Origin: Azadirachta indica
Taxonomy: Eukaryota > Streptophyta > Magnoliopsida > Sapindales > Meliaceae
Direction: 5' to 3'
Assembly: GCA_022749755.1 (NCBI GenBank)
Contig: CM040444.1
Coordinates: 12,796,274 to 12,860,273 of the forward strand
Length of the DNA: 64,000 nucleotides
The notes beneath the pieces are model-generated. The model was not told the DNA's origin. It saw only the letters and a list, made by a program, of their open reading frames with translations, and did no database searches. Positions 1-64,000 of this stretch are shown here, in pieces. Within the stretch, counting starts at the first letter, position 1. The number at the start of each line of letters is the position of its first letter. Position numbers and translations under genes: made by a program.

Positions 1-225
1 GAACAATCAGCGGTCTTTTATTTTACACAAAATATTACATCAATTATACACCGTTATATATAAACATATAACGATTAAAATTGTATCTGACCATATAATT
101 AAACCATAATTAATGCATCCATAATTAATACATATATCAGATGCAATCTCAATTGTTAGATTTATCGATATCTAGCGGTATACAATTGATATAAGATTTT
201 GTATAAAATAAAGGGACTGCTGATC

Positions 226-273
226 TCACTCTCACTCACTCACTCACTCTCTCTCTCTCTATATATATATATA
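226..273. repeat. CACT/CT/TA microsatellite
   Basis: Run of CACT units passing into (CT)n and then (AT)n. Simple sequence; no gene in the first 560 bases. Confidence 0.9.
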
Positions 274-280
274 AGGCCGT

Positions 281-557
281 CGCGTGGGTAGCAGATGGCG
301 GCAAAATTTTTCCTTTTCCGTTTCTTTTTTATATTTCGTTTTTAATTTTTTTCTCTTTATTATTTTATAATAATATTTTCGAGTATTGTTCAGTATTATT
401 AACCTCTACTTAACTTTTTTAAAAAATGAAATTTTGTTTAATGAACTTGATATAATTGAAGAAAACAAACATGTTACTCAAATTTATATATTTAAAACCA
501 TTCAAATTTCTCGGAAAAAAATACTAGTACATAGTTCATTAATATGTTAAGTTTAAA
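281..557. repeat. Duplicated PELPK-upstream sequence, left part
   Basis: The stretch from GGCCGTCGCGTGGGT to about 470 recurs, diverged, at about 16545-16740. The stretch from about 465, continuing after the foldback element at 1775-2020, recurs at about 14020-14380. Both matches lie upstream of or between PELPK loci, so this is an old copy of the cluster's duplicated flank. No coding sequence seen. Confidence 0.6.
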
Positions 558-566
558 GAATTTTAT

Positions 567-1765
567 AGAGATGATTTTACTTTGGTTCTCAATGTTTCAA
601 GAAATATTATTTTTATTTAATATATTTTATATGTTAGATAAAAATGTTCCTATTATTATTGAAAATCATCATTTCCATTTAAATTATTTAGGGCAATATT
701 ATTAAGGTCCTTGGCCAACTTTGAGCTATGTATTAGTGAGGTAGGATAATTTCAATTTACCCTAACTAATATTAATAGTCCTCTATCCAAATCTTAAATT
801 TATGAAAGTTGTCATTCTTCCCTATATGTTAACTTTCATCTTTGACAACTAAAAAGATGAAATTGTAATTTATAAATTTAAATTAATAAAAAATTAGGTT
901 TTTAATTTTTTCTTCTTCTTCCTTATTTTCATCCTCTATTTCTTTTTTTCTTCTTCTTCTTCTTCTTCTTCTTCTTCTTCTTTTTCCCTCGTCTCTTTCT
1001 CTTCTCATTTTTTTTTCCGATCAACAAGAGATTGAAATTGCCACGGCTATGAAATGTTGCTTGGGGCTAGTTTTAGTTTTGAAGCTTTTTTAGAGAAGAT
1101 TTTTTTATTTTGGAGTTTTTTCCGTTTTTGGTTCTTGTAAGTTTTAATCAATTTATTCCATTGCTAAGATTATGAAATTCATTTTGTTTTATAAGATTAT
1201 GAAATTGGTTTGATTTGAATAAGTTGGTTTCACTATGTATCACATTCTTTTATATTTAAATTAGAAAAGTCAAATAACTAATTTCATTTTTTTTTTAATC
1301 TCATTGCAATCTTTTCTTGATCAAAAAAATGAGGAGAGAAGAGATAGAGAAGAAGAAGAAGAAGAAGAAGAAGTAGAGAAAGATGAGGAAGAAGAAAAAA
1401 TAAAGAATTATTTTTTGTTAATTAAGTTTATAAAAATTATAATTTTGCCTTTTCAATTGTTAAAAATAAGGATGTTAAAAATAAGGATGAAAGTTAACGT
1501 GTGGGTGATGTGATAATTTTATAAATTTTAGGATTAAAATAAAATTTATTAATATTATGTGGGATAAATTAAAAATTATCTCATGTCATTGATGACTGAA
1601 ATTGACAAAAGTTTCTTCAAGGGACCTAAATAATATTGATTAATCGAAACAATTTGAAACTAAGCGATAATTTTTAATAATGTCAGGAACAATTTTATGT
1701 AATATATGAAATATACTAACTACAAAAAAATTTTAAAACATTAAAGACCAAAATGAAATTATTTT
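567..1765. mobile_element. Foldback (long-TIR) Mutator-like element, non-autonomous
   Basis: The ends are imperfect inverted repeats, and the inversion continues inward for roughly 470 bases on each side. For example, the (CTT)n tract near 945-982 mirrors the (GAA)n tract near 1350-1373, each with matching flanks. The element is bordered by a perfect 9-bp direct repeat, GAATTTTAT, at 558-566 and 1766-1774; 9 bp is the usual Mutator-superfamily target duplication. The diverged duplicate at about 14100-14140 runs straight across the junction and serves as an empty site. There is no transposase; short ORFs inside are low-complexity. The superfamily is inferred from structure. Confidence 0.7.
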
Positions 1766-2110
1766 GAATTTTATCCAATGAAGAGAAACTATATTTCATT
1801 GAATAATTGCATAAAGCATATTATAAATCTCATTTTATGAAGAATAATCGAGGATTAAAAAGAAATATTTGACTGTATATGATAAAATATAATTTTTTAT
1901 TTATATTAAATTCTTGCCATATGATTCGGCCAATATATTATGGGACGATTGTTTTCAATATATCTTAGCTGTGATTATTATTAGCGATGGTATAAGCTTG
2001 CTATTAGTGGTATGTTTGTAACTTAATTCTTAATGAATTTTATGTGCTAAAAACCTGAATATATAAAATAAAAATATAAACATGCTAGGCATTTAGTCTT
2101 AATGGATAAC

Positions 2111-2991
2111 TGTTAGAGCCTTAAATCTTGTGATGCGCAACATACTCAATGATGGCCTTGCATCAAGTTGATAAGTTGTGGGACTTACATAAGGCTGTGT
2201 GACAGGTCTCAACAAATTGAAATAAGGGTATGAGGCTACGTTGCGGAGAGTGACACTGAACACTTTGAGAAAGATTAGTGCTCTAGGAATGCTATAAGGA
2301 TAGCTAGAATCATTGATACGCACCCATTTGACCAGGAACATGGTTGTGAGCAAGAATGGTACAGGTAATAACAAGGCAGTAGTTAGGTTGTACAATGGAT
2401 GTTAATAATGAACTATACGAGTAAATACGGATGCGGGCTGTGAGCTACAAGACTCAAGGCAGTAGCGAGGGTATTTGGTAAGGCCTTAAACAGGATACAC
2501 TCGCTGGGATTGAGGCAAGGAAGACTTAAACTTGATGAAGTGTTAGGCAAGAACCAAGTCAAGATGACTTGGTTGGGCAGTTCCTTAGCTTAAGGGAAGT
2601 GGCACGCAAAGTGGCCTTAAAACTAATTCATTTGACTAGGGAAAATGTGTGATGATAGCATATGTGTGAGACATGTAGCCCTAGCAACTAGGGGTGTTGG
2701 TTACCTTTACATGTATATATATAGGGTAGTGAGAGTGTTAGAGATCATCAAATTAAGTTGAGTGAATCTTTAGCACAGTAAGCCATATACATTTGTAGTC
2801 TTTTCTTAAGAAAAATATAAAAAATTAAATAGAGTTTTTCCTTCGTAAATTTGTGGAAGCGAATTGTGTTTTCTTTCAAAGTGTAGAAAGTTTCGAGAGT
2901 TAAACCTTTATTGTGGAAGTGTGAAATTGCTGGCCAAAGTCATTTGGCACAAGCGCAATGTTACCGCATTAATAAAAAGTTTTTTGTGACA
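2111..2991 (+). repeat. 5' LTR of chromovirus Gypsy element
   Basis: Begins TGTTAGAGC and ends TTTGTGACA. It pairs with 8250-9150, which has the same order of motifs but clearly many substitutions and a longer TA tract. The five bases before it, ATAAC, are repeated exactly after the 3' LTR. Just inside is a primer-binding-site-like stretch, TTGTTATCAAAGC, resembling the plant initiator-Met tRNA complement. Confidence 0.9.
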
Positions 2992-3057
2992 ATTGTTATC
3001 AAAGCCCGGTTAGGCTCATTCATTCTATTTTTTACATTTCTTATTTTCTGCGCAAAT

Positions 3058-4325
3058 ATGTTGGGAGAGACATTGAAGGAAAGAGTAGGGCAGATGGAAA
3101 AAATTGTCGATTCCTTAGCACCTCATTTGAGTCTATTGACAATGCGATTAGAGCTCAACACTTCCAAAATTGCTAGCCTTTAGCAGGAGTTGAACGATTT
3201 TACCAATCTATTCGCGGAGAAGCTAAATGCATCCATAGAGAATGTGGGATCTTTGACATGAGCGTTAAAGCGTGTATCAATGATCTCGAAGGAGAGGTCA
3301 AGTTGCTGAAGCGAGCATTAAGTAACACTTCGACATAGATAGAGTTGGGTCCTTTGAAGATCAAAGTATTGGAACCTAAAGGTTTCAGCAGCTTACACAA
3401 GGTCAAGGAATTGGAGAACTTTATTTGGGACATGGAATAGTACTTTAAAGCGGCCTAGATACTTGAAGCGGAGCAAGTTAACATCACAAGCATGTATTTA
3501 GAGGGAGATGCGAAGTTGTGGTGGTGTACTCAACTTTAAGAGGATGCGAAAGTGCAGTGCGCTATTGTTCATACATGAGATTCATTGAAACGAGAGTTGA
3601 AGGCTAAGTTCTTACCTTGCCATACAGGGTAGCTTGCTAGGGAAAGTTTAAAGAGATTCAAGCACACGGGTTCTGTGTGTGAGTATATGAAGGCGTTCAA
3701 TTCGTTAATGCTTAACATCAAGAAGATGTCAGATGAAGATAAGCTCTTCAATTTCATTTTTGAATTATAGCCGTGGGCACAAATGAAGCTACAAAGGTAA
3801 GTGGTGAGAGACTTGCTTACTGTAATAACGGTGGCGAATAGCTTGGTGGACTATAAGTTTAGAATCACAATTGAACAAAAGATAAATGAGGGCAAAAAGA
3901 AGAAAGTTGGTTCTTTGAAGAATGATGGCCGAAAGAAATAATGAGAATTTAGTCGATCAAAGCCACCAAAACAAGAAAAGAAGGGCTTGGCATACTTCAT
4001 TTGTGATGGTCCATATAAGGCGAAAAAATGCCCAAAGTGCAGCAAGCTACATGCAATGGTTGCTGAAGAAGAAAATCCAAAAGCTGAGGAATGCATTCCG
4101 AAGCTTAAGCTTTTGCAGCAACAGTGTTGTAACGTGTTGCAAATTAACGAAAGTTATCGTTTATGTACATAAAAGTGCATGTAAATGGCATCGAGATTCG
4201 GGTAATAATAGACACTGGCACGACAAACAACTTCTTGGAAGTGCAGGAGGTGCACGCTTGGGATTGAATGTTAAGGGAGCGTCGTGTACCGTGCGGGCTA
4301 TAAATTCAGTGGATATTGTTGTCTA
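3058..4325 (+). pseudogene. Gypsy gag / protease remnant
   Basis: Starts after the 5' LTR with a reading frame beginning MLGETLKERV, a helical capsid-type N-terminus. Further on, at about 3987-4100, lies a zinc-knuckle-like block (CDG, then CPKC and a downstream Met-rich stretch) typical of the gag-protease junction in plant Gypsy elements. Around 4190-4230 a remnant resembling the aspartic protease motif (IDTGTT-like) is readable. Many stops break the frame, several being TAG where a Gln codon CAG would be expected, which fits decay of methylated CHG cytosines (inference). Not functional. Confidence 0.7.
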
Positions 4326-4769
4326 AGGAGTAGCTATAAGCTCTTTGAGAGTCAGGGATTTAAAAGATAAGGTACATTTCTCAGTTTTACCTTTCAAAGA
4401 TTTTGATTTAATTTTGAGGATCAAATTTTTTGTAGGCGTTATGGCATATATGATGCCACAAACGCAGAGTTTGTTAATTACGAGAAAAACTCTATAACTT
4501 GTATCTTGTGAGTTTTTAGAGAATGACAAATCAGAGCCATAATTGTAATTTGCTATTCAGTTTAACAAGGGGCTTAAGAAGTAGGATGTCATACATTGCA
4601 ACGCTTGCAAAGATCAAGCCAGACCAGATCGTGGAGGTGCTTGATGAGTATGCTGAAATGTTATATAAGTTTGTAGACATCATGCTACTTGAACTCCCTA
4701 AAGAGTTGCCCTCTAGGTGTGTTATTAATTACCACATTTAGTTAGAACTTGTCGAGAGACCACATGTGC

Positions 4770-6040
4770 AGGCTCCTTATTGAATATTGTGATCCGAGTT
4801 CGGAATTGCGGAGACAACTTAACGAGTTGCTAGATGTAGGGTACATTTAACCCTCAAAGGCTCTTTATTGTGCCCTGATTTTATTTCAGAAGAAGAAAGA
4901 TGGATCACTGCGAATGTGCGTAGATTGCCATGCACTTAACAAGGTTAAGGTAAAGAACCAATGGCCCATCCCCATTGTTAGTGATTTGTTCGATTAGTTG
5001 CATAGCGCTTACTATTTTACGAAAATTGATTTGGGGGTGGGTTATTGGCAAGTAAGGATCATTAAAGGCGACGAAGTGAAGACAACATGTATAATAAGAT
5101 ACGGTTTGTATGAATTTTTTATAATACCATCTGGATATATCAATGTACTTGCTATTTTCTGCAATCTCATAAATAATGTTTTCTACGAGTTTTTGGACAA
5201 GTTTGTTGTTGTTTATTTAGATGACATTGTGGTGTATAGTAAGAGTTTCAGAGATCGTCTCAAACACTTAAGGTATGTGTTCATGAAGCTGCAAGAGTAT
5301 AAGCTATACATCAAGAAAGAAAAATGTGAATTCTGTAGGTGAGAAATGCTATTTCTCAGCCATTGGTTGAGCTACGACAGTATTTGCATGGATAGAAGGA
5401 AAGTTAAGGCCATCCTTAACTGGACTGAACCCAAAAAGGTACCCGAACTTTGATCTTTTCTTGCTTTAGCTAACTATTATAGAAAATTCATTAAGAACTA
5501 CTCCAAAAGAGTTAGCGCACTCACTGATTTGTTGTGAAAAGATCGAAAGTGGGAATAGACCTTGGCATGCTAGTTGGCATTTGATGACATCAAAAGTGCA
5601 GTTGCTTCTAAGCCCATGCTCAAGTTATCAGATTTCAGTAAACCTTTTGAGGTCGATACGGATGCATTGGACAAGGTAATTAGTGGAGTGCTAGTGTAAG
5701 AAGGGCACCTGATTGCTTTCAAAAGTTAAAAGTTGAAGATTGTTGAGTAGTTGTATTCGACCCACGAAAAAGAGATGACAACAATAGTGTATTGCTGAGC
5801 AACATGGTGGCATTACCTCTTTGGGACGTTCTTCATGGTAGTAATAGATAATGTGGTGAATATATACTTTTGCTTACAGAAGAAATTATCTTTGAAACAA
5901 GCAAGATGGTAGGAATTTCTTGTTGCATTCGACTTCAAATAGGTATATAAGCCAAGGAGACAAAATACAGTGCGTATGCTCTTAGTAAAAAAGAGTCGAA
6001 GGCTATGTTGCGGCCCTAACTTCTGTGGTTTCAGACTTCA
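4770..6040 (+). pseudogene. Gypsy reverse transcriptase and RNase H remnant
   Basis: An open stretch at 4998-5342 carries the reverse transcriptase palm: FTKIDLGVGYWQVR, then the catalytic YLDDIVVYS with both aspartates, then the KCEFC end. Upstream, at about 4880-4990, are the fingers (KKKDGSLRMCVD-like). Downstream, with stops, come the thumb and an RNase H remnant at about 5630-6030 (FEVDTDA, then a THEKEM-like block). Stops and frameshifts throughout exclude a working enzyme. The domain order matches the plant Gypsy pol. Confidence 0.85.
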
Positions 6041-6129
6041 TTGACAAGGTGTGGTAGCATGTCGACGGTGACTCTACATACTGTTGACTTCACAACGAGA
6101 TTAAGGAAGGGCTTATTGTCACGTGCTGG

Positions 6130-7050
6130 AAACTGATGCGGAATTCCGGCTATATGCGGCACTTAAACAAACTGATTTACACTGCCCAAGTAAGCCTTAA
6201 TTAATCCCAAGATCAATTTGTGTGTGTGTGTTGTAAGAAATGGCAGTGAGTAATGTCAATTTGGTGCTCAAATTTAGGAGCAAAATGGAGAAGAAAAAGA
6301 ACCAACGTGAGAAGCAATTTGGAAGAGAGAAATACGTCCCCTTTCATTACATTTCACTATACAATATATATGTACAAATGGATAGCCAAGATTCACTCTA
6401 TACAGGCACTTTCAATGGCCAAGATTAATCACATTTACATAATTTACATGAAAATAAGAAAATATCTTACCTACCACCATTAAACATAAAATTGGGCTTA
6501 TTGGATCATATTCTAAGGAAACCAAGCTAAGCTACTAAACCAAGCCATGCTGTTCAGCTTGCCCTTTTTGATGTGCTTACTTGCCCAGTGCAAATGATGC
6601 TTCAAAGGTTGCTTTCAAAACCCACTGACTTGCTCAGTCTCGGTTGCCATGGTAAGAAGTCGGGCACGCTCCCGTCCCGCTCCGCTCACCCCCGAATGGC
6701 TCTTGAAAACTCATGACTGCTTGCGGGGGTACTGTTCACTACTATACTGTTCATCCGCGAGTGTAAGCTCTCCGTCGAGAGGGTAGGCGACTTCGAAACT
6801 TGGGCGCGCTTGTTCTGCGAGGAGCGCACTCTCGTGCTCTTGCGCTTTCGGCGATTCCGCTTCTGAATTGGCGGCACGTGACATCGTGCAGAGATATTGG
6901 CTGAAGATGGATTGATCTACGCACACAGAAGAAGGCTTTATATTCTGAGTGGTAGGGAACTTAGACGCACATTATTATGAGAGACATACGTACATTATTA
7001 AGTAGAAGAAGGCTCTATATTCTGACCTTCAATGGGGTAGGCATCTAGGG
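6130..7050. other. Unassigned block inside the Gypsy element, possibly nested
   Basis: Between the RNase H and integrase remnants there is more DNA than the family usually has, and 6650-6930 is noticeably richer in G+C than its surroundings. A short near-duplicate, AGAAGGCTYTATATTCTGA, occurs at about 6932 and 7005. I could not find terminal repeats or a target duplication, so whether it is a solo LTR, another insertion, or diverged pol is open. Confidence 0.4.
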
Positions 7051-7059
7051 TTGAATGGA

Positions 7060-8230
7060 TGATAGCGCTCCTGGAGCATTCTTATTATTAGCCAAAAATG
7101 GAAGAAGACATATGCTTATATGTCAAAACTTGTCTCATATGCCAACAAAACAAATTGGAGAAGTAAAGACTAGTAGGCCTATTGCAACCATTACTGAATT
7201 CGGAGAGACCGTGGTAATCAATCTCGATGGATTTCATCTCAGGCATGGCAAATACAAATGGGTAGAAATCATTGTTGGTGATAATGGACCACTTCACCAA
7301 ATATGCGATATTCATACTCGTACCTCACTCATGCACAACGGATATGGCAACATAATTGTTCTAAAGCATGTGGTGAAATATTTTGGGATTCCAGTAGACA
7401 TCATGAGCATAAAGATGCTTGCTTAATGGGTCGATTTTGGATGGCACTCTTCAACTTGATAAGGATTGAGTTAAAGTTTTCAACGGTTAATCATTCTCAA
7501 ACCCATGGGCAGACGAAGAGGGTGAATGCACTATTCGAGGAGTACTTGCAATACCATGTAACAGCCAACTAGAAAAATTGGGTAGATTTACTCAATGTAG
7601 CCCAATTTTGCTACAATATACATCGTTCCTTAGCAACGAGAATGAGTCTAGTAAAGTTAGTTTTAGAGCAGTAGCCACTTACTCCACACGAGGTGGCGAA
7701 ACAAGCTATTAGAGTAAAGTGCCCAGCAGCCAATATGTTTATACGAGACAAGCAAGAGTTGTTGGCTCAAGCATCAAATAGCTTGGACAAAGCATCTCGA
7801 CGAATGAAGAAGTATGTGTATGTTGGAAGAAGACCGTTAGAGTTTGACGTGGGTGACAAGGTGTTGCTCAAGCTTACACCCTAAATTTGGAAGAAAATTA
7901 GTAGTAAAAACTATATATCGACGACTAGTGTCAAAATATGATGGATCTTTTGAGGTTACGAAAAGAGTGGGGAGAGTAGCATACCAATTGAAGTTATCCG
8001 AACGGTTGAAGGTTCATCCCACATTTCATATAAGCTTTCTCAAGCCTTTCTATTAAAACTTGATTGATGGTGGGTGCCATTAAGCCAAGAGAACTCTTCC
8101 TATAATTTGGAAGCAATTTAGTTCAATGGAAGAACAGTAGCGAAGCAGATACTAGTTGGGAGCGAGATGTCATTTTATGGCAATTCGAGAAAGAGGTTAA
8201 GGCATACTTAAACACTCTTTTGAGTCGGGC
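7060..8230 (+). pseudogene. Gypsy integrase and chromodomain remnant
   Basis: Readable in alternating frames: part of the zinc-binding end (CLICQQNK-like), the integrase core (a MDFISG block and an MDHFTKYA-like block near 7210-7300), the third-acidic-residue region with TVNHSQTHGQTKRVNALFEE at about 7480-7545, then the GPY/F region ending HPTFHISFLKPFY at about 8010-8055. After it, at 8100-8220, is a chromodomain-like tail with the pattern W, then ERD, LWQFE. This supports a chromovirus. Multiple frameshifts and stops are present. Confidence 0.8.
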
Positions 8231-8249
8231 TCTTCTGGTAAAGGTGGTT

Positions 8250-8852
8250 TGTTAGAGCTTTAAATTTTGTGATATGCAACATACTCGATGATGGCATTGC
8301 ATCAAGTTGATAGGTTGCGGGATTTACACAGGGCTGCGTGACATGTCTCGGTAAATTGAGATAAAAGAATAAGGCTATGTTGTGGAGAGTGACGTTAAAC
8401 ACTTCGAGAAAGATTAGTGTTCTGGGAATGCTATGAGGATAGTCAGAATTATTGATACACACCTATCTGACCCAGAACATGGCTGTGAGCGGGAATGGTA
8501 TAGGCAACAATAAGGAAGTAGCTGGGCTGTGTAATAAGTGTCAATAATGAACTATACGGGTAAATACGGATACAAGCTGTGAGCTAGAAGACTCAAAACA
8601 GTATTGAAGGTATTCGGTAGCCCTAAATAGAGTGCACTTGTTGGGATTAAGGCAAAGAAGACTTGGTTTAAATAAGGTATTAAGCAAAGATCAAATAAAG
8701 ATGACTTGGTTGGGCAGTTCCTTGGCTTAAGGGAAGTGAGACACAAAGTGGCCTTAAGACTATTTCATTTTTTCATTTAACTAGGGGAATTGTATGATGG
8801 CAACATGTGTGTGAGACATGTGGCCCTAGCAACCAAGGGTATTGGTTACTTT

Positions 8853-8889
<37 letters not shown>

Positions 8890-9150
8890 GTGAGAGTGCT
8901 AGAGATCATCAAGTGAATTGAGTGAATCTTTAGCAAAGCAAGTCTTGTGCATTTATAGCCTTTTCTTAAGAGAAATATAAAAGTTGAAGAGAGTTTTTCC
9001 TTCGTAAATTTGTGCAAGCTAATTGTATTTTTTTTCAAAGTGCACAAAGTTTTAAGAGTTAAACCTTTATTGTGGAAGTGTGAAATTACTGACTGAAGTA
9101 ATTTGGCACAAGCGTAAGGTTGCCGTATCAAGAAAAAATCTTCTGTGACA
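8250..9150 (+). repeat. 3' LTR of chromovirus Gypsy element
   Basis: Starts TGTTAGAGC and ends TCTGTGACA, followed directly by the target duplication ATAAC. A purine/T-rich stretch just before it may be the polypurine tract. It contains a (TA)n run near 8859-8883 that is longer than in the 5' LTR. Reading frames in it are incidental. Confidence 0.9.
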
Positions 9151-9194
9151 ATAACCAGATCAATGATTAAAAATGATAACATCTGTCATAAATT

Positions 9195-9770
9195 CATTAT
9201 ATTCTTTATTCCATAATATGTTCGATCAATATTTGTTTGGTATAATAATTAATCAAACTTTAATTGATATATTATATGCTTTTTGAGAACTTAACCGTGA
9301 GAGATTATTGATCAAGTTTATGGTAAATTTGTAACCATTATACAAAAACCCAACTTTATTCCTGTGTTTCACAATTCAAAATCTCAATAAACTTAATTAT
9401 AAAATCATCTCTGCTGTTAAGTTGTTGCTGTTTGCTTTTTGTAGCAAATAAAATAATAGCCTAGTTTTTTCTGTTTTGCAGCAAAGAGAACTATAGTTTA
9501 CTACTACTTTTTGCTTGCTGTTTTGTGCTGTGTTTTTTGCTATTTCTAGATCTCAATTGTTGTTTATACTCTAAACTGTTGGTTTCTCTTGTATTCCTTT
9601 TTCTTCTATTTCAATAATATATTATTTTAATCAGAAAATTAAAAAAAATCATCTCGATCATCTTTTAATTGTTACCACTAGTGGTGGTCACTATCAAATA
9701 AATGTAAATACTAAAATTTTACTTCCATTTTTGGAATTTACTGTCACAGTTTATTATTTGTTGTGTGATT
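9195..9770. repeat. Duplicated flank shared with 17.8 kb and 14.4 kb
   Basis: About 9195-9400 is a diverged copy of 17780-18030 (shared ATATTTGTTTGGTA, then CTTTATTCCT and AATCTCAATAAA). About 9655-9775 matches 14390-14510 (shared TAATTGTTACCA and GTCACAGTTTATTATT). Non-coding; part of the PELPK cluster's duplicated units. Confidence 0.6.
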
Positions 9771-9774
9771 AGTA

Positions 9775-11185
9775 CAGTATATGCGCAATACTCGTAAGTG
9801 CACGGGATCATAACAAGTAATATATGATAAGTAAAATATCGTTCTTACGAGGAGTGTTAATCTAATAAGTATCGAAGGTAATTAATTTATAAATTTATTT
9901 GAAAAAATCGAGATAATTTGAGTAAGAAAGTAAAATCAACAAAAAATAACAAATTAATTAAAAAATTCAATTAATGAAAAAATCTAGGGCCAATGATTTC
10001 ATCTTAATTAGTTGCATTGAATTTTTCAATTGATGTTATTCTGATTTAATATTTGTATTGGTGGTTAATTATCCTAATTTATTCGACAATCTCTTAAGAT
10101 CAATCAAAACTAGTTCGCAACTAATAATTCACTATATTTTTATGTGAATTAAACTAAACGAAAGTATAATACAATTAATGATAATTTCCAATTAAACTAC
10201 ATAAATCATATTAATATATTTTTAACTAACATGCAATTTACGGTATTTATTACACGGTCTAAATATGATATTCACTTTTTAATTCATATCAATTCACATT
10301 TTATTCAAATACTGACCAAATATTTAAAAGTATTAATCATCATGATAAATATTCAATACAAGATATCAAATAAAAAATAACACAATATTAGAAAATAAAT
10401 GCTTTCAATAAATTAAATAATTGTTTTAGAAAATATGTAGAGCCGCACATGAATTAGAGTTGAAACTAATCATAAAAATTTGATAAGTAAATACATAATT
10501 TTAATCAACACAAAAATTATTTAATTCAAAATGAAATTAAAAAGAAAAAAAAATTAGATGTTGAGAACTTGAATCCACACCATTTAATGAGAATCTTCCA
10601 ATCTCTTGACGAAATTCTCTTTTTTTTATTGATTTTTTTCTCTTTCTATAACAAAATTCTTTTTTTTTCTCTCTCTAGAAATCCCATAAATTTTTTAAAA
10701 GTGGTTAAAAAAAACATAAAAATCTAGTGTATATCTAAATCTGCCTATCAAAATAAGATCTTAGTGGCGAGGCCACGCTATGATTGGTGCCAAGAGGCGG
10801 AATGGATGGCGCGAATCCTGCCTCCAAAAGGCAAATTATGTGATAAATTTTAATTAAACCCCTTATTTTTTATTCGTTTTAATTTAGGTATCTTTTTTGA
10901 TGTTTTTGCATTTTACTCTTTATTTACTTACATTTTGATCCCTAAAAACAAAACTTTATAGTTTTCACGAATGGTTAGCAAATTTGCTTTTATACTTCCT
11001 TTTCATATCTTTCACGTTAAAATACATGAACACTTACAAAATAAAACTAAATTCTTTAAAAAAAACTACGTAAAATAGATTAAATAACGTTAAGTATGTT
11101 ATTTGATAATAAATAATTTAATTATAATTATATAATAAAAATTAAAATATCATTATTCTTAATTTATCACACTTTATTCAAATCA
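9775..11185. mobile_element. 1.4-kb insertion of unclassified repeat in a PELPK upstream region
   Basis: The duplicated upstream flank is continuous at about 14500-14540 but interrupted here. The extra DNA begins near GTACAGTATATGCGCAATAC and includes GTAAGTGCACGGGATC and ACGAGGAGTG blocks that look like plant transposon ends. It has no coding sequence, and I could not define terminal repeats or a target duplication with certainty. Confidence 0.45.
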
Positions 11186-11560
11186 ATAAAGTTGGGATAT
11201 AATCATGTAATATAATTGATTTCTATCAAAGTCAAATAAACATAATGACTTATCTGTTATATTAGCATGACGTTATATGCATGCATATTATATTGCTTTC
11301 AATTATATCTATGAATAAAACAATGCATTTCTCGTTTTGCTTTTCATAAGTATGTTCACTAATATATGTAATCTTTTGACCCCTCTAAGTTATCATGTTA
11401 CACACGAAAATCTAGCAATCGTACCAAAACAATTAGATAATAATTAATTAATGGTAACGGTCAATCTGTCAATTGTTCAAATTTATATATACATGCAGAT
11501 TAGAGGTTGAACTAACAAGAAAAATCAATATATTTTATTGTATTTGTTCCCTTTGGTCTT

Positions 11561-11603
11561 CCCAACCCAAGCTGTTCTCCTCTTCACGCATCTATAAAAG
11601 GCC
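11561..11603 (+). promoter_or_regulatory. PELPK core promoter, copy 1
   Basis: Conserved block CCAACCCAAGCTGTTCTCCT followed by the TATA box TATAAAAG at 11593-11600, about 100 bases before the ATG. The same block, in the same order, precedes each PELPK copy in the window. Confidence 0.75.
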
Positions 11604-11693
11604 ACAAAAGATAGAAACTGTGCACAACCACGATATTCCTTTTCAACTTAATTAGTTATTGGTAATCCAGATCGAGCATCAATAGTTCCAACA

Positions 11694-12320
11694 ATGGCGT
11701 ATCTCCGTATCCCATCCTTTATCTTACCAATTCTGCTAATCACTTTGTCGTCGATGATTTACAATATTAATTTAGTTGGTGCTCGCCATCTGCTGGAGGC
11801 AACAGTGCCAGGAATACCTAAGCCTGAAGTTCCAACTTTGCCCAAGGTTGAATTGCCTCCGTTGCCAAAGCCTGAATTGCCATAGATTGCTAAGCCTCAG
11901 GTGCCAAAACTGCCAGAGATCCCAAAACCCGAGCTGCCAAAAGTACCGGAGATTCCAAAACCGGCGTTCCCAAAAGTGCCCGAGGTTCCAAAACCAGAGC
12001 TGACAAAAATGCCAGAGGTTCCAAAACCTGAGCTGCCAAAAAAGCCTGAACTGCCAGAAATTCCTAAGCCCGAAATCCCAAAGCCAGAGCTTCCTAAAGT
12101 GCCCGAGGTGCCAAAACTTCCCGAGCTGCCAAAAGAACCTGAACTGCCGGAGATTCCAAAGCCGGAGGTGCCAAAGGTGCCGGAAATACCGAAACCTGAG
12201 TTGCCCAAAGTGCCAGAGATTCCAAAACCTGAGCTGTCAAGAGTACCTGAATTGCCAGAACTTCCGAAACCCAAATTGCCTGGCGTTCCAAAGCCAACTC
12301 AAACAACCACAAATCCCTAA
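11694..12320 (+). pseudogene. PELPK-type proline-rich protein, interrupted by one nonsense codon
   Basis: Single-exon gene for a secreted protein: an N-terminal hydrophobic signal (MAYLRIPSF, then leucine-rich), the family-specific ARHLLEA block after the cleavage region, then a long tail of P-x-L/V/I-P-K/E pentapeptide repeats (PELPK, PEIPK, PEVPK) ending TQTTTNP. The frame is open from start to end except for TAG at 11883-11885 after residue 63; the intact paralogue at 15015 has GAG here, so one G-to-T change explains it. The repeat frame stays clean for 145 codons afterwards, so the stop is recent or a sequencing or assembly error. The family resembles Arabidopsis PELPK1, a cell-wall protein linked to germination and growth (established knowledge). 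Its promoter and 3' flank resemble those of the next copy. Confidence 0.85.
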
Positions 12321-13180
12321 ATAAATAAATTACCGTAGTGCATGTTCTTTCATGGTTGGATTTCATTTCATGAATCCATACCTACTGAAATTTCACACCG
12401 TGATTGGATATTTAGATTTATATATACTATACACATGTTTTTCTTTTTTTTTTCTAAATTTTACATAGGCTGATTCATGTATTTTACATTGTTTAAAATA
12501 ATAATGTTGTGTCTGATATTGGTTTCGTTGCGGTCTGTTATTTGGGATTTTGTCCCGTAATATTTTATAATGAGTTGTGATGTACTTCAGTTAGGTTTAT
12601 TCTATGTGTAAAGGTTGCTTTTATTTTTACTTTTTATAGCTTCTCAAGCTAAGGTATTCATGTTATGATGCAAATCCGTATGCCTTGACAAATGTAAATT
12701 GTTTGACGTAAGGTTCATAATATAAATATGGAAAAAAATTGAGGCAAATAAACTAATATCATCATATATCAATAATATTACGGATATATAAAAATTTGTT
12801 TAGAAGCTCTCCCAATCGATCCGATACAAATAATCTGACGTAGCAGTTGGTGAGTGGTAAAGTTACATCATCACCTATATCCGGTATAATTTAATATTAA
12901 ATTATATTTTATTATTAATAAAATAATATATTTATTATTTATAAATTTAATAAAGGAAAATAATATCAACACAAAATTATAATTTATTTAATTTTTTATT
13001 AATACAATTTTTTATTTTTTATTTTTTATTTTTATGATATTAAAAGATATATTCTCTTTTAAAAGACATTCTAACAATTAGTCAAATCAACCAAGAAATG
13101 TAATGGAGTATTTTTGAAATAGTAGGAAGATGTTGGATAACTAGAACAAACCAGGGGGATATAAGCCATTATTTGGATCA
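12321..13180. repeat. 3' flank of PELPK copy 1, duplicated at 15.6 kb
   Basis: 12325-12760 is closely similar to 15580-15960 (shared CTTTCAT, TATACACATGTTTTT and AATGTTGAAT-type blocks through GTTCATAATATAAATATGG), which shows that the copies were duplicated with their 3' regions. The rest, to 13180, is AT-rich and holds no gene that I can see. Confidence 0.7.
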
Positions 13181-13189
13181 TAATATATG

Positions 13190-13330
13190 TTAAGAAACTA
13201 AGCTAAGACGAAACAGTGTATATTTGCTAGAGGCCATCGTCGACGAAGTCGCGTTAGAGGGAAGGTTCTTTGTTTAATTGAGATTTTGTGAAACAAATTA
13301 AGGAATAGTGTTGTCTTTCTATATATATAA
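13190..13330 (-). pseudogene. 5' scrap of the short proline-rich gene family
   Basis: Reading the minus strand, a leader similar to that of the gene at 25409-25651 (AAAATCTCAAT, then CTAACGCG) leads to an ATG at 13237 followed by codons for MASSK and a diverged FRL stretch, then a stop after 15 codons. The rest of the gene is missing. This is a truncated relic, recognisable only by comparison with 25651 and 33088. Confidence 0.6.
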
Positions 13331-13799
13331 ATAAATATATATATATATATATATAGCTAGAAATTAATTTAGGACGGCAGGTTGTTGATCTGGTCGATCG
13401 CCAGGTACATGTGTTCGAGGTTTTTAGGAGCATTTTTGCTCTCACGTTCGTCCACAGAGATTCAGTCAGATTATGATAACATGAGGAAGAATAAAAGAAG
13501 TCAATTTTTTTTTTTAATATTTAGAGTACATATACAATTTACTAATAAGAGAGATAAAAAATTTACTAAAAATCAAATCTGTTTGTTATAATATTATTTA
13601 TACAATCTATTTATAGTAGATTGGAAGTCTACCATGATAAGAGTCCACGCCATTTGTTGAAGTTTAGGCCTACGAAATTAGATCCCAAACGTAAAGAATC
13701 AAACTCTCTTTTCTACTTGAAAATGGAGGTAAACACCTACTATTAAATTACCAGTGAAAAGTTTAAATATACAAAATTTCAAATCATTAGTTTATACAT

Positions 13800-14870
13800 A
13801 CAAGCATGTGTGTGTATATATAGTGGGAGAGTCACTTAGGTTCTCTGCAGGGCTTAAGAAAAATTTAAAATTTATGTGTAAAAATTATTAATTTATAAAA
13901 ATTATTAATCTGGCCTGTAAATTATATTTTTATTACTTTAACTCCTATAAACTTTAAATTATTGTGTTTTGACCCCCTAAACCAGGAATCTTAACTCTGC
14001 CATATACACATATGTTATGATTAAAGAAAACAAAAATGTTACTCATATTTACGTATTGAAAACTATGCAAATTTCTCGTTAAAAAAAAAACTAGATTAAT
14101 ATGTTGATTACTTTAAAGAATTTTATAGAATGAAAAGAAATTATATTTCATTAATTGCGTAAAGCATACTATAAAATCTCTATTTATAGAGAATAATCAA
14201 GGACTAGAAAGAAATTATTTGACTGTATATAATAGCATATAATTGTGATTTATATTAAATTCTTGCCATATAATTCCGCCAATAAATTATGGGAAGATTG
14301 TTTTTAATATTGATTCTTTGATTCTTAATAGAGATGGTATATATGAGCTGGCTATTAATTGGTATGTTTGTAGATTCAGTCTACAAATCATGTCCTCTTC
14401 TAATTGTTACCAGAAGTACTGGTTGATCTCTGTCTGTCAAGTAAATGTATATACTAAAATTTTACACGCGTCTTTAGAATTCATTGTCACAGTTTATTAT
14501 TCTTAGTTAATCATATATATTTTATTCCAATATAATATAATTTCTGTCAAAGACAAATAAACATGATGGACCATCTGTTATTAGCATGACGTTATATGTA
14601 TACTATATTGCTTTAACTTCAATTATATATATATATGAAAAAAAACAATGAATTTCCTGTTTTGCTTTTCATAAGTACGTCCACCAACTATGCAATCCTT
14701 TTTACGCCCCTTAGTTATCATGTTACACACGTAAATCTAGCAGTCATACAAAAACAATTAAATAATAATAATGGCAACTGTCAATCTATCAATATTCAAA
14801 TATGCAGGCAGATAAGAGGTTGAACTAACAAGATAAAGCAATATATTTTATTGTATTTATTGCTTTTTGG
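13800..14870. repeat. Intergenic, duplicated upstream flank of PELPK copy 2
   Basis: No gene seen. From about 14020 the sequence is a diverged copy of the interrupted flank at 465-560/1775-2020, then of 9655-9775 and 11180-11560, leading to the copy 2 promoter. It is the most continuous version of the flank and so serves as the empty-site reference for insertions in the other copies. Confidence 0.65.
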
Positions 14871-14874
14871 TCTT

Positions 14875-14917
14875 ACCAACCCAAGCTGTTCTCCTCTTCA
14901 CACATCTATAAAAGGCC
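14875..14917 (+). promoter_or_regulatory. PELPK core promoter, copy 2
   Basis: ACCAACCCAAGCTGTTCTCC block followed by TATAAAAG at 14907-14914, 108 bases before the ATG; nearly identical to copy 1. Confidence 0.75.
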
Positions 14918-15014
14918 ATAAGAGCTAGAAACTATACACAACCACAATCTTCCTTTCCAACTTAATTAGTTATTGGTAACCCAGATCGATCATCAATAGT
15001 TCCAAGTTCCAACA

Positions 15015-15581
15015 ATGGCGTATCTCCGCATCCCATCCTTTATCTTACCAATTCTGCTGATCACTTTGTCGTCAATGATCTACAGCATTAATTTGGTTGG
15101 TGCTCGACATCTTCTAGAGGCGACAGTGCCGGAAATACCTAAGCCTGAAGTTCCACCTTTGCCTAAAGTTGAATTGCCTCCCTTGCCAAAGCCTGAATTG
15201 CCTGAGATTCCTAAGCCTGAGATACCGAAAGTGCCAGAGATTCCAAAACCTGAGTTGCCAAAAATACCTGAGATTCCAAAACCGGAGCTCCCAAAAGTGC
15301 CGGAGGTTCCTAAACCCGAGCTGCCAAAGAAACCTGAATTGTCTGAGATTCCTAAACCCGAGGTACCAAAAGTTCCAGAGGTTCCAAAACTGGAGCTGCC
15401 AAAAAAGCCTGAACTGCCTGAGATTCCCAAGCCCGAGATCCCAAAGCCAGAGCTGCCAAAAGTGCCAGAGATTCCAAAACCCGAGCAGCCAAAAGTACCT
15501 GAATTGCCAGAACTTCCGAAGCCCACATTGCCTGCCATTCCAGGCGTTCCAAAGCCAACTCAAACAACCGCAAACCCTTAA
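15015..15581 (+). CDS. PELPK-type secreted proline-rich protein, intact
   Basis: Intact single-exon gene of 188 residues. Residues 1 to about 30 form a signal peptide (MAYLRIPSF, leucine/isoleucine core, ending near GA). ARHLLEATVPEIPKPEVP follows, then about 28 near-pentapeptide units of PELPK/PEIPK/PEVPK type and a C-terminus ending TQTTANP. Nothing enzymatic is visible. The chain is rich in Pro, Glu and Lys with alternating charge, consistent with a wall-associated structural protein, as known for Arabidopsis PELPK1. The start is fixed by the MAYLRIPSF block shared with the other copies and by the TATA box 108 bases upstream. It is the best reference copy for the cluster; copy 1 is its closest relative but has a stop at codon 64. 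Confidence 0.9.
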   Translation: MAYLRIPSFILPILLITLSSMIYSINLVGARHLLEATVPEIPKPEVPPLPKVELPPLPKPELPEIPKPEIPKVPEIPKPELPKIPEIPKPELPKVPEVPKPELPKKPELSEIPKPEVPKVPEVPKLELPKKPELPEIPKPEIPKPELPKVPEIPKPEQPKVPELPELPKPTLPAIPGVPKPTQTTANP

Positions 15582-16254
15582 ATAAATTACCATACTGCAT
15601 ATTCTTTCATCGTTGGATTTCATTCCATGCATGCTGAACTTTCATACAATGATTGGATATTTGGATTTTTATATATGCTATACACATGTTTTTATTTATT
15701 TTCTAAACTTTCCATAGGATGATTCGTGTATTTTATGTTGTTTAAAATAATAATGTCATGTTTTTATTTTATTTGCAGTCTGTTTGGAATTTTTCCTGTA
15801 ATATTTTACAGTGATGTGTGACATATATATGTACTTCAGTTTGGTTTATTCTATTTATAAAGGTTGCTTTTATTTTTACTTTTTACAGCTTCTGAAGCCA
15901 AGCTATTCATGCCTTGACAAATTGAAATTATTTGATTTAACGTTCATAATATAAATATGGAAAAAAAATTGAGATGAAGAAGCTAATTATAGCATCATCA
16001 ATAATTTTATGGATAGGTGCAGGGCAATCTATGTAATCTTTTGGCATTCTTAAATTACTTGTTTCACATAAAAATAATCTACCAACCACATAAAAAAATT
16101 AATTAAATGTTGTGAAATGTACTCAATCTGTCATGTTGCAGATCATATTAAACGAGAGCTTGAACTAACAACACAAATTAATAATGCAAGTTTAACTCTT
16201 AATAACCTGATCTGTCATATTTCATTTATTGTATTTTTTTAATTCCCTTTCGAT

Positions 16255-16385
16255 CTTATCAACCCAAGCTGTTCTACTCTTCCCTTCTCACATCTACATA
16301 TAAAAGGCCATAAGACACAAGAATTAGAAACTATATATGCACAAGCACGTACAAGCTTCTTTTTCATCAATTAATTGGTATATTT
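16255..16385 (+). promoter_or_regulatory. Orphan PELPK promoter without a gene
   Basis: The conserved AACCCAAGCTGTTCTACTCT block and TATAAAAGG (16299-16307) are present, followed by the usual leader up to AATTAATTGGTA. Homology then stops at about 16385, and no MAYLR start or PELPK repeat follows. The gene body was lost or never copied, leaving a promoter pointing into AT-rich DNA. Confidence 0.75.
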
Positions 16386-16544
16386 GTCTTTAGATAAAAA
16401 TATAATTTAATATATATTTTAAGAAAATGAAAAAAAATTGAATAAGCAAAATGACCCACAAACGGGGAGGGGTAGTATAAAAATTCAAAGGTATAGTTGA
16501 TGCAAATATTCAAAAGGACGGTTGTAGCTGTTGACGGCGGGAAG

Positions 16545-16740
16545 TGGGCATAATGGTGCCGGTAGTCGTTGGCCGTCCTGTGGGTGGCAGAGATGGCGAT
16601 AAATTTTTCTTCTCCGTTTCATTCATTTCTCTTTATCTTATGGTAACATTTTAGGGCATTGTTTAGTATTATATTACTGATTTCTACTTAGTTTTGAAAG
16701 AAATAAAATTTTATTTAATGAACTTGATATTTAGTTGTAG
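16545..16740. repeat. Copy of the repeat at 281-470
   Basis: Shares GGCCGTC, GTGGGTGGCAGA and TTTAATGAACTTGATAT blocks with the start of the window. Non-coding. Confidence 0.55.
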
Positions 16741-16776
16741 AATTTGTGGCTTATATTTAATAATTGGTATAGTATG

Positions 16777-17150
16777 TTGGGGTACACTGAAGCAATCAAG
16801 GTGCAAGGGAATGAAACGCCCCTTGTTGACGGTTAGGGGCAATATCATTGCTTGTTTTCATTATCGTACATATATATGTATGAACATTGTACAAGTTTAT
16901 TTTTCACCGTGTGGGCTTGATCCGACCTGAGTTTAACTCGAGCTCAACTAAAAGCCAGAATATATATTTGGGCATGTAAAACAAAATTTGTATTATTCTT
17001 CTTCTTTATTTCGCTGCAAATTCACTGCTCTCTCTTGGGTGGTTTTTTCTCTAAAGTTTTCAGAGATTTTCTACCTAAATTCGGTAATGATTGTGATTGT
17101 TTGTGTTTTCTATTTGTTCGGATACTTGATTTCCTTAACATTAGTATTTT
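16777..17150. repeat. LTR-like repeat, second copy near 26.1 kb
   Basis: Begins TGTTGGGGTACAC and aligns, diverged, with 26094-26400 (TGTTGGGTACCAG; shared CAGATTTTCTAC-type and TTTTCTATTTG blocks). It may be a solo LTR or MITE pair; target duplications were not found. The ORF over its left part is incidental. Confidence 0.35.
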
Positions 17151-17219
17151 CAATGACTACCTAACTTTAAAATCACTTCAATTTCAAATATACTATGAAT
17201 GAAGCAGATGATAATAATT

Positions 17220-17760
17220 GCTAGGTCAATTCAAAGAAAGACGAAGACTCCTTGAAGAAAGAAAGAACTAAAAAATAAAGTACAAAGTATATATAGGAAG
17301 ATAATTTTTTGCTTGTAAGAAAATAAGACATTTCCACTCGAAATACTTATAGGTAGTTAAAATGAATATTATAGTAACGTATGAAAAGCCTCAAATAATT
17401 ACAAGAACAAACAATAAATAAAGAGCCTCAAATAATTCTGAATGACGCATGGAAAGCCTTGTCATACAGCATGCTCCCTTCCACACACCAATCGCGGAAA
17501 TCATACACAAAGATCACCATTTTTATAAATGTAAATTACTTAATTCATTCAAGGGAAATATTTTTGGGATATTGGCTTGCTATTACTGGTAATGTTTGTA
17601 GATTCATTAAATTAATTCTAAACGGATGTCATGCAATACAAACATGAATTGGATAAAAAAACTCAGACACCTGTGGATCTATTTCAGGAGAATGCTAGCT
17701 AGTCAGCTAGCATCCTGCTCTTATATTTTAAATTATTCCTTCTGATCTCCTGGATAACCA
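17220..17760. repeat. Scrap of the short proline-rich gene's 3' flank
   Basis: 17455-17575 (CATACAGCATGCTCCCTTCC, then AATTCATTCAAGGG and AATATTTTTGGGA) is related to the 3' flank found at 20640-20680/25291-25380 and 32660-32810, but no coding part remains. At 17692-17713 there is a perfect hairpin, ATGCTAGCT - AGTC - AGCTAGCAT, of unknown role. Confidence 0.5.
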
Positions 17761-17769
17761 TATCGAAAC

Positions 17770-18810
17770 AAGATCTCAAACAATCAGAAAGTTCATTACA
17801 TTCTTTATGTTACAACAATAATCAGGCCGAATATTTGTTTGGTAGCATTAACTAGTGGAACTTTAATCGATAATTTGATATGATTACCAGCAAATTACAT
17901 GATCTGCTGGACCAACGTGAAAGCAATATTGCTGAACTCGACTCAGTCTGTCATAAATTTGTAGCTATGAAAAACACAACTTTATTCCTTTGCTCCACAA
18001 CACAAGATCTCAATAAATTTACAGCAACTTATTCCCCTCTAACACGACCTCATCGAGAATATGGCCTCTAACATTGTCTTACCTTTCTTTGTTTCTTTGC
18101 TCTTCGTCTATTTTTTCTTTTTAAGATTTTAAAATTTTTATGTTTTACGGGTTACGTCAATATGTCAACAGGGCCAAATAAGTAAAACGAAAAAAAAAAA
18201 AAATTAAAATAGGGCATTAGGAAAAAATTAGGAAAGATATATAGTGGCTAATTCAGGGGGAAAAGAGATCAATGAGGCAATTGAACTGGATATCAATTGT
18301 TTCCCATATCAATTTTAAAATCTTCATGATTGATCAAAACTATACTTAAACCTGTATTAGAGTCTGTTTTGAATTAGGATATTGTCCTAAAAAGGCAAAA
18401 TCTTTCTTGAAGGACAGTGTTATTATGAATGCTCCGAATTTTAGATTGTTAATACATTGTTAATATCTGTCACTGCATCCATCAATTAGTGACAATTTTA
18501 TGAGAGTTTAAGAATTTATAGCTTCTAATGTTGGAACTGTATACATAAACTTGACAAATTTAATCCAAACTACAGAGTTGCATGTTATACAGTTGCGAAA
18601 GATATATGTTTCAGAATATTATAAAAGAAACTGCAACACTTGCATGGTGCCAAGCTAAGGCAACAACTTTTTAAAGACAATCAAACACATGAATTATGTA
18701 TATCAATTGCAAAAGAAACACTGAAAACACAAAGCACACTAGTTTTGAAAGCCTCCAGATAAAAACCCCACAAATTTAATTAGCATACTTTTATTTTTCT
18801 AAGCATCATA
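17770..18810. other. Intergenic region
   Basis: 17780-18030 is the diverged partner of 9195-9400. From about 18600, the sequence matches the 3' flank of the minus-strand PELPK copies (compare 26600-26760 and 33870-34010: CTACAACACTC and GGTGCCAA-type blocks). No gene seen. Confidence 0.5.
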
Positions 18811-18883
18811 TGATCAAGTTAATTCACCAAGCATTTGAAATCCAAGGATGAAACAAGAACGAGGTAGTATGCATTGTAGTAAT

Positions 18884-19213
18884 TCAAGGATTGGCGGTCG
18901 GGTGTGTCGGAGTAGTCTCCTTTGGAAGACTTGGGATGGCGGGCAATGTGGGCTTAGGAATCTCAGGAAGGTGAGGAAAAGTTGGCAATTCAGGCACTTT
19001 GGGCAGCTCAGGTTTTGGAAACTCGGGCAATTCAGGTTTTGGGAGGTGGGGTAATGGCGGCAATTCGAACTTCGGCAATTCAGGCTTGGGTATTTGTGGC
19101 AATGTTGTCTCCAGAAGATAGCGAGCGCCGACCAAATGAATATCATAGATCATTGATGACGAAATGATCAGCAGAATTGGTAAGATAAAGGATGGGATTT
19201 GGAGGTAGGCCAT
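18884..19213 (-). CDS. PELPK-type secreted proline-rich protein, short copy
   Basis: Intact single-exon gene of 109 residues, the shortest apparently intact copy. It has the signal peptide (MAYLQIPSF, hydrophobic core), the [19 protein letters not shown] block, only about ten repeat units (PELPK, PHLPK, PEFPK), and the minus-strand subfamily's end: [20 protein letters not shown] and a TANP C-terminus. The TATA box (TATAAAAGG on the minus strand, 19296-19304) is about 85-90 bases upstream within the conserved AACCCAAGCTGTTCTTCTCT block. The shorter tail relative to 15015 probably reflects loss of repeat units. Predicted secreted wall protein; function inferred from family only. Confidence 0.88.
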   Translation of the reverse strand: MAYLQIPSFILPILLIISSSMIYDIHLVGARYLLETTLPQIPKPELPKFELPPLPHLPKPELPEFPKPELPKVPELPTFPHLPEIPKPTLPAIPSLPKETTPTHPTANP

Positions 19214-19295
19214 TGTTCGAACTATTGATTATCAGGGTCACCAAGTCGAAAAGGGAAGCTTGTGATTTTAGATATATAGTTTCTATCTCTTATGG

Positions 19296-19345
19296 CCTTT
19301 TATAGATGTGGGAAGAGAAGAACAGCTTGGGTTGGTAAGACCAGA
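19296..19345 (-). promoter_or_regulatory. PELPK core promoter, copy at 19.3 kb
   Basis: Minus-strand ACCAACCCAAGCTGTTCTTC block and TATAAAAGG box in the family's usual spacing. Confidence 0.75.
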
Positions 19346-20678
19346 TGGAAGAAATACAATAAAATATATTGCTTGGTCTTGTTAGTTCAACCTCTTATCT
19401 GCATGTATATTTGAACAATTGACAGATTGACAGTTACGATTATTATTATTTAATTGTTTTTGTATGATTGCTAGATTTTCGTGTGGAACATGATAACTAA
19501 GAGGCGTCAGAAGGTTGCACATATTGATGGACGTACTTATGAAAAGCAAAATGAGAAATTTCTTGCATTATTCATCTACTTGAAAGCAATATAAACAACG
19601 TACATCATGCTAATACATATAGTTTATCAAGTTTATCCTTGTCTTTGACTGAAAGCTTGTTATATTTATACCAATTTTATTGAAGTGTCACATTTGCTAT
19701 CCATATATATATATATATATATGTATTGATTAAGATAATAAACTGTGACCATAAATTTCAAAAATGCTTGTAAAATTTATGGTTAAGATATTACTTGAGA
19801 ACTGTTGGACTATTAATGCAATTCGGTATGAACATCTAGTTTAACAAAGAGCACCATTAATGCTAACAATTAGAAGTAGGGGTGGCAAAAGGGAGTTCGG
19901 CTCGCTTTTTGTAAAAATAAAACTAAACCCAAAATATATGAAATATAAAATCAAAGCGAATCGAATAGAACAAGTTTGTTCCAAGTTCGGTTTCTTGGTT
20001 ACACTTCAGGTTATACTTTGGTTTCAAGTTTCGGTTTTCAAAAAATTTTTTTAAACATTTTTTATGAATCCCTGAACTATATAGTAATTAGGAAAAAGAA
20101 ATCATTTTTAAAATTTATAATAATTTTTTCTATTTTTATGTAAATTTATATAAATAAATATAAATTTTTTATTTATTTGAAACTTTTAAAAATTAAGGAT
20201 TCAGATAAAATTTTATAATTAATTTCGATTCGGATTTGGTTAAAAATTAAATCCAAACCGAAACAGTTTGATTTGATTCGATTAGACATTTTTACTCAAC
20301 TTTATTTAGAAGGTGATGGTGTTCAAAATTTTGAAAATTGTAAATTAACATCAATGAAGTAAAATAATAAAATTATCTAGGAGTTTATTAAGGTAAGTTA
20401 TTGAAAATAGGAATTAGTGAAAACAATCCATACTTAAGTATTGACATGTAGTAAAGAAAATGATAATTAAGAAGTTAATTTCCTCCATATATTACAAACG
20501 AATATGCCAAATGAATGCAACTAATAACTGCTCACAAACTTTACCATAAAGAGAGAATAGAATTACATAATAAATAAAGAAAACTGCTCAAATTTGTAAA
20601 TATGATTTCAAGAACAAACAATTAAAAGCGTTATTGTACAGCATGCTGCCTGCCATACTCAGAATCACAATCATATAT
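19346..20678. repeat. Upstream flank and start of a segmental duplication
   Basis: 19380-19760 is the inverted counterpart of the upstream flank seen at 14500-14870, with a (TA)n run near 19702-19722. From about 20460 to 20678 the sequence is a copy of 32490-32690 (shared TATATTACAAACRAATATG and CAAATTTGTAAA blocks); this duplication resumes after the LINE at 25274. No gene seen. Confidence 0.65.
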
Positions 20679-21506
20679 ACTTTTTTTTTAAATTCTCCAA
20701 GCAAAAGCTCAGAGAAAATTTATTAAAATAAAAAACAAAACAAAACAAAGATTAGCATTGGCACAAAGGCCTACAAGCAAACTGCTAAGCCAATTGAGCA
20801 AGATGGCAAAAGTAAAACGGCAGTAGGAAAACTGCCAGCAAGCATTTGCTAAAAGCAGCAAATAGAAACAAGGACCAACCCCCATCAACAGAAACAGCAG
20901 AAGAAAACCAGCGGCAAGCTCCAGAAATAAACAGAAAACTGCAGCTAGATACATCCAGGGCAACAGGAAACTGCAGAGAATGCAACAAGAGACAAATCTA
21001 AAGCAGGGTAGCAATAAAGTAGATTCGAGGCAGAGGGGCAGCATCATCAGCATAATAACCACTATTCGTCAGCATAAACCAGCAACAGATTAGGATGTTA
21101 ACTGAAGCGAAAATTTGGAAAACCCCATCAGTTTTTGAAGAGAGTCTCTTGGATTTGAGCAGGAGGGTGAGCAAACCAAGTGAAGGAGGGACATGATAAT
21201 CCTATATTAGCCATGGAGTCAGCTACGATGAAGATCCAAATTGAAGCAAGTCTTCAAATAAATACTCCAATCTGAAGTCTTAGTATAAATATCCCGAGTA
21301 GTCTTTAAAAGAGCGGCCGAGTTCAAGCTGAAAAGATCACGAGACAGTGATAAGTCTGGGAGAATCAGGATCCCCAGACCAGAGAAAATTTCGCGCATCT
21401 ACCGTAACTGATTTGAGCAGAGAACAAGGCCACTTGTAAATATAAAAATTGTGAAGAAACATGGAGGTGAACACTGATTGGATTAATTGAACTCTGTCCG
21501 AGAAAC

Positions 21507-22608
21507 TCAAAAGCTTCGCTTTCCAACTACAAGGATTTGCGTTGCCTTATCTGCTAGAGGACGAAAGAAAGAACTTTTGGGACTTCTTTTAAAAATTGGA
21601 ACACCTAAATACTTTACAGGAAGAAAACCCTCTTTAAAGTGGCGAATGTCAACAACTGTAGCACGACGATGCACAGAACATTTGCCAAGGAAAAAATGAC
21701 TTTTGTCACAATTAATATGCTGCCCAGAAATAGATGAGAAAACCTGCAAAAAAGAAGTCAAGTTGTGAAGGGACCTAGAATCGGCCCGGGAGAAGCGAAA
21801 AATGTCATGATTTTTCACAATCAACATTGCCACCATGATATTTCACATCCAACATTTGCATATTTTTAGAAACCATGCCAATACAAGTGTGAGTGCTACG
21901 CCCTTTGAGAAAGGCAGCTTGCTGCGAAGAAACAAAACGGGAAGCCACAACTGAAAGTCTGTCTGCAATAATTTTAGGGATGATCTTAAAGATGATATTA
22001 CCTAAGGCAATTGGCCTGAAATCAACAATTTGGCTAACTGTAGAAGTTTTTGGAATCAAGGAAATAAAATTAGAGTTAACATTAGGGTACAACCAAGACT
22101 TCGAAAAGAATTGCCTGACAAAATGACACACGTCCTGCCCCACAATATCCCAACAATGCTCAAAGAAAAGTCCGTTAAAACCATCGGCACCTGGGGCACT
22201 GTGAGGATCCATGGAAAACACAATGGTCTTGATCTCGTCATTGGAAGGGATTTGAATCAAATTAGAGTTCTCAGTCTCTAAAACCACAAATAGGATAACG
22301 TTATTAATTAAGCATAGGTACACAGGATCCAAATTTGAATTGTAGAGACTAGAGTAAAATTGAACAACATGACTAGAAATAGTGTTCAATTCCTCTGTTA
22401 AAGAGCTATTGATATTCATTGAAGAGATGCGAGACTTTATACCCTTGATTTTTGCATAGGTATGAAAAGATCTAGTACACTTATCCCCTTCCGTAAGCCA
22501 AGAAATCCTTGCCTTTTGTTTCCAAAAGGCATTCTTCAGTTTTAGACAATCTAAAAGATGACTTTTAGCTCGACATTCCTCCTTAAACCGATCTGATGAA
22601 ATGCCCAA
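21507..22608 (-). pseudogene. LINE reverse transcriptase with the active-site segment deleted
   Basis: The N-terminal part reads through LTEGDKCTRSFHTYAK, SAPGADGFNGLFFEHCW, LIPKTSTVSQIVDFRPIALG and SSQQAAFLKGRS, all classic plant L1 reverse transcriptase blocks. After a GGN motif at about 21835 the sequence jumps directly to the region that normally follows the YADD box (FRFSRADSRSLHNL, then NCDKSHFFLG and KYLGVPIF). The catalytic YADD and the preceding palm segment are gone, so the enzyme could not work even without the other stops. The missing piece is probably 350-450 bases, judged by the family's usual spacing. Confidence 0.85.
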
Positions 22609-22639
22609 GAGAGAGATAGATTCTTGAACTTTTGCTAGA

Positions 22640-23490
22640 TTGCCTTGCGCTTAATCAATATTAGACTGAAGATTACCAAAAGCCTCCATATTCCAACTAA
22701 GTAAAACAAGCTTTAGGGATTTCAACCTCATCACTAGCAGGTGCATTGGACAAGAAGAGATCATAGGAGCCTTCCAACTGCTCTAAATGAATTATGCATT
22801 GTCCACATGCTTTGAAACCTGAAAGGCTTGGCACCAAAATTAGCAAAAGTTAAAGCAGTAAAAAGTAAAGCATTATGATCTGAAAACGAACGCGGAAGAG
22901 TAGTACAAGAGGTAAATGGCCAACTAGAAAGCCAAGAAGAATTACAAAGCGACCGATCTAAACGAAGTTGAATACAGATTCGAGAGCGCCAACCGTTACT
23001 CCAAGTGAATAGAGATCCGGAAGTAGGAAGATGGATCATATCACAATCATCTGACATCATTTGAAATCTCAACAAGCAACAGAATGTGGAGTACACCCAT
23101 CTTGTTTTTCATGATCTCCCAGAACTGAATTAAAGTCTCCAATCATCATTCAAGGAACTGAAGCAGAATTATTAATGGTACAAAGCTCCTACCCCAGAGA
23201 ACGACGGACTAGATAGCTAGATGAAGCATAAGCAAAAGTGTAGAAACAATGCCTACTTTCAATGGTGCAAGAAATTGTAATATGTTGTAACCCATTCCAA
23301 ATAATAGACGCAGAAGAAAGATCCTCCGAGCAAAGAAGCCAATATTGAGAATAGGAGTCTTGGAATTAGTGGCAACTAACTGTAGATGGAGAGAGGACCG
23401 AAAAGTCGAAGAAATAGAAGAAAAAGCAGTCATAGGCTTAGAAATACGAAGGAAATCAGGTCTATACTTTGAACAAACGTTAAACAATTC
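22640..23490 (-). pseudogene. LINE apurinic-type endonuclease remnant
   Basis: Minus-strand frames carry the C-terminal half of an L1 endonuclease: a GDFNSVLG-like block at about 23110-23150, then LPTSGSLFTWSN, a RLDRSLCNSSW block, and SDHNALLF at about 22870, the motif with the catalytic Asp-His pair. The N-terminal part at 23209-23487 is broken by stops and frameshifts. Confidence 0.8.
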
Positions 23491-25007
23491 TAATTGAGAA
23501 TTGCGATTAGCAATCCCCCGAATGTTCTAATACAAGACTTTCGTTTAGGTAAGGTAATTTGCTTTCTGCGGGTTGTAATAGGCTCTCTAGGCATAGAAAG
23601 AGCCTTCAGCTTCTTTTGCTTGGATTTGGACAAAACTAATTCATACCCTTTAGAATCCATCTTTTTCTTAAATATCTCCTCCACAACCTTATCAATTTCC
23701 TGCCGCACAGGTGAAAAAGGAGCCTTCAAAGCATCATTGCAACCATCTTGTTTTGTACCATCGACAATCCGTTGATGGGTTGAGTGATAACGAGAAAAAT
23801 CTACCGCCAAACTAACTTCTTGTTGCGTGTCTCCAATATCCTGGTGAGAAGAATCTTGGACAGGGCCATCAGCAAATTGCACCGCTTTATCATTCTCAAA
23901 ATTAGGGTCTGAAACCGCTTCATCATCACTAGAAGATTCCGTTTTAGAGGCAATCTCTACATCACCAAAGGAAGCATTATATTCTCTTCGTTAGAAGACT
24001 TTAATGGCTCACACATCTTACGAGGAGAATCACTTGCAGGGACATCGCTTCACCTTGACCATCAGTGGAAGGCGCTATTTTAGACTCAGCAACAACTTCT
24101 TGGCTTTTTAATCCTTTTGGCTTGTAAACCATGCGTGACTTTCTTGAACGCGAACGGCCCCTGTATTGTTATCATCAAGAAATATACGACGTTCAGCAAC
24201 ATCATGCCCAATAGCTCCACAACCGGAGCACTTCGAAGGCAAATTTTTTTATACCAATTTAACTTGAAATTCATAGTCGTCCCTCTCCACGCATAGGAAT
24301 TGAGGAGAAGTGTCTAAAACATCCACCTCCAGTAAAACTCAAGCATAGTAACCATAAATCGCTTCCCAAGTAAATTTATCAGGCTGCAAAGGGATGCCAA
24401 CTCGCCGAGCTATATCCATGATGATCTTTGGGCACCAGTATTCCCAACCCAGGCTATAAATCTTCACCTAAACTTGAGCCAGCGAATGAATTTCCGAAGT
24501 GTAAGGATCAAAATTCTACTGCCATTGGTGCAAAGGAAAATATCCTGATGTCAAAGTGCAAGTTCCACTACCCCAAATACGTTGCATGTCCACAGGACCT
24601 GAAAAGTGAAGAACGTAGAAACGTCTTGGCATGAGGAAGAGATCCCAAGAGTGTTGTGGCTTCCAAAGTCTATTGAGTCCAGCCTTCAAATCATCAACTT
24701 TGATCGGTTCAGAACCTTTTTCCAACATAACTCGCCCAATAAAATTTGACTTACTGAGACCAATACGCTTATTGTATTCCTCCTGATCAATCTTGATCAC
24801 AACTTGGTCTCCCCTGTAACGCGGAGGAGAGAGTTGTTATGGATGCGTTGGAAGATCTGTGGTCGCAGACAGAATCGAAGCAAAGGACTTTTTAGCAAGT
24901 ATGGGAACATCAGGTTTTGAACTTTGTGGAGCAATGCCGGACTCATCAGCTGAAGCAATCTTGTGCTTTGCAATCACCGAAGCAATTTCCTCAAACGCAG
25001 CCTCCAT
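23490..25007 (-). pseudogene. LINE ORF1 remnant (DUF4283 and CCHC zinc knuckle)
   Basis: Starts with an ATG at 25007 (MEAAFEEIASVIAK). A DUF4283-type RNA-binding domain follows at about 24516-24800 (YNKRIGLSKSNFIGRVML, then RFYVLHFS), then a zinc knuckle with KCSGCGAIGHD at about 24200-24240, and a basic C-terminus with a LSKSKQKKLK stretch at about 23600. This is the usual ORF1 of plant L1 elements. Several stops and shifts are present. Confidence 0.75.
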
Positions 25008-25408
25008 AAAAACCACAAAGAAAATCTCGTTGCCTTCCTTGCTACTACTAGTCTATGAGTTAGGAATTTCATCAAACACCTTACATACAGCCTCTTACTG
25101 GTTGTTTTCTTGACTGGCTTGGGAGTGATTGTATGCCTGAGCAAAGATCAATCCAAGACAACGAATTCTCTGTGCTTGTGTGGATCGATCATAAAAGTTT
25201 GAGTGATTTCAATGCAAAATGTTTGATTCAAGAGAAGATCAAATTCTTTCAAGAAAACTTCGATAATTAAACCGAATCACAATCATATATGAAAATCACC
25301 ATATGTAAATAAATTCATTGAAGGGCTTTTGATTGCGGGAGGTTGAGCGAAGAATGGGAAAAAGGGAAATATTTTTGGGAGATTAGTAGGGATTGTTGAC
25401 GCAATGCA

Positions 25409-25651
25409 TTAAGGAAAAGCAAAAGGGATTTTGGGGACAGTAGGATTAATAACTTTAGGGATACCTGGAACTGGAAGTGGCGGTGATGATGCCTTAGGAA
25501 TAGATGGTATTGGCAGAGAAGGAAAAGGAGGTGGTCTTGGCAAACCTGGAAGTAGTAGTAGAGGACGAGCAGATGCTATCCTAACATCCATTGACGATAA
25601 TGTCAAAGCAACAAAGAAAGCTAAGGCGAAATAGTTTTTGCTAGAGGCCAT
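25409..25651 (-). CDS. Short secreted proline-rich protein
   Basis: Single-exon gene for an 80-residue protein. Residues 1 to about 27 are a signal peptide (MASSKNYFALAFFVALTLSS) ending near ASARP. The mature part is Pro/Leu/Ile-rich with loose PxLPxPxIPK units (LPGLPRPPPFP, IPSIPKASS, VPGIPK) and ends KIPFAFP. It is related in style to the PELPK genes but lacks Glu-rich pentapeptides and the ARHLLE block, so I treat it as a second family. A TATA-like TTTATAGC-type stretch lies near 25735 on the plus strand, about 85 bases upstream. A frameshifted copy is at 32829 and scraps are at 13190 and 17455. No specific function is known; a wall protein is the likely role. Confidence 0.75.
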   Translation of the reverse strand: MASSKNYFALAFFVALTLSSMDVRIASARPLLLLPGLPRPPPFPSLPIPSIPKASSPPLPVPGIPKVINPTVPKIPFAFP

Positions 25652-25819
25652 GCTCTCGATTTCGTGTTAGAGGAGAATAAGTTGCTGAAGTTTATTGAGA
25701 TTTTGAGTTGGAAAAAAGAGGTAAAGTTGGGTTTTTATAGCTACCGATTTACTAGACTGACTCGATCTCAGGGTTGATTCTTAAAGCATCAATTCCACGT
25801 TGGTCTAGCAGACGTCTTT

Positions 25820-25920
25820 GCTCCGGAAATCATACATACATACATACATACATGCATTAAGAATCAAGTTTTGATATATATATATATATATATATATATC
25901 AAAATTTGATTCTTAATGTA
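25820..25920. repeat. CATA microsatellite and large TA-centred palindrome
   Basis: (CATA)n at about 25827-25851 is followed by an inverted repeat, CATTAAGAATCAAG/TTTTGAT on the left and ATCAAAATTTGATTCTTAATG on the right, with (AT)n in the centre. It could extrude as a cruciform or be a short TA-rich MITE. Confidence 0.75.
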
Positions 25921-26093
25921 CCAAACAAATATTTGGCAGTACAAGAAAAGTTTCAAGACCGTGCTAGTCCAGGAAGGCCAGGCCGATTACCCATTGATAA
26001 TTATCGGATTCAGCATTGTTCTAGCTGCGATAATGGTCGGTGTTGTTACAGTTAACTGAGTTTTGATTTATTAGTATTTTATCACGTAGAATT

Positions 26094-26400
26094 TGTTGGG
26101 TACCAGTATAGTGTGCACATATATATATATATATATAAGTGTATTTTATAGGTTTTGTTTTTACTATATAGGCCTAACTCGACCCTAAATTGGTCCACAC
26201 CCAACCCAAAATTTAGAGTTTATACTTGGGGTTTTAGGATAAATCGTGCACTGTACATCTTCTTCATTTTCAATGAAAATCCCTTTCTCTATCCTTCGTG
26301 GTTTTCCCCTTTAACTTTTACAGATTTTCTACATAAATTTTGTGTTGTTTGTGCTTGTGTTTGTTTTCTATTTGCTTATTTGCTTGATTTTTCATATTAT
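26094..26400. repeat. LTR-like repeat, partner of 16777-17150
   Basis: Begins TGTTGGGTACCAG and contains a (TA)n tract near 26120-26137. Aligns loosely along its length with the 16.8-kb copy. Non-coding. Confidence 0.35.
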
Positions 26401-26835
26401 ATCAAATTAAGCAGATCAAGTTTACTCCAGTCATTTATTCATTCAATTTAGCTGGGTAGCTAATGTTTGTTTAAGGCTTAATAGCTTGAAGTTGGAACGA
26501 TACGCGGATAAAAGTAACAAATTTAATCTATATATAATACAGAGCAACATGTTACACATGAAATTTTAAGAAGCTCAGAGGAAAAATATATACAAAAATA
26601 ATTAATATATAAAAGAAACTACAACACTCCCATGGTGCCAATAGCTAAGGCAGCAACATTTAAAGAACATCAGATTAATATATGAATTATAGCCATAAAG
26701 AAACATTAAAAACAAAAGCACACAAATGTAATTAGTATACTTTAATTATTGTTCTGAGAACCAGGTCAAGTTCACCAAGCATTTGAAATGCAATGATGAA
26801 ACGAGAACGAGGAAGTGTAAAGTGTACGTAGTAAT

Positions 26836-27294
26836 TTAAGGATTAGTGTTCAAGTGAGTTGGAATCTCCTTTGGAAGACTTGGGATGGCAGGCAATGTTG
26901 GCGTAGGAATCTCAGGAAGATGAGGAAAGTCTGGAAATTCAGGGACCTTGGGCAACTCAGGTTTGGGAGGAATCACCGGCCGTTCAGGCAGTTTTGGCAA
27001 CTCAGGTTTTGGAAGCTCGGGGATTTCAGGATTTTTTGGGAGCTCAGATTTCGGAATCTCGGGCAATTTTGACTTTTCTGGGAGCTCAGGCAGTTCGGGT
27101 TTTGGGAGGTGGGGTAATGGTGGTAATTCGACCTTAGGCAGTGTGGGGAGCTCAGGCAATTCAGGCTTGGGTATTTCTGGCAGTGTTGTTTCCAGAAGAT
27201 GGCGAGCAGTAACGAAATAAAGATTGTAGCTCATTGACGACAAAGTGATTAGCAGAATTGGTAACATAAAGGACGGGATGCGGAGATGCGCCAT
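26836..27294 (-). CDS. PELPK-type secreted proline-rich protein
   Basis: Intact single-exon gene of 152 residues: signal peptide ([20 protein letters not shown]), [19 protein letters not shown], then about 20 units of PELPE/PELPK/PEIPK type including a less regular stretch (PEKSKLPEIPKSELPKNPE), and the shared end [20 protein letters not shown] with a TNP terminus. TATA (27395-27403, minus strand) lies about 100 bases upstream. It belongs with the copies at 18884 and 34076 by its C-terminus. Predicted secreted; no enzymatic motif. Confidence 0.9.
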   Translation of the reverse strand: MAHLRIPSFMLPILLITLSSMSYNLYFVTARHLLETTLPEIPKPELPELPTLPKVELPPLPHLPKPELPELPEKSKLPEIPKSELPKNPEIPELPKPELPKLPERPVIPPKPELPKVPEFPDFPHLPEIPTPTLPAIPSLPKEIPTHLNTNP

Positions 27295-27392
27295 TGTTGG
27301 AGCTATTGGCTGGAGTGAAAAGAAGATCGGGGTGTCACCAATAACTGAGTTGAAAAGGAAGCTTGTGCTTGTGCATAGTTTTCACGTCTCGT

Positions 27393-27442
27393 GGCCTTTT
27401 ATATATGGTGTGGGAATAGAACATCTTGGGTTGGTAAGACCT
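27393..27442 (-). promoter_or_regulatory. PELPK core promoter, copy at 27.4 kb
   Basis: ACCAACCCAAGATGTTCTAT block plus a TATATAAAAGG box on the minus strand; one base of the AAGCT core differs from the other copies. Confidence 0.7.
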
Positions 27443-27479
27443 AAAGGAACAAGTACAATAAGAATATAGAAACTTTCAT

Positions 27480-29400
27480 TTGTCTTGTAATTAGTTCAAC
27501 CTCTCATCTGATAGTTACAATTATTATTTAATTATTGTTTATGTGGTTGCTAATTTTTTGCTTGAAACAGGAAGATAGAGGCTTCAAAAGAGATTACGTA
27601 CGTTGGTGGACTTGTGAAAAGCAATTAAAACGAGAAATTTTTGTTGTATTATTCATCTAATTGAAAGCAATATGCGCATAATTTTGGGTACATTAAAATC
27701 AATTGAAATTAATGAATTAATATTAATTTCATTTGGGTACATTCTAGTGTGGGAACAGAGGTGTTTCAATATGTTTTGGTACTGCATAATTTTGGGGACA
27801 AATAATTAAATTAGAATGAGATAAATACTTGTGGATTACATTGTTGATAGATAATCAAGTAAATTCAAACAAAAATTCAAATTAAATTTATTATTTCTAG
27901 TATGAGTACTGAAGTTTGATTATTTAATTTACTTTAATGGATTGACCTTTTATTATTTGGGTAGATTACTGAACTAAGTTGCTGTATAGTATGGTTGTAG
28001 TGGCACAAAACTCGAAAACTTCATAAAGCTTATTTCAAGCATAAAAACAAATAATTTAGGGAGATCTTCTTTGTTATTCTCTCGCCACAATAAGAGTATT
28101 AGCATAACTTAATGTCATATTAGGTTTAATAGTTTTTCACCACCTCGTTCAAGTCTTACTTACCAGTCATTGTCGAAGGAGCAAAATTATGACGTTTCGA
28201 ACCTTTAAAGTTGTTGTGAACTCTTTTATCCACATTTAAAATGCACCAAAAGTTGAACAAGATATAAATAATCATTGCATAGTAAGAAGTCAGTCTTTCA
28301 TCCAAACTAACCATTAACACTAACGGATTACAATTTTTATAGGTACTTTTGAAATATAAGGATTAATTAGTTCAATAGACCAATAATTAAGGACCTTCAT
28401 ATCCTTTTTCCCCCACAAATTATCGCTAATTTTGTTATTATTATTGTTAAATTATATAAATAAAATAAAGCAATACATCTTGCAACTAAATGATCTTTTA
28501 AGAAAAATTGCACTTTAGTCCTTAATAATCAACAAAATATCAGTCTTATTGACACAACTGTATTACAAATATATATCTTTAACATTTTATTTTTATTTCA
28601 CTTAAGTCTCTAGAATTAGAATAACTTGTCTTAATGGATTTGCGGAGCTGAATTTGGCTTAAACGACTAAACCGACCCACTTTTATCAGAAGTGATATTG
28701 ATCAAAACAACAGGACTAAAATAATAAGGTCTAAAATGAAGTAAATTTTGAACTATTAGAGATATAATAGTAATATATTATTATATGTCACACTTATTTT
28801 TATTTAAATAAAGTAATTTTTCATGAATAAAAAAAAAATTATACCGAAGATGGACAATATTGTAACTCTACCACCCACCAACTGCTGCGTCCGAATGTAT
28901 ATAAGATAAAAGAATTTATAGAGTAGAATTTGTAAACGAATTTGTTCCTATAATATTATTGAAGTTATTAGTTTCTTTATCTCAATTTTTTTTCCCATAT
29001 GTATATGTACACGAACCTTACATAATAAATTTCAATTTGTCAAGCATATTTTGTAACAGAATTGAATCATATCATGAAGAGCTAGCTTGAGAAGCAGTAA
29101 AAAGTAAAATAGAATAAACCTTTGTAAATAGAATGAACCTAACTGAAGTACATCACACATCACTATAAAATATTACAAGACAAAATCCCAAGTAACAGAC
29201 GTCAACGAAACCAATTTCAGACACAACATTATTATTTTAAACAACATAAAATGCATGAATTAGCCTGTCGAAAATTAAAAAAAAAATAGTAAAACAAAAA
29301 CATTTGTGTAGTATCTGTAAATCTAAATATCCGATCACTGTATGACAGCTCAGCATACATGGAATGAAATCCAACGACCAAAGAATATGTAGTATCGTAA
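27480..29400. other. Intergenic region with a possible small MITE
   Basis: No gene seen. 28503-28758 has weak inverted ends (GCACTTTAGTCCTTAATAAT on the left, a related reverse complement near 28725-28758), like a short foldback element. From about 29060, on the minus strand, the sequence is the 3' flank of the next PELPK copy and resembles 12330-12740 in inverted orientation. Confidence 0.4.
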
Positions 29401-29409
29401 TTTATTTAT

Positions 29410-30066
29410 TCAAGGATTTGTGGTTGTTTGAGTTGGCTTTGGAACGCCTGGAATGACGGGCAATGTGGGCTTCGGAATTTCTGGCAATTCAGGTACTTTT
29501 GGCAGCTCAGGTTTTGGAATTTCTGGTACTTTTGGTAACTCGGGTTTTGGAATCTCTGGCACTTTTGGTACCTCCGGCAGTTCAGGCTTAGGAATTTCGG
29601 GCACTTTAGGAAGCTCTGGCTTTGGGATCTCCGACTTAGGAATCTCAGGCAATTCAGGCTTTTTTGGCAGCTCAGGTTTTGGAACCTCTGGAACTTTTGG
29701 CAGCTCAGGCTTTGGAATCTCGGGTACTTTTGGCAGCTCTGGCTTTGGAATCTCAGATTTAGGAATCTCAGGCAGTTCAGGTTTTTTTGGTAGCTCGGGC
29801 TTAGGAACCTCGGGGACTTTTGGAAGCTCTGGTGTAGGAATCTCAGGCACTTTTGGCAGCTCAGGCTTAGGAATTTCGGGCAATTCAGGTTTTGGTAGCG
29901 GGGAAAATTCAATCTTAGGCAAAGGTGGCATCTCAGGCTTAGTTATTTCAGGCGCTGTTGCCTCTAGAAGATGGCGAGCACCAACCAAATTAACATTGTA
30001 GACCATTGACGGCAAAGCGATTAGCAGAATTGTTAAGATGTAGTATGGGATGCGGAGATACGCCAT
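29410..30066 (-). CDS. PELPK-type secreted proline-rich protein, longest copy, with retrozyme in its leader
   Basis: Intact single-exon gene of 218 residues, the longest of the cluster. Signal peptide (MAYLRIPYYILTILLIALPS), GARHLLEATAPEITKPEMP, then about 35 pentapeptide units. A block of roughly 40 residues ([20 protein letters not shown] and what follows) occurs twice in a row, so an internal duplication lengthened it. It ends TQTTTNP, as in 11694 and 15015. I chose the ATG at 30066 because it matches the family's MAYLRIP start. The frame is open further upstream, to 30195, but that stretch is 5' leader and retrozyme sequence and would bury the signal peptide. The gene's TATA box lies beyond the retrozyme at 31202-31210. 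Whether the gene is still expressed cannot be told from sequence. Confidence 0.88.
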   Translation of the reverse strand: MAYLRIPYYILTILLIALPSMVYNVNLVGARHLLEATAPEITKPEMPPLPKIEFSPLPKPELPEIPKPELPKVPEIPTPELPKVPEVPKPELPKKPELPEIPKSEIPKPELPKVPEIPKPELPKVPEVPKPELPKKPELPEIPKSEIPKPELPKVPEIPKPELPEVPKVPEIPKPELPKVPEIPKPELPKVPELPEIPKPTLPVIPGVPKPTQTTTNP

Positions 30067-30135
30067 TGTTGAAACTATTGACCAGAGAGAAGAAGATTGG
30101 GGGTTACCAATAACTAAATCGAAAAGAAAGCTTGT

Positions 30136-30416
30136 TGTCACGGCACGAGAAATCGCATGTTGGATGGGTGTGCTGGGGTGTGACAACTCAAGCACATTGA
30201 TGTTTCATGGTGCAAAGTCGGCTTCAGTCTCAAGGGCTATTATGTAAAGGGGACTTAAACCACCTCTGCCCGAACTGGTCGGGGACTGAAGCCGTCCTCC
30301 TGATGAGGCCAAGGTAGGCCGAAACCAGTTAAATATGCGACGGGTTAACAAGGCTTACCCTCGATATGGGGGTCTACGAGGGTGCCGCACGTGCCTTTTC
30401 CGCTGGGCGCGTGACA
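30136..30416 (+). repeat. 5' LTR of the retrozyme
   Basis: 281 bp, TGTCACG...CGTGACA. The hammerhead core in this copy is fully paired. Confidence 0.92.
30273..30330 (+). ncRNA. Type III hammerhead ribozyme, 5' LTR
   Basis: 58 nt. Stem III: AACTGGT (30273-30279) pairs with ACCAGTT (30324-30330), 7 bp. Cleavage site GTC with the scissile C at 30280. Stem I: GGGGAC pairs with GTCCTC (one G-U) around the loop TGAAGCC. Core CTGATGA, then stem II GGCC/GGCC around the loop AAGGTA, then core GAAA. All invariant core bases of the hammerhead are present. The short stem III is typical of retrozyme hammerheads, which work best as dimers. Confidence 0.92.
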
Positions 30417-30418
30417 GA

Positions 30419-30430
30419 TGGTATCAGAGC
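30419..30430 (+). promoter_or_regulatory. Retrozyme primer binding site
   Basis: TGGTATCAGAGC, the standard plant complement to the 3' end of initiator methionine tRNA, two bases inside the 5' LTR. It would prime minus-strand synthesis by a reverse transcriptase supplied by another element. Confidence 0.9.
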
Positions 30431-30880
30431 AGGAACGAGAATTTCCGCAAAATCTCGCTACGTTCCTGACTCCTGTGGGAATCCACCGAGTCGGCCGAGG
30501 ATATTAGCCCGTAAGATTGGGCGAGGGAAAACGGGGTGTCTATTGTGTGACCCTTCGCCACGCAGCCCCGAATGTGGGCGTGCTCGCACTATGTTGTGTC
30601 CTGCGGTATGGGGATCTTCCTGGGGGAAGATGAGCATAGTGGTTTGAAAGGCAACCGCATAGCGCCTCATCTACGCCAAGCACTGCTATCACCGTACGTC
30701 GAGGATGGCGTGCCTGCACGACGTGGTGTTATCGTGTTCTCTTTATGGGAGTCTCCTTAGCCCGGGGGAGATGGGCGTTATGGAATGGAGCGGTATGCAG
30801 GGTAGGACCTCGATGGTCTACCAATTGAGCTGGCGAAAAATTTGAAGATGGCCGCGTGCACGAGGACGTGCACGATTTTC

Positions 30881-30892
30881 GGTGGTGGAGAA
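30881..30892 (+). promoter_or_regulatory. Retrozyme polypurine tract
   Basis: GGTGGTGGAGAA directly before the 3' LTR, the expected position for plus-strand priming. Confidence 0.7.
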
Positions 30893-31173
30893 TGTCACGG
30901 CACGAGAAATCGCATGTTGGCTGGGTGTGCTGGGGTGTGACAACTCAAGCATATTGATGTTTCATGGTGCAAAGTCGGCTTCAGTCTCAAGGGCTATTAT
31001 GTAGAGGGGACTTAGACCACCCCTGCCCGAACTGGTCGGGGACTGAAGCCGTCCTCCTGATGAGACCAAGGTAGGCCGAAACCAGTTAAATATGCGACGG
31101 GCTAACAAGGCTTACCCTCGATATGGGGGTCTACGATGGTGCCGCACGTGTCTTTTCCGCTGGGCGCGTGACA
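30893..31173 (+). repeat. 3' LTR of the retrozyme
   Basis: 281 bp, nine substitutions from the 5' LTR, one of them inside the ribozyme's stem II. Confidence 0.92.
31030..31087 (+). ncRNA. Type III hammerhead ribozyme, 3' LTR, one stem II mismatch
   Basis: Same fold as the copy in the 5' LTR, with cleavage expected after C31037, but stem II reads GACC/GGCC, leaving an A-C mismatch at its second pair. Cleavage may be slower. The distance between the two cleavage positions is 757 nt, which is the predicted size of the excised RNA. Confidence 0.88.
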
Positions 31174-31199
31174 TTGTGCTTGTGCATAGGCTGTCTTAT

Positions 31200-31293
31200 G
31201 GCCTTTTATAGATCTGGGAAGAGGAGAACAGCTTGGGTTGGTAAGACTAAAAGGAACAAAAACAATAAATAAAATATAAAAGCTTGGGTTAGC
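31200..31293 (-). promoter_or_regulatory. PELPK core promoter displaced by the retrozyme
   Basis: Minus-strand ACCAACCCAAGCTGTTCTCC block and TATAAAAGG (31202-31210). A second AACCCAAGCT copy lies further upstream at 31282-31292. The TATA-to-ATG distance is now over 1.1 kb; removing the element and one TTGT gives about 95, matching the paralogues. Confidence 0.8.
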
Positions 31294-31751
31294 GTAAGAA
31301 TTAGACTTACTACCATTTCTCTTGTTAGTTCAACCTCTCATCTGCAACATGACAGATTGACAGTTAGCATTATTATTTAATTCTATTTTTGTGTGTGGTT
31401 GCTAGATTTTGCAGTGAAACAAGAGTAGTCGTCAAAAGACTACATATATTGGTGGACTTATGAAAAGCAAAAAAGAGAAATTTATTGTTTTTAACTTTTT
31501 ATTCATATATATAATTGAAAGCAACATAATATACACATAACGTCATGCTAGCTAGCAACAGATAATTGTTTATCCTGGTCTTTGATAGAAAGTTTATTGT
31601 ATTCTATCCCAACTTTTTGGAATAAGTATGATTAATTAATTAAGAATAATCAACTGTGACAACTAATTCCAAAACTTTGGAAATTTTAAGTGAAAATCAA
31701 GAAATTAAAATAATAAAAATTAAATGAACGTACTCTTGCGATAACTTATTG
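31294..31751. other. Upstream flank of the 29.4-kb PELPK gene
   Basis: Resembles, inverted, the flank at 14510-14850 (GTTAGTTCAACCTCTCATCTG, GAAAAGCAAAA and GATAGAAAGTT-type blocks). No gene seen. Confidence 0.5.
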
Positions 31752-31761
31752 GAAATAGGCA

Positions 31762-32430
31762 GTGGTTCCTGGCCTAGCTCAAAAAAATTCATTCTTGCAC
31801 TATTCAAGAAGAGTCTATCCCATCCTCTAAGGAACAAGAAAACCTTGATGAAAGCGCGAATGATACAGATGATCTACACTTGGTGATGGAATCTTCCAAT
31901 AGCAATGGAATTTCTTCGGGAAAAAACAACTAGCAAAAATCGGCTGACCTTCACTTAGTGATAGTTTCTGAAAAAAACAACTAACTGGCGATGGATCGTT
32001 TTTATTTTCCTCACCAGCCTCCTAGTGTGAGTAGTAAGGAAAATCAACTAAATCAACAAGTCTCGGAGGCTCCTTAATTAGTGGTAGATTTGACCAAATT
32101 TACTACTAATCCGGACGTATGCAAAGGTTCTACGAAAAACCCAAGGTATGGATTACAATCAAGCGATCCTAATTCCAAATCGATTTCTTTTGATGCGAAA
32201 AATGTTGGACGCTTGAAGGCACCAGAAAAACATATTGATAATGAGGATTTTCAATGGGTCATACGTAAATCTCAAAGAAAAAAGGAATCATTATCTACCT
32301 CATAATTAGCGAGGATCTTCTTGATTGTTTCTTTATTTTTGTTTTTTATTTTAATTTTTGCCTTTAGGCTGCTCTTTGTACTCCTTTTAATTTCTTTAAT
32401 AAAATTATTATTAGTTAAAAGAAAATATTA
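31762..32430 (+). mobile_element. Short LINE-derived element, copy 1
   Basis: Flanked by the 10-bp direct repeat GAAATAGGCA (31752-31761 and 32431-32440). It contains an ORF1-like tail (residues DNEDFQWVIRKSQRKKES near 32240-32300) joined directly to a LINE-like 3' end (CTTTGTACTCC, then TTTAATAAAATTATTATTAG). No endonuclease or reverse transcriptase. Either an internally deleted LINE or a non-autonomous relative that keeps the 3' recognition end. A second copy is at 35753. Confidence 0.7.
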
Positions 32431-32828
32431 GAAATAGGCATTATAATGAAGACTGTCTCTTATATAGTAATGACTCGTAGTACAAAAATTGACAATGAAG
32501 AGATGTTCCCTCCGTATATTACAAACAAATATGCGAAATGAATGCAATTAATACTTATCACAAACTTAGCCATAAAAAAGAAATAAATAATAAATAAAGA
32601 ACGCTGCTCAAATTTGTAAAATATAATTAGAAGAGAAAGCAATAAAGAACCGCAAATAATTCTGACTGACACCACACATCACAGAAAGTCATACATGAAG
32701 ATCATCACGATATTTATGTATATTAATTAATTAATTCATTCAAGGACTTTTGATTGCAGGAGGTTGAGCGAAGAATGGGAAAAAGGGAAATATTTTTGGG
32801 AGATCATTAGGGATATTTGTAGATGGAA

Positions 32829-33088
32829 TGCTTGAAGGAAATACAAAAGGGATATTTTGGGGACAGTAGCATCATTAGTATTGTTAGGAATACCAGCAGA
32901 GCATTAAGTGGTGGTGACGGTCTTAGGAATAGGTGACATTGGCAGAGAAGGCAAAAGAGGCGGTACTGTTGGAAAAATTGGAAACTGCAGTAGACGACGA
33001 GCAGATGCTACCCTAACATCCATTGACGATGATAATGTCAAAGCAACAATCAAAGCTATAAGGCGAAACAGTATTTGCTAGAGGTCAT
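32829..33088 (-). pseudogene. Frameshifted copy of the short secreted proline-rich protein
   Basis: The minus-strand ATG at 33088 begins MTSSKYCFAL, matching MASSKNYFAL of the intact gene at 25409. Two extra bases after the tenth codon (TTA-TA-GCTTT versus TTA-GCTTT) shift the frame and bring stops. Further on, in the other frame, the signal-peptide end and the proline-rich body can still be followed (SMDVRVASAR-like, then LPSLPMSPIPK-like), with more damage. The 3' end has lost the family's stop. The flanks match those of 25409, so both arose by one segmental duplication. Confidence 0.8.
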
Positions 33089-33161
33089 ATTCTCGATGAG
33101 ATAAGCAGTTGCTGTGAGTTTATTGAGATTTTGAGTTGTGAAACAAAGAATGAAGTTGGGT

Positions 33162-33175
33162 TTATATATATATAT

Positions 33176-33213
<38 letters not shown>
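33162..33213. repeat. (TA)n-(GATA)n microsatellite
   Basis: TA units pass into about nine GATA units upstream of the frameshifted proline-rich copy, in its former TATA region. Confidence 0.9.
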
Positions 33214-33214
<1 letters not shown>

Positions 33215-33749
33215 TCGCCATAAATTTTGCAGAGACTGAGTGAATCTCAGGTTTGGTCCTTAAAAACATTAATTACTTTCACGATGATCTAGTAGATCTT
33301 CTTTGCATGGAAATCATATCAATAATTATCGAAGTTCGATAAATTATTAATGTACCTAACAAATCATTGCCGATGAAGTGTTAGAAAGCTTCTAAGACCG
33401 AAGACGGTTATTAATGGGTTATGATTTGCCATTGATTAGAATAGTATCTGTTTGGTATTGTTAAATTTTACTTAATTTTGAAAGAAAAATTTTAAAAAGC
33501 GATTGAAAACATTAACTTCGAAGGAAACCACCAATTTTTTCTCATTAATATTTATTTTTTGATTTCAAGATTTATTTGTTCCTGAGTAAAAAATTCAGAC
33601 ATTAACAAAAAATTCAGACATTATTTGTTTTGAAAGTACTTATCTTGCATATTTCTACTTATTTGACTTGTGGTATTTTAAGAGTGTAACATTTGCTTCA
33701 TAAATCTTATTAACAAAAATTTTAATGAAATTTGACAGTAGAAATGAGA
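33214..33749. other. Intergenic, no gene seen
   Basis: AT-rich. About 33330-33375 is related to 25905-25940 (TTAATGTACC and ACAAAT blocks), the end of the shared segmental duplication. Confidence 0.5.
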
Positions 33750-33750
33750 T

Positions 33751-33811
<61 letters not shown>
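33750..33811. repeat. (TA)n-(GA)n microsatellite
   Basis: About 14 TA units followed by about 16 GA units. Incidental frames on the minus strand through it are low-complexity. Confidence 0.9.
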
Positions 33812-33814
<3 letters not shown>

Positions 33815-34075
33815 GGGGCAACATTTGACACATGAATCTTTTAAAAACCTTAATTGAAAACATATATATGATAATAATATAAAAGAAACTACAACGCTCG
33901 CCTGGTGCAAAGCTAAGGCAGCAACATTTAAAGAACGTCAAACACATGAATTATAGCCATTATAAAAGAAACACTGAAAACAAAAACCTTTAACAAAAAT
34001 TTAATTCGTATTCATCAAGCATTTAAAATCCAATTATGAAATGGGAACGAGATGGTATGCATGCACTGTCGTAAT

Positions 34076-34507
34076 TTACGGATTAGCGGTGAAGTGAGAC
34101 GGAATCTCGTTTGGAAGACTTGGGATGGCAGGCAACGTGGGCTTAGGAATCTCAGGAAGATGAGGAAAAGCTGGCAATTCAGGGATCTTGGGCAACTCAG
34201 GTTTGGGAATCACCGGCAATTCAGGCACTTTTGGCAACTCAGGTTTTGGTAGTTCGGGAATTTCAGGCATTTTTGGGAGTTCAGGTTTAGGAATCTCGGG
34301 CAATTCAAGTTTTGGGAGGTGGGGTAGTGGTGGTAATTCGACCTTAGGTAGTGGTGGGAGCTCAGGAAATTTAGGCTCGGGTATTTCTGGCAATGTTGTC
34401 TCCAGAAGATGTCGAGCACCAACCAAATGGATATTGTAGCTCATTGACGGCAAAGTGATTAGCAGAATTGGTAAGATAATGGATGGGATGCAGACAGAAG
34501 TAGCCAT
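34076..34507 (-). CDS. PELPK-type secreted proline-rich protein
   Basis: Intact single-exon gene of 143 residues. The first residues differ ([21 protein letters not shown]), then comes the shared [22 protein letters not shown]. About 18 repeat units follow, then the subfamily end [20 protein letters not shown] and TANP. TATA is on the minus strand at about 34606-34613, 100 bases upstream, inside the conserved block, with a second AACCCAAGCT motif at 34683-34693. Closest in layout to 26836. Predicted secreted wall protein. Confidence 0.9.
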
Positions 34508-34602
34508 TTTTGGAACTGTTCGACTAAATGAATTAAAGATTAACAGTTCTACGAATAAGTTGAAAAGGAAGCTTGTGCTTGTGTACAGGTTTTATGTGTT
34601 AT

Positions 34603-34693
34603 GGCTTTTTATAGATGTGGGAAGAGGAGAACAGCTTGGGTTGGTAAGACCAGAAGGGAACAAATAGATTAAATAAAAGACAAAAGCTTGGGT
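34603..34693 (-). promoter_or_regulatory. PELPK core promoter, copy at 34.6 kb
   Basis: ACCAACCCAAGCTGTTCTCC block and TATAAAAAGC box, with a second upstream AACCCAAGCT as in the 31.2-kb promoter. Confidence 0.7.
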
Positions 34694-34699
34694 TAGTAG

Positions 34700-35750
34700 G
34701 AATTAAACTACTTGCATTTTGTCTTGTTAGTTCATCCTCTCATCTGCAACATGATAGATTGACAGTTGCCACTATTATTTAATTATTTTTGTACGTGGTT
34801 GCTAGACTTTTATTGTGTGAAACAAGTAAGAGTAGTGTTCCAAAGATTACATGTATATATATTGGTGGATTATGGAAAGCAAAAGGAGAAATTTCTTGCA
34901 TTATTCATCTAATTGGAAGCAATATACATAATATAACGTCACGCTAATAACAAATAGTTAATCATTCTATACATAATATCTATTGTATCCCTACTTTATT
35001 GGAGTACCCTGTTTACCTTGCAAATAAGATTAGTTAAGAATAATAATTTGAATCGTGTTAATAAACTCTAGAATCTCTAGCTTATTGTAAAATTGTTAAT
35101 GGTCAGTTTCTGTTATTTATGATGATGCTTCAATACATATATCTCAGACACTTTTACATCAATCGTCTTTTGTTTCTGCTGTTATCTGAAAATTCAACCC
35201 CTTGTCATCCCTAACATGTTACAAATTACGTATGTAACTCTAACCACTAGCCTGAATGCAAATTCTGTTTTTAATTTATCTTAAACTCCAGGAAATTGGT
35301 TCACAAGTTAAATTAATAATTTGTGGCTAACACAATCTACATGGGCAAACGAATATGTTTCTTGGATTGTTGGCAAATCTTCCTACTAACATATGGTGTT
35401 GCTCACAAGAATATGTTTTATTTATGCTAGCTATATTTTTATATAACCCATGTTGTCGTTGAATTTTGTCCAGAAAGGGTCTATTTAATTTACAGAACAA
35501 CTACTCTAGTCAAAACTGTAATAGTGTAGTTCCTAACGTAAAATTTCTGTCAATTCTTCTTTATTTCTTGTTTAATTTATTCTTTTTTCATCCGAAAGAT
35601 TGAAACCAAGTTTCATTTCTGGTGTAGTCTCCCTCTTAAGCTTTTAATCTTCTCGAGTGATTGACAGTGTCATTTCTGTATAGTTTATACTTTAAGTATT
35701 TAACTTGTTGAACTAATTATGTTTACTTGTATAATTACTAATTTAATCAA
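34700..35750. other. Intergenic, no gene seen
   Basis: The first 300 bases are the family's upstream flank; the remainder is AT-rich unique sequence. Confidence 0.5.
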
Positions 35751-35752
35751 CC

Positions 35753-36142
35753 AATCAACAACAAGTCCTGGAGGCTCCGCAATTGGTGGTAGATTTGACC
35801 AAATTTACTACTAATTCGGAAGTATGCGAAGCTTATACGAAAATCCCAAGGTATGGACTACAATTAAGCGGCCTTGATTTCTGATCAGAAATGTTGGAAG
35901 CTTCGAGGCACTAGAAAAACATAATAATAATGAGGTTTTTTAAAAGGTAGTGCGTAAAATCTCAAAGAAAAAAAATGAATCACTATCTACTCCCATAATT
36001 AGCAAGGATCACCTTGATTAATTCCTTATTTTTCAAGTCATGTTTTGTATCTTGATTCTTATTGTTCGCGTTTGGATTGCTCTTTATACTCCCTTTTAAT
36101 CTCTTTAATAAAATTATTATTACTTTGCTTAAAAAAAAAAAT
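35753..36142 (+). mobile_element. Short LINE-derived element, copy 2, 5'-truncated
   Basis: A diverged copy of the last 380 bases of 31762-32430 (shared GGTAGATTTGACCAAATTTA, AATCTCAAAGAAAAA and TTTAATAAAATTATTATTA), ending in an A-run at about 36131-36141. Target duplication not clear. Confidence 0.65.
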
Positions 36143-38090
36143 AATTTGGTGTAGGTTTTAGTTTTATTTTTTCAAATTGGGTTTAGTATATAGAGCTCCA
36201 AATATATATATATATATATAAGCTTATTAACATCTTTTTATTTCTTTATGTCTATATATGGTATGATGAGGAATATTCACTTTAAAAGCACCAAAAACAT
36301 CCCAAACTCGGGTGATAAAAGGGGAAGAGGAGAAAATACGTAAAACCGCAAACGCATTAACCATTACATAGTTACAACTAAGGATACAATCAATAATAAA
36401 TAGATCATATAATCTGAATACAAGCAAACAATGAATAATAAACCAATACGTACTGCTGGCAAACTAGGCAAATCATTAAACTCAAAATCTATATATTGCA
36501 CTTCTAAAACATGTAAAAAAGTTTCTCAAGGGTGCGAAACTTATTCCAAATGAGTTTAGGGTAGTATTTATAGTAAAAATTGAAAAATTAGTCGTTACTA
36601 GTCATTAAAGGGTCAAGAATTTAAATTTTCGTGCTTATTGGTCAACCAAAGAAGCTTGCTTAATCGATCAAGTGAAAGTTAGAAACCTTAAAATTAAAAT
36701 CCAAAGAAGCTTGCTCGATCGACCAAAGAAACTTGCTTGATCTGTAAGGATCAGTTGACTGACAGGTTAGCTTCGGTTAACTAAGTGATTTGGGTCAGGC
36801 GATCAACTCAAAAATCTTACATTTTACCATCGATTCGGTTGATAGACTAGTCTGATTTGGTCAACCAAATTATATATGCTGGACCAATTCTCTGAATTAG
36901 TTTTTTAGCAATTTTGAAAATTTTATATTTTTATCCATTTTTAACGTTTGAAAAACTTGTATTTTAGTATGATTTTCAAGTTTTAAAAACTTTCAGTTTG
37001 ACTTATAAAAAAATGACTACTTTTCACATATTCAAAATATTCACTTCAAAATGATATAATCATATGAATTTTTGAAAAATTTTAAAAATTATTCGCTTTA
37101 ATAAAAAAATAAATTTAAGTTTTTAAATGCAAATCAATATTCAATTTCAAGGATACATTACAAAATAAAAAATTACATAATTTATATGTTTTCAATTTTT
37201 CAAATCTTCTTTTCAAATTACTCTTGGGGATTCCAATTTTACTCTTCAGGAATGTTTTCATTTTGGATGTTATTTGTATATTCATAATTACATTCCAATT
37301 TTTTGTGTTAGAAGTATAACAATAAATGTTGAAAAAAGAATGTAATTAATTAAAAATACCAATATTTGTTATCATTAAAATAATGGGTTATAAGCCTTAA
37401 GGCTAATACATTTGTGAAAGAATTTAGGTCCATTTAGGTAAATAACTTAAATGCATTTATTTGAGCCTTATTTTTAAATTTAAACTTTTAAATTAGTGTT
37501 AATTCAATATGCAAGTTTTTAAGTCGAGTACCAATTTAACATATTAATATTAGAGCACGCTTTACCTTATAATTTTATATTTGAATTTTTCGAAAATTAA
37601 AAGTTAATTAGATATACTATTTGGATTCAGGAAGATAAACACGTCTCTTCAACTTTCACCTTTTATGTAACGTACATGGTAATTTAACGTAACTCTCGTT
37701 CTATTTTGTTTTCCTCATCTCTATTAAAAAAAAAAAAAGGTGAAATAGCTACCTTTTTCGAATACTTACCAGTCATTTAATTGCAATCTTTACAATATGA
37801 TATATTTTTATTTGAATTATGATAATCTTAAGATTGATACCGATACGAAGAAGCAGACAACATTGAATTATAACTTCAACTCAGTATATATCAAAATTCA
37901 GTACAACATAAGAGAAATTTAATACAAGCAACAAACCAATAGAGCCAAGCTCAGGCAGTAACATTCGGCCAACATAAATTACACACATAATCTGCCTGTC
38001 GAAAAGGAAAGATTTTAGATACCAAGACTACTGTATGAAAGTTCACATGCTTAAATAAAATCAGATGATGGAATTTAAGCAAGAGCCAGT
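36143..38090. other. Intergenic region
   Basis: No gene seen. 36640-36745 repeats an imprecise CCAAAGAAGCTTGCTYGATC motif three times in a stretch that looks like old LTR or satellite sequence. (TA)n lies at about 36204-36220. The rest is AT-rich. Confidence 0.4.
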
Positions 38091-38098
38091 ATGATTAT

Positions 38099-38479
38099 TT
38101 AAGGACTAGTGGTTGAGTGAGACGGGATATCCTTAGGTAAACTTGGGATGGCCGGCAACGTGGGCTTCGGAAACTCAGGAAGGTGAGGAAAGGCTGGCAA
38201 TTCAGGCACTTTAGGCAGCTCAGGTTTCGGAATCTCGGGCAATTCAGGTAGTTTCGGCAACTCAGGCTTTGGAATCTCGGGCAAATGAAGTTTTGGTAAT
38301 GTTGGCAGTTCAACCTTAGGCAATGGCGGTAGCTCAGGCAGTTCGGGCTTAGGTGTTTCTGGCAATGTTGTCTCCATAAGATGACGAGCACCAGCCAAAT
38401 TAATATTAGTGCTCATTGATGACAAAGTGATCAGCAGAAGTGGTAATAAGATAAAGGATGGAAAAGAGAGAGAAACCAT
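38099..38479 (-). CDS. PELPK-type secreted proline-rich protein
   Basis: Intact single-exon gene of 126 residues from the ATG at 38479 (MVSLSFPSFILLPLLLITLSS). An upstream in-frame ATG at 38551 exists, but it would put 24 polar residues before the signal peptide and would leave only about 20 bases to the TATA box, whereas 38479 gives the family's usual ~95. The mature part: GARHLMETTLPETPKPELPELP, about 15 units including THLPE-like variants, then [20 protein letters not shown] and a TTSP end. More diverged than the copies to its left. Confidence 0.88.
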   Translation of the reverse strand: MVSLSFPSFILLPLLLITLSSMSTNINLAGARHLMETTLPETPKPELPELPPLPKVELPTLPKLHLPEIPKPELPKLPELPEIPKPELPKVPELPAFPHLPEFPKPTLPAIPSLPKDIPSHSTTSP

Positions 38480-38570
38480 AGTTTGAAGAGGTTGAAGATG
38501 AGATTCTGCCTTACCAATCAATATAAAAAGATGGTGAAGTGTTTTATGCATTGCTTTCAGTGTGCTTTAG

Positions 38571-38662
38571 GGTTTTATAGACGTGAGAAGTGGAGAATAG
38601 GAGACTATTCTGTTTGGTTGGTAAAGCCACGAGGAATAAATAAACAATATAAGCTCTTGGGT
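38571..38662 (-). promoter_or_regulatory. PELPK core promoter, copy at 38.6 kb
   Basis: CTATAAAACCC box on the minus strand (about 38573-38581) and a degraded ACCAACC(AAAC) block, with AACCCAAGAG further upstream near 38651. The most diverged promoter of the set. Confidence 0.55.
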
Positions 38663-39012
38663 TAGTGAGAAATTTGTGTCTTATTGGTTCAACTTCTCAA
38701 CTGTATTTGCTGGTTTCCAGGAATTCATCTTGTCAATAGTAATAGTTTTGTTTTCATGATCTCATCATAAGCTGAGCTGTTGAATAGATTATGCCAGTAG
38801 GCAGTTGCACACCATATTTTTTAACTGCAAAGTTCTATTCATCTTGCTTTTAGCTCCCAAATGAGAATGAAATTCTTCACATGGTTCTCTTTGTTACATT
38901 AATATATACACTATATCGTTGTACTCGGTGAAGATTCGGAAGTTTTTGATTTAAAACTATAATTTATATGCCAAGAGCCCATGTGTCAGGCCTCATTTTA
39001 ATTGTTGAATAC

Positions 39013-39749
39013 GAAAATTAAAACATACCTCCCATAAAGTTTGGGAAACCCACAAATAAGTAGAAAATTCGAAGAAACTCACATATACTTCCTTTGAATC
39101 ATTAGTTGATCATCCACTTTTGATAAAAAAATTAAAATGCCATTAAAATTTAACTTTAAGAAGAAAAAAAATAAGAAATTAAATAATTAAAAAATTTTCA
39201 AAAATTTTTTAATTATTGATTGAAATTTTTTAAAATATTTGGAATAATTTGTCAAAATCTTTTACAATATTTGAATAATGTATATATATCCTAAATATAA
39301 ATAAAAATTAATGAAATAAAAAATTAATAAATTAATAATATATTAATAAATATTCATATTATCCATGTGATAAAAAATAATAATATTATTTATTTAATTA
39401 ATATATTTTACATAAATATATTGTATTTTATCAAATTTTAGAAATTTATTATTTGTTATTCTAATAACTATTATTATATTGGAGTATAATTGTCATATTA
39501 GAAATATTTTTCAAAGTTCTAAGACTAATAATGGTATTAGAATAAATCTTTAAATTAAAAGGAATTTTATTAAAAAAAATAATAATTATCATGTTTTTGA
39601 AAAATATCATTATTTTACTAAAATGCTCATAGATTTAATAGTCAAGTATGATCTATTAATCGTCCAATAGAGGTATGTGTATATTTTCCTAAACTTTTCA
39701 TTTGTACGTGAGTTTCTCAAAATATCAGGCCAGGTACATGTTAATTTTC
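39013..39749. mobile_element. Foldback element, AT-rich
   Basis: Terminal inverted repeats: GAAAATTAAAACATACCT on the left, the reverse complement of GAAAATTAACATGTACCT on the right. The inversion continues, imperfectly, for about 200 bases each side (for example GAAACTCACATA against its inverted partner at about 39700). No coding sequence. No clear target duplication, so the superfamily is uncertain; Mutator-like is likely by similarity of style to 567-1765. Confidence 0.55.
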
Positions 39750-40168
39750 CTTGTCGATTGTTACTTGCACCTCATTTTCAACAGCACAATTAAAGAAAAC
39801 ATGAGGAGTTAATAGCTATTTATTAGAGCATAAGTTCCCCAGACTCTTTCTTTCATTTTTAAATTAAATAATATAATGCACAATTAATACTGATTAAAAG
39901 TTATTACATGTATATGAGATTGTGATAGCTGAATTGGCTCTGGCCGAACTGATTGTCAAAATCTTGATTTTGGCTAGAAGAGTGCTTGATAGTGTTTCGT
40001 AGCTGAATTAGTTAATGCATAACGTTGTTTCCATCTCAGAACGCTCAACTGAAAGTTATTTTTGGAAAGGAAAGTTATTGATACGTAAAAAATTGGGAAC
40101 CATTAATAGATTATGATACGTGAACGTAATACAATCGAGAGGTTGAACTAACAATACGTAAGTTTCTT

Positions 40169-40262
40169 ACCAACCCAAGCTCTTATTAATTTATGCATCT
40201 TTTTGAGTCATACCAACCCAAGCTTGGAACGCTATCTTCTCCACATCCCACATCTATAAAGG
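40169..40262 (+). promoter_or_regulatory. PELPK core promoter with doubled motif
   Basis: ACCAACCCAAGCT occurs twice, at 40169-40181 and 40212-40224, then TATAAAGG at 40255-40262. Confidence 0.75.
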
Positions 40263-40386
40263 CCCAGAAACACATGAAGACAATGAACAAAAACACTTGG
40301 ATTTTCTTCAATTTATTGATAACAAACACTAGCTCATCCCGATCACCTTGAAAGCCCTTCTTGCCAATTGTCTCAAGGTTCAAAGA

Positions 40387-40821
40387 ATGGCCCATTTTTC
40401 TGCCCGATCATTAATCTTGCCATTGCTGCTAGTCACTTTCTTGTCAATGAGCTACAATGTTAATGCGGCGGACGCTCGCCATCTTTTGGAGATAGCTTTG
40501 CCAGAAGTTCCCAAGCCTGAATTGCCTAAGGTTGAATTACCAACATTGCCAAAACCTGAGTTACCCCAGCTTCCAAAGACTGAGCTACCCAAAAAACTTG
40601 AGGTTCCCGCGATTCCGGAGCCTGAAATACCGGAAGTCCCTGAGATTCCAGATATTCCACAACCTGAGATACCTGAATTTCCAGAAATTCCGGAACCTGA
40701 ACTGCCAAACATTCCTGAAATGCCTTCTTTCCCTAGTGTTCCTGAGCTTCCAAAGGCCACATTGCCTGCCAAGCCTAGTCTTCCTAAAGAAATCCCAACT
40801 TACTCAACCACTAACCCTTAA
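40387..40821 (+). CDS. PELPK-type secreted proline-rich protein, acidic variant
   Basis: Intact single-exon gene of 144 residues from the ATG at 40387 (MAHFSARSLILPLLLVTFLS); an in-frame ATG 39 bases upstream is less likely because it precedes the signal peptide with charged residues. DARHLLEIALPEVPKPELP follows. The repeats are less regular and more acidic than elsewhere: many PEIPEVPEIPDIPQPEIPEF units with Glu in place of Lys, so this product should be more negative. It ends LPKATLPAKPSLPKEIPTYS. It is the only right-hand copy on the plus strand and is the most diverged, suggesting the oldest split or a different role. Confidence 0.9.
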   Translation: MAHFSARSLILPLLLVTFLSMSYNVNAADARHLLEIALPEVPKPELPKVELPTLPKPELPQLPKTELPKKLEVPAIPEPEIPEVPEIPDIPQPEIPEFPEIPEPELPNIPEMPSFPSVPELPKATLPAKPSLPKEIPTYSTTNP

Positions 40822-41495
40822 GTCGCTACATTGCTCAGTTCCTCGGTCCTATGTCATAATTGGAATTGAAATGCCGTTCTTGTTGAGTCTTTTAATTTCT
40901 TTTTAATAGAATACGATTCATGTATTTAATGTTCTTCAGATGTTGCTGCCTGATCATTTGCTTGGCTCCGTTTGGTTGTTGTATTTACCCTCAGTATTTC
41001 ATATTATATTATTACTGATATCTTGTGTTGATCAGTTGAGGTTCATAATTTCATGTGTATCATGTTGCTCTGTCATACTCCATTAACTTGGGAATTTATG
41101 TAGAACAATGTGCACTAGAATATAACTATTGTCTTGAATTATCCTTCAAACACACAGCAAATGATATCAAGATATCACTAATTAAAACAGTATAGAGCAT
41201 TGTTTGAAGAAACTTTGAAAAGAGAGAAGCGATATTTTTCATTAATTACTCAAAGAATATTATGATTTATAGAAGAAAATCAAAGATAAATTTAAAATTA
41301 TACAAATGCATGATTTTGGTTTTCATAAAACATTTGACTGATTTATTACATAATATCATTTGGATTTAATTCAAATTCTTGTTATATAAATTCGTCTAAA
41401 AATAATTTTCTTAAATTTGCGTGGGTTCTTTTCGGTATCTTCAATTAATTCTTATTATTTTTTATGCGGTTCACATTTTAAATCAATTACTTAAA

Positions 41496-42330
41496 AGGTG
41501 TTATACTTTACCTCTCTAGATTTATGGGAAAGTCAATATACCTTGAGTTTTAAAAAAGATGAAATACTCCTTATGTTTTAGGAAGAGTGAAAACACCCTC
41601 GAAATTATTATTTATATTTTAATTTGAATATTTTACCTCCCATTATTAAAAATATATATTATTTTTATTTTTTATTTTTATAATAATCAATATAATATTA
41701 TTGTAATATTTAAATTTAAAAACTATAATAATATTTGACCCTTAATTATTTCTTTCAATCAAAATTTATAACCAAATATTTATAATATCTAATTATATAT
41801 AATTTCTAAAAATATATTATATTATTAAAATAATTTATTTAAAAATTATGTATAATTAATTATAAAATTTTTTATAATGTAAAATTTGCTGTCAAAATTT
41901 CTTAAATGTAATTTTAAAATTTTTACATAATTATACATAATTTTGACAATATTAATAATACATAATTTTTAAAATAAATTATTTTAACAATATGATATAT
42001 TTAAAAAAATATATAATTAAATATTATATAAATTTTATAGTAGTTTGGAAGGAAACAAATAATTAAGAGTTAAAATATTATTATAATTTTTAAATTTAAA
42101 TGTCCGAATAAAATTATATTAACTATTATAAAATAAAAAATAAAAATATATAATTATTTTATATATTTTTAATAGTGAAGGAGTAAAATAATTAAATTAA
42201 AATATAAATAGTAATTTTAAACGGATATCTTACCTTTTTTTTAAATTCAGAAAAGTATATTGCCGTTTTAAAAACCTTAGAGAAGTATATAAACTTTTTC
42301 TAAAAATCAGAAAATAAAATATAACATCTC
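41496..42330. mobile_element. Foldback Mutator-like element
   Basis: Two long inverted arms of about 400 bases each meet near 41900 (for example AATAATTTATTTAAAAATTATGT at about 41838 and its inverted partner near 41950-41980). Ends AGGTGTTATA and TATAACATCTC. Flanked by the near-perfect direct repeat ATTA(C/T)TTAAA at 41486-41495 and 42331-42340. Extremely AT-rich, with no coding sequence. Confidence 0.65.
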
Positions 42331-42980
42331 ATTATTTAAATTGGCTTAAAATTCAGATTACGAGGTTCCGAATAACCCTACAAGAAGATCAGGTGAACAT
42401 TGAAAATCAGTATGAGTGAAAAATTAGCTAAGTTGTTGCTTGAAGAACAGATTATTTATGACTCGTACATCACAAATAATATTAAATATTTTAAAATGTA
42501 TTTTTAAAAAATGCATTTTACTAATTCCGTGAAAGTTTAAAATATATAACTAATTGTCTTAAAAATAGTTAAACTTTTCATTATTCAAAATGAATCCCAC
42601 TCCACTTGTTAAGTTACTACTTCATCTTTTATTAGTTCGCTCCATACAAAATTTCTATTAATTACTTCTGCAATTTTTTTTTTTTAATTTTCTCCCAACA
42701 TTTGTAAGTGGCTAGTGAGTAGAGTTAGAATAACAAGTCACGATTATTGGTTGACGTAATGAAAAGTTACGAGTACTAACAATTTAAAATCTTTTGATAG
42801 CTAATCAGTTAACGAGTATCTAACAATTAAATTTCAAGCCGGAAATTGTTTTTGTTTCCAATCAGGAAACAAACAAATAACGTAAACTCCAAGCAATCAT
42901 TAAGCTCTAATATATTCTGATCATGAATAATTTGCAGGACGCGTTTTCTTCTTTTCCTTTCCTTTCCAAAGTCAGAAGCA

Positions 42981-43605
42981 ATGCTCAGAAATTGTCGAAC
43001 GTTGTTAGCCGAGAGGGCCAGAGATGTCGCAGAAGAGTACTTCAAGCATCAAAACATAAAGATGGCCACGAGGGCTCTCAGAAAAGCCAAGAAAATCGAC
43101 CCACAACTCCCCAACATCCAAGAATAACATCACCGCTTACAAAGTGCACAAATTAGCAGAGAAGAAATCTACATGGTATGATCTCCTAGGCATTAACGAT
43201 CCTGAAGTTGATGCCAGCGTTATCAGGAATCAGTACAAGAGATTGGCCCTGATGTTGCATCCTGACAAAAACCCTTCTGTTGCAGCCGATGGTGCTTTCA
43301 AGCTCATTCAGTCAGCCGCTGACGTTTTGACAGATCCTCAAAAGAGACAAGCTTACAACAATCAGTTGACTTGCAATAATTATCAAAAGTTTTCAAGAGA
43401 TGGAATCCACGAAGAATTCAAATTCAACGTGGAAGTGGAAATGGAAAATCGGGATGGTAATAGAAAGATTGTAATTACAAGAAAGCAGGGTGAAGACAAG
43501 CACGTGCGCGTGCTACAACTTGGGCCTGCCAAGTATAGCAGCGTTACTCTTGGTTGTGGTTTTGCAGCAGGTTTGCTTTTGGTTATCTTTTTGTTAAGAT
43601 ATTGA
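42981..43605 (+). pseudogene. J-domain (DnaJ) co-chaperone gene with a frameshift
   Basis: From the ATG at 42981 the first 48 codons match the N-terminal helices of plant J proteins (AERARDVAEEYFKHQN, then RKAKKIDPQLPNIQE) and stop at TAA 43125-43127. One frame over, starting at the same point, the protein continues: NNITAYKVHKLAEKK, WYDLLGI, the J domain with the catalytic HPD in LMLHPDKNPS (about 43180-43370), then a short middle region and a C-terminal hydrophobic segment (GCGFAAGLLLVIFLLRY) that looks like a tail anchor. A single indel near 43120 separates the halves. With that indel the shorter frame (ATG 43144, 153 residues) could still make a J domain plus anchor. The family stimulates Hsp70 ATPase; here probably at a membrane facing the cytosol. 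Pseudogene or sequencing error cannot be told apart. Confidence 0.75.
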
Positions 43606-43619
43606 TGCAATTTCAAAAA

Positions 43620-44800
43620 CGTTTTTAGAAGATTTATCTGTAAAACAGTTTTAAAATTTAAAGAAAAACTATGAATTGAATTCTAAAAGTAATTATATTT
43701 TACTTATTTAAATTTAAATTATTTATATTTTATCTATGATACCAGGACAATAATGAAAATTCACTTCATCCGTTGGATTAAATCTATAGCTTATACTCAA
43801 TAATAAAAATTAATTAAAAGTGCTGTTGGATTAAACTTACGGTTTACAGTAATTGACTAAAATTAAATAAAATATTTTATTTTACCGATTAAATAATCTT
43901 TTATGGTTTAAGTGAAAAAATATCTCTTCATTTTATTTTGTAATTAAGTAAACAAAAGAATCTATATTTATCTAAATTTCTTGCATGTAACTAATTATAG
44001 TTTTATTAAAATGCTAAATCTCTTATCTGTATTCAATTATAATTTTATTAAAATTCTAAATCTCTTACTTGTAATTAATTTTAATTTTATTCAAATTTTA
44101 TATTTTTTCTCTTGCATCTAATTAATTCTAATTTTATTCAAATAAAAATATATATTTATAAAAAGTAATTATATTTTACTTGTTTAAATTTTAATTATTT
44201 ATATTTTATGTTACAAATATAAATTCCTAGTCATTAAATTAACAAGAATTGTCATATATTTTTCGATACATTAATCATGATTTTAGAATTCAATTCTTCA
44301 TTTAATATCCATAACAATATATACTATATACACGTATCGTTTCACAAGATTTATAATAAATGTAAATGAATATGAAATTATTAAATTTTAATATTTATAA
44401 ACTAAATTAAGACCTACAAATGTAATGTATACCTATAAATCGAAATTGCACTTCTAATTTTAATATAAAAATAGAATTTAATGAATTGTAAGATTATTTT
44501 ATTAAATTCTAAATCTAATTAATTTTAATTTTTTCCTTTGTCTCAGGGTGGCAAATTTTATTAAGAAATTCGACATTGACTTATTTTAAAATTATTAGAA
44601 AAATAAAATATAACTTTGATCACTCACTAGATATTCTAAGTTTTTCTCACACGAGATTTATTAACAAGAGTTTAATTTATTTTAGCTGGAATTTATTGAT
44701 ATTAATAGTCAAGAAAGTTGTTACATATAATAAATATTTTATTTGTAAACTTTAATCTATTCCAAGCCCTTCAATAATACCAAAGAACCCTTATATATGC
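43620..44800. other. Intergenic, AT-rich with degenerate repeats
   Basis: No gene. About 43980-44160 carries three imperfect units of roughly 50 bases built on TTTTATTAAAATTCTAAATCTCTTA. AATTATATTTTACTTRTTTAAATTT occurs at about 43690 and 44165. Confidence 0.5.
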
Positions 44801-44808
44801 GAAAGGTT

Positions 44809-45952
44809 CTAAACTGTAGCAAGAAACCCTCTGGCAATTCTCCCGTTGCCACCATTTGGAAAAAATCCACCAGTCTTATTTTCACTTCCAGTTCCGTATA
44901 CTATCTTTAAAATTTCCGATGGAGTTCTTGAATATGATAAAGAATCAGCATTCGCTGATAAGATGTTACTTTGTGTCTTGTTCTCTGCACCGAGTTCTCG
45001 TGGCACAATTATGCCTTCATCTTTATTGCCTGACATAGCAAGCCGGTTCCTTAAGTTGGAGATAAGATTTGTAAAGTTGGCCACTGTTATGTTATAAGGG
45101 AACACTTTCTCATTAGCTCTCTGGTATAGTAATGTTCTTATAACTGCATCTTGTCCAGACTCCACCCCTAGAAGTCCAGAAACTAACTACAAAAGAGAAA
45201 AAACCAATGTATTTTTATTATGAAATATGATAAAAGTAAAGGATCAAGCTTCATATACGTGAGAGAAAATATTAGAAGAAGGATTTCTAGTTCTTACATT
45301 AAGAGAAGTGTGGTTAACAAGATTCGGTATGGTACCAACATATCCTACGAGTCCCACGTAAGGGATAATGTAGCTTGCTAAAAGGTAGTTAATAGTGTTA
45401 AAATAAGGGTCGAATTGAGGAAATAGTCTGTAACCAACCGCTTCATCAATCATTTGAGCAAAATTTTGAGCGCTGAGATTTAATTGAGGTCTTGGAAATC
45501 CTCCGATTGTTGTTATAATGGCCCTGAAGAATACCCATCAGATTTCGAATAAAAGATATTCAATATTTGTAATAGAAATAGAACGAAAACAATTCAATGA
45601 ATACCAAAGCTTCATATTTCAGTTAAAAATCATATTGCAGAGACCTTAGATGACCAACTTCTTGATAACCAAATTCCTCAATGATCTGATTTGTAAGAAA
45701 GTCAAGGTTGGCCTTTCTAGCTCCAGTTGGAGGAGGGCCACCTGCTGCTAACTGTGGGGCTATACTATCAAGCCCTCTACCGAGTGCTCCGTACAAGAAA
45801 AATTCTGCTTCTAAGAACTCTAGGTTTAAAGCTAATTGAATACGATCCTTATCATCAACTTCTATTGATTGATTGGATGTTACAGTACCCACGATTAAAC
45901 CTAGAATATTCAATGTGAGAAGTAAAGCAAAAAGGAAATATGGAGTAGCCAT
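44809..45952 (-). CDS. Desiccation-related protein PCC13-62-like, ferritin-like fold, three exons
   Basis: Minus-strand exons 45952-45645, 45523-45298 and 45186-44809 join to 912 nt (303 residues plus stop). All introns are GT-AG: donors AAG|GTCTCT and AAT|GTAAGA, acceptors TTCAG|GG and TGTAG|TT. A signal peptide (MATPYFLFALLLTLNILGLI, cut near VTS) precedes the ferritin-like domain: DRIQLALNLEFLEAEFFLYGALG and EFGYQEVGHLR give the acidic/His helix pattern of the family. It continues through QMIDEAVGYRLFPQFDPY, YIIPYVGLVGYVG, GVESGQDAVIRTLLYQRA and ends GGNGRIARGFLATV. Length and order match the PCC13-62 family, first found in resurrection plants and widespread in plants; the biochemical role is not settled. 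I chose ATG 45952 because it begins the signal peptide; the frame is open upstream. Exon 1 and upstream DNA are duplicated at 56.5 kb. Confidence 0.9.
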
Positions 45953-46510
45953 TTTTTCTTTGAAACACACAAACCGAAAAAAACTAGCCAACTTATTGAG
46001 ATGCATGCATGCATAGGGACTAAAGCTTTTATAGGCGTGTAATGTTGTATCGCAAAGAAAAAGTGATGCTGAAAGAATTAATAACACACGTATAAGCTCG
46101 ATGGGCCACAAGTTTAGTTAGGCAGGCATGATATTCTTAAAGAATTATTAATTATTTGTTTAAAAAATAAACATAGATATAACGATATATATAGCTCTTA
46201 ATTGCTTAATTAGTTCGTTGTTGACAAAATTAGGAAAACTTAATTAAATTGCCAACTGATGCAAGCAACTTAGTTGAAAATGATATATAAAATAAACTAA
46301 TTGATTGGCTATATCATTTTCAAAAATAAGGCTTGTAATTTGTCAATTTTGCTAGACAGAAAAATAGGGCCTAACGAGAAAATTAAGAAAATTAAGAATA
46401 ATCAATATATTTTTCTCATCTTAAAGTAGGGTTTTTAACAATTGGGATTATGGCTGTCTTTCTATAGTTCAATGTTAACAATGATGAAATCTCACGTGGA
46501 ATGTTGATAC
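45953..46510. repeat. Upstream region of the PCC13-62-like gene, duplicated at 56.8-57.2 kb
   Basis: Shared with 56813-57215: the leader (ATTTTTTCTTTGAAAYACAC, GATGCATGCATGCATA) and the distal TTCTATAGTTCAATGTTAAC block. Contains GCATGCATGCAT near 46004-46015, a direct CATGCA repeat in both copies that could be an RY element as found in seed-gene promoters (inference). Confidence 0.65.
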
Positions 46511-46639
46511 CGGAATTAAAAATCTTGATATTACATAGTAAACTCTTTTTTTTATGCTCACTAGTAAAACTTTATTGCTGAAATCATGCGTCTCATTTCT
46601 CTCCCCATACGTAAGGCTCGGTATATATACACAAATTTC

Positions 46640-46790
46640 CTTTTTCTAATAGTATTAAAAATTAAAATTATTTTAGGAGTGTATCTTACAGAATCCTAAC
46701 TTATCTTAAATTAAAATTTCTAATCTTAATTTTGCTTCCTTTGTAAAGATTTCTTTTTAATCAGGCTTACTTATGGAACGCCTGACTAAA
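46640..46790. repeat. Repeat shared with 62650-62770
   Basis: GTATCTTACAGAATCCTAACTT, TTATCTTAAATTA and the TTTGTAAAGATTTCT/GGCTTACTTATGG run match 62650-62755, diverged. Likely old LTR sequence of one family. Confidence 0.5.
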
Positions 46791-48390
46791 ATTCTTATCA
46801 AACTGATCTGATCAAGGAAGCACTAAGATAGACTAGGCATTAGGCCTACTAGCACGAAGCCCATTAATCTCATGGACCCAAGTCAATCTTTCCAAACACC
46901 AAACCCCCTAATTTCCAGTGGAAAATTAATGTTTTCATTAGAAACTTCATTTTTAAGACAACTCAGACTCTTCTCAAACAACACCCAGCTAATGAGAACA
47001 CTAAGCCAAACATAATCTGCAACTCCAGCTACCTGATTAGATGCTTTCACCGCTTCTTCCAAACACCATCTCTCTTGCTTAGCCGATGAGAATAGAGGCT
47101 CATTTATGGCTAAACATAAAGCATAGTTACGAGTTTTGAAATTCAAATGAAGCGCCAACGATGCGAAATCGTGCTCGTATTTTGCCTTAATTTTTGCATT
47201 GATAATTAACATGCGTAAATGCTTGTAACTGTTACTGCCTTTAGACCCTTTATCTTGCTACCACATACTCCCGCACAATTGGTTCACCGTGCTTGTAGAA
47301 TGGCCACATCAGTCGACGACTTTGTGGTACCATCAGAGCCATTCATTATGTTTATAGTTTAGAGCGAAGATGGCATAAAAGTTTTAACCTTCCCCCTTTT
47401 TACCACTTTACTTCTCTCACATCTTCTATAGAGTTCCGAAACCCTCTTCTTTCTCTGCAAGCTTCGCCTTTTGCTTTCTACAGACCTTGTTCCCAATTCA
47501 CAAACAAGTTCTGTCCTACCTTTGGCGCTCACCTCTTGCTCCTTGACTGACTTCTTCATGTAGGTAAACAGCTTTCCCTTCATGCTCAATTGTTGTATAC
47601 ATTTTTCTTTGCATTACTAAGATGAAAATTTGTTATCTATTTGAGAAAAATATCATGCCTTCTCTCGGTTAGCTTCATAATTTTGGCTGTAGTTGCAGAC
47701 TTACTTTTATGCCTCAGGACGTTAAAATAGACCTAAAGATTATGACAAACCATAGGAATCGTTCTAGAGCCTAACCCAAATGTTTAGGTTTCCTTTGCCT
47801 AAATAGAGATTTGGTCGGGTTTAGGTCGCAACCTAAAAGCCTTACAAAAACCTAAAAGAAACATTGCTAACCTCGTGCACCAAGATCTTTTCCCTTTAGG
47901 CTAATTTAAGTTCCCCTAAGCAGAATTATTGCTTAACCATAGTTTCATCCTGTGGTGAACTCTGAACTGAGCAGACTATATTGTTGTTTATTTAGATTAA
48001 CTGTGGCAAAATGTGAAAAAGTTTATATGAGAGACATTTCTAATAGCCTAGAAAGTGAATTTGACACTTTTTCAATAAGCTCATAATTCGAAACAGATTG
48101 CAAAGCTTAGAACCGGCTTCCTCATAGGATTAGGGTTAAGCTCATTAGGGAACATGGAGTTATCCCCTTAAGGAAAGCCTAACCCTTAGCTATTTTTAAC
48201 CCTAACACAGAAATCCCTTTAACTATTCTAGATCCCAAATCAAATACCTTTAAGTTTTTTCATCTAGAACCTGAAGTGGTGATCTTGTCTGATAGTTCTT
48301 CTAACCATATGCAGGGAGAAATAAATCCTAAATAAACCAATATGGGAGACCAAGAAGTTCTCCAAAATCCTGTAGATAGAGTCACTCCAT
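46791..48390. other. Probable downstream part of the Tat element; contents unassigned
   Basis: Minus-strand open stretches at 46883-47212 and 47359-47589 (the latter Lys/Arg-rich) match nothing I recognise. The position, beyond the antisense ORF, fits untranslated or LTR sequence of the degraded element, but no repeat partner on the gag side was found. Confidence 0.35.
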
Positions 48391-48399
48391 AACCTAATC

Positions 48400-49092
48400 A
48401 ACTCGTACCTTCAGATCCAGTCTCCAAACTGGGTATTCACGAGTTGGTACCTTAGAAGAACATATCTAAGTTGCCTTTGGTTCCGAGTAGACAAAGGGAT
48501 GGGAACGCAGGCGACGATGATGAAGAAAATAACGAGGCTGAAGATGATCAGGATGAGCCAGACTCCGAAGGGAACCCCCATACTGATAACAGCCACCGTC
48601 CTATGATCCCATATCTTTCCCTGATCTGACAAGAGAAAACAACCTATTTGAAGTTGATACGTTCCCTTGCAATATCACCGAGGCTGACCTGATAGCCTTT
48701 AAGAGACTCTACCATATCCCTACCTCTGTCACCCTTAGGGTCATGGAGCCAATAAATTTCCAAGCTACCCCGAGGGGGATAAAGTGGCTTTCAATGAATA
48801 GTATTCCTCCTAAGAGCCAGGTTACCACTACAGCAATATTTTGCCGCCTTGTTCTACGACTTCGAAATTCCTTCTTATCAGTTAAACCTAAACAGTTGGA
48901 GAACCATTACCGGGCTATATGTGATTTGGGATATGGCTAAACAAATCTCACCAACCATTGGTGAAATTAAACACTTGTTCTTACTTAAGAAGGGATCAAA
49001 CTCTCGAGCCACATTATTTCTCTCTCGCATTATTTGTTCAACCGTATCACCAGATAGTGGGACACCATTGATTTTCGTCCCCGCTAAATAAG
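48400..49092 (+). pseudogene. Antisense extra ORF of a Tat-lineage Gypsy element
   Basis: On the plus strand, opposite to gag-pol, frames read ITEADLIAFKRLYHIPTSVT, LRVMEPINFQ, then a FFYDFEIPSYQLNLNSWRTI-like block, ITGLYVIWDMAKQISPTI and LFLLKKGS. This is the plant domain common in Tat-type elements (often annotated as a plant transposon or gag-like protein). Tat elements are known to carry such an extra ORF between pol and the 3' LTR, in some lineages antisense, which is the arrangement here. Broken by frameshifts. Confidence 0.65.
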
Positions 49093-49129
49093 TCTAAGAG
49101 GTTTTCCAACTCAACTTCATACTTCTAAT

Positions 49130-49620
49130 ATCCTGAAATGTCATTAGTTTGCCTACTACTCGTACTATCATCCCTTTCAAAACTAACCTCTCTGCAATGA
49201 AATGTGCCAATGCTTGGGCCTTAATAGCTTTGCGAGGTACATAGTCTATATCAAATTCAGTGAGCTCGATTGACTACTTGACCCGTCTTCTTGAAAGGTC
49301 TTGCCTGTGTAGTATCTGCCGCAGAGACTAATCGAAAAGGGCCATTACAGTGTGTGCTTGGAAGTATGGTTGCAGATTTTGTGCTGCCACTATTAGTACT
49401 AAGGCCAGCTTTTCTAAGGTCGAGTACCTCTTTTCTACATCTAGCAACGATTTATTTATATAATAGATCGGTCGGTACATTTTCTCATCTTTATTTACTA
49501 TTACCAAACTCACTACATGGTCTGTCACTACCAAATACAAGTGTAGTATGTCTCTAAACAGCAAGCTAGCCGAAAGAGGTGGGTTTTCCAAATAAGCATT
49601 AAACTCTTGAAAACTATCTT
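49130..49620 (-). pseudogene. Tat element RNase H remnant
   Basis: LHLYLVVTDHVVSLVIVNKD, then YYINKSLLDVEKRYSTLEKLAL and QPYFQAHTV, then KAIKAQALAHFIAE near 49200: the RNase H block of Tat-type pol, with stops between. Confidence 0.75.
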
Positions 49621-50450
49621 CACACTCTTTCGTCCACTCTGCGTACTTTCCATTCTTTAGGACCTAAAAAAATTATAAGGATCTATCAGTAGCTTTACAG
49701 AAAAATTTGTTCAGCACGGCTAGCCTCCCCATCAAAGCTTGGAGCTTCTTCAACATAGTAGGCGATTTCATGTCAAATATAGCCTGAATCTTTTGAGAGT
49801 TTGCCTTTATCCTCCGTTCATTGACCATGAACCCCTAGGAACTTTCCGGAGTTAACTTTGAATGCGTATTTCTCGAGATTTATCTTCATGTTGTATCTTT
49901 TAAGAAGAGAAAACGTTTTCTTTAAATGCTGAACATGATCTTCAACTCTACATAATTTGGTGATTATGTTGTCTACACATATCCCCATCGTTCTTCCAAT
50001 CAAAAACTTGAAAACCTTATTCATTAGCCTTTGAAATGTTGCCCCCGCCTTCCTTAAACCAAAAGGTATTACCTTGTAGCAATATAGCCCCAAGTCAGTC
50101 ATGAATTCCATTTTCTCTTGATCAACTTCGTGCATCCAAATTTGACTATAACCCAAAAATGCATCAATAATGCTTAACAACTTATGTCCAGCTATTAAGT
50201 CCACTAACTAATCTATTCATGAAAGTGAGAAACTATCTTCGAGTAAGGCTTGTTCAAGTCAGTGAAGTCGACACACATCCTCTATTTTCTATTGGCCTTC
50301 TTGACTATTACCTTATTGGCTACCATTCAGATAATACACTTCTTTTAACCCTACTGTAATTAGCTTATCCACTTCCTCTTTAATCAGTTCTCTCCTTTTC
50401 TGGTTAAAAACTCTTTGCTTCTTCTTTATAAGCTTAAATATCGAGTTAAC
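49620..50450 (-). pseudogene. Tat element reverse transcriptase remnant, altered active site
   Basis: Reads IDAFLGYSQIWMHEVDQEKM, the LYCYKVIPFGLRKAGATFQR block and then GICVDNIITK where Gypsy enzymes have VDDM: the second catalytic aspartate is Asn. It continues through MKINLEKYAFKVNSGKFLG. The upstream fingers (about 50250-50450) are broken by stops. Confidence 0.8.
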
Positions 50451-50939
50451 TGATAGGTGATGGGAAATCACTTTAGGGTTAATTCCTGACATATCCCCAT
50501 GGGTCTAGGCAAACATGTCTATGTGCTCTCTCAAAAAAGCTACTAGCCTCCTTCTCTCTTCGTTCGGTAATTAAGAGCCAACTTTCGCCATCCGCTCTAG
50601 CCTTAACAGGTCTAGAGGTACTAATTCTAATTTTTTCATCGATTCGACTACTGGTCGTATTTTTCCTTATCCTATATTCTTCCTAACTTGTCCTTCTCCT
50701 TATGTTGTTTAGTGTGTTTCTCAGTTCTAACGTGTTTTGCTGTTATACAATAAAATCGCTTTGAAGATATTGTAAAACACGTCCGGGAGACCTTTTGATC
50801 CCCTCGTACTACACCAATCTCTTTTTCTGCTCGAAAGTTGAGTTTCAAGTAGTGTATGCTCTCCACTACCCTTGTTTTTCTTAGGAAAGACCTTTCCAAA
50901 ATCATAGTGTACAGTAGTTGTAAGTCTACAACTTGAAGT

Positions 50940-51790
50940 TTTATCATCGTGATTGTCTGTTATGGTCCATCCCTATCGTTAGTGGCAAGTGAATTGAATC
51001 CAATGGAAAGATATATGAATCCGCAAATTCATATAGAGCGGTGTACGTGGGTTTTATCCTTGGGTTCTCAATTCTTAAAGAGTCTAAAGTTTCTTTAAAT
51101 ATTATGTCGGTCGAGCTCTCTATATCCACCAAAATTCTGTTAACTTTAATTGAACCAACCTCCAGAATTATCTGAATATTATGTCATAGGGGTGGCTAAC
51201 CCTTATCTCATCCTCATTAGTGAATATAATCGAAAATGATGCCAAACGGCAATTTTTTTTTTTAGCTCTAACATTTATCACGTAATGGTCCACAGAAATG
51301 TTCGGCAATGAATATTTCAAATAATTTTTCCTTGCGTTGTTGGAATTACCCACCAGCGTCGATCCCCTTAAAATCACCATATTCCAGCGAACCGAATCTT
51401 CTAATTTTATCCTCCTATCTCTTGAGCCCTCTCCTATTGTGTATGTTCTAGCCCTGTATCTATCCAGATAATTATTCTACACAAGGATTTCAATATGCTC
51501 CCTTAAATCCAAACATTGATCCATCGTATGCCTGTGTTCTTGATAAAACGCACACTTTCTTTCTTATCGCAAACATTTGATGCTGACCTTAAGAGGTAGA
51601 GCCTGGGTAACAAATTTGAATCCTTAATCTCCTCATATATCAACGACAAAGGGACATTCAACTCTATGAACTTTCTTCTATCTTGTACGAGAGCGACTCT
51701 TTGAATCCTCTCCCTTGGCGTGGGAGTTAACTCATTTTATTGCTCCATTTCTCCTTCATATCTCAGGGATTAAAATCTGTGACCCTACCT
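50940..51790 (-). pseudogene. Tat element gag C-terminus and protease remnant
   Basis: 51120-50950 reads MVDIESSTDIIFKETLDSL, then a LYEFADSYIFPLDSIHLPL stretch, the aspartic-protease region of Tat elements with the usual D-[TS]-G-[AS] changed. 51380-51170 resembles the preceding linker (VNVRAK, FTNEDEIRVSHPYD). 51550-51400 holds a zinc-knuckle-like remnant (CAFYQEHRHTMDQCL). Confidence 0.65.
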
Positions 51791-51960
51791 TTGTTTAGAT
51801 CGATCATCGTAGCATGGTCGTCGATGGGAGTATTGAAAATTAAACTTGATTTGGCCTAATAGAGCGATTGGGCTTATAAGTCTCGGTCTTAAAAAGTCAT
51901 AAATAATATGGCTCAAATTCTAGAAACATGTAAGAAAATATTCAGATATTTATTCCATAA

Positions 51961-52167
51961 ATATCTAAATATTTGATTATAAGTATTTAGATAATTATAG
52001 TAAATATCTAAATATTTATAGTAAATATATTAAATATTTGATTATAAGTATTTAGATAATTATAGTAAATATCTAAATATTTATAGTAAATATATTAAAT
52101 ATTTGATTATAAGTATTTAGATAATTATAGTAAATATCTAAATATTTATAGTAAATATATTAAATAT
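51961..52167. repeat. 65-bp minisatellite, three copies
   Basis: Exact-spaced units of 65 bases (ATTTGATTAT at 51971, 52036 and 52101) with almost no differences, so recently amplified. AT-rich, non-coding. Confidence 0.92.
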
Positions 52168-52284
52168 TATTAAACATATTTTAGAAAAAGTTTTATAACC
52201 ATTAAATTATATATGTATTGGCATAATATTAACCATTAGTTAAAGAAATGTCATAATATAAATATATAAGTTGTTTCATTGTAT

Positions 52285-52320
52285 GTTTAAGAAGCTTAAG
52301 AAGCTTAAGAAGCTTAAAAG
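52285..52320. repeat. AAGAAGCTT short tandem repeat
   Basis: Three to four units of AAGAAGCTT(A). Confidence 0.8.
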
Positions 52321-52439
52321 CCTTGTGAAGTCAAAAATTAAAAATCAATAAGATTATAAGCTTCTCCCTTCTTCTTTGTACAAAATTATTCTTAATAATT
52401 TTTTTTTAATTTAAACCCTTCACCTTCCTACATATATTA

Positions 52440-52680
52440 GTGAAGATAGTTTGATTTGTGTTGTAATATAAGTAAAAAAGGCTCAAGCTAAAAGAACCCA
52501 CCTATATATAATAGTTAATTAAAAAAAATTGAAATCACATCAGAGAAACCGGGTTCTCTATATATTAGTTAAGACAGTTTTAATTGTGTTATAATTTAAG
52601 TAAAAATGTTCAAGCTAAAAGACCCCATCTATAATAGCAAATTAAAAAAAGAAATCAAATCACATAAGAGAAATCCTTTT
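52440..52680. repeat. Tandem duplication of about 120 bases
   Basis: TATATTAGTKAAGAYAGTTT, then GTTCAAGCTAAAAGA and ACATMAGAGAAA, occurs twice in a row (from about 52435 and 52556). The second unit recurs at 57615. Confidence 0.75.
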
Positions 52681-54880
52681 TTTTAATCAACTAAACATAC
52701 ATGCACTTAATCACATTAATTGATTTAACTAGTTGGTGTTTTTTTTTTTTAAATATTACATTACAATAACACTATTGGTGTTCTAATCATAAGTCTATTA
52801 AGAAGTTAAAATCACTTTTAAAACTTATCCAACATTCAAAAATTTACCCTCATTACAAATGAATCTCTACTAAAAAATTATCAAAAATTCTTACACAATG
52901 TGGAAAGTTCTGTCAACTATGTCATTAGTAGAACTCAAATTCACGACTTTCACCACAAAGTCCAAGGCCTGATGGTGATTTAACTCGTCGGTTTAGAAAT
53001 AGAGCAAGTGGTTAATAATTTCAATTATTAAGTGAATTAATTAATTTTAAAGGACTATCAAATTTGTAGTTTTAACTTATATAAAATTATGGACCTTCGA
53101 GAATGTGATTCTTAGCAATAAAGTAAAGAATTATTGAAGTATAAGATCTAAAGTATAGCCTCTAATTACCCCTTAGGAATGGTAACTAACGAGCCCTCAG
53201 CCAAGGGTTAATCAAAGTTTAATAAATTTGGAAACTTGGGTAGGGCTGAGTCATATTTAGCCGTTGCTAGAAGGATATTAAAAAAAAAAGAGGATTTTTC
53301 AATTAATTTTATAATAATTTTATTTTCTTTTGTGTTGTTTAATAATTTAATCCATCCTTTAATAAAATACTTGGTGTAGAAATATCAATAGATATTTTTA
53401 TAAGGAGTATTTTTATTTTTTATTAAGAAAAAAATTAGACATTACATTATACTAATTTGATTTCTATAAGTATATGAAAGAAAGAATAAAAGGCTCCCTT
53501 TTTTTATTTTTGTACAATATAGAATTGTATTTTTTTCTACTTTTTTCCTCTTCTTCTTTGGTTTGAACTGATTCTTTTAAAATTACAATATAAATAACAT
53601 GGTATAAATTCAAACTTGATACCTAATGAAAATGAACCAATGCTTTAAACATTATACCAAATACATTTGATAATAAATTGTCCAATATTTAATAAATAAC
53701 CCTTCTAAACGTATATAATAAGTTTTTTATTAATAATAAAATTTTTTAAGTACAAAATTTTTATAATTTAAAAATAGTTTTTTATAATCGTTAAAATTTT
53801 AAAATATTTAAAATTTAAAATTATTATTATCATTAAATTATAAATTTTTAAAATTAAAATTAAAATTAATAACGATTTCAAAATAATTTTATTTTTATAA
53901 TAAATTACATTCATTTTGCTAAACAATTATTTAGAAACATTATAAATTTCTAAAACTATTATCATTAGTTATGATTTTAGAATAATTTTATGAAATAATT
54001 TAAAATTATTTTATTATCACTAATCATAATTTCAAAATAATTTTATTTTTTAATAAATTAGATTTATTTTATTTAAAATTTATTTAAAAATATTATTTTC
54101 ATTTTTAATGACTCAGAATAATTTTATAAAATTGTAATGATTATAAAACTATTTTTAAATTATAAAACTTTTTACATTAATAAAAGTAATTTTTATTTTT
54201 AATAATAGAAATCGTTACATATGCATTTTGAAAGGAAGTATTTATTACAGACTCGGTAAAATATTGTAAAAAGTTACCTGGTGGAGTGGTAAAGTTATTA
54301 GCAAGTTTTTTAGGATTCTAACGTTTGAATCCTCACAACTACAATTTATTTTGCAATTCAAAAAAAAAAAAAAAAAAGTTCAATTGATTCATATAATTCA
54401 ACAGATCAATGAGAATCGAGCATTATTAAATTAGGTATTTGAATTGACTCCATAGTTGTGAGAATAGCATTAGTAATTCATTAATTATTGATAACTTTGG
54501 ATGTTAAGTTTTGGGCTCAGGAATATCGTAATTTGGACTTTAATTTGTTGGAAAATCAATTATCTCATAAAGCAATAAGTAATTAAATTAATTACGTACC
54601 ATGAAGATATATTAGTTACGGGAATAGTACATATAGGACATATCTAGTGCTGCTGCCCACCCTTCTAAGTGTAATAAATTTATGTTATCAATGATATTCC
54701 ATATTCAAACTATATAAACTCACTGATATAATTATTGATAAGATTATGTTATATATTATTATTATATATCTAATATTTTTATGAGAATAAATAAAAATTT
54801 ATAGTAATAAAAGAAAAATAAATTATAAGTAACATGTGACAATAATATAATTTTATGATACCAACTTATTTAAAGATAAT
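52540..54880. repeat. Segmental duplication, copy A
   Basis: Matches 57600-59960 in the same order, with indels: the GTTCAAGCTAA start, AATCAACTAAACAT, the ATGGTAA(C/T)TAA(C/T)-AAGCCCTCA region at 53180/59090, GATTTCTA-AGTATATGAAAG at 53460/59335, and ATTATTAAATTAGGTATTTG at 54422/59610 onward. No gene in it. It keeps the empty MITE site at 52707-52709. Confidence 0.8.
54276..54377 (+). mobile_element. tRNA-derived SINE-like element
   Basis: A pol III A-box-like TGGTGGAGTGG (54279-54289) and B-box GTTTGAATCC (54323-54332) at tRNA-like spacing, then about 40 bases and a 17-A tail. AAAAAGTT lies on both sides as a possible short target duplication, ambiguous with the A-tail. Short and old, or truncated. 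Confidence 0.55.
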
Positions 54881-54899
54881 TATAAAAATTTGTATTTCT

Positions 54900-56450
54900 A
54901 ATGTATTGTTATTGACTTATAAATTAATTAATAAATTAGATAACAGGAACTGACTATATAACTGTATATTAAAGATTTTGAAAAAATTCACCACATTACC
55001 AAGAACATTTGGAAAGTATGCCAACATATAATTTAATGATAATATTATATTTGTGAGATTTTTATTAAATTTATATTTTTGTTTTCTGTTATAGATAAAA
55101 AATTTAATTATTTATCTTTTTAGTTTTTAATTTATGATAGTAAATTGTTAAATATGTCAATTTTTAAATATTAAAAATTAAATATTAATTAAATTATATT
55201 TAAAAATAAAATTGGTAAGTAATTATAATTTTTATTAAGAATATAAAATTAGTAGGTGATTTTTCAATGAAAGGATATTTTTGTCTAAAAAGGGATTATC
55301 AGTTTCTTTCCTTCTATAATTCCTTATGTCAACCAAAGGAAAAGAATTCCTTTATGCTTTCCTTTTTTTTTAATTTCATCTTTCCCTTCCTTTCTTCAAA
55401 CCAAAACCAAACAATGCATTAATCTCTATTACAATTTTTTTATTTGAACTGAGGACATGTTTGACAGTTGGGTTTCCGCTGTATTCATTATTAAATATTT
55501 CACTTTATACTTAATTATTTTATAATTTAATAAAACTCGGGATAAAGTCGAAAAATTTTCATTATCAGAGGTAATAGGGTGTTTTCTAAATACTTGGAGG
55601 GAACTGAATAATAAGACCAAAAACTAGGGAATAACAGATATTTTTCTTGATTTCAATAATAAAATACTACAAAAATACGGTTAATTTGATCTTTACACAA
55701 ATAATGACAATTAAAGTAAGGGCAAAACTATAATTTTGATAAATTTTGTTAATAGCAATCATCTTGAATTATTTAGGATTGGAGTGATGACTTAGAATAA
55801 AAAGTAGGCAAATCTAATATATATCGATAAATATAAAGTAGAGTCGAAAATGACTCAAATAATAATATATAAAATTTAATTTATATTACTTTTATTTAGT
55901 ATTATTTTTATTAATAATTGTATCGTTTAAAATTCTCATCACTAGTAAACATAAGCACGATTTTCTATCATTAACCATCAATCACAGTTATCCACTTAAG
56001 TTATAGTAAATATTATTAAAATGCTTATTAACTGCTCTACACATTGTTATCATCACCGTTTGAACAATCGTTGATCATAAATCTGAAATTGAATTTTTGG
56101 TCGTAAAAAATTTAATTAAAAATTTATAATGAAGGATTACTTAAATGATTTCATCATGGTACTAATATATAAAGTGTTATTTTAATAATATTTATGGTAA
56201 CCCTCATAGATAACTATAGTTAGCGGTTGGTGATAGAAAGTGGTGCTGTGGTGACTAGTAATGAGAATTTTAAATGATTCAATAATTAATAAAAATAATA
56301 TTAAACACAGAAATTGCCTTGTTATTCTTTTAATTGATTTTTTTTTTTCTTTCGAAAAGGTCATTGTGAGTAATCTTGGTCATATTGTTTTATTTAATCA
56401 GTTATTAATTGAAATTTACGAAAGAAATCTTAGTGGTAACGCATATTGTG
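54900..56450. other. Intergenic, AT-rich, no gene seen
   Basis: Short open frames (for example 55429-55620 and 56182-56461) have no recognisable motif and AT-driven composition. Confidence 0.5.
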
Positions 56451-56504
56451 TTTTTCAATGAATACCAAAGCTTCATATTTCAGTTGAAATCACACTGCAG
56501 AGAC

Positions 56505-56812
56505 CTGAGATGACCAACTTCTTGATACCCAAATTCCTCAATGATCTGATTTGTAAGAAAGTCAAGGTCGGCCTTTCTAACTCCAGCTGGAGGAGGGCCA
56601 CCTGCGGCTAACTGTGGGGCTATACTATCAAGCCATTTACACAGTGCCCCGTTCAAGAAAAATTCTGCTTCTAAGAACTCCAAATTTAAAGCTAATTGAA
56701 TACGATCGTTATCATCAACTCTTATTGGTTCACTGGATGTTAAAGTACCCTCGATTAAACCTAGAATATTCAATGTGAGAAGTGACGCAAAAAGGAAATA
56801 TGGAGTAGCCAT
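56505..56812 (-). pseudogene. PCC13-62-like first exon, duplicated without exons 2-3
   Basis: The minus-strand ATG at 56812 begins MATPYFLFASLLTLNILGLI and the frame stays open through the ferritin-like first helix (DRIQLALNLEFLEAEFFLNG) to EFGYQEVGHLR. The 308-nt length and the donor CAG|GTCTCT match exon 1 of the intact gene. Homology ends at 56454, inside what was intron 1, so exons 2 and 3 were not copied and none are seen nearby. If transcribed, it would read 5 residues into the intron (SLQCDFN) and stop. It keeps the family's metal-type residues but cannot make the full fold. Confidence 0.85.
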
Positions 56813-57215
56813 TTTTTCTTTGAAATACACAAACCAATTAAAAAAACTAGCTAACTTATTGAGATGCATGCATGCATAAGGGAGTCGCAATAAGCTTTTA
56901 AAGACATGAAATGTTATGAGTAAATAAAAATTGGTGCCGAAGAAATTAACAACACACGTTAAAGCTCGATGGATCACAAGTTTACTTAGCCAAGCACATA
57001 TATTTTTTTAAAAATTTAGTAATTGTTTGTTTACAAATATATATATATATATATATATAGCTCTTGCATAATTTCGTATTTCTATATATAAAAAGAATAA
57101 TCAAAATATTTTTCTCATCTCAAGAGTAGGGTTTTTTACAATTGGGATTATGGTTGTCTTTCTATAGTTCAATGTTAACAACGATGGAAACCTCACATGG
57201 GATATTATGGTTTGA
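56813..57215. repeat. Duplicated upstream region of the truncated PCC13-62 copy
   Basis: Parallel to 45953-46510 with deletions and a (TA)n tract near 57040-57058. Confidence 0.6.
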
Positions 57216-57599
57216 TTGTTTTAAAACCTAAATTTCTCTAATTGGGCAGATGGACTCGGATTGATTATGTATTAACTTGTTCATTCTAAGCACTTAATTA
57301 AAACTATCTTAATTAATCTGTAGGAATTTTTTGAGTTAAAGTTTAATTTAAATTAATGATACAAATTTTAAATCAATAATTTTGTTCAGTATAATAATAG
57401 AAATAAATGATAAATTCATTATATTAAATATTATTTTTTAGTTTAAATTTTAACAAGTGAACTATACATAATCAATACATGAACAAAATTGTGTTATAAT
57501 ATTTTTTTATATTACATATTACACTGCAGTCTACTAATAATATAATTAAAAATTTATTGTATTTACTTAAGTGAGAAGCAGGAAATTTTAACGCACATG

Positions 57600-59960
57600 A
57601 AGTGAGAGACTTTCATATATTAATTAAGATAGTTCTAATTGTGTTATAATTTAAGTACAAAGGTTCAAGCTAACAGACCCGGCCCACTTATAGAGAAAAA
57701 AAAAAAGAGACTAATGTTATCTAGGTCCTTAAAGTTTGGTTAATTAGCCTAATCAGTCCCACTAATTTTTAAAATATTCATAAAAATCCTAATTTACTAT
57801 AAATAACAACTATACCCTTTGTTTAATAGCAATTGGTTAAAAAAATCATTTTAACTCTTAACAAAAATAAATATTAAAATATTAATAAGTACTATTTTAA
57901 AATACATCAATAATTAAAAAATGTTTTTTTAGTCAATTACTATTAGACAGCATTAACCCTTAAAAAAGCTTAAATCACATCAGAGAAATCCTTTTTAATA
58001 ATCAACTAAACATGTATGCACTTTAGGGTGAGTTTGGCAGTGTTTATTACCACTCTATAAATGCTAATTAACACTTGTAAAGTACTGAACTATGTATTCG
58101 GCAAATTTTGATAAAAGTGCTTATTGAAAAAATTTTAACACTTAAAATGATTATTTGGTTAGTACAAACTTGTTATTTTCCTAATTACCGCTTCAAGTGC
58201 TTAAGGGGGTGGCACTTATACAATTGATAAAAAATTTTAGTTTTTTCCAAAATATCCCTAAATAAATTTGAAAATTTCTCAAATATTTGATTTTCTTTTT
58301 GTTAAATAAATTTTAATTTAGATGATTATATATAAGAATATATGGTAGATTATATTAAATATTTGGAGACAAATAAATTATTGAAATTGATACAGTTTAG
58401 TAGATAATTAAAATTATTAAAATTGTAGTTATTTTTATTAAAAAATTATTTTTATTTTTTTAGATTATTAAAGTTGTAATTATTTTCATAACAAATTTTT
58501 AATTCAATTTTTAAAAATGTTTATAAAACAAAAATGTTATATATATATATAATATTTGTTTTCATAAAAAAGAATTACTATATGGATATATTACTTATTT
58601 TAATATATGTCTATTTTAGTAATTTGCCAATGCAAAAGTATATTTTTAATTACACTTTGAAACATCTAATTTAACACCAATAAATACTTTTAAAAATTAT
58701 TAATCAAGCAATTAAGTGCTTTTTAGAAAACGGTTAAAAGAAAAGGTATTAAAGAATATAAATACTAATTATATTAGCATTTATTCTTAGTACTACCAAA
58801 CTGATCCTTAATCACATAATTAATTTAACTCGTTGGATTTTTTTAAATATTATGTTACAATGCTATTGATATTAACTCGTTGGTTTGAAAATGGAGCAAG
58901 TGCTTAATAATTTCAACTATTAAATTTGAAAATTACATGGAGTGAATTAATTTTAAAGGACTATCAAATTAATTTGTAACCTTATCTTATATAAAACTAC
59001 TAACTTTTGAGAATGTGATTCCTAGCAATAAAGTATAGGATTATTGAAGTTTAAGATCCAAAGTATAGCCTCTAATGACCTCTTAGAATGGTAATTAATA
59101 AGCCCTCAATCAAGGGTTAATCAAAGTTTAATAAATTCAAAAACTAGGGTTAGGTTGAGTCTTAATCGTGTACGATCTCTACTAGAAGGATTAAAGGAAA
59201 AGAGGATTTCTAATTAATCCTTTAATAATTTCATTTTTCTGTGTTGAGTAATAATTTTTATAGGGACTATTTTATTTTTTATTACGAAAAGGAATTAGAC
59301 ATTACATTAGTTCATGAATACAAACGCCTAATTTGATTTCTACCAGTATATGAAAGAAAGAATAAAAGGATCACTTTTTTTTTTATTAGAATTGTATTTT
59401 ATTATTTCTTTTTTCTTTTTCCTCTTCTTCTTTTTGAGAAAAAGGGGTTTACAAAAGCTAAAAGATTATTTTGTTTCTTATAGTTATTTCTTAATTTAAT
59501 TGATAAATTATTAAATAAATAACCAAATTTGTTATCTTTAAAGTCAATATATTTTCAATATTCAAATTATACTATTTCGATGAAAATTTATTATTATAAT
59601 TATTTTATTATTAAATTAGGTATTTGAATTGACTTCATATTTGTAAGAATGGCATTAATAATTCATTAATTATTCATAACTTCGGATGTTAAGTTTTGGG
59701 CTCAGGAATATTGTAACATGGACTTTAATTTGTTGGAAAATCAATTTTCTCATAACGCAATAAGTGCTGTTGCCCACCCCTTTAAGAGTAATATATTTAT
59801 GTTACCTATTTTATTAATTACTTATTCAAACTATATAAACTCACTGATATAATTATTAATAAGATTATGTTATTATCATATATCTTACATTTTTACGAGA
59901 ATAAACAAAAATGTATAATAATAAGAAAATTATTAGTAACATATGAAAATAATATAATTT
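57600..59960. repeat. Segmental duplication, copy B
   Basis: Partner of 52540-54880. Compared with copy A it has extra DNA at about 57700-57965 (unclassified) and the MITE at 58026-58807, and it lacks the SINE-like element. Confidence 0.8.
58026..58807. mobile_element. Tourist-like (PIF/Harbinger) MITE
   Basis: 782 bp with inverted ends GGGTGAGTTTGGCAGTGTT and AGTACTACCAAACTGATCC (reverse complement GGATCAGTTTGGTAGTACT) and the target duplication TTA (58023-58025 and 58808-58810). The paralogous empty site in copy A reads ATGCACTTAATCAC at 52701-52714. No transposase. A TTA target and a GGG..GTTTGG terminus are PIF/Harbinger traits. Confidence 0.85.
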
Positions 59961-61166
59961 TATGACATCAATTTGTTTAAAAATAATTATAAAAATTTGT
60001 ATCTCTCCATCTATCACCAACGGCAGAGGCAGAATTAGATAATTATGGGGGCTAAAAGAGTGTGAAGACGTTGAAATAGTTAAAAAAATAAAGTTAATAG
60101 AATAATATTTTAAAAATAATTAATAAATTAAGAGGTAAAAAGACAAGGTCTCAAAATATAAGAGTCAATATATATATAAATTAAAGATTGGATCAAAAAT
60201 ATAAATATTTATAAAAAAATAAACAAAATTTTGTGAAGGGGGCAAGCGCGCAGGGTGGTTTGGGAGCCAGGGCCCTCTCAGGCCCTATAGGCATCATGCC
60301 ACTGTCTATCGCACATAATAACATAATTAATATAAATATAGAATTATTAATTACTTAAAAAAAAATTCTCTCATAAATCTAAATTTCATTCCATCTTGTC
60401 ACAAAAATAAAAAGTAAACTTTTAATTAATTTTTTTCCAATACCAACATATTGATCATGATTTTAATTTGTATTGAGAATTTATATTAACTCTGATCATG
60501 ATGTCTAAATTCAGCTTAAATATGAATTGAGTGGATAATAAATCTCATTAGAAAGCAAAATTGTATCCTAATAAATCACTTGAGATTAAATTATGAATCA
60601 ATAGATGTAAGAAGATATATATAATTTTTAAAATAAAAAATTTAATTTTCTAGTTAAAATTTTTAGCTTAAAAATTTCTGTTGAAGGATCAGTAGTCCAA
60701 TATTTTTCACACATATATTTATATGTATTTATAAATAATTAGATATATATATTTTTAACGGTTGAAATTAAATTTGATATATATATTAATTATGATGCAT
60801 TAACTATATGTTAATTAAAAATGATGTAAATATTCTAAAATTTATAGATATAGAACAAATTTTAGCAGCAATTTCTATGTTGAGTAATAATTTTAGAATA
60901 TTTAGATAAGGCAATTTACAGCCTTGTTTATACAGTTTAGAATAATTGTTCATATGATAAATATCAATATTTTCAGGAAACCTATATGTTAACAGGATTC
61001 TATTTTTCAAAAAATAACAATTCATAAAATAAATTAATTAACAATAAAAAAATAACAATCTTTCATTTAGTATTTTGTCATACGCACATGACAAATATGT
61101 GTTATACGTATGTGGCCCACTGTGAGGGCACTTGTTTTATTCATTTATCGGAATACAACATATTAC
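59961..61166. other. Intergenic region
   Basis: No gene. 60005-60312 has a G+C-richer patch (GGCAGAGGCAGAATTAG on the left, GGCCCTATAGGCATCATGCC on the right) that may be a small transposon fragment. The rest is AT-rich. Confidence 0.4.
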
Positions 61167-62344
61167 TTATGCATCGTAAATTAAGCAAGTAATTCGTGGG
61201 CAGAAAGTAACAACGTAATAAGCACCACCAGTGCAAGAAAATGTACTAGTTTGATGATCATAGGCATAACTATAAGATTCAGGGCACTGGTTTTTGAAGA
61301 TCATAGAGTATCTGGTTGGTGGGCATGTTTCAGAAGTGTTAAAGGCCCCGGTACAGCAATACTGAGGCTGATTCAATGCAGCACATGCACTCTTGCAAGC
61401 AATCACACTCCCATCAGACCTTTTTACTGCTATCTCCGATGGACAAACAGAATTCACGTTGGCTTTACAGGTACCTGTCGTGAAATTTGAACCAGTACCG
61501 CCTTGTGGGGCTACCGAAAGAGGCAAGTTGAAGCTATCAACAAGGCTGAGATCGAAGAAATCTTGGCCGTTATTTGCTGCTATGGTGAATTCTGCAATAG
61601 ATGCAGGTGAAGCTGCACCTTTGCCGTTGCAAGAGACTTGACCTGTTCCACAGTCTGCAGTGGTACAAGTAAACTTGCCGGAGTCTGAGGAGCATTGTGT
61701 CCGAGCCCAAATACGGCCTGACCATGGAGAAGGAAGGTTCAGAGTATTTGTTGCTCCAGAGCTTAACTCGAAGCCGGTGCTTGATAGTTGAGGCTTATTA
61801 TCGCCGGTCAGGGTTCCCGGCTAAATAGTGTACGAACAGTTGTTTTTGATTTCTAATGTCGCCAAGTGAGCCCCTGTTTGCATGAAAAAACTTCTTATAA
61901 ACACAACATGATTATGCACGTGTCGATTTATTTTTTAAGTTATATAAAATTAAAATAATTTAATTTAGCAATATCTGATAAAAATTAGTGATTTGACATA
62001 TATATATTCTAAAAAAATAATTACAAAATTGTTAGAGTTAAATTGAAAAATATCTTTAAAAATATTTGATAAATATTACAAGAAAATAATTCAAATTCCC
62101 ACTAATCCAACCTAAATTCTTTTGACTATAGAACAGATTTTACAAATTGAATCAAAGACTTCCAACACTCTTGAAATAACTAAAACCAATTATATGCAAA
62201 TTTTAAAAAAAAAAATTTTATTCCTATCATTTTATATATAGTAACATATTAATAATAGTAAATAATAAACAAAATAAAGAAAACTATTGGTTTAACACAG
62301 ACGAGGAAAGCCAAGGTAAGGGAAAATATGACTTGAGTATTCAT
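61167..62344 (-). pseudogene. Thaumatin-like protein (PR-5 family) gene with one nonsense codon, two exons
   Basis: Exon 1 62344-62299 (46 nt; start of the signal peptide, MNTQVIFSLTLAFLV), a GT-AG intron, and exon 2 61873-61167, joined length 753 nt (250 codons plus stop), the usual size. Exon 2 reads ATLEIKNNCSYTI, then TAG at 61823-61821 where the family has Trp (TGG), then PGTLTG and the whole remainder without a break: the thaumatin signature GKFTCTTADCGTGQVSC, DFFDLSLVDSFNLPLSVAPQ, CKSACAALNQPQYCCTG, PTRYSMIFKNQCPESYSYAY and VTFCP near the end. Most family cysteines are present. Family members are secreted pathogenesis-related proteins with antifungal or glucan-binding activity in some cases. 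The single G-to-A change suggests a recent loss or a read error. Confidence 0.88.
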
Positions 62345-62429
62345 CTTTGATGCTTTAAATTGCTTTGCTGGGTGTAATTTAATGTAATGAAGGTAAATAA
62401 GTAGCTTCAAATTTGTAAGAATGGGAGAG

Positions 62430-62460
<31 letters not shown>

Positions 62461-62820
62461 AGTTGATATCAAAAATTATAATTTCTGATATCACATAATA
62501 AAAATTATATATTTCTTACTTTTTTGTGTGGAAGGAGAATTTTTATTACTGAATTGGTAAAGTAGCGTTTCTCTACATAGGTAAACCATAATATATATAC
62601 TACCAGTTTCTTTATTCTAACATTATTATGAATTAAAATTTTCATAAAATTAAAAGTATATCTTATACAATCCTATCTTATCTTAAATTATGATTTCCAA
62701 TTCTATCTTTACTTTCTTCGCAAGAATTCTCTTTTGGTAGGACTCACTTGTGGCCTAAGCTTGCTTTCAAGTCTTCTTTTATATTTCTTGATTAAAATAA
62801 ACTTTAATAATATCAAACAG
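62430..62820. other. Upstream of the thaumatin-like gene; (TA)n and old repeat
   Basis: (TA)n at 62438-62460 lies about 95 bases upstream of the ATG. 62650-62770 is the partner of 46640-46790. Confidence 0.5.
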
Positions 62821-62904
62821 AGATTAACGTAAAGTCTGAGTTTTGACTAGATTTTCTCTTCAACAATTCACGTATGAAACAAATTTTATGATTCTCTTAA
62901 TTAT

Positions 62905-63437
62905 TGTGTGGTCTGAACTGAGATTAGATATTCTTTCAATAATATTTTTAGAACTTATTTCATTATCTGATCTAAACTGAGGTCAGATCTTTTTGCAATA
63001 ATTTGCTGAATAGGTAAAGCTTACTAATTTTCTGATCTGAACTATGGTCAGATCTTTTTGTAAAAAAAATTTTATCTCCTAATCTAAACTATAGTCAAAC
63101 TTTTCTACAAAAATTTTTTGAACTTTTAATATAAACTGTGGTCAGATCTTTTTGCGACAATATTTTAATCTTCTGATTTGAACTGTAGTCAGATTTTTTT
63201 ACAAGAACTTCTTAATCTTCTAATCTGAACTGTAGTTAAATTTTTTTGTGACAATATTTTAATCTTTTAATCTGAACTGTGGTAAAATCTTTTTGTAAGA
63301 ACTTCTTAATCTTTTGTTCTAAACTGTAGTCAAATATTTTTACAAGAACTTTTTAATCTTCTGATATGAACTGTGGTAAAATTTTTTTGTGAAAATTTAT
63401 TGATCTTTCGATATAAACTGTGGTCAGATCTTTTTCT
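62905..63437. repeat. 47-bp minisatellite, about eleven units
   Basis: AACTGTRGTCAGATCTTTTT-type units. The AACT core recurs at exactly 47-base steps from 63087 to 63416 (63087, 63134, 63181, 63228, 63275, 63322, 63369, 63416). Two or three longer, less regular units precede these. Neighbouring units alternate GTGACAATATTTTAATC and ACAAGAACTTCTTAATC spacers, hinting at a 94-bp higher-order unit. Confidence 0.9.
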
Positions 63438-63832
63438 TGAATAGTAGAATATCAATTTATGTAGCCCCTTTTTTTTCTTTTTTCTCAAGAGAAGTTGGCA
63501 CCGCAAAGGTGCATGGTGTTGGTTTTTTACTCTTCTTTTCTGAGTTACGTGCTCTTCCTCGTATAGAAAAATCGCAATTCCTATGTTGCGTACTCCTTTT
63601 TGTGGAACAGAAGAATCTCAGCATTTTACAAAAGTGAAGGATGTCTTGATGAATAATGTCTTTAACAAACTCACAGCAATACTAAAAGATGTTATGGATC
63701 AGTATTAACATGCCGGTACAAGGTTCCTTCATGCCAAGCAAGTTCATGTTTCTAGTTTTATTAGTTTTATTTCATGAATTTCCTTAGTGGTTCACGAATA
63801 ACAGCATGTTGACAATCTCAACATGAACTACT
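63438..63832. other. No gene seen
   Basis: The short open frame at 63437-63637 (Phe/Leu-rich) has no recognisable domain. Confidence 0.4.
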
Positions 63833-63996
63833 AAGCACAGATATGAGAGATTCCCATCCTTCCAATTTAATTAGTTCTATATAGCATCCTTTAAATAGCA
63901 AGTTATGCTAAACTATAAGCACAGATCTGAGAGATTCCCATCCTTCCAATTTAATTAGTTCAATATAGTAGCCTTTAAATAGCAAGTTATGCTATG
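63833..63996. repeat. 84-bp direct tandem duplication
   Basis: AAGCACAGATMTGAGAGATT through TTTAAATAGCAAGTTATGCTA occurs at 63833-63916 and again at 63917-63996, nearly identical; it may continue past the window end. Confidence 0.9.
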
Positions 63997-64000
63997 TAAT

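Follow-up and report, generated by a model that had tools for sequence, protein, structure and literature searches.

The element at positions 30136–31173 of the window (the whole 64,000-nucleotide stretch of the Azadirachta indica, or neem, genome analysed here) is confirmed by its sequence features as a plant LTR retrozyme, typical of the known family. We put at roughly 0.86 the probability of our overall reading, namely that it is a plant LTR retrozyme whose RNA is circularised and which is moved in trans by the reverse transcriptase and integrase of one chromodomain Ty3/Gypsy family (hereafter Gy). The element itself is of an already-known kind, and what is new here is the identification of its probable helper through hybrids of the two families. 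Indeed, the anatomy of the retrozyme, its dispersed copies, hybrids joined at the primer site within single target-site duplications (TSDs) and a target preference common to both families can all be read directly in the genome, and the hybrids together with the target preference support co-reverse-transcription and integration by one helper.

Anatomy and insertion site of the retrozyme

The initial annotation had read this locus as a complete retrozyme, a reading that held since its defining sequence features (type III hammerheads in both LTRs, a primer-binding site, a polypurine tract, a 4-bp TSD, a non-coding interior and a 757-nt spacing) were all located and further copies exist. Direct-repeat comparison delimited a 5′ LTR (30136..30416, plus strand) and a 3′ LTR (30893..31173, plus strand), both of 281 bp with the announced TGTCACG...CGTGACA ends, which differ at 9 sites and start 757 bp apart, the distance given beforehand for the two ribozymes. 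The 476-bp internal region (30417..30892, plus strand) opens with GA and then the primer-binding site TGGTATCAGAGC (30419..30430, plus strand), of which Gy carries an exact copy, and closes with the expected purine tract GGTGGTGGAGAA (30881..30892, plus strand), interrupted by two T and lying directly before the 3′ LTR. As had been claimed, the element shows no coding capacity above chance when frame length is compared with 500 shuffles, its longest stop-to-stop frame of 104 codons being equalled in 65% of them. The proposed duplication TTGT flanks the element on the left (30132..30135, inside AAGC-TTGT-GCTT) and, by flank reading, on the right (31174..31177), and paralogous gene copies at ~27.3 and 34.4 kb, which align across the joined flanks, have a single TTGT in AAGC-TTGT-GCTTG and so represent the empty site. 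Like the annotation, we take the primer site to be of the tRNA-Met type, an assignment that follows the motif and the published retrozyme layout.

In the accessible text of that description (Cervera, Urbina and de la Pena 2016, PMC4918200), plant LTR retrozymes have LTRs of ~300–400 bp with a type III hammerhead in each, a tRNA-Met primer site, a polypurine tract, a 4-bp TSD, no coding capacity and 600–1000 nt between ribozymes, and they include tandems bearing three or four ribozymes. The neem element agrees with them in the ribozyme of each LTR, primer site, polypurine tract, TSD, non-coding interior, spacing and tandem forms, and differs in its slightly shorter LTRs.

A TATA-like CTATAAAAGG at 31202–31211 on the minus strand makes the 5′ leader or the start site of the neighbouring host gene the probable point of insertion. 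This gene (29410..30066, minus strand) encodes a proline-rich protein of 218 aa, and 69 bp separate its ATG from the retrozyme. Similar sequences cluster around this proline-rich repeat gene (18.8–19.6, 26.5–27.7, 29.4–30.1, 33.8–34.9 and 38.1–38.5 kb), the translated copy being the one at 29410–30066. The window also holds two related Ferritin_2 (ferritin-like) genes on the minus strand (45623–46117 and 56480–57007) in duplicated segments that are 86% similar, and a thaumatin-like exon for which Melia azedarach gave the top match among the 120 listed of 475 (89% identity, 96% of the exon covered).

Hammerhead ribozymes and the predicted circular RNA

When 1301 bases were searched by E-value, the Rfam Hammerhead_3 model (RF00008) matched at full length exactly 30273–30330 in the 5′ LTR (44.6 bits, E 3.4e-8; predicted cleavage after C30280) and 31030–31087 in the 3′ LTR (39.5 bits, E 9.7e-7; predicted cleavage after C31037), both on the plus strand. 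The covariance-model match foreseen for the two segments was therefore obtained, yet below the gathering score of 48.5, and because neither match attains this score, a default whole-window Rfam scan at the gathering threshold reported no hammerhead and E-value mode was required. The claim of a hammerhead core with its stems in each LTR stands as regards these full-length matches, but it had missed that G30308 of the 5′ LTR corresponds to A31065 in the 3′ LTR, an A.C mismatch in stem II of the 3′ ribozyme. The minimum free energy (MFE) structure of the 5′ ribozyme is the hammerhead fold, whereas that of the 3′ ribozyme is another fold because of this mismatch; energy alone is unremarkable, since 12/200 shuffles of the 5′ ribozyme and 109/200 of the 3′ ribozyme fold as well. 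Taken together, the mismatch and the non-hammerhead MFE suggest that the window copy may release its circle poorly.

Release and circularisation of the 757-nt RNA bounded by the two cleavage sites (30281..31037, plus strand) are predictions. Folded as a linear molecule, this unit is more stable than 20 shuffles (z −2.61), and folded as a circle it has an MFE of −294 kcal/mol with 64% of its bases paired, somewhat under the self-pairing "above 70%" that the accessible text of PMC4918200 gives for retrozyme-type RNAs.

The catalytic core is intact in 140/143 fetched LTRs, a biased sample in which most loci were picked by exact core. Positions that vary in 5 or more copies are fewer in the ribozyme (1/58) than elsewhere in the LTR (32/223; p 0.005, duplicated loci included), and the same cut-off applied to ribozyme sites outside the locus-selection pattern gave 0/32 vs 32/223 (p 0.019). 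With cut-offs of 3, 8 and 10, the whole ribozyme compared with the rest of the LTR gave p 0.09, 0.31 and 0.69, i.e., significance at one cut-off in four, and singleton-bearing sites were alike (16/58 vs 53/223, p 0.61). Variation is sparse, with a single compensatory change (C-G to T-A) among the 143 LTRs. These patterns are no more than suggestive of selection on the ribozyme.

Copies across the neem genome

The genome searched comprises 280.8 Mb in 21 contigs, with the window on contig C5 (12796274–12860273). At least 48 DNA matches were found, including the window's own, the others having 93–98% identity (40 of 219 candidates scored). The 26-nt ribozyme core, with up to 3 mismatches, matched 285 places in the genome (100 of them listed, all 100 exact) vs 0 for the reversed pattern, and the retrozyme hammerhead core is therefore more abundant than chance. 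In 40 two-LTR elements (3 of them within hybrids), the LTR pairs show a median of 3.5 differences per ~280 sites and 6 pairs are without mismatch, a low divergence which indicates that retrozyme movement is recent. Moreover, the expectation that other copies would carry 4-bp duplications was borne out, as these are exact in 38 of 42 distinct flank pairs, window copy included, once 6 ragged-LTR loci, 7 repeated-flank, 10 hybrid, 3 complex and 5 re-fetched places had been left out.

Some copies on contig C1 seem to have multiplied together with their surroundings. An identical solo LTR with its flanks repeats every ~18.9 kb, near 4, 23 and 42 kb and at 8.278 and 8.297 Mb (L009, L010, L011, L021, L022), a series that has the appearance of a large tandem repeat or duplicated segment; rDNA was considered as the source of the spacing and discarded, the four pieces scanned (L009, L021) giving no RNA-family match. 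In addition, L012, L013 and L015 (C1 1.35, 1.41 and 8.00 Mb) are one insertion in triplicate with TSD AAGT, laid out as LTR, ~381 bp of other sequence, partial LTR, internal region and LTR.

Hybrids between the retrozyme and a Ty3/Gypsy family

Gy is a chromodomain Ty3/Gypsy family with its own LTR of ~632 bp. The Gy copy borne by one hybrid (L038, scanned in four pieces) has gag, protease, reverse transcriptase, RNase H, integrase, SH3 and chromodomain in frames, with domain matches to PF03732, PF13975, PF00078, PF17917, PF00665 and PF00385. The helper thus presents the gag-PR-RT-RH-IN set plus chromodomain that marks chromoviruses, which it resembles also in its SH3 domain, and its hybrids carry 4-bp duplications. 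With the Gy LTR and the 4.7-kb L038 internal region compared against the retrozyme, blastn gave a best E of 0.078; common to the two families are the exact 12-nt primer site, a purine-tract stretch of 29 nt (79%), a patch of 15 nt and further short matches. In composites L060 and L075 the Gy internal region is ~3.25 kb instead of the 4.7 kb of L038 (the main frame of L060 has 1053 codons), which indicates that a shortened helper form also participates in hybrids. Another Gy copy (L110:752–2601, C2:21.575 Mb) runs from internal nt 1–1501 to an LTR end from nt 485, the primer site, nt 1–116 and nt 2200 onwards, a rearrangement inside the helper family that looks template-switch-like.

Junctions were counted over the whole genome, allowing up to 2 mismatches at the primer site and up to 3 at the purine tract. 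At the primer site, 106 junctions join retrozyme LTR to retrozyme internal region and 86 Gypsy to Gypsy, beside 11 from retrozyme LTR to Gypsy internal region and 7 from Gypsy LTR to retrozyme internal region, whereas the purine tract gave 0 and 0 hybrid junctions genome-wide vs 122 and 97 pure ones (18/210 vs 0/219; Fisher p 1.8e-6). C6:0.87 and C6:5.79 Mb have identical flanks and count as one event, leaving 16 hybrid junctions in 10 insertions; with 3 further insertions joined away from the primer site, on C4 (L039), at C5:1.96 = 9.16 Mb (L043, L047) and on C19 (L072), the independent hybrid insertions total 13. Three single-LTR forms starting at the primer site (L038, L050, L053) had been candidates for one-round circle copies, a reading rejected because a Gypsy LTR stands upstream and makes them hybrids.

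To describe the layouts, L stands for LTR, I for internal region, r for retrozyme and g for Gy. The form Lr-Ir-Lr-Ig-Lg occurs at C5:7.92 (TSD TCAT), C10:1.73 (ATAG), C10:7.05 (TATG) and C7:11.62 Mb; in the last case, where an inverted Gy copy adjoins, no TSD was found with or without that copy (TTAA/GTGG around the hybrid alone, CCAC/GTAA when that copy is included). Lr-Ig-Lg-Ir-Lr is found at C7:3.71 (TGTA) and on C3, where the flanks TTTT/TTGT are not an exact TSD, and Lg-Ir-Lr-Ig-Lg on C6 (AGTA) and at C7:17.79 (TAAG). C10:3.65 reads Lr-Ig-Lg(cut)-Lr-Ir-Lr (TCAA), C4 (L039) reads Lr-Ir-Lr-GATG followed by the last 192 nt of Lg (TTTG), and C19 (L072) reads Lg-Ig-Lg(cut)-Lr(from nt 147–148)-Ir-Lr-Ir-Lr (CTAT). 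The C11 composite, Lg-Ir-Lr-Ig-Lg-Ir-Lr, has TSD GATG, whose reading is partly ambiguous in that the retrozyme sequence following the LTR itself begins GATGG, and the C5:1.96 = 9.16 Mb insertion, of which one end was read, is joined inside the shared 15-nt patch. In eight composites (C5:7.92, C6, C7:11.62, C7:17.79, C10:1.73, C10:3.65, C10:7.05 and C19), the joins and both ends were read and Ig only partly, the far Gy LTR being placed from genome-wide Gy junction lists.

Overall, exact 4-bp TSDs surround 10 of the 12 composites with both ends read. Five of the ten have mixed termini, a retrozyme LTR bounding one side and a Gypsy LTR the opposite one: retrozyme left and Gy right within a single duplication at C5:7.92, C10:1.73 and C10:7.05, and the reverse order on C11 and C19. 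Since a retrozyme end and a Gy end lie inside one duplication, such a composite would most simply have been a single DNA molecule before integration, with both ends handled by one integrase.

Three joins may fall at RNA or cDNA ends. On C19, a Gypsy LTR gives way to the retrozyme LTR at nt 147–148 of the latter, and predicted cleavage falls between nt 145 and 146; the join thus lies 1–2 nt from the predicted site, with a small slip on the Gy side, and ~0.7% of unit positions are that close. This one case is no more than suggestive of a hammerhead-made RNA end. In L079 (306–318), GAAGC closes a cut Gypsy LTR and is separated from the retrozyme LTR by AAAA; the AAAA could be the poly(A) end of helper RNA, which would put its 3′ end at LTR nt ~609. 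In L039 (1243–1434), the Gypsy LTR piece begins at nt 441, near the expected transcription start (in L050, TATAAATA precedes it by ~30 nt), a layout reminiscent of a joined strong-stop cDNA.

Shared target preference

Among the 38 retrozymes with an exact TSD, GC precedes the duplication in 28 and follows it in 29, with both in 20, so that the insertion motif is AGC-N4-GCT. For Gy, GC follows N4 at 15 of 19 3′ ends, a reading of the 3′ side only at ends hand-picked from 97 places outside hybrids (one, L097, inside a nested C10 cluster), and GC makes up 3.05% of window dinucleotides. The common N4-GC target appears to be a second link between the retrozyme and Gy, in a comparison that covers these two families among the LTR families of the genome. 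Plant LTR families in the accessible text of PMC6911290 show merely a slight palindrome preference, in contrast with the strong target motif found here. Mobilisation by a Ty3/Gypsy element is thus indicated by both the genomic hybrids and the common target.

Proposed mechanism and alternative explanations

In the mechanism that we propose, transcription would produce an RNA carrying two hammerheads, whose cleavage would free the 757-nt unit for circularisation; the retrozyme RNA would then enter particles of the one chromodomain Ty3/Gypsy family, be primed at the tRNA site common to both, be copied by that family's reverse transcriptase and enter AGC-N4-GCT sites through the action of its integrase. 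What we infer in this scheme is the cleavage of the RNA in planta, its circularisation, co-packaging and the template switch. In its full form, circles and helper RNA would be copied in one particle, the reverse transcriptase switching at the primer site (~8% hybrid junctions), re-entry of the circle past the primer site would yield multimers and mixed concatemers inserted as a unit by the helper integrase, and one join would preserve a ribozyme-made RNA end; we hold this detailed version to be slightly better than an even bet.

The form of the template is where the principal alternative lies, i.e., that the retrozyme moves in trans as ordinary linear LTR-retrotransposon RNA, the circle being a by-product and the ribozyme dispensable for transposition. 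Uncleaved transcripts would equally yield complete LTRs and TSDs, the 3′ LTR ribozyme of the window copy is weakened and selection on the ribozyme is merely suggestive. Against this, the core is retained in nearly all LTRs of the biased sample described above, published retrozymes form circles (PMC4918200, accessible text), and retrozyme units occur consecutively: L069 has four identical LTRs with units directly following one another and TSD TGCC, whereas none of the 86 Gy junctions, read by eye, forms a same-strand pair at unit spacing. One Gy junction pair lies 1.6 kb apart on C2, in a Gy copy with an inner partial second LTR end, a primer site and 116 nt of internal region, which suggests that Gy too can be copied past its own primer site. 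An inner Lr followed by Ig recurs in seven composites. The unit pattern fits a template that can be re-entered past the primer site, e.g., a circle, but uncleaved or multimeric RNA would serve equally. The arrays L069 and L072 fit insertion as multimers. As general proof of circle copying, arrays were rejected, since the internal regions of L070 are without mismatch yet its LTRs differ at 4–8 sites, and with L071 pointing the same way these two look like later DNA duplication rather than multimer insertion. On balance, we regard the linear-RNA explanation as unlikely, at about one chance in five.

It is considerably less probable that integrated retrozymes and Gypsy copies produced the hybrids by recombining as DNA or by gene conversion, in which case the hybrids would be uninformative on shared reverse transcription. 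The two families do neighbour each other in places (e.g., several copies on C10 at 0.65–0.67 Mb), and the arrays L070 and L071 point to duplication at the DNA level. However, a single ectopic crossover would leave unmatched flanks, in conflict with the exact TSDs of 10 of the 12 composites, the common sequence at the join is ~20 nt, and the purine tract yields no hybrid despite the likeness of the two families there (79% identity across 29 nt, plus the LTR start). The hybrid joins are located where strand transfer happens in LTR reverse transcription. Assembly artefacts are a still fainter prospect: some loci are duplicated in the assembly, as with the C6 pair that has the same flanks, but misjoins would not be expected to create ten different exact TSDs, and the counted joins fall at one functional site. 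Finally, a TRIM-like element carrying a hammerhead by chance can practically be set aside, as both Rfam scores are under the gathering threshold but the matches are full-length at homologous places in both LTRs, the hammerhead is conserved among fetched LTRs and the published retrozyme layout is matched; TRIM/SMART elements, short and non-coding, are contrasted with retrozymes as lacking a ribozyme in the accessible text of PMC4918200, and ribozymes are present here.

Relation to known systems and significance

A Ty3-gypsy helper of plant retrozymes has been inferred from end similarity (PMC4918200, PMC7761336 and PMC9695139, in their accessible text). In PMC4918200 the helper is deduced from the ends and the accessible text describes no retrozyme-helper hybrids, whereas such hybrids are present in neem. 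The retrozymes of Nicotiana benthamiana (PMC9695139, accessible text) resemble those of neem in their full-length and partial copies, incomplete tandems and presumed Ty3-gypsy helper; they differ in that their RNA was measured and no helper hybrid is described in that text, the neem family being known from sequence alone. The nearest precedent that we found for the hybrids is the carnation small viroid-like RNA with the pararetrovirus CERV, where, according to the accessible text of PMC11722881, a hammerhead circular RNA is presumed to rely on a foreign reverse transcriptase that switches templates where short homologies occur. A hammerhead circular RNA and its copying by a foreign reverse transcriptase (both predicted in neem) are common to the two cases, but the carnation partner is a pararetrovirus, whereas the neem partners are chromosomal LTR composites with TSDs. 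No description of retrozyme-helper hybrids was found in the accessible text of PMC4918200, PMC9695139, PMC7761336 and PMC11722881 or in the open-licence literature searched, and that literature gave no report joining a hammerhead ribozyme with Azadirachta, or a retrozyme with Meliaceae.

Altogether, the composites in which a single TSD encloses both retrozyme and Gypsy ends name a helper family, and a named helper family makes the trans-mobilisation of a ribozyme-bearing circular RNA testable. Moreover, the junction count used here is applicable to any retrozyme-bearing genome.
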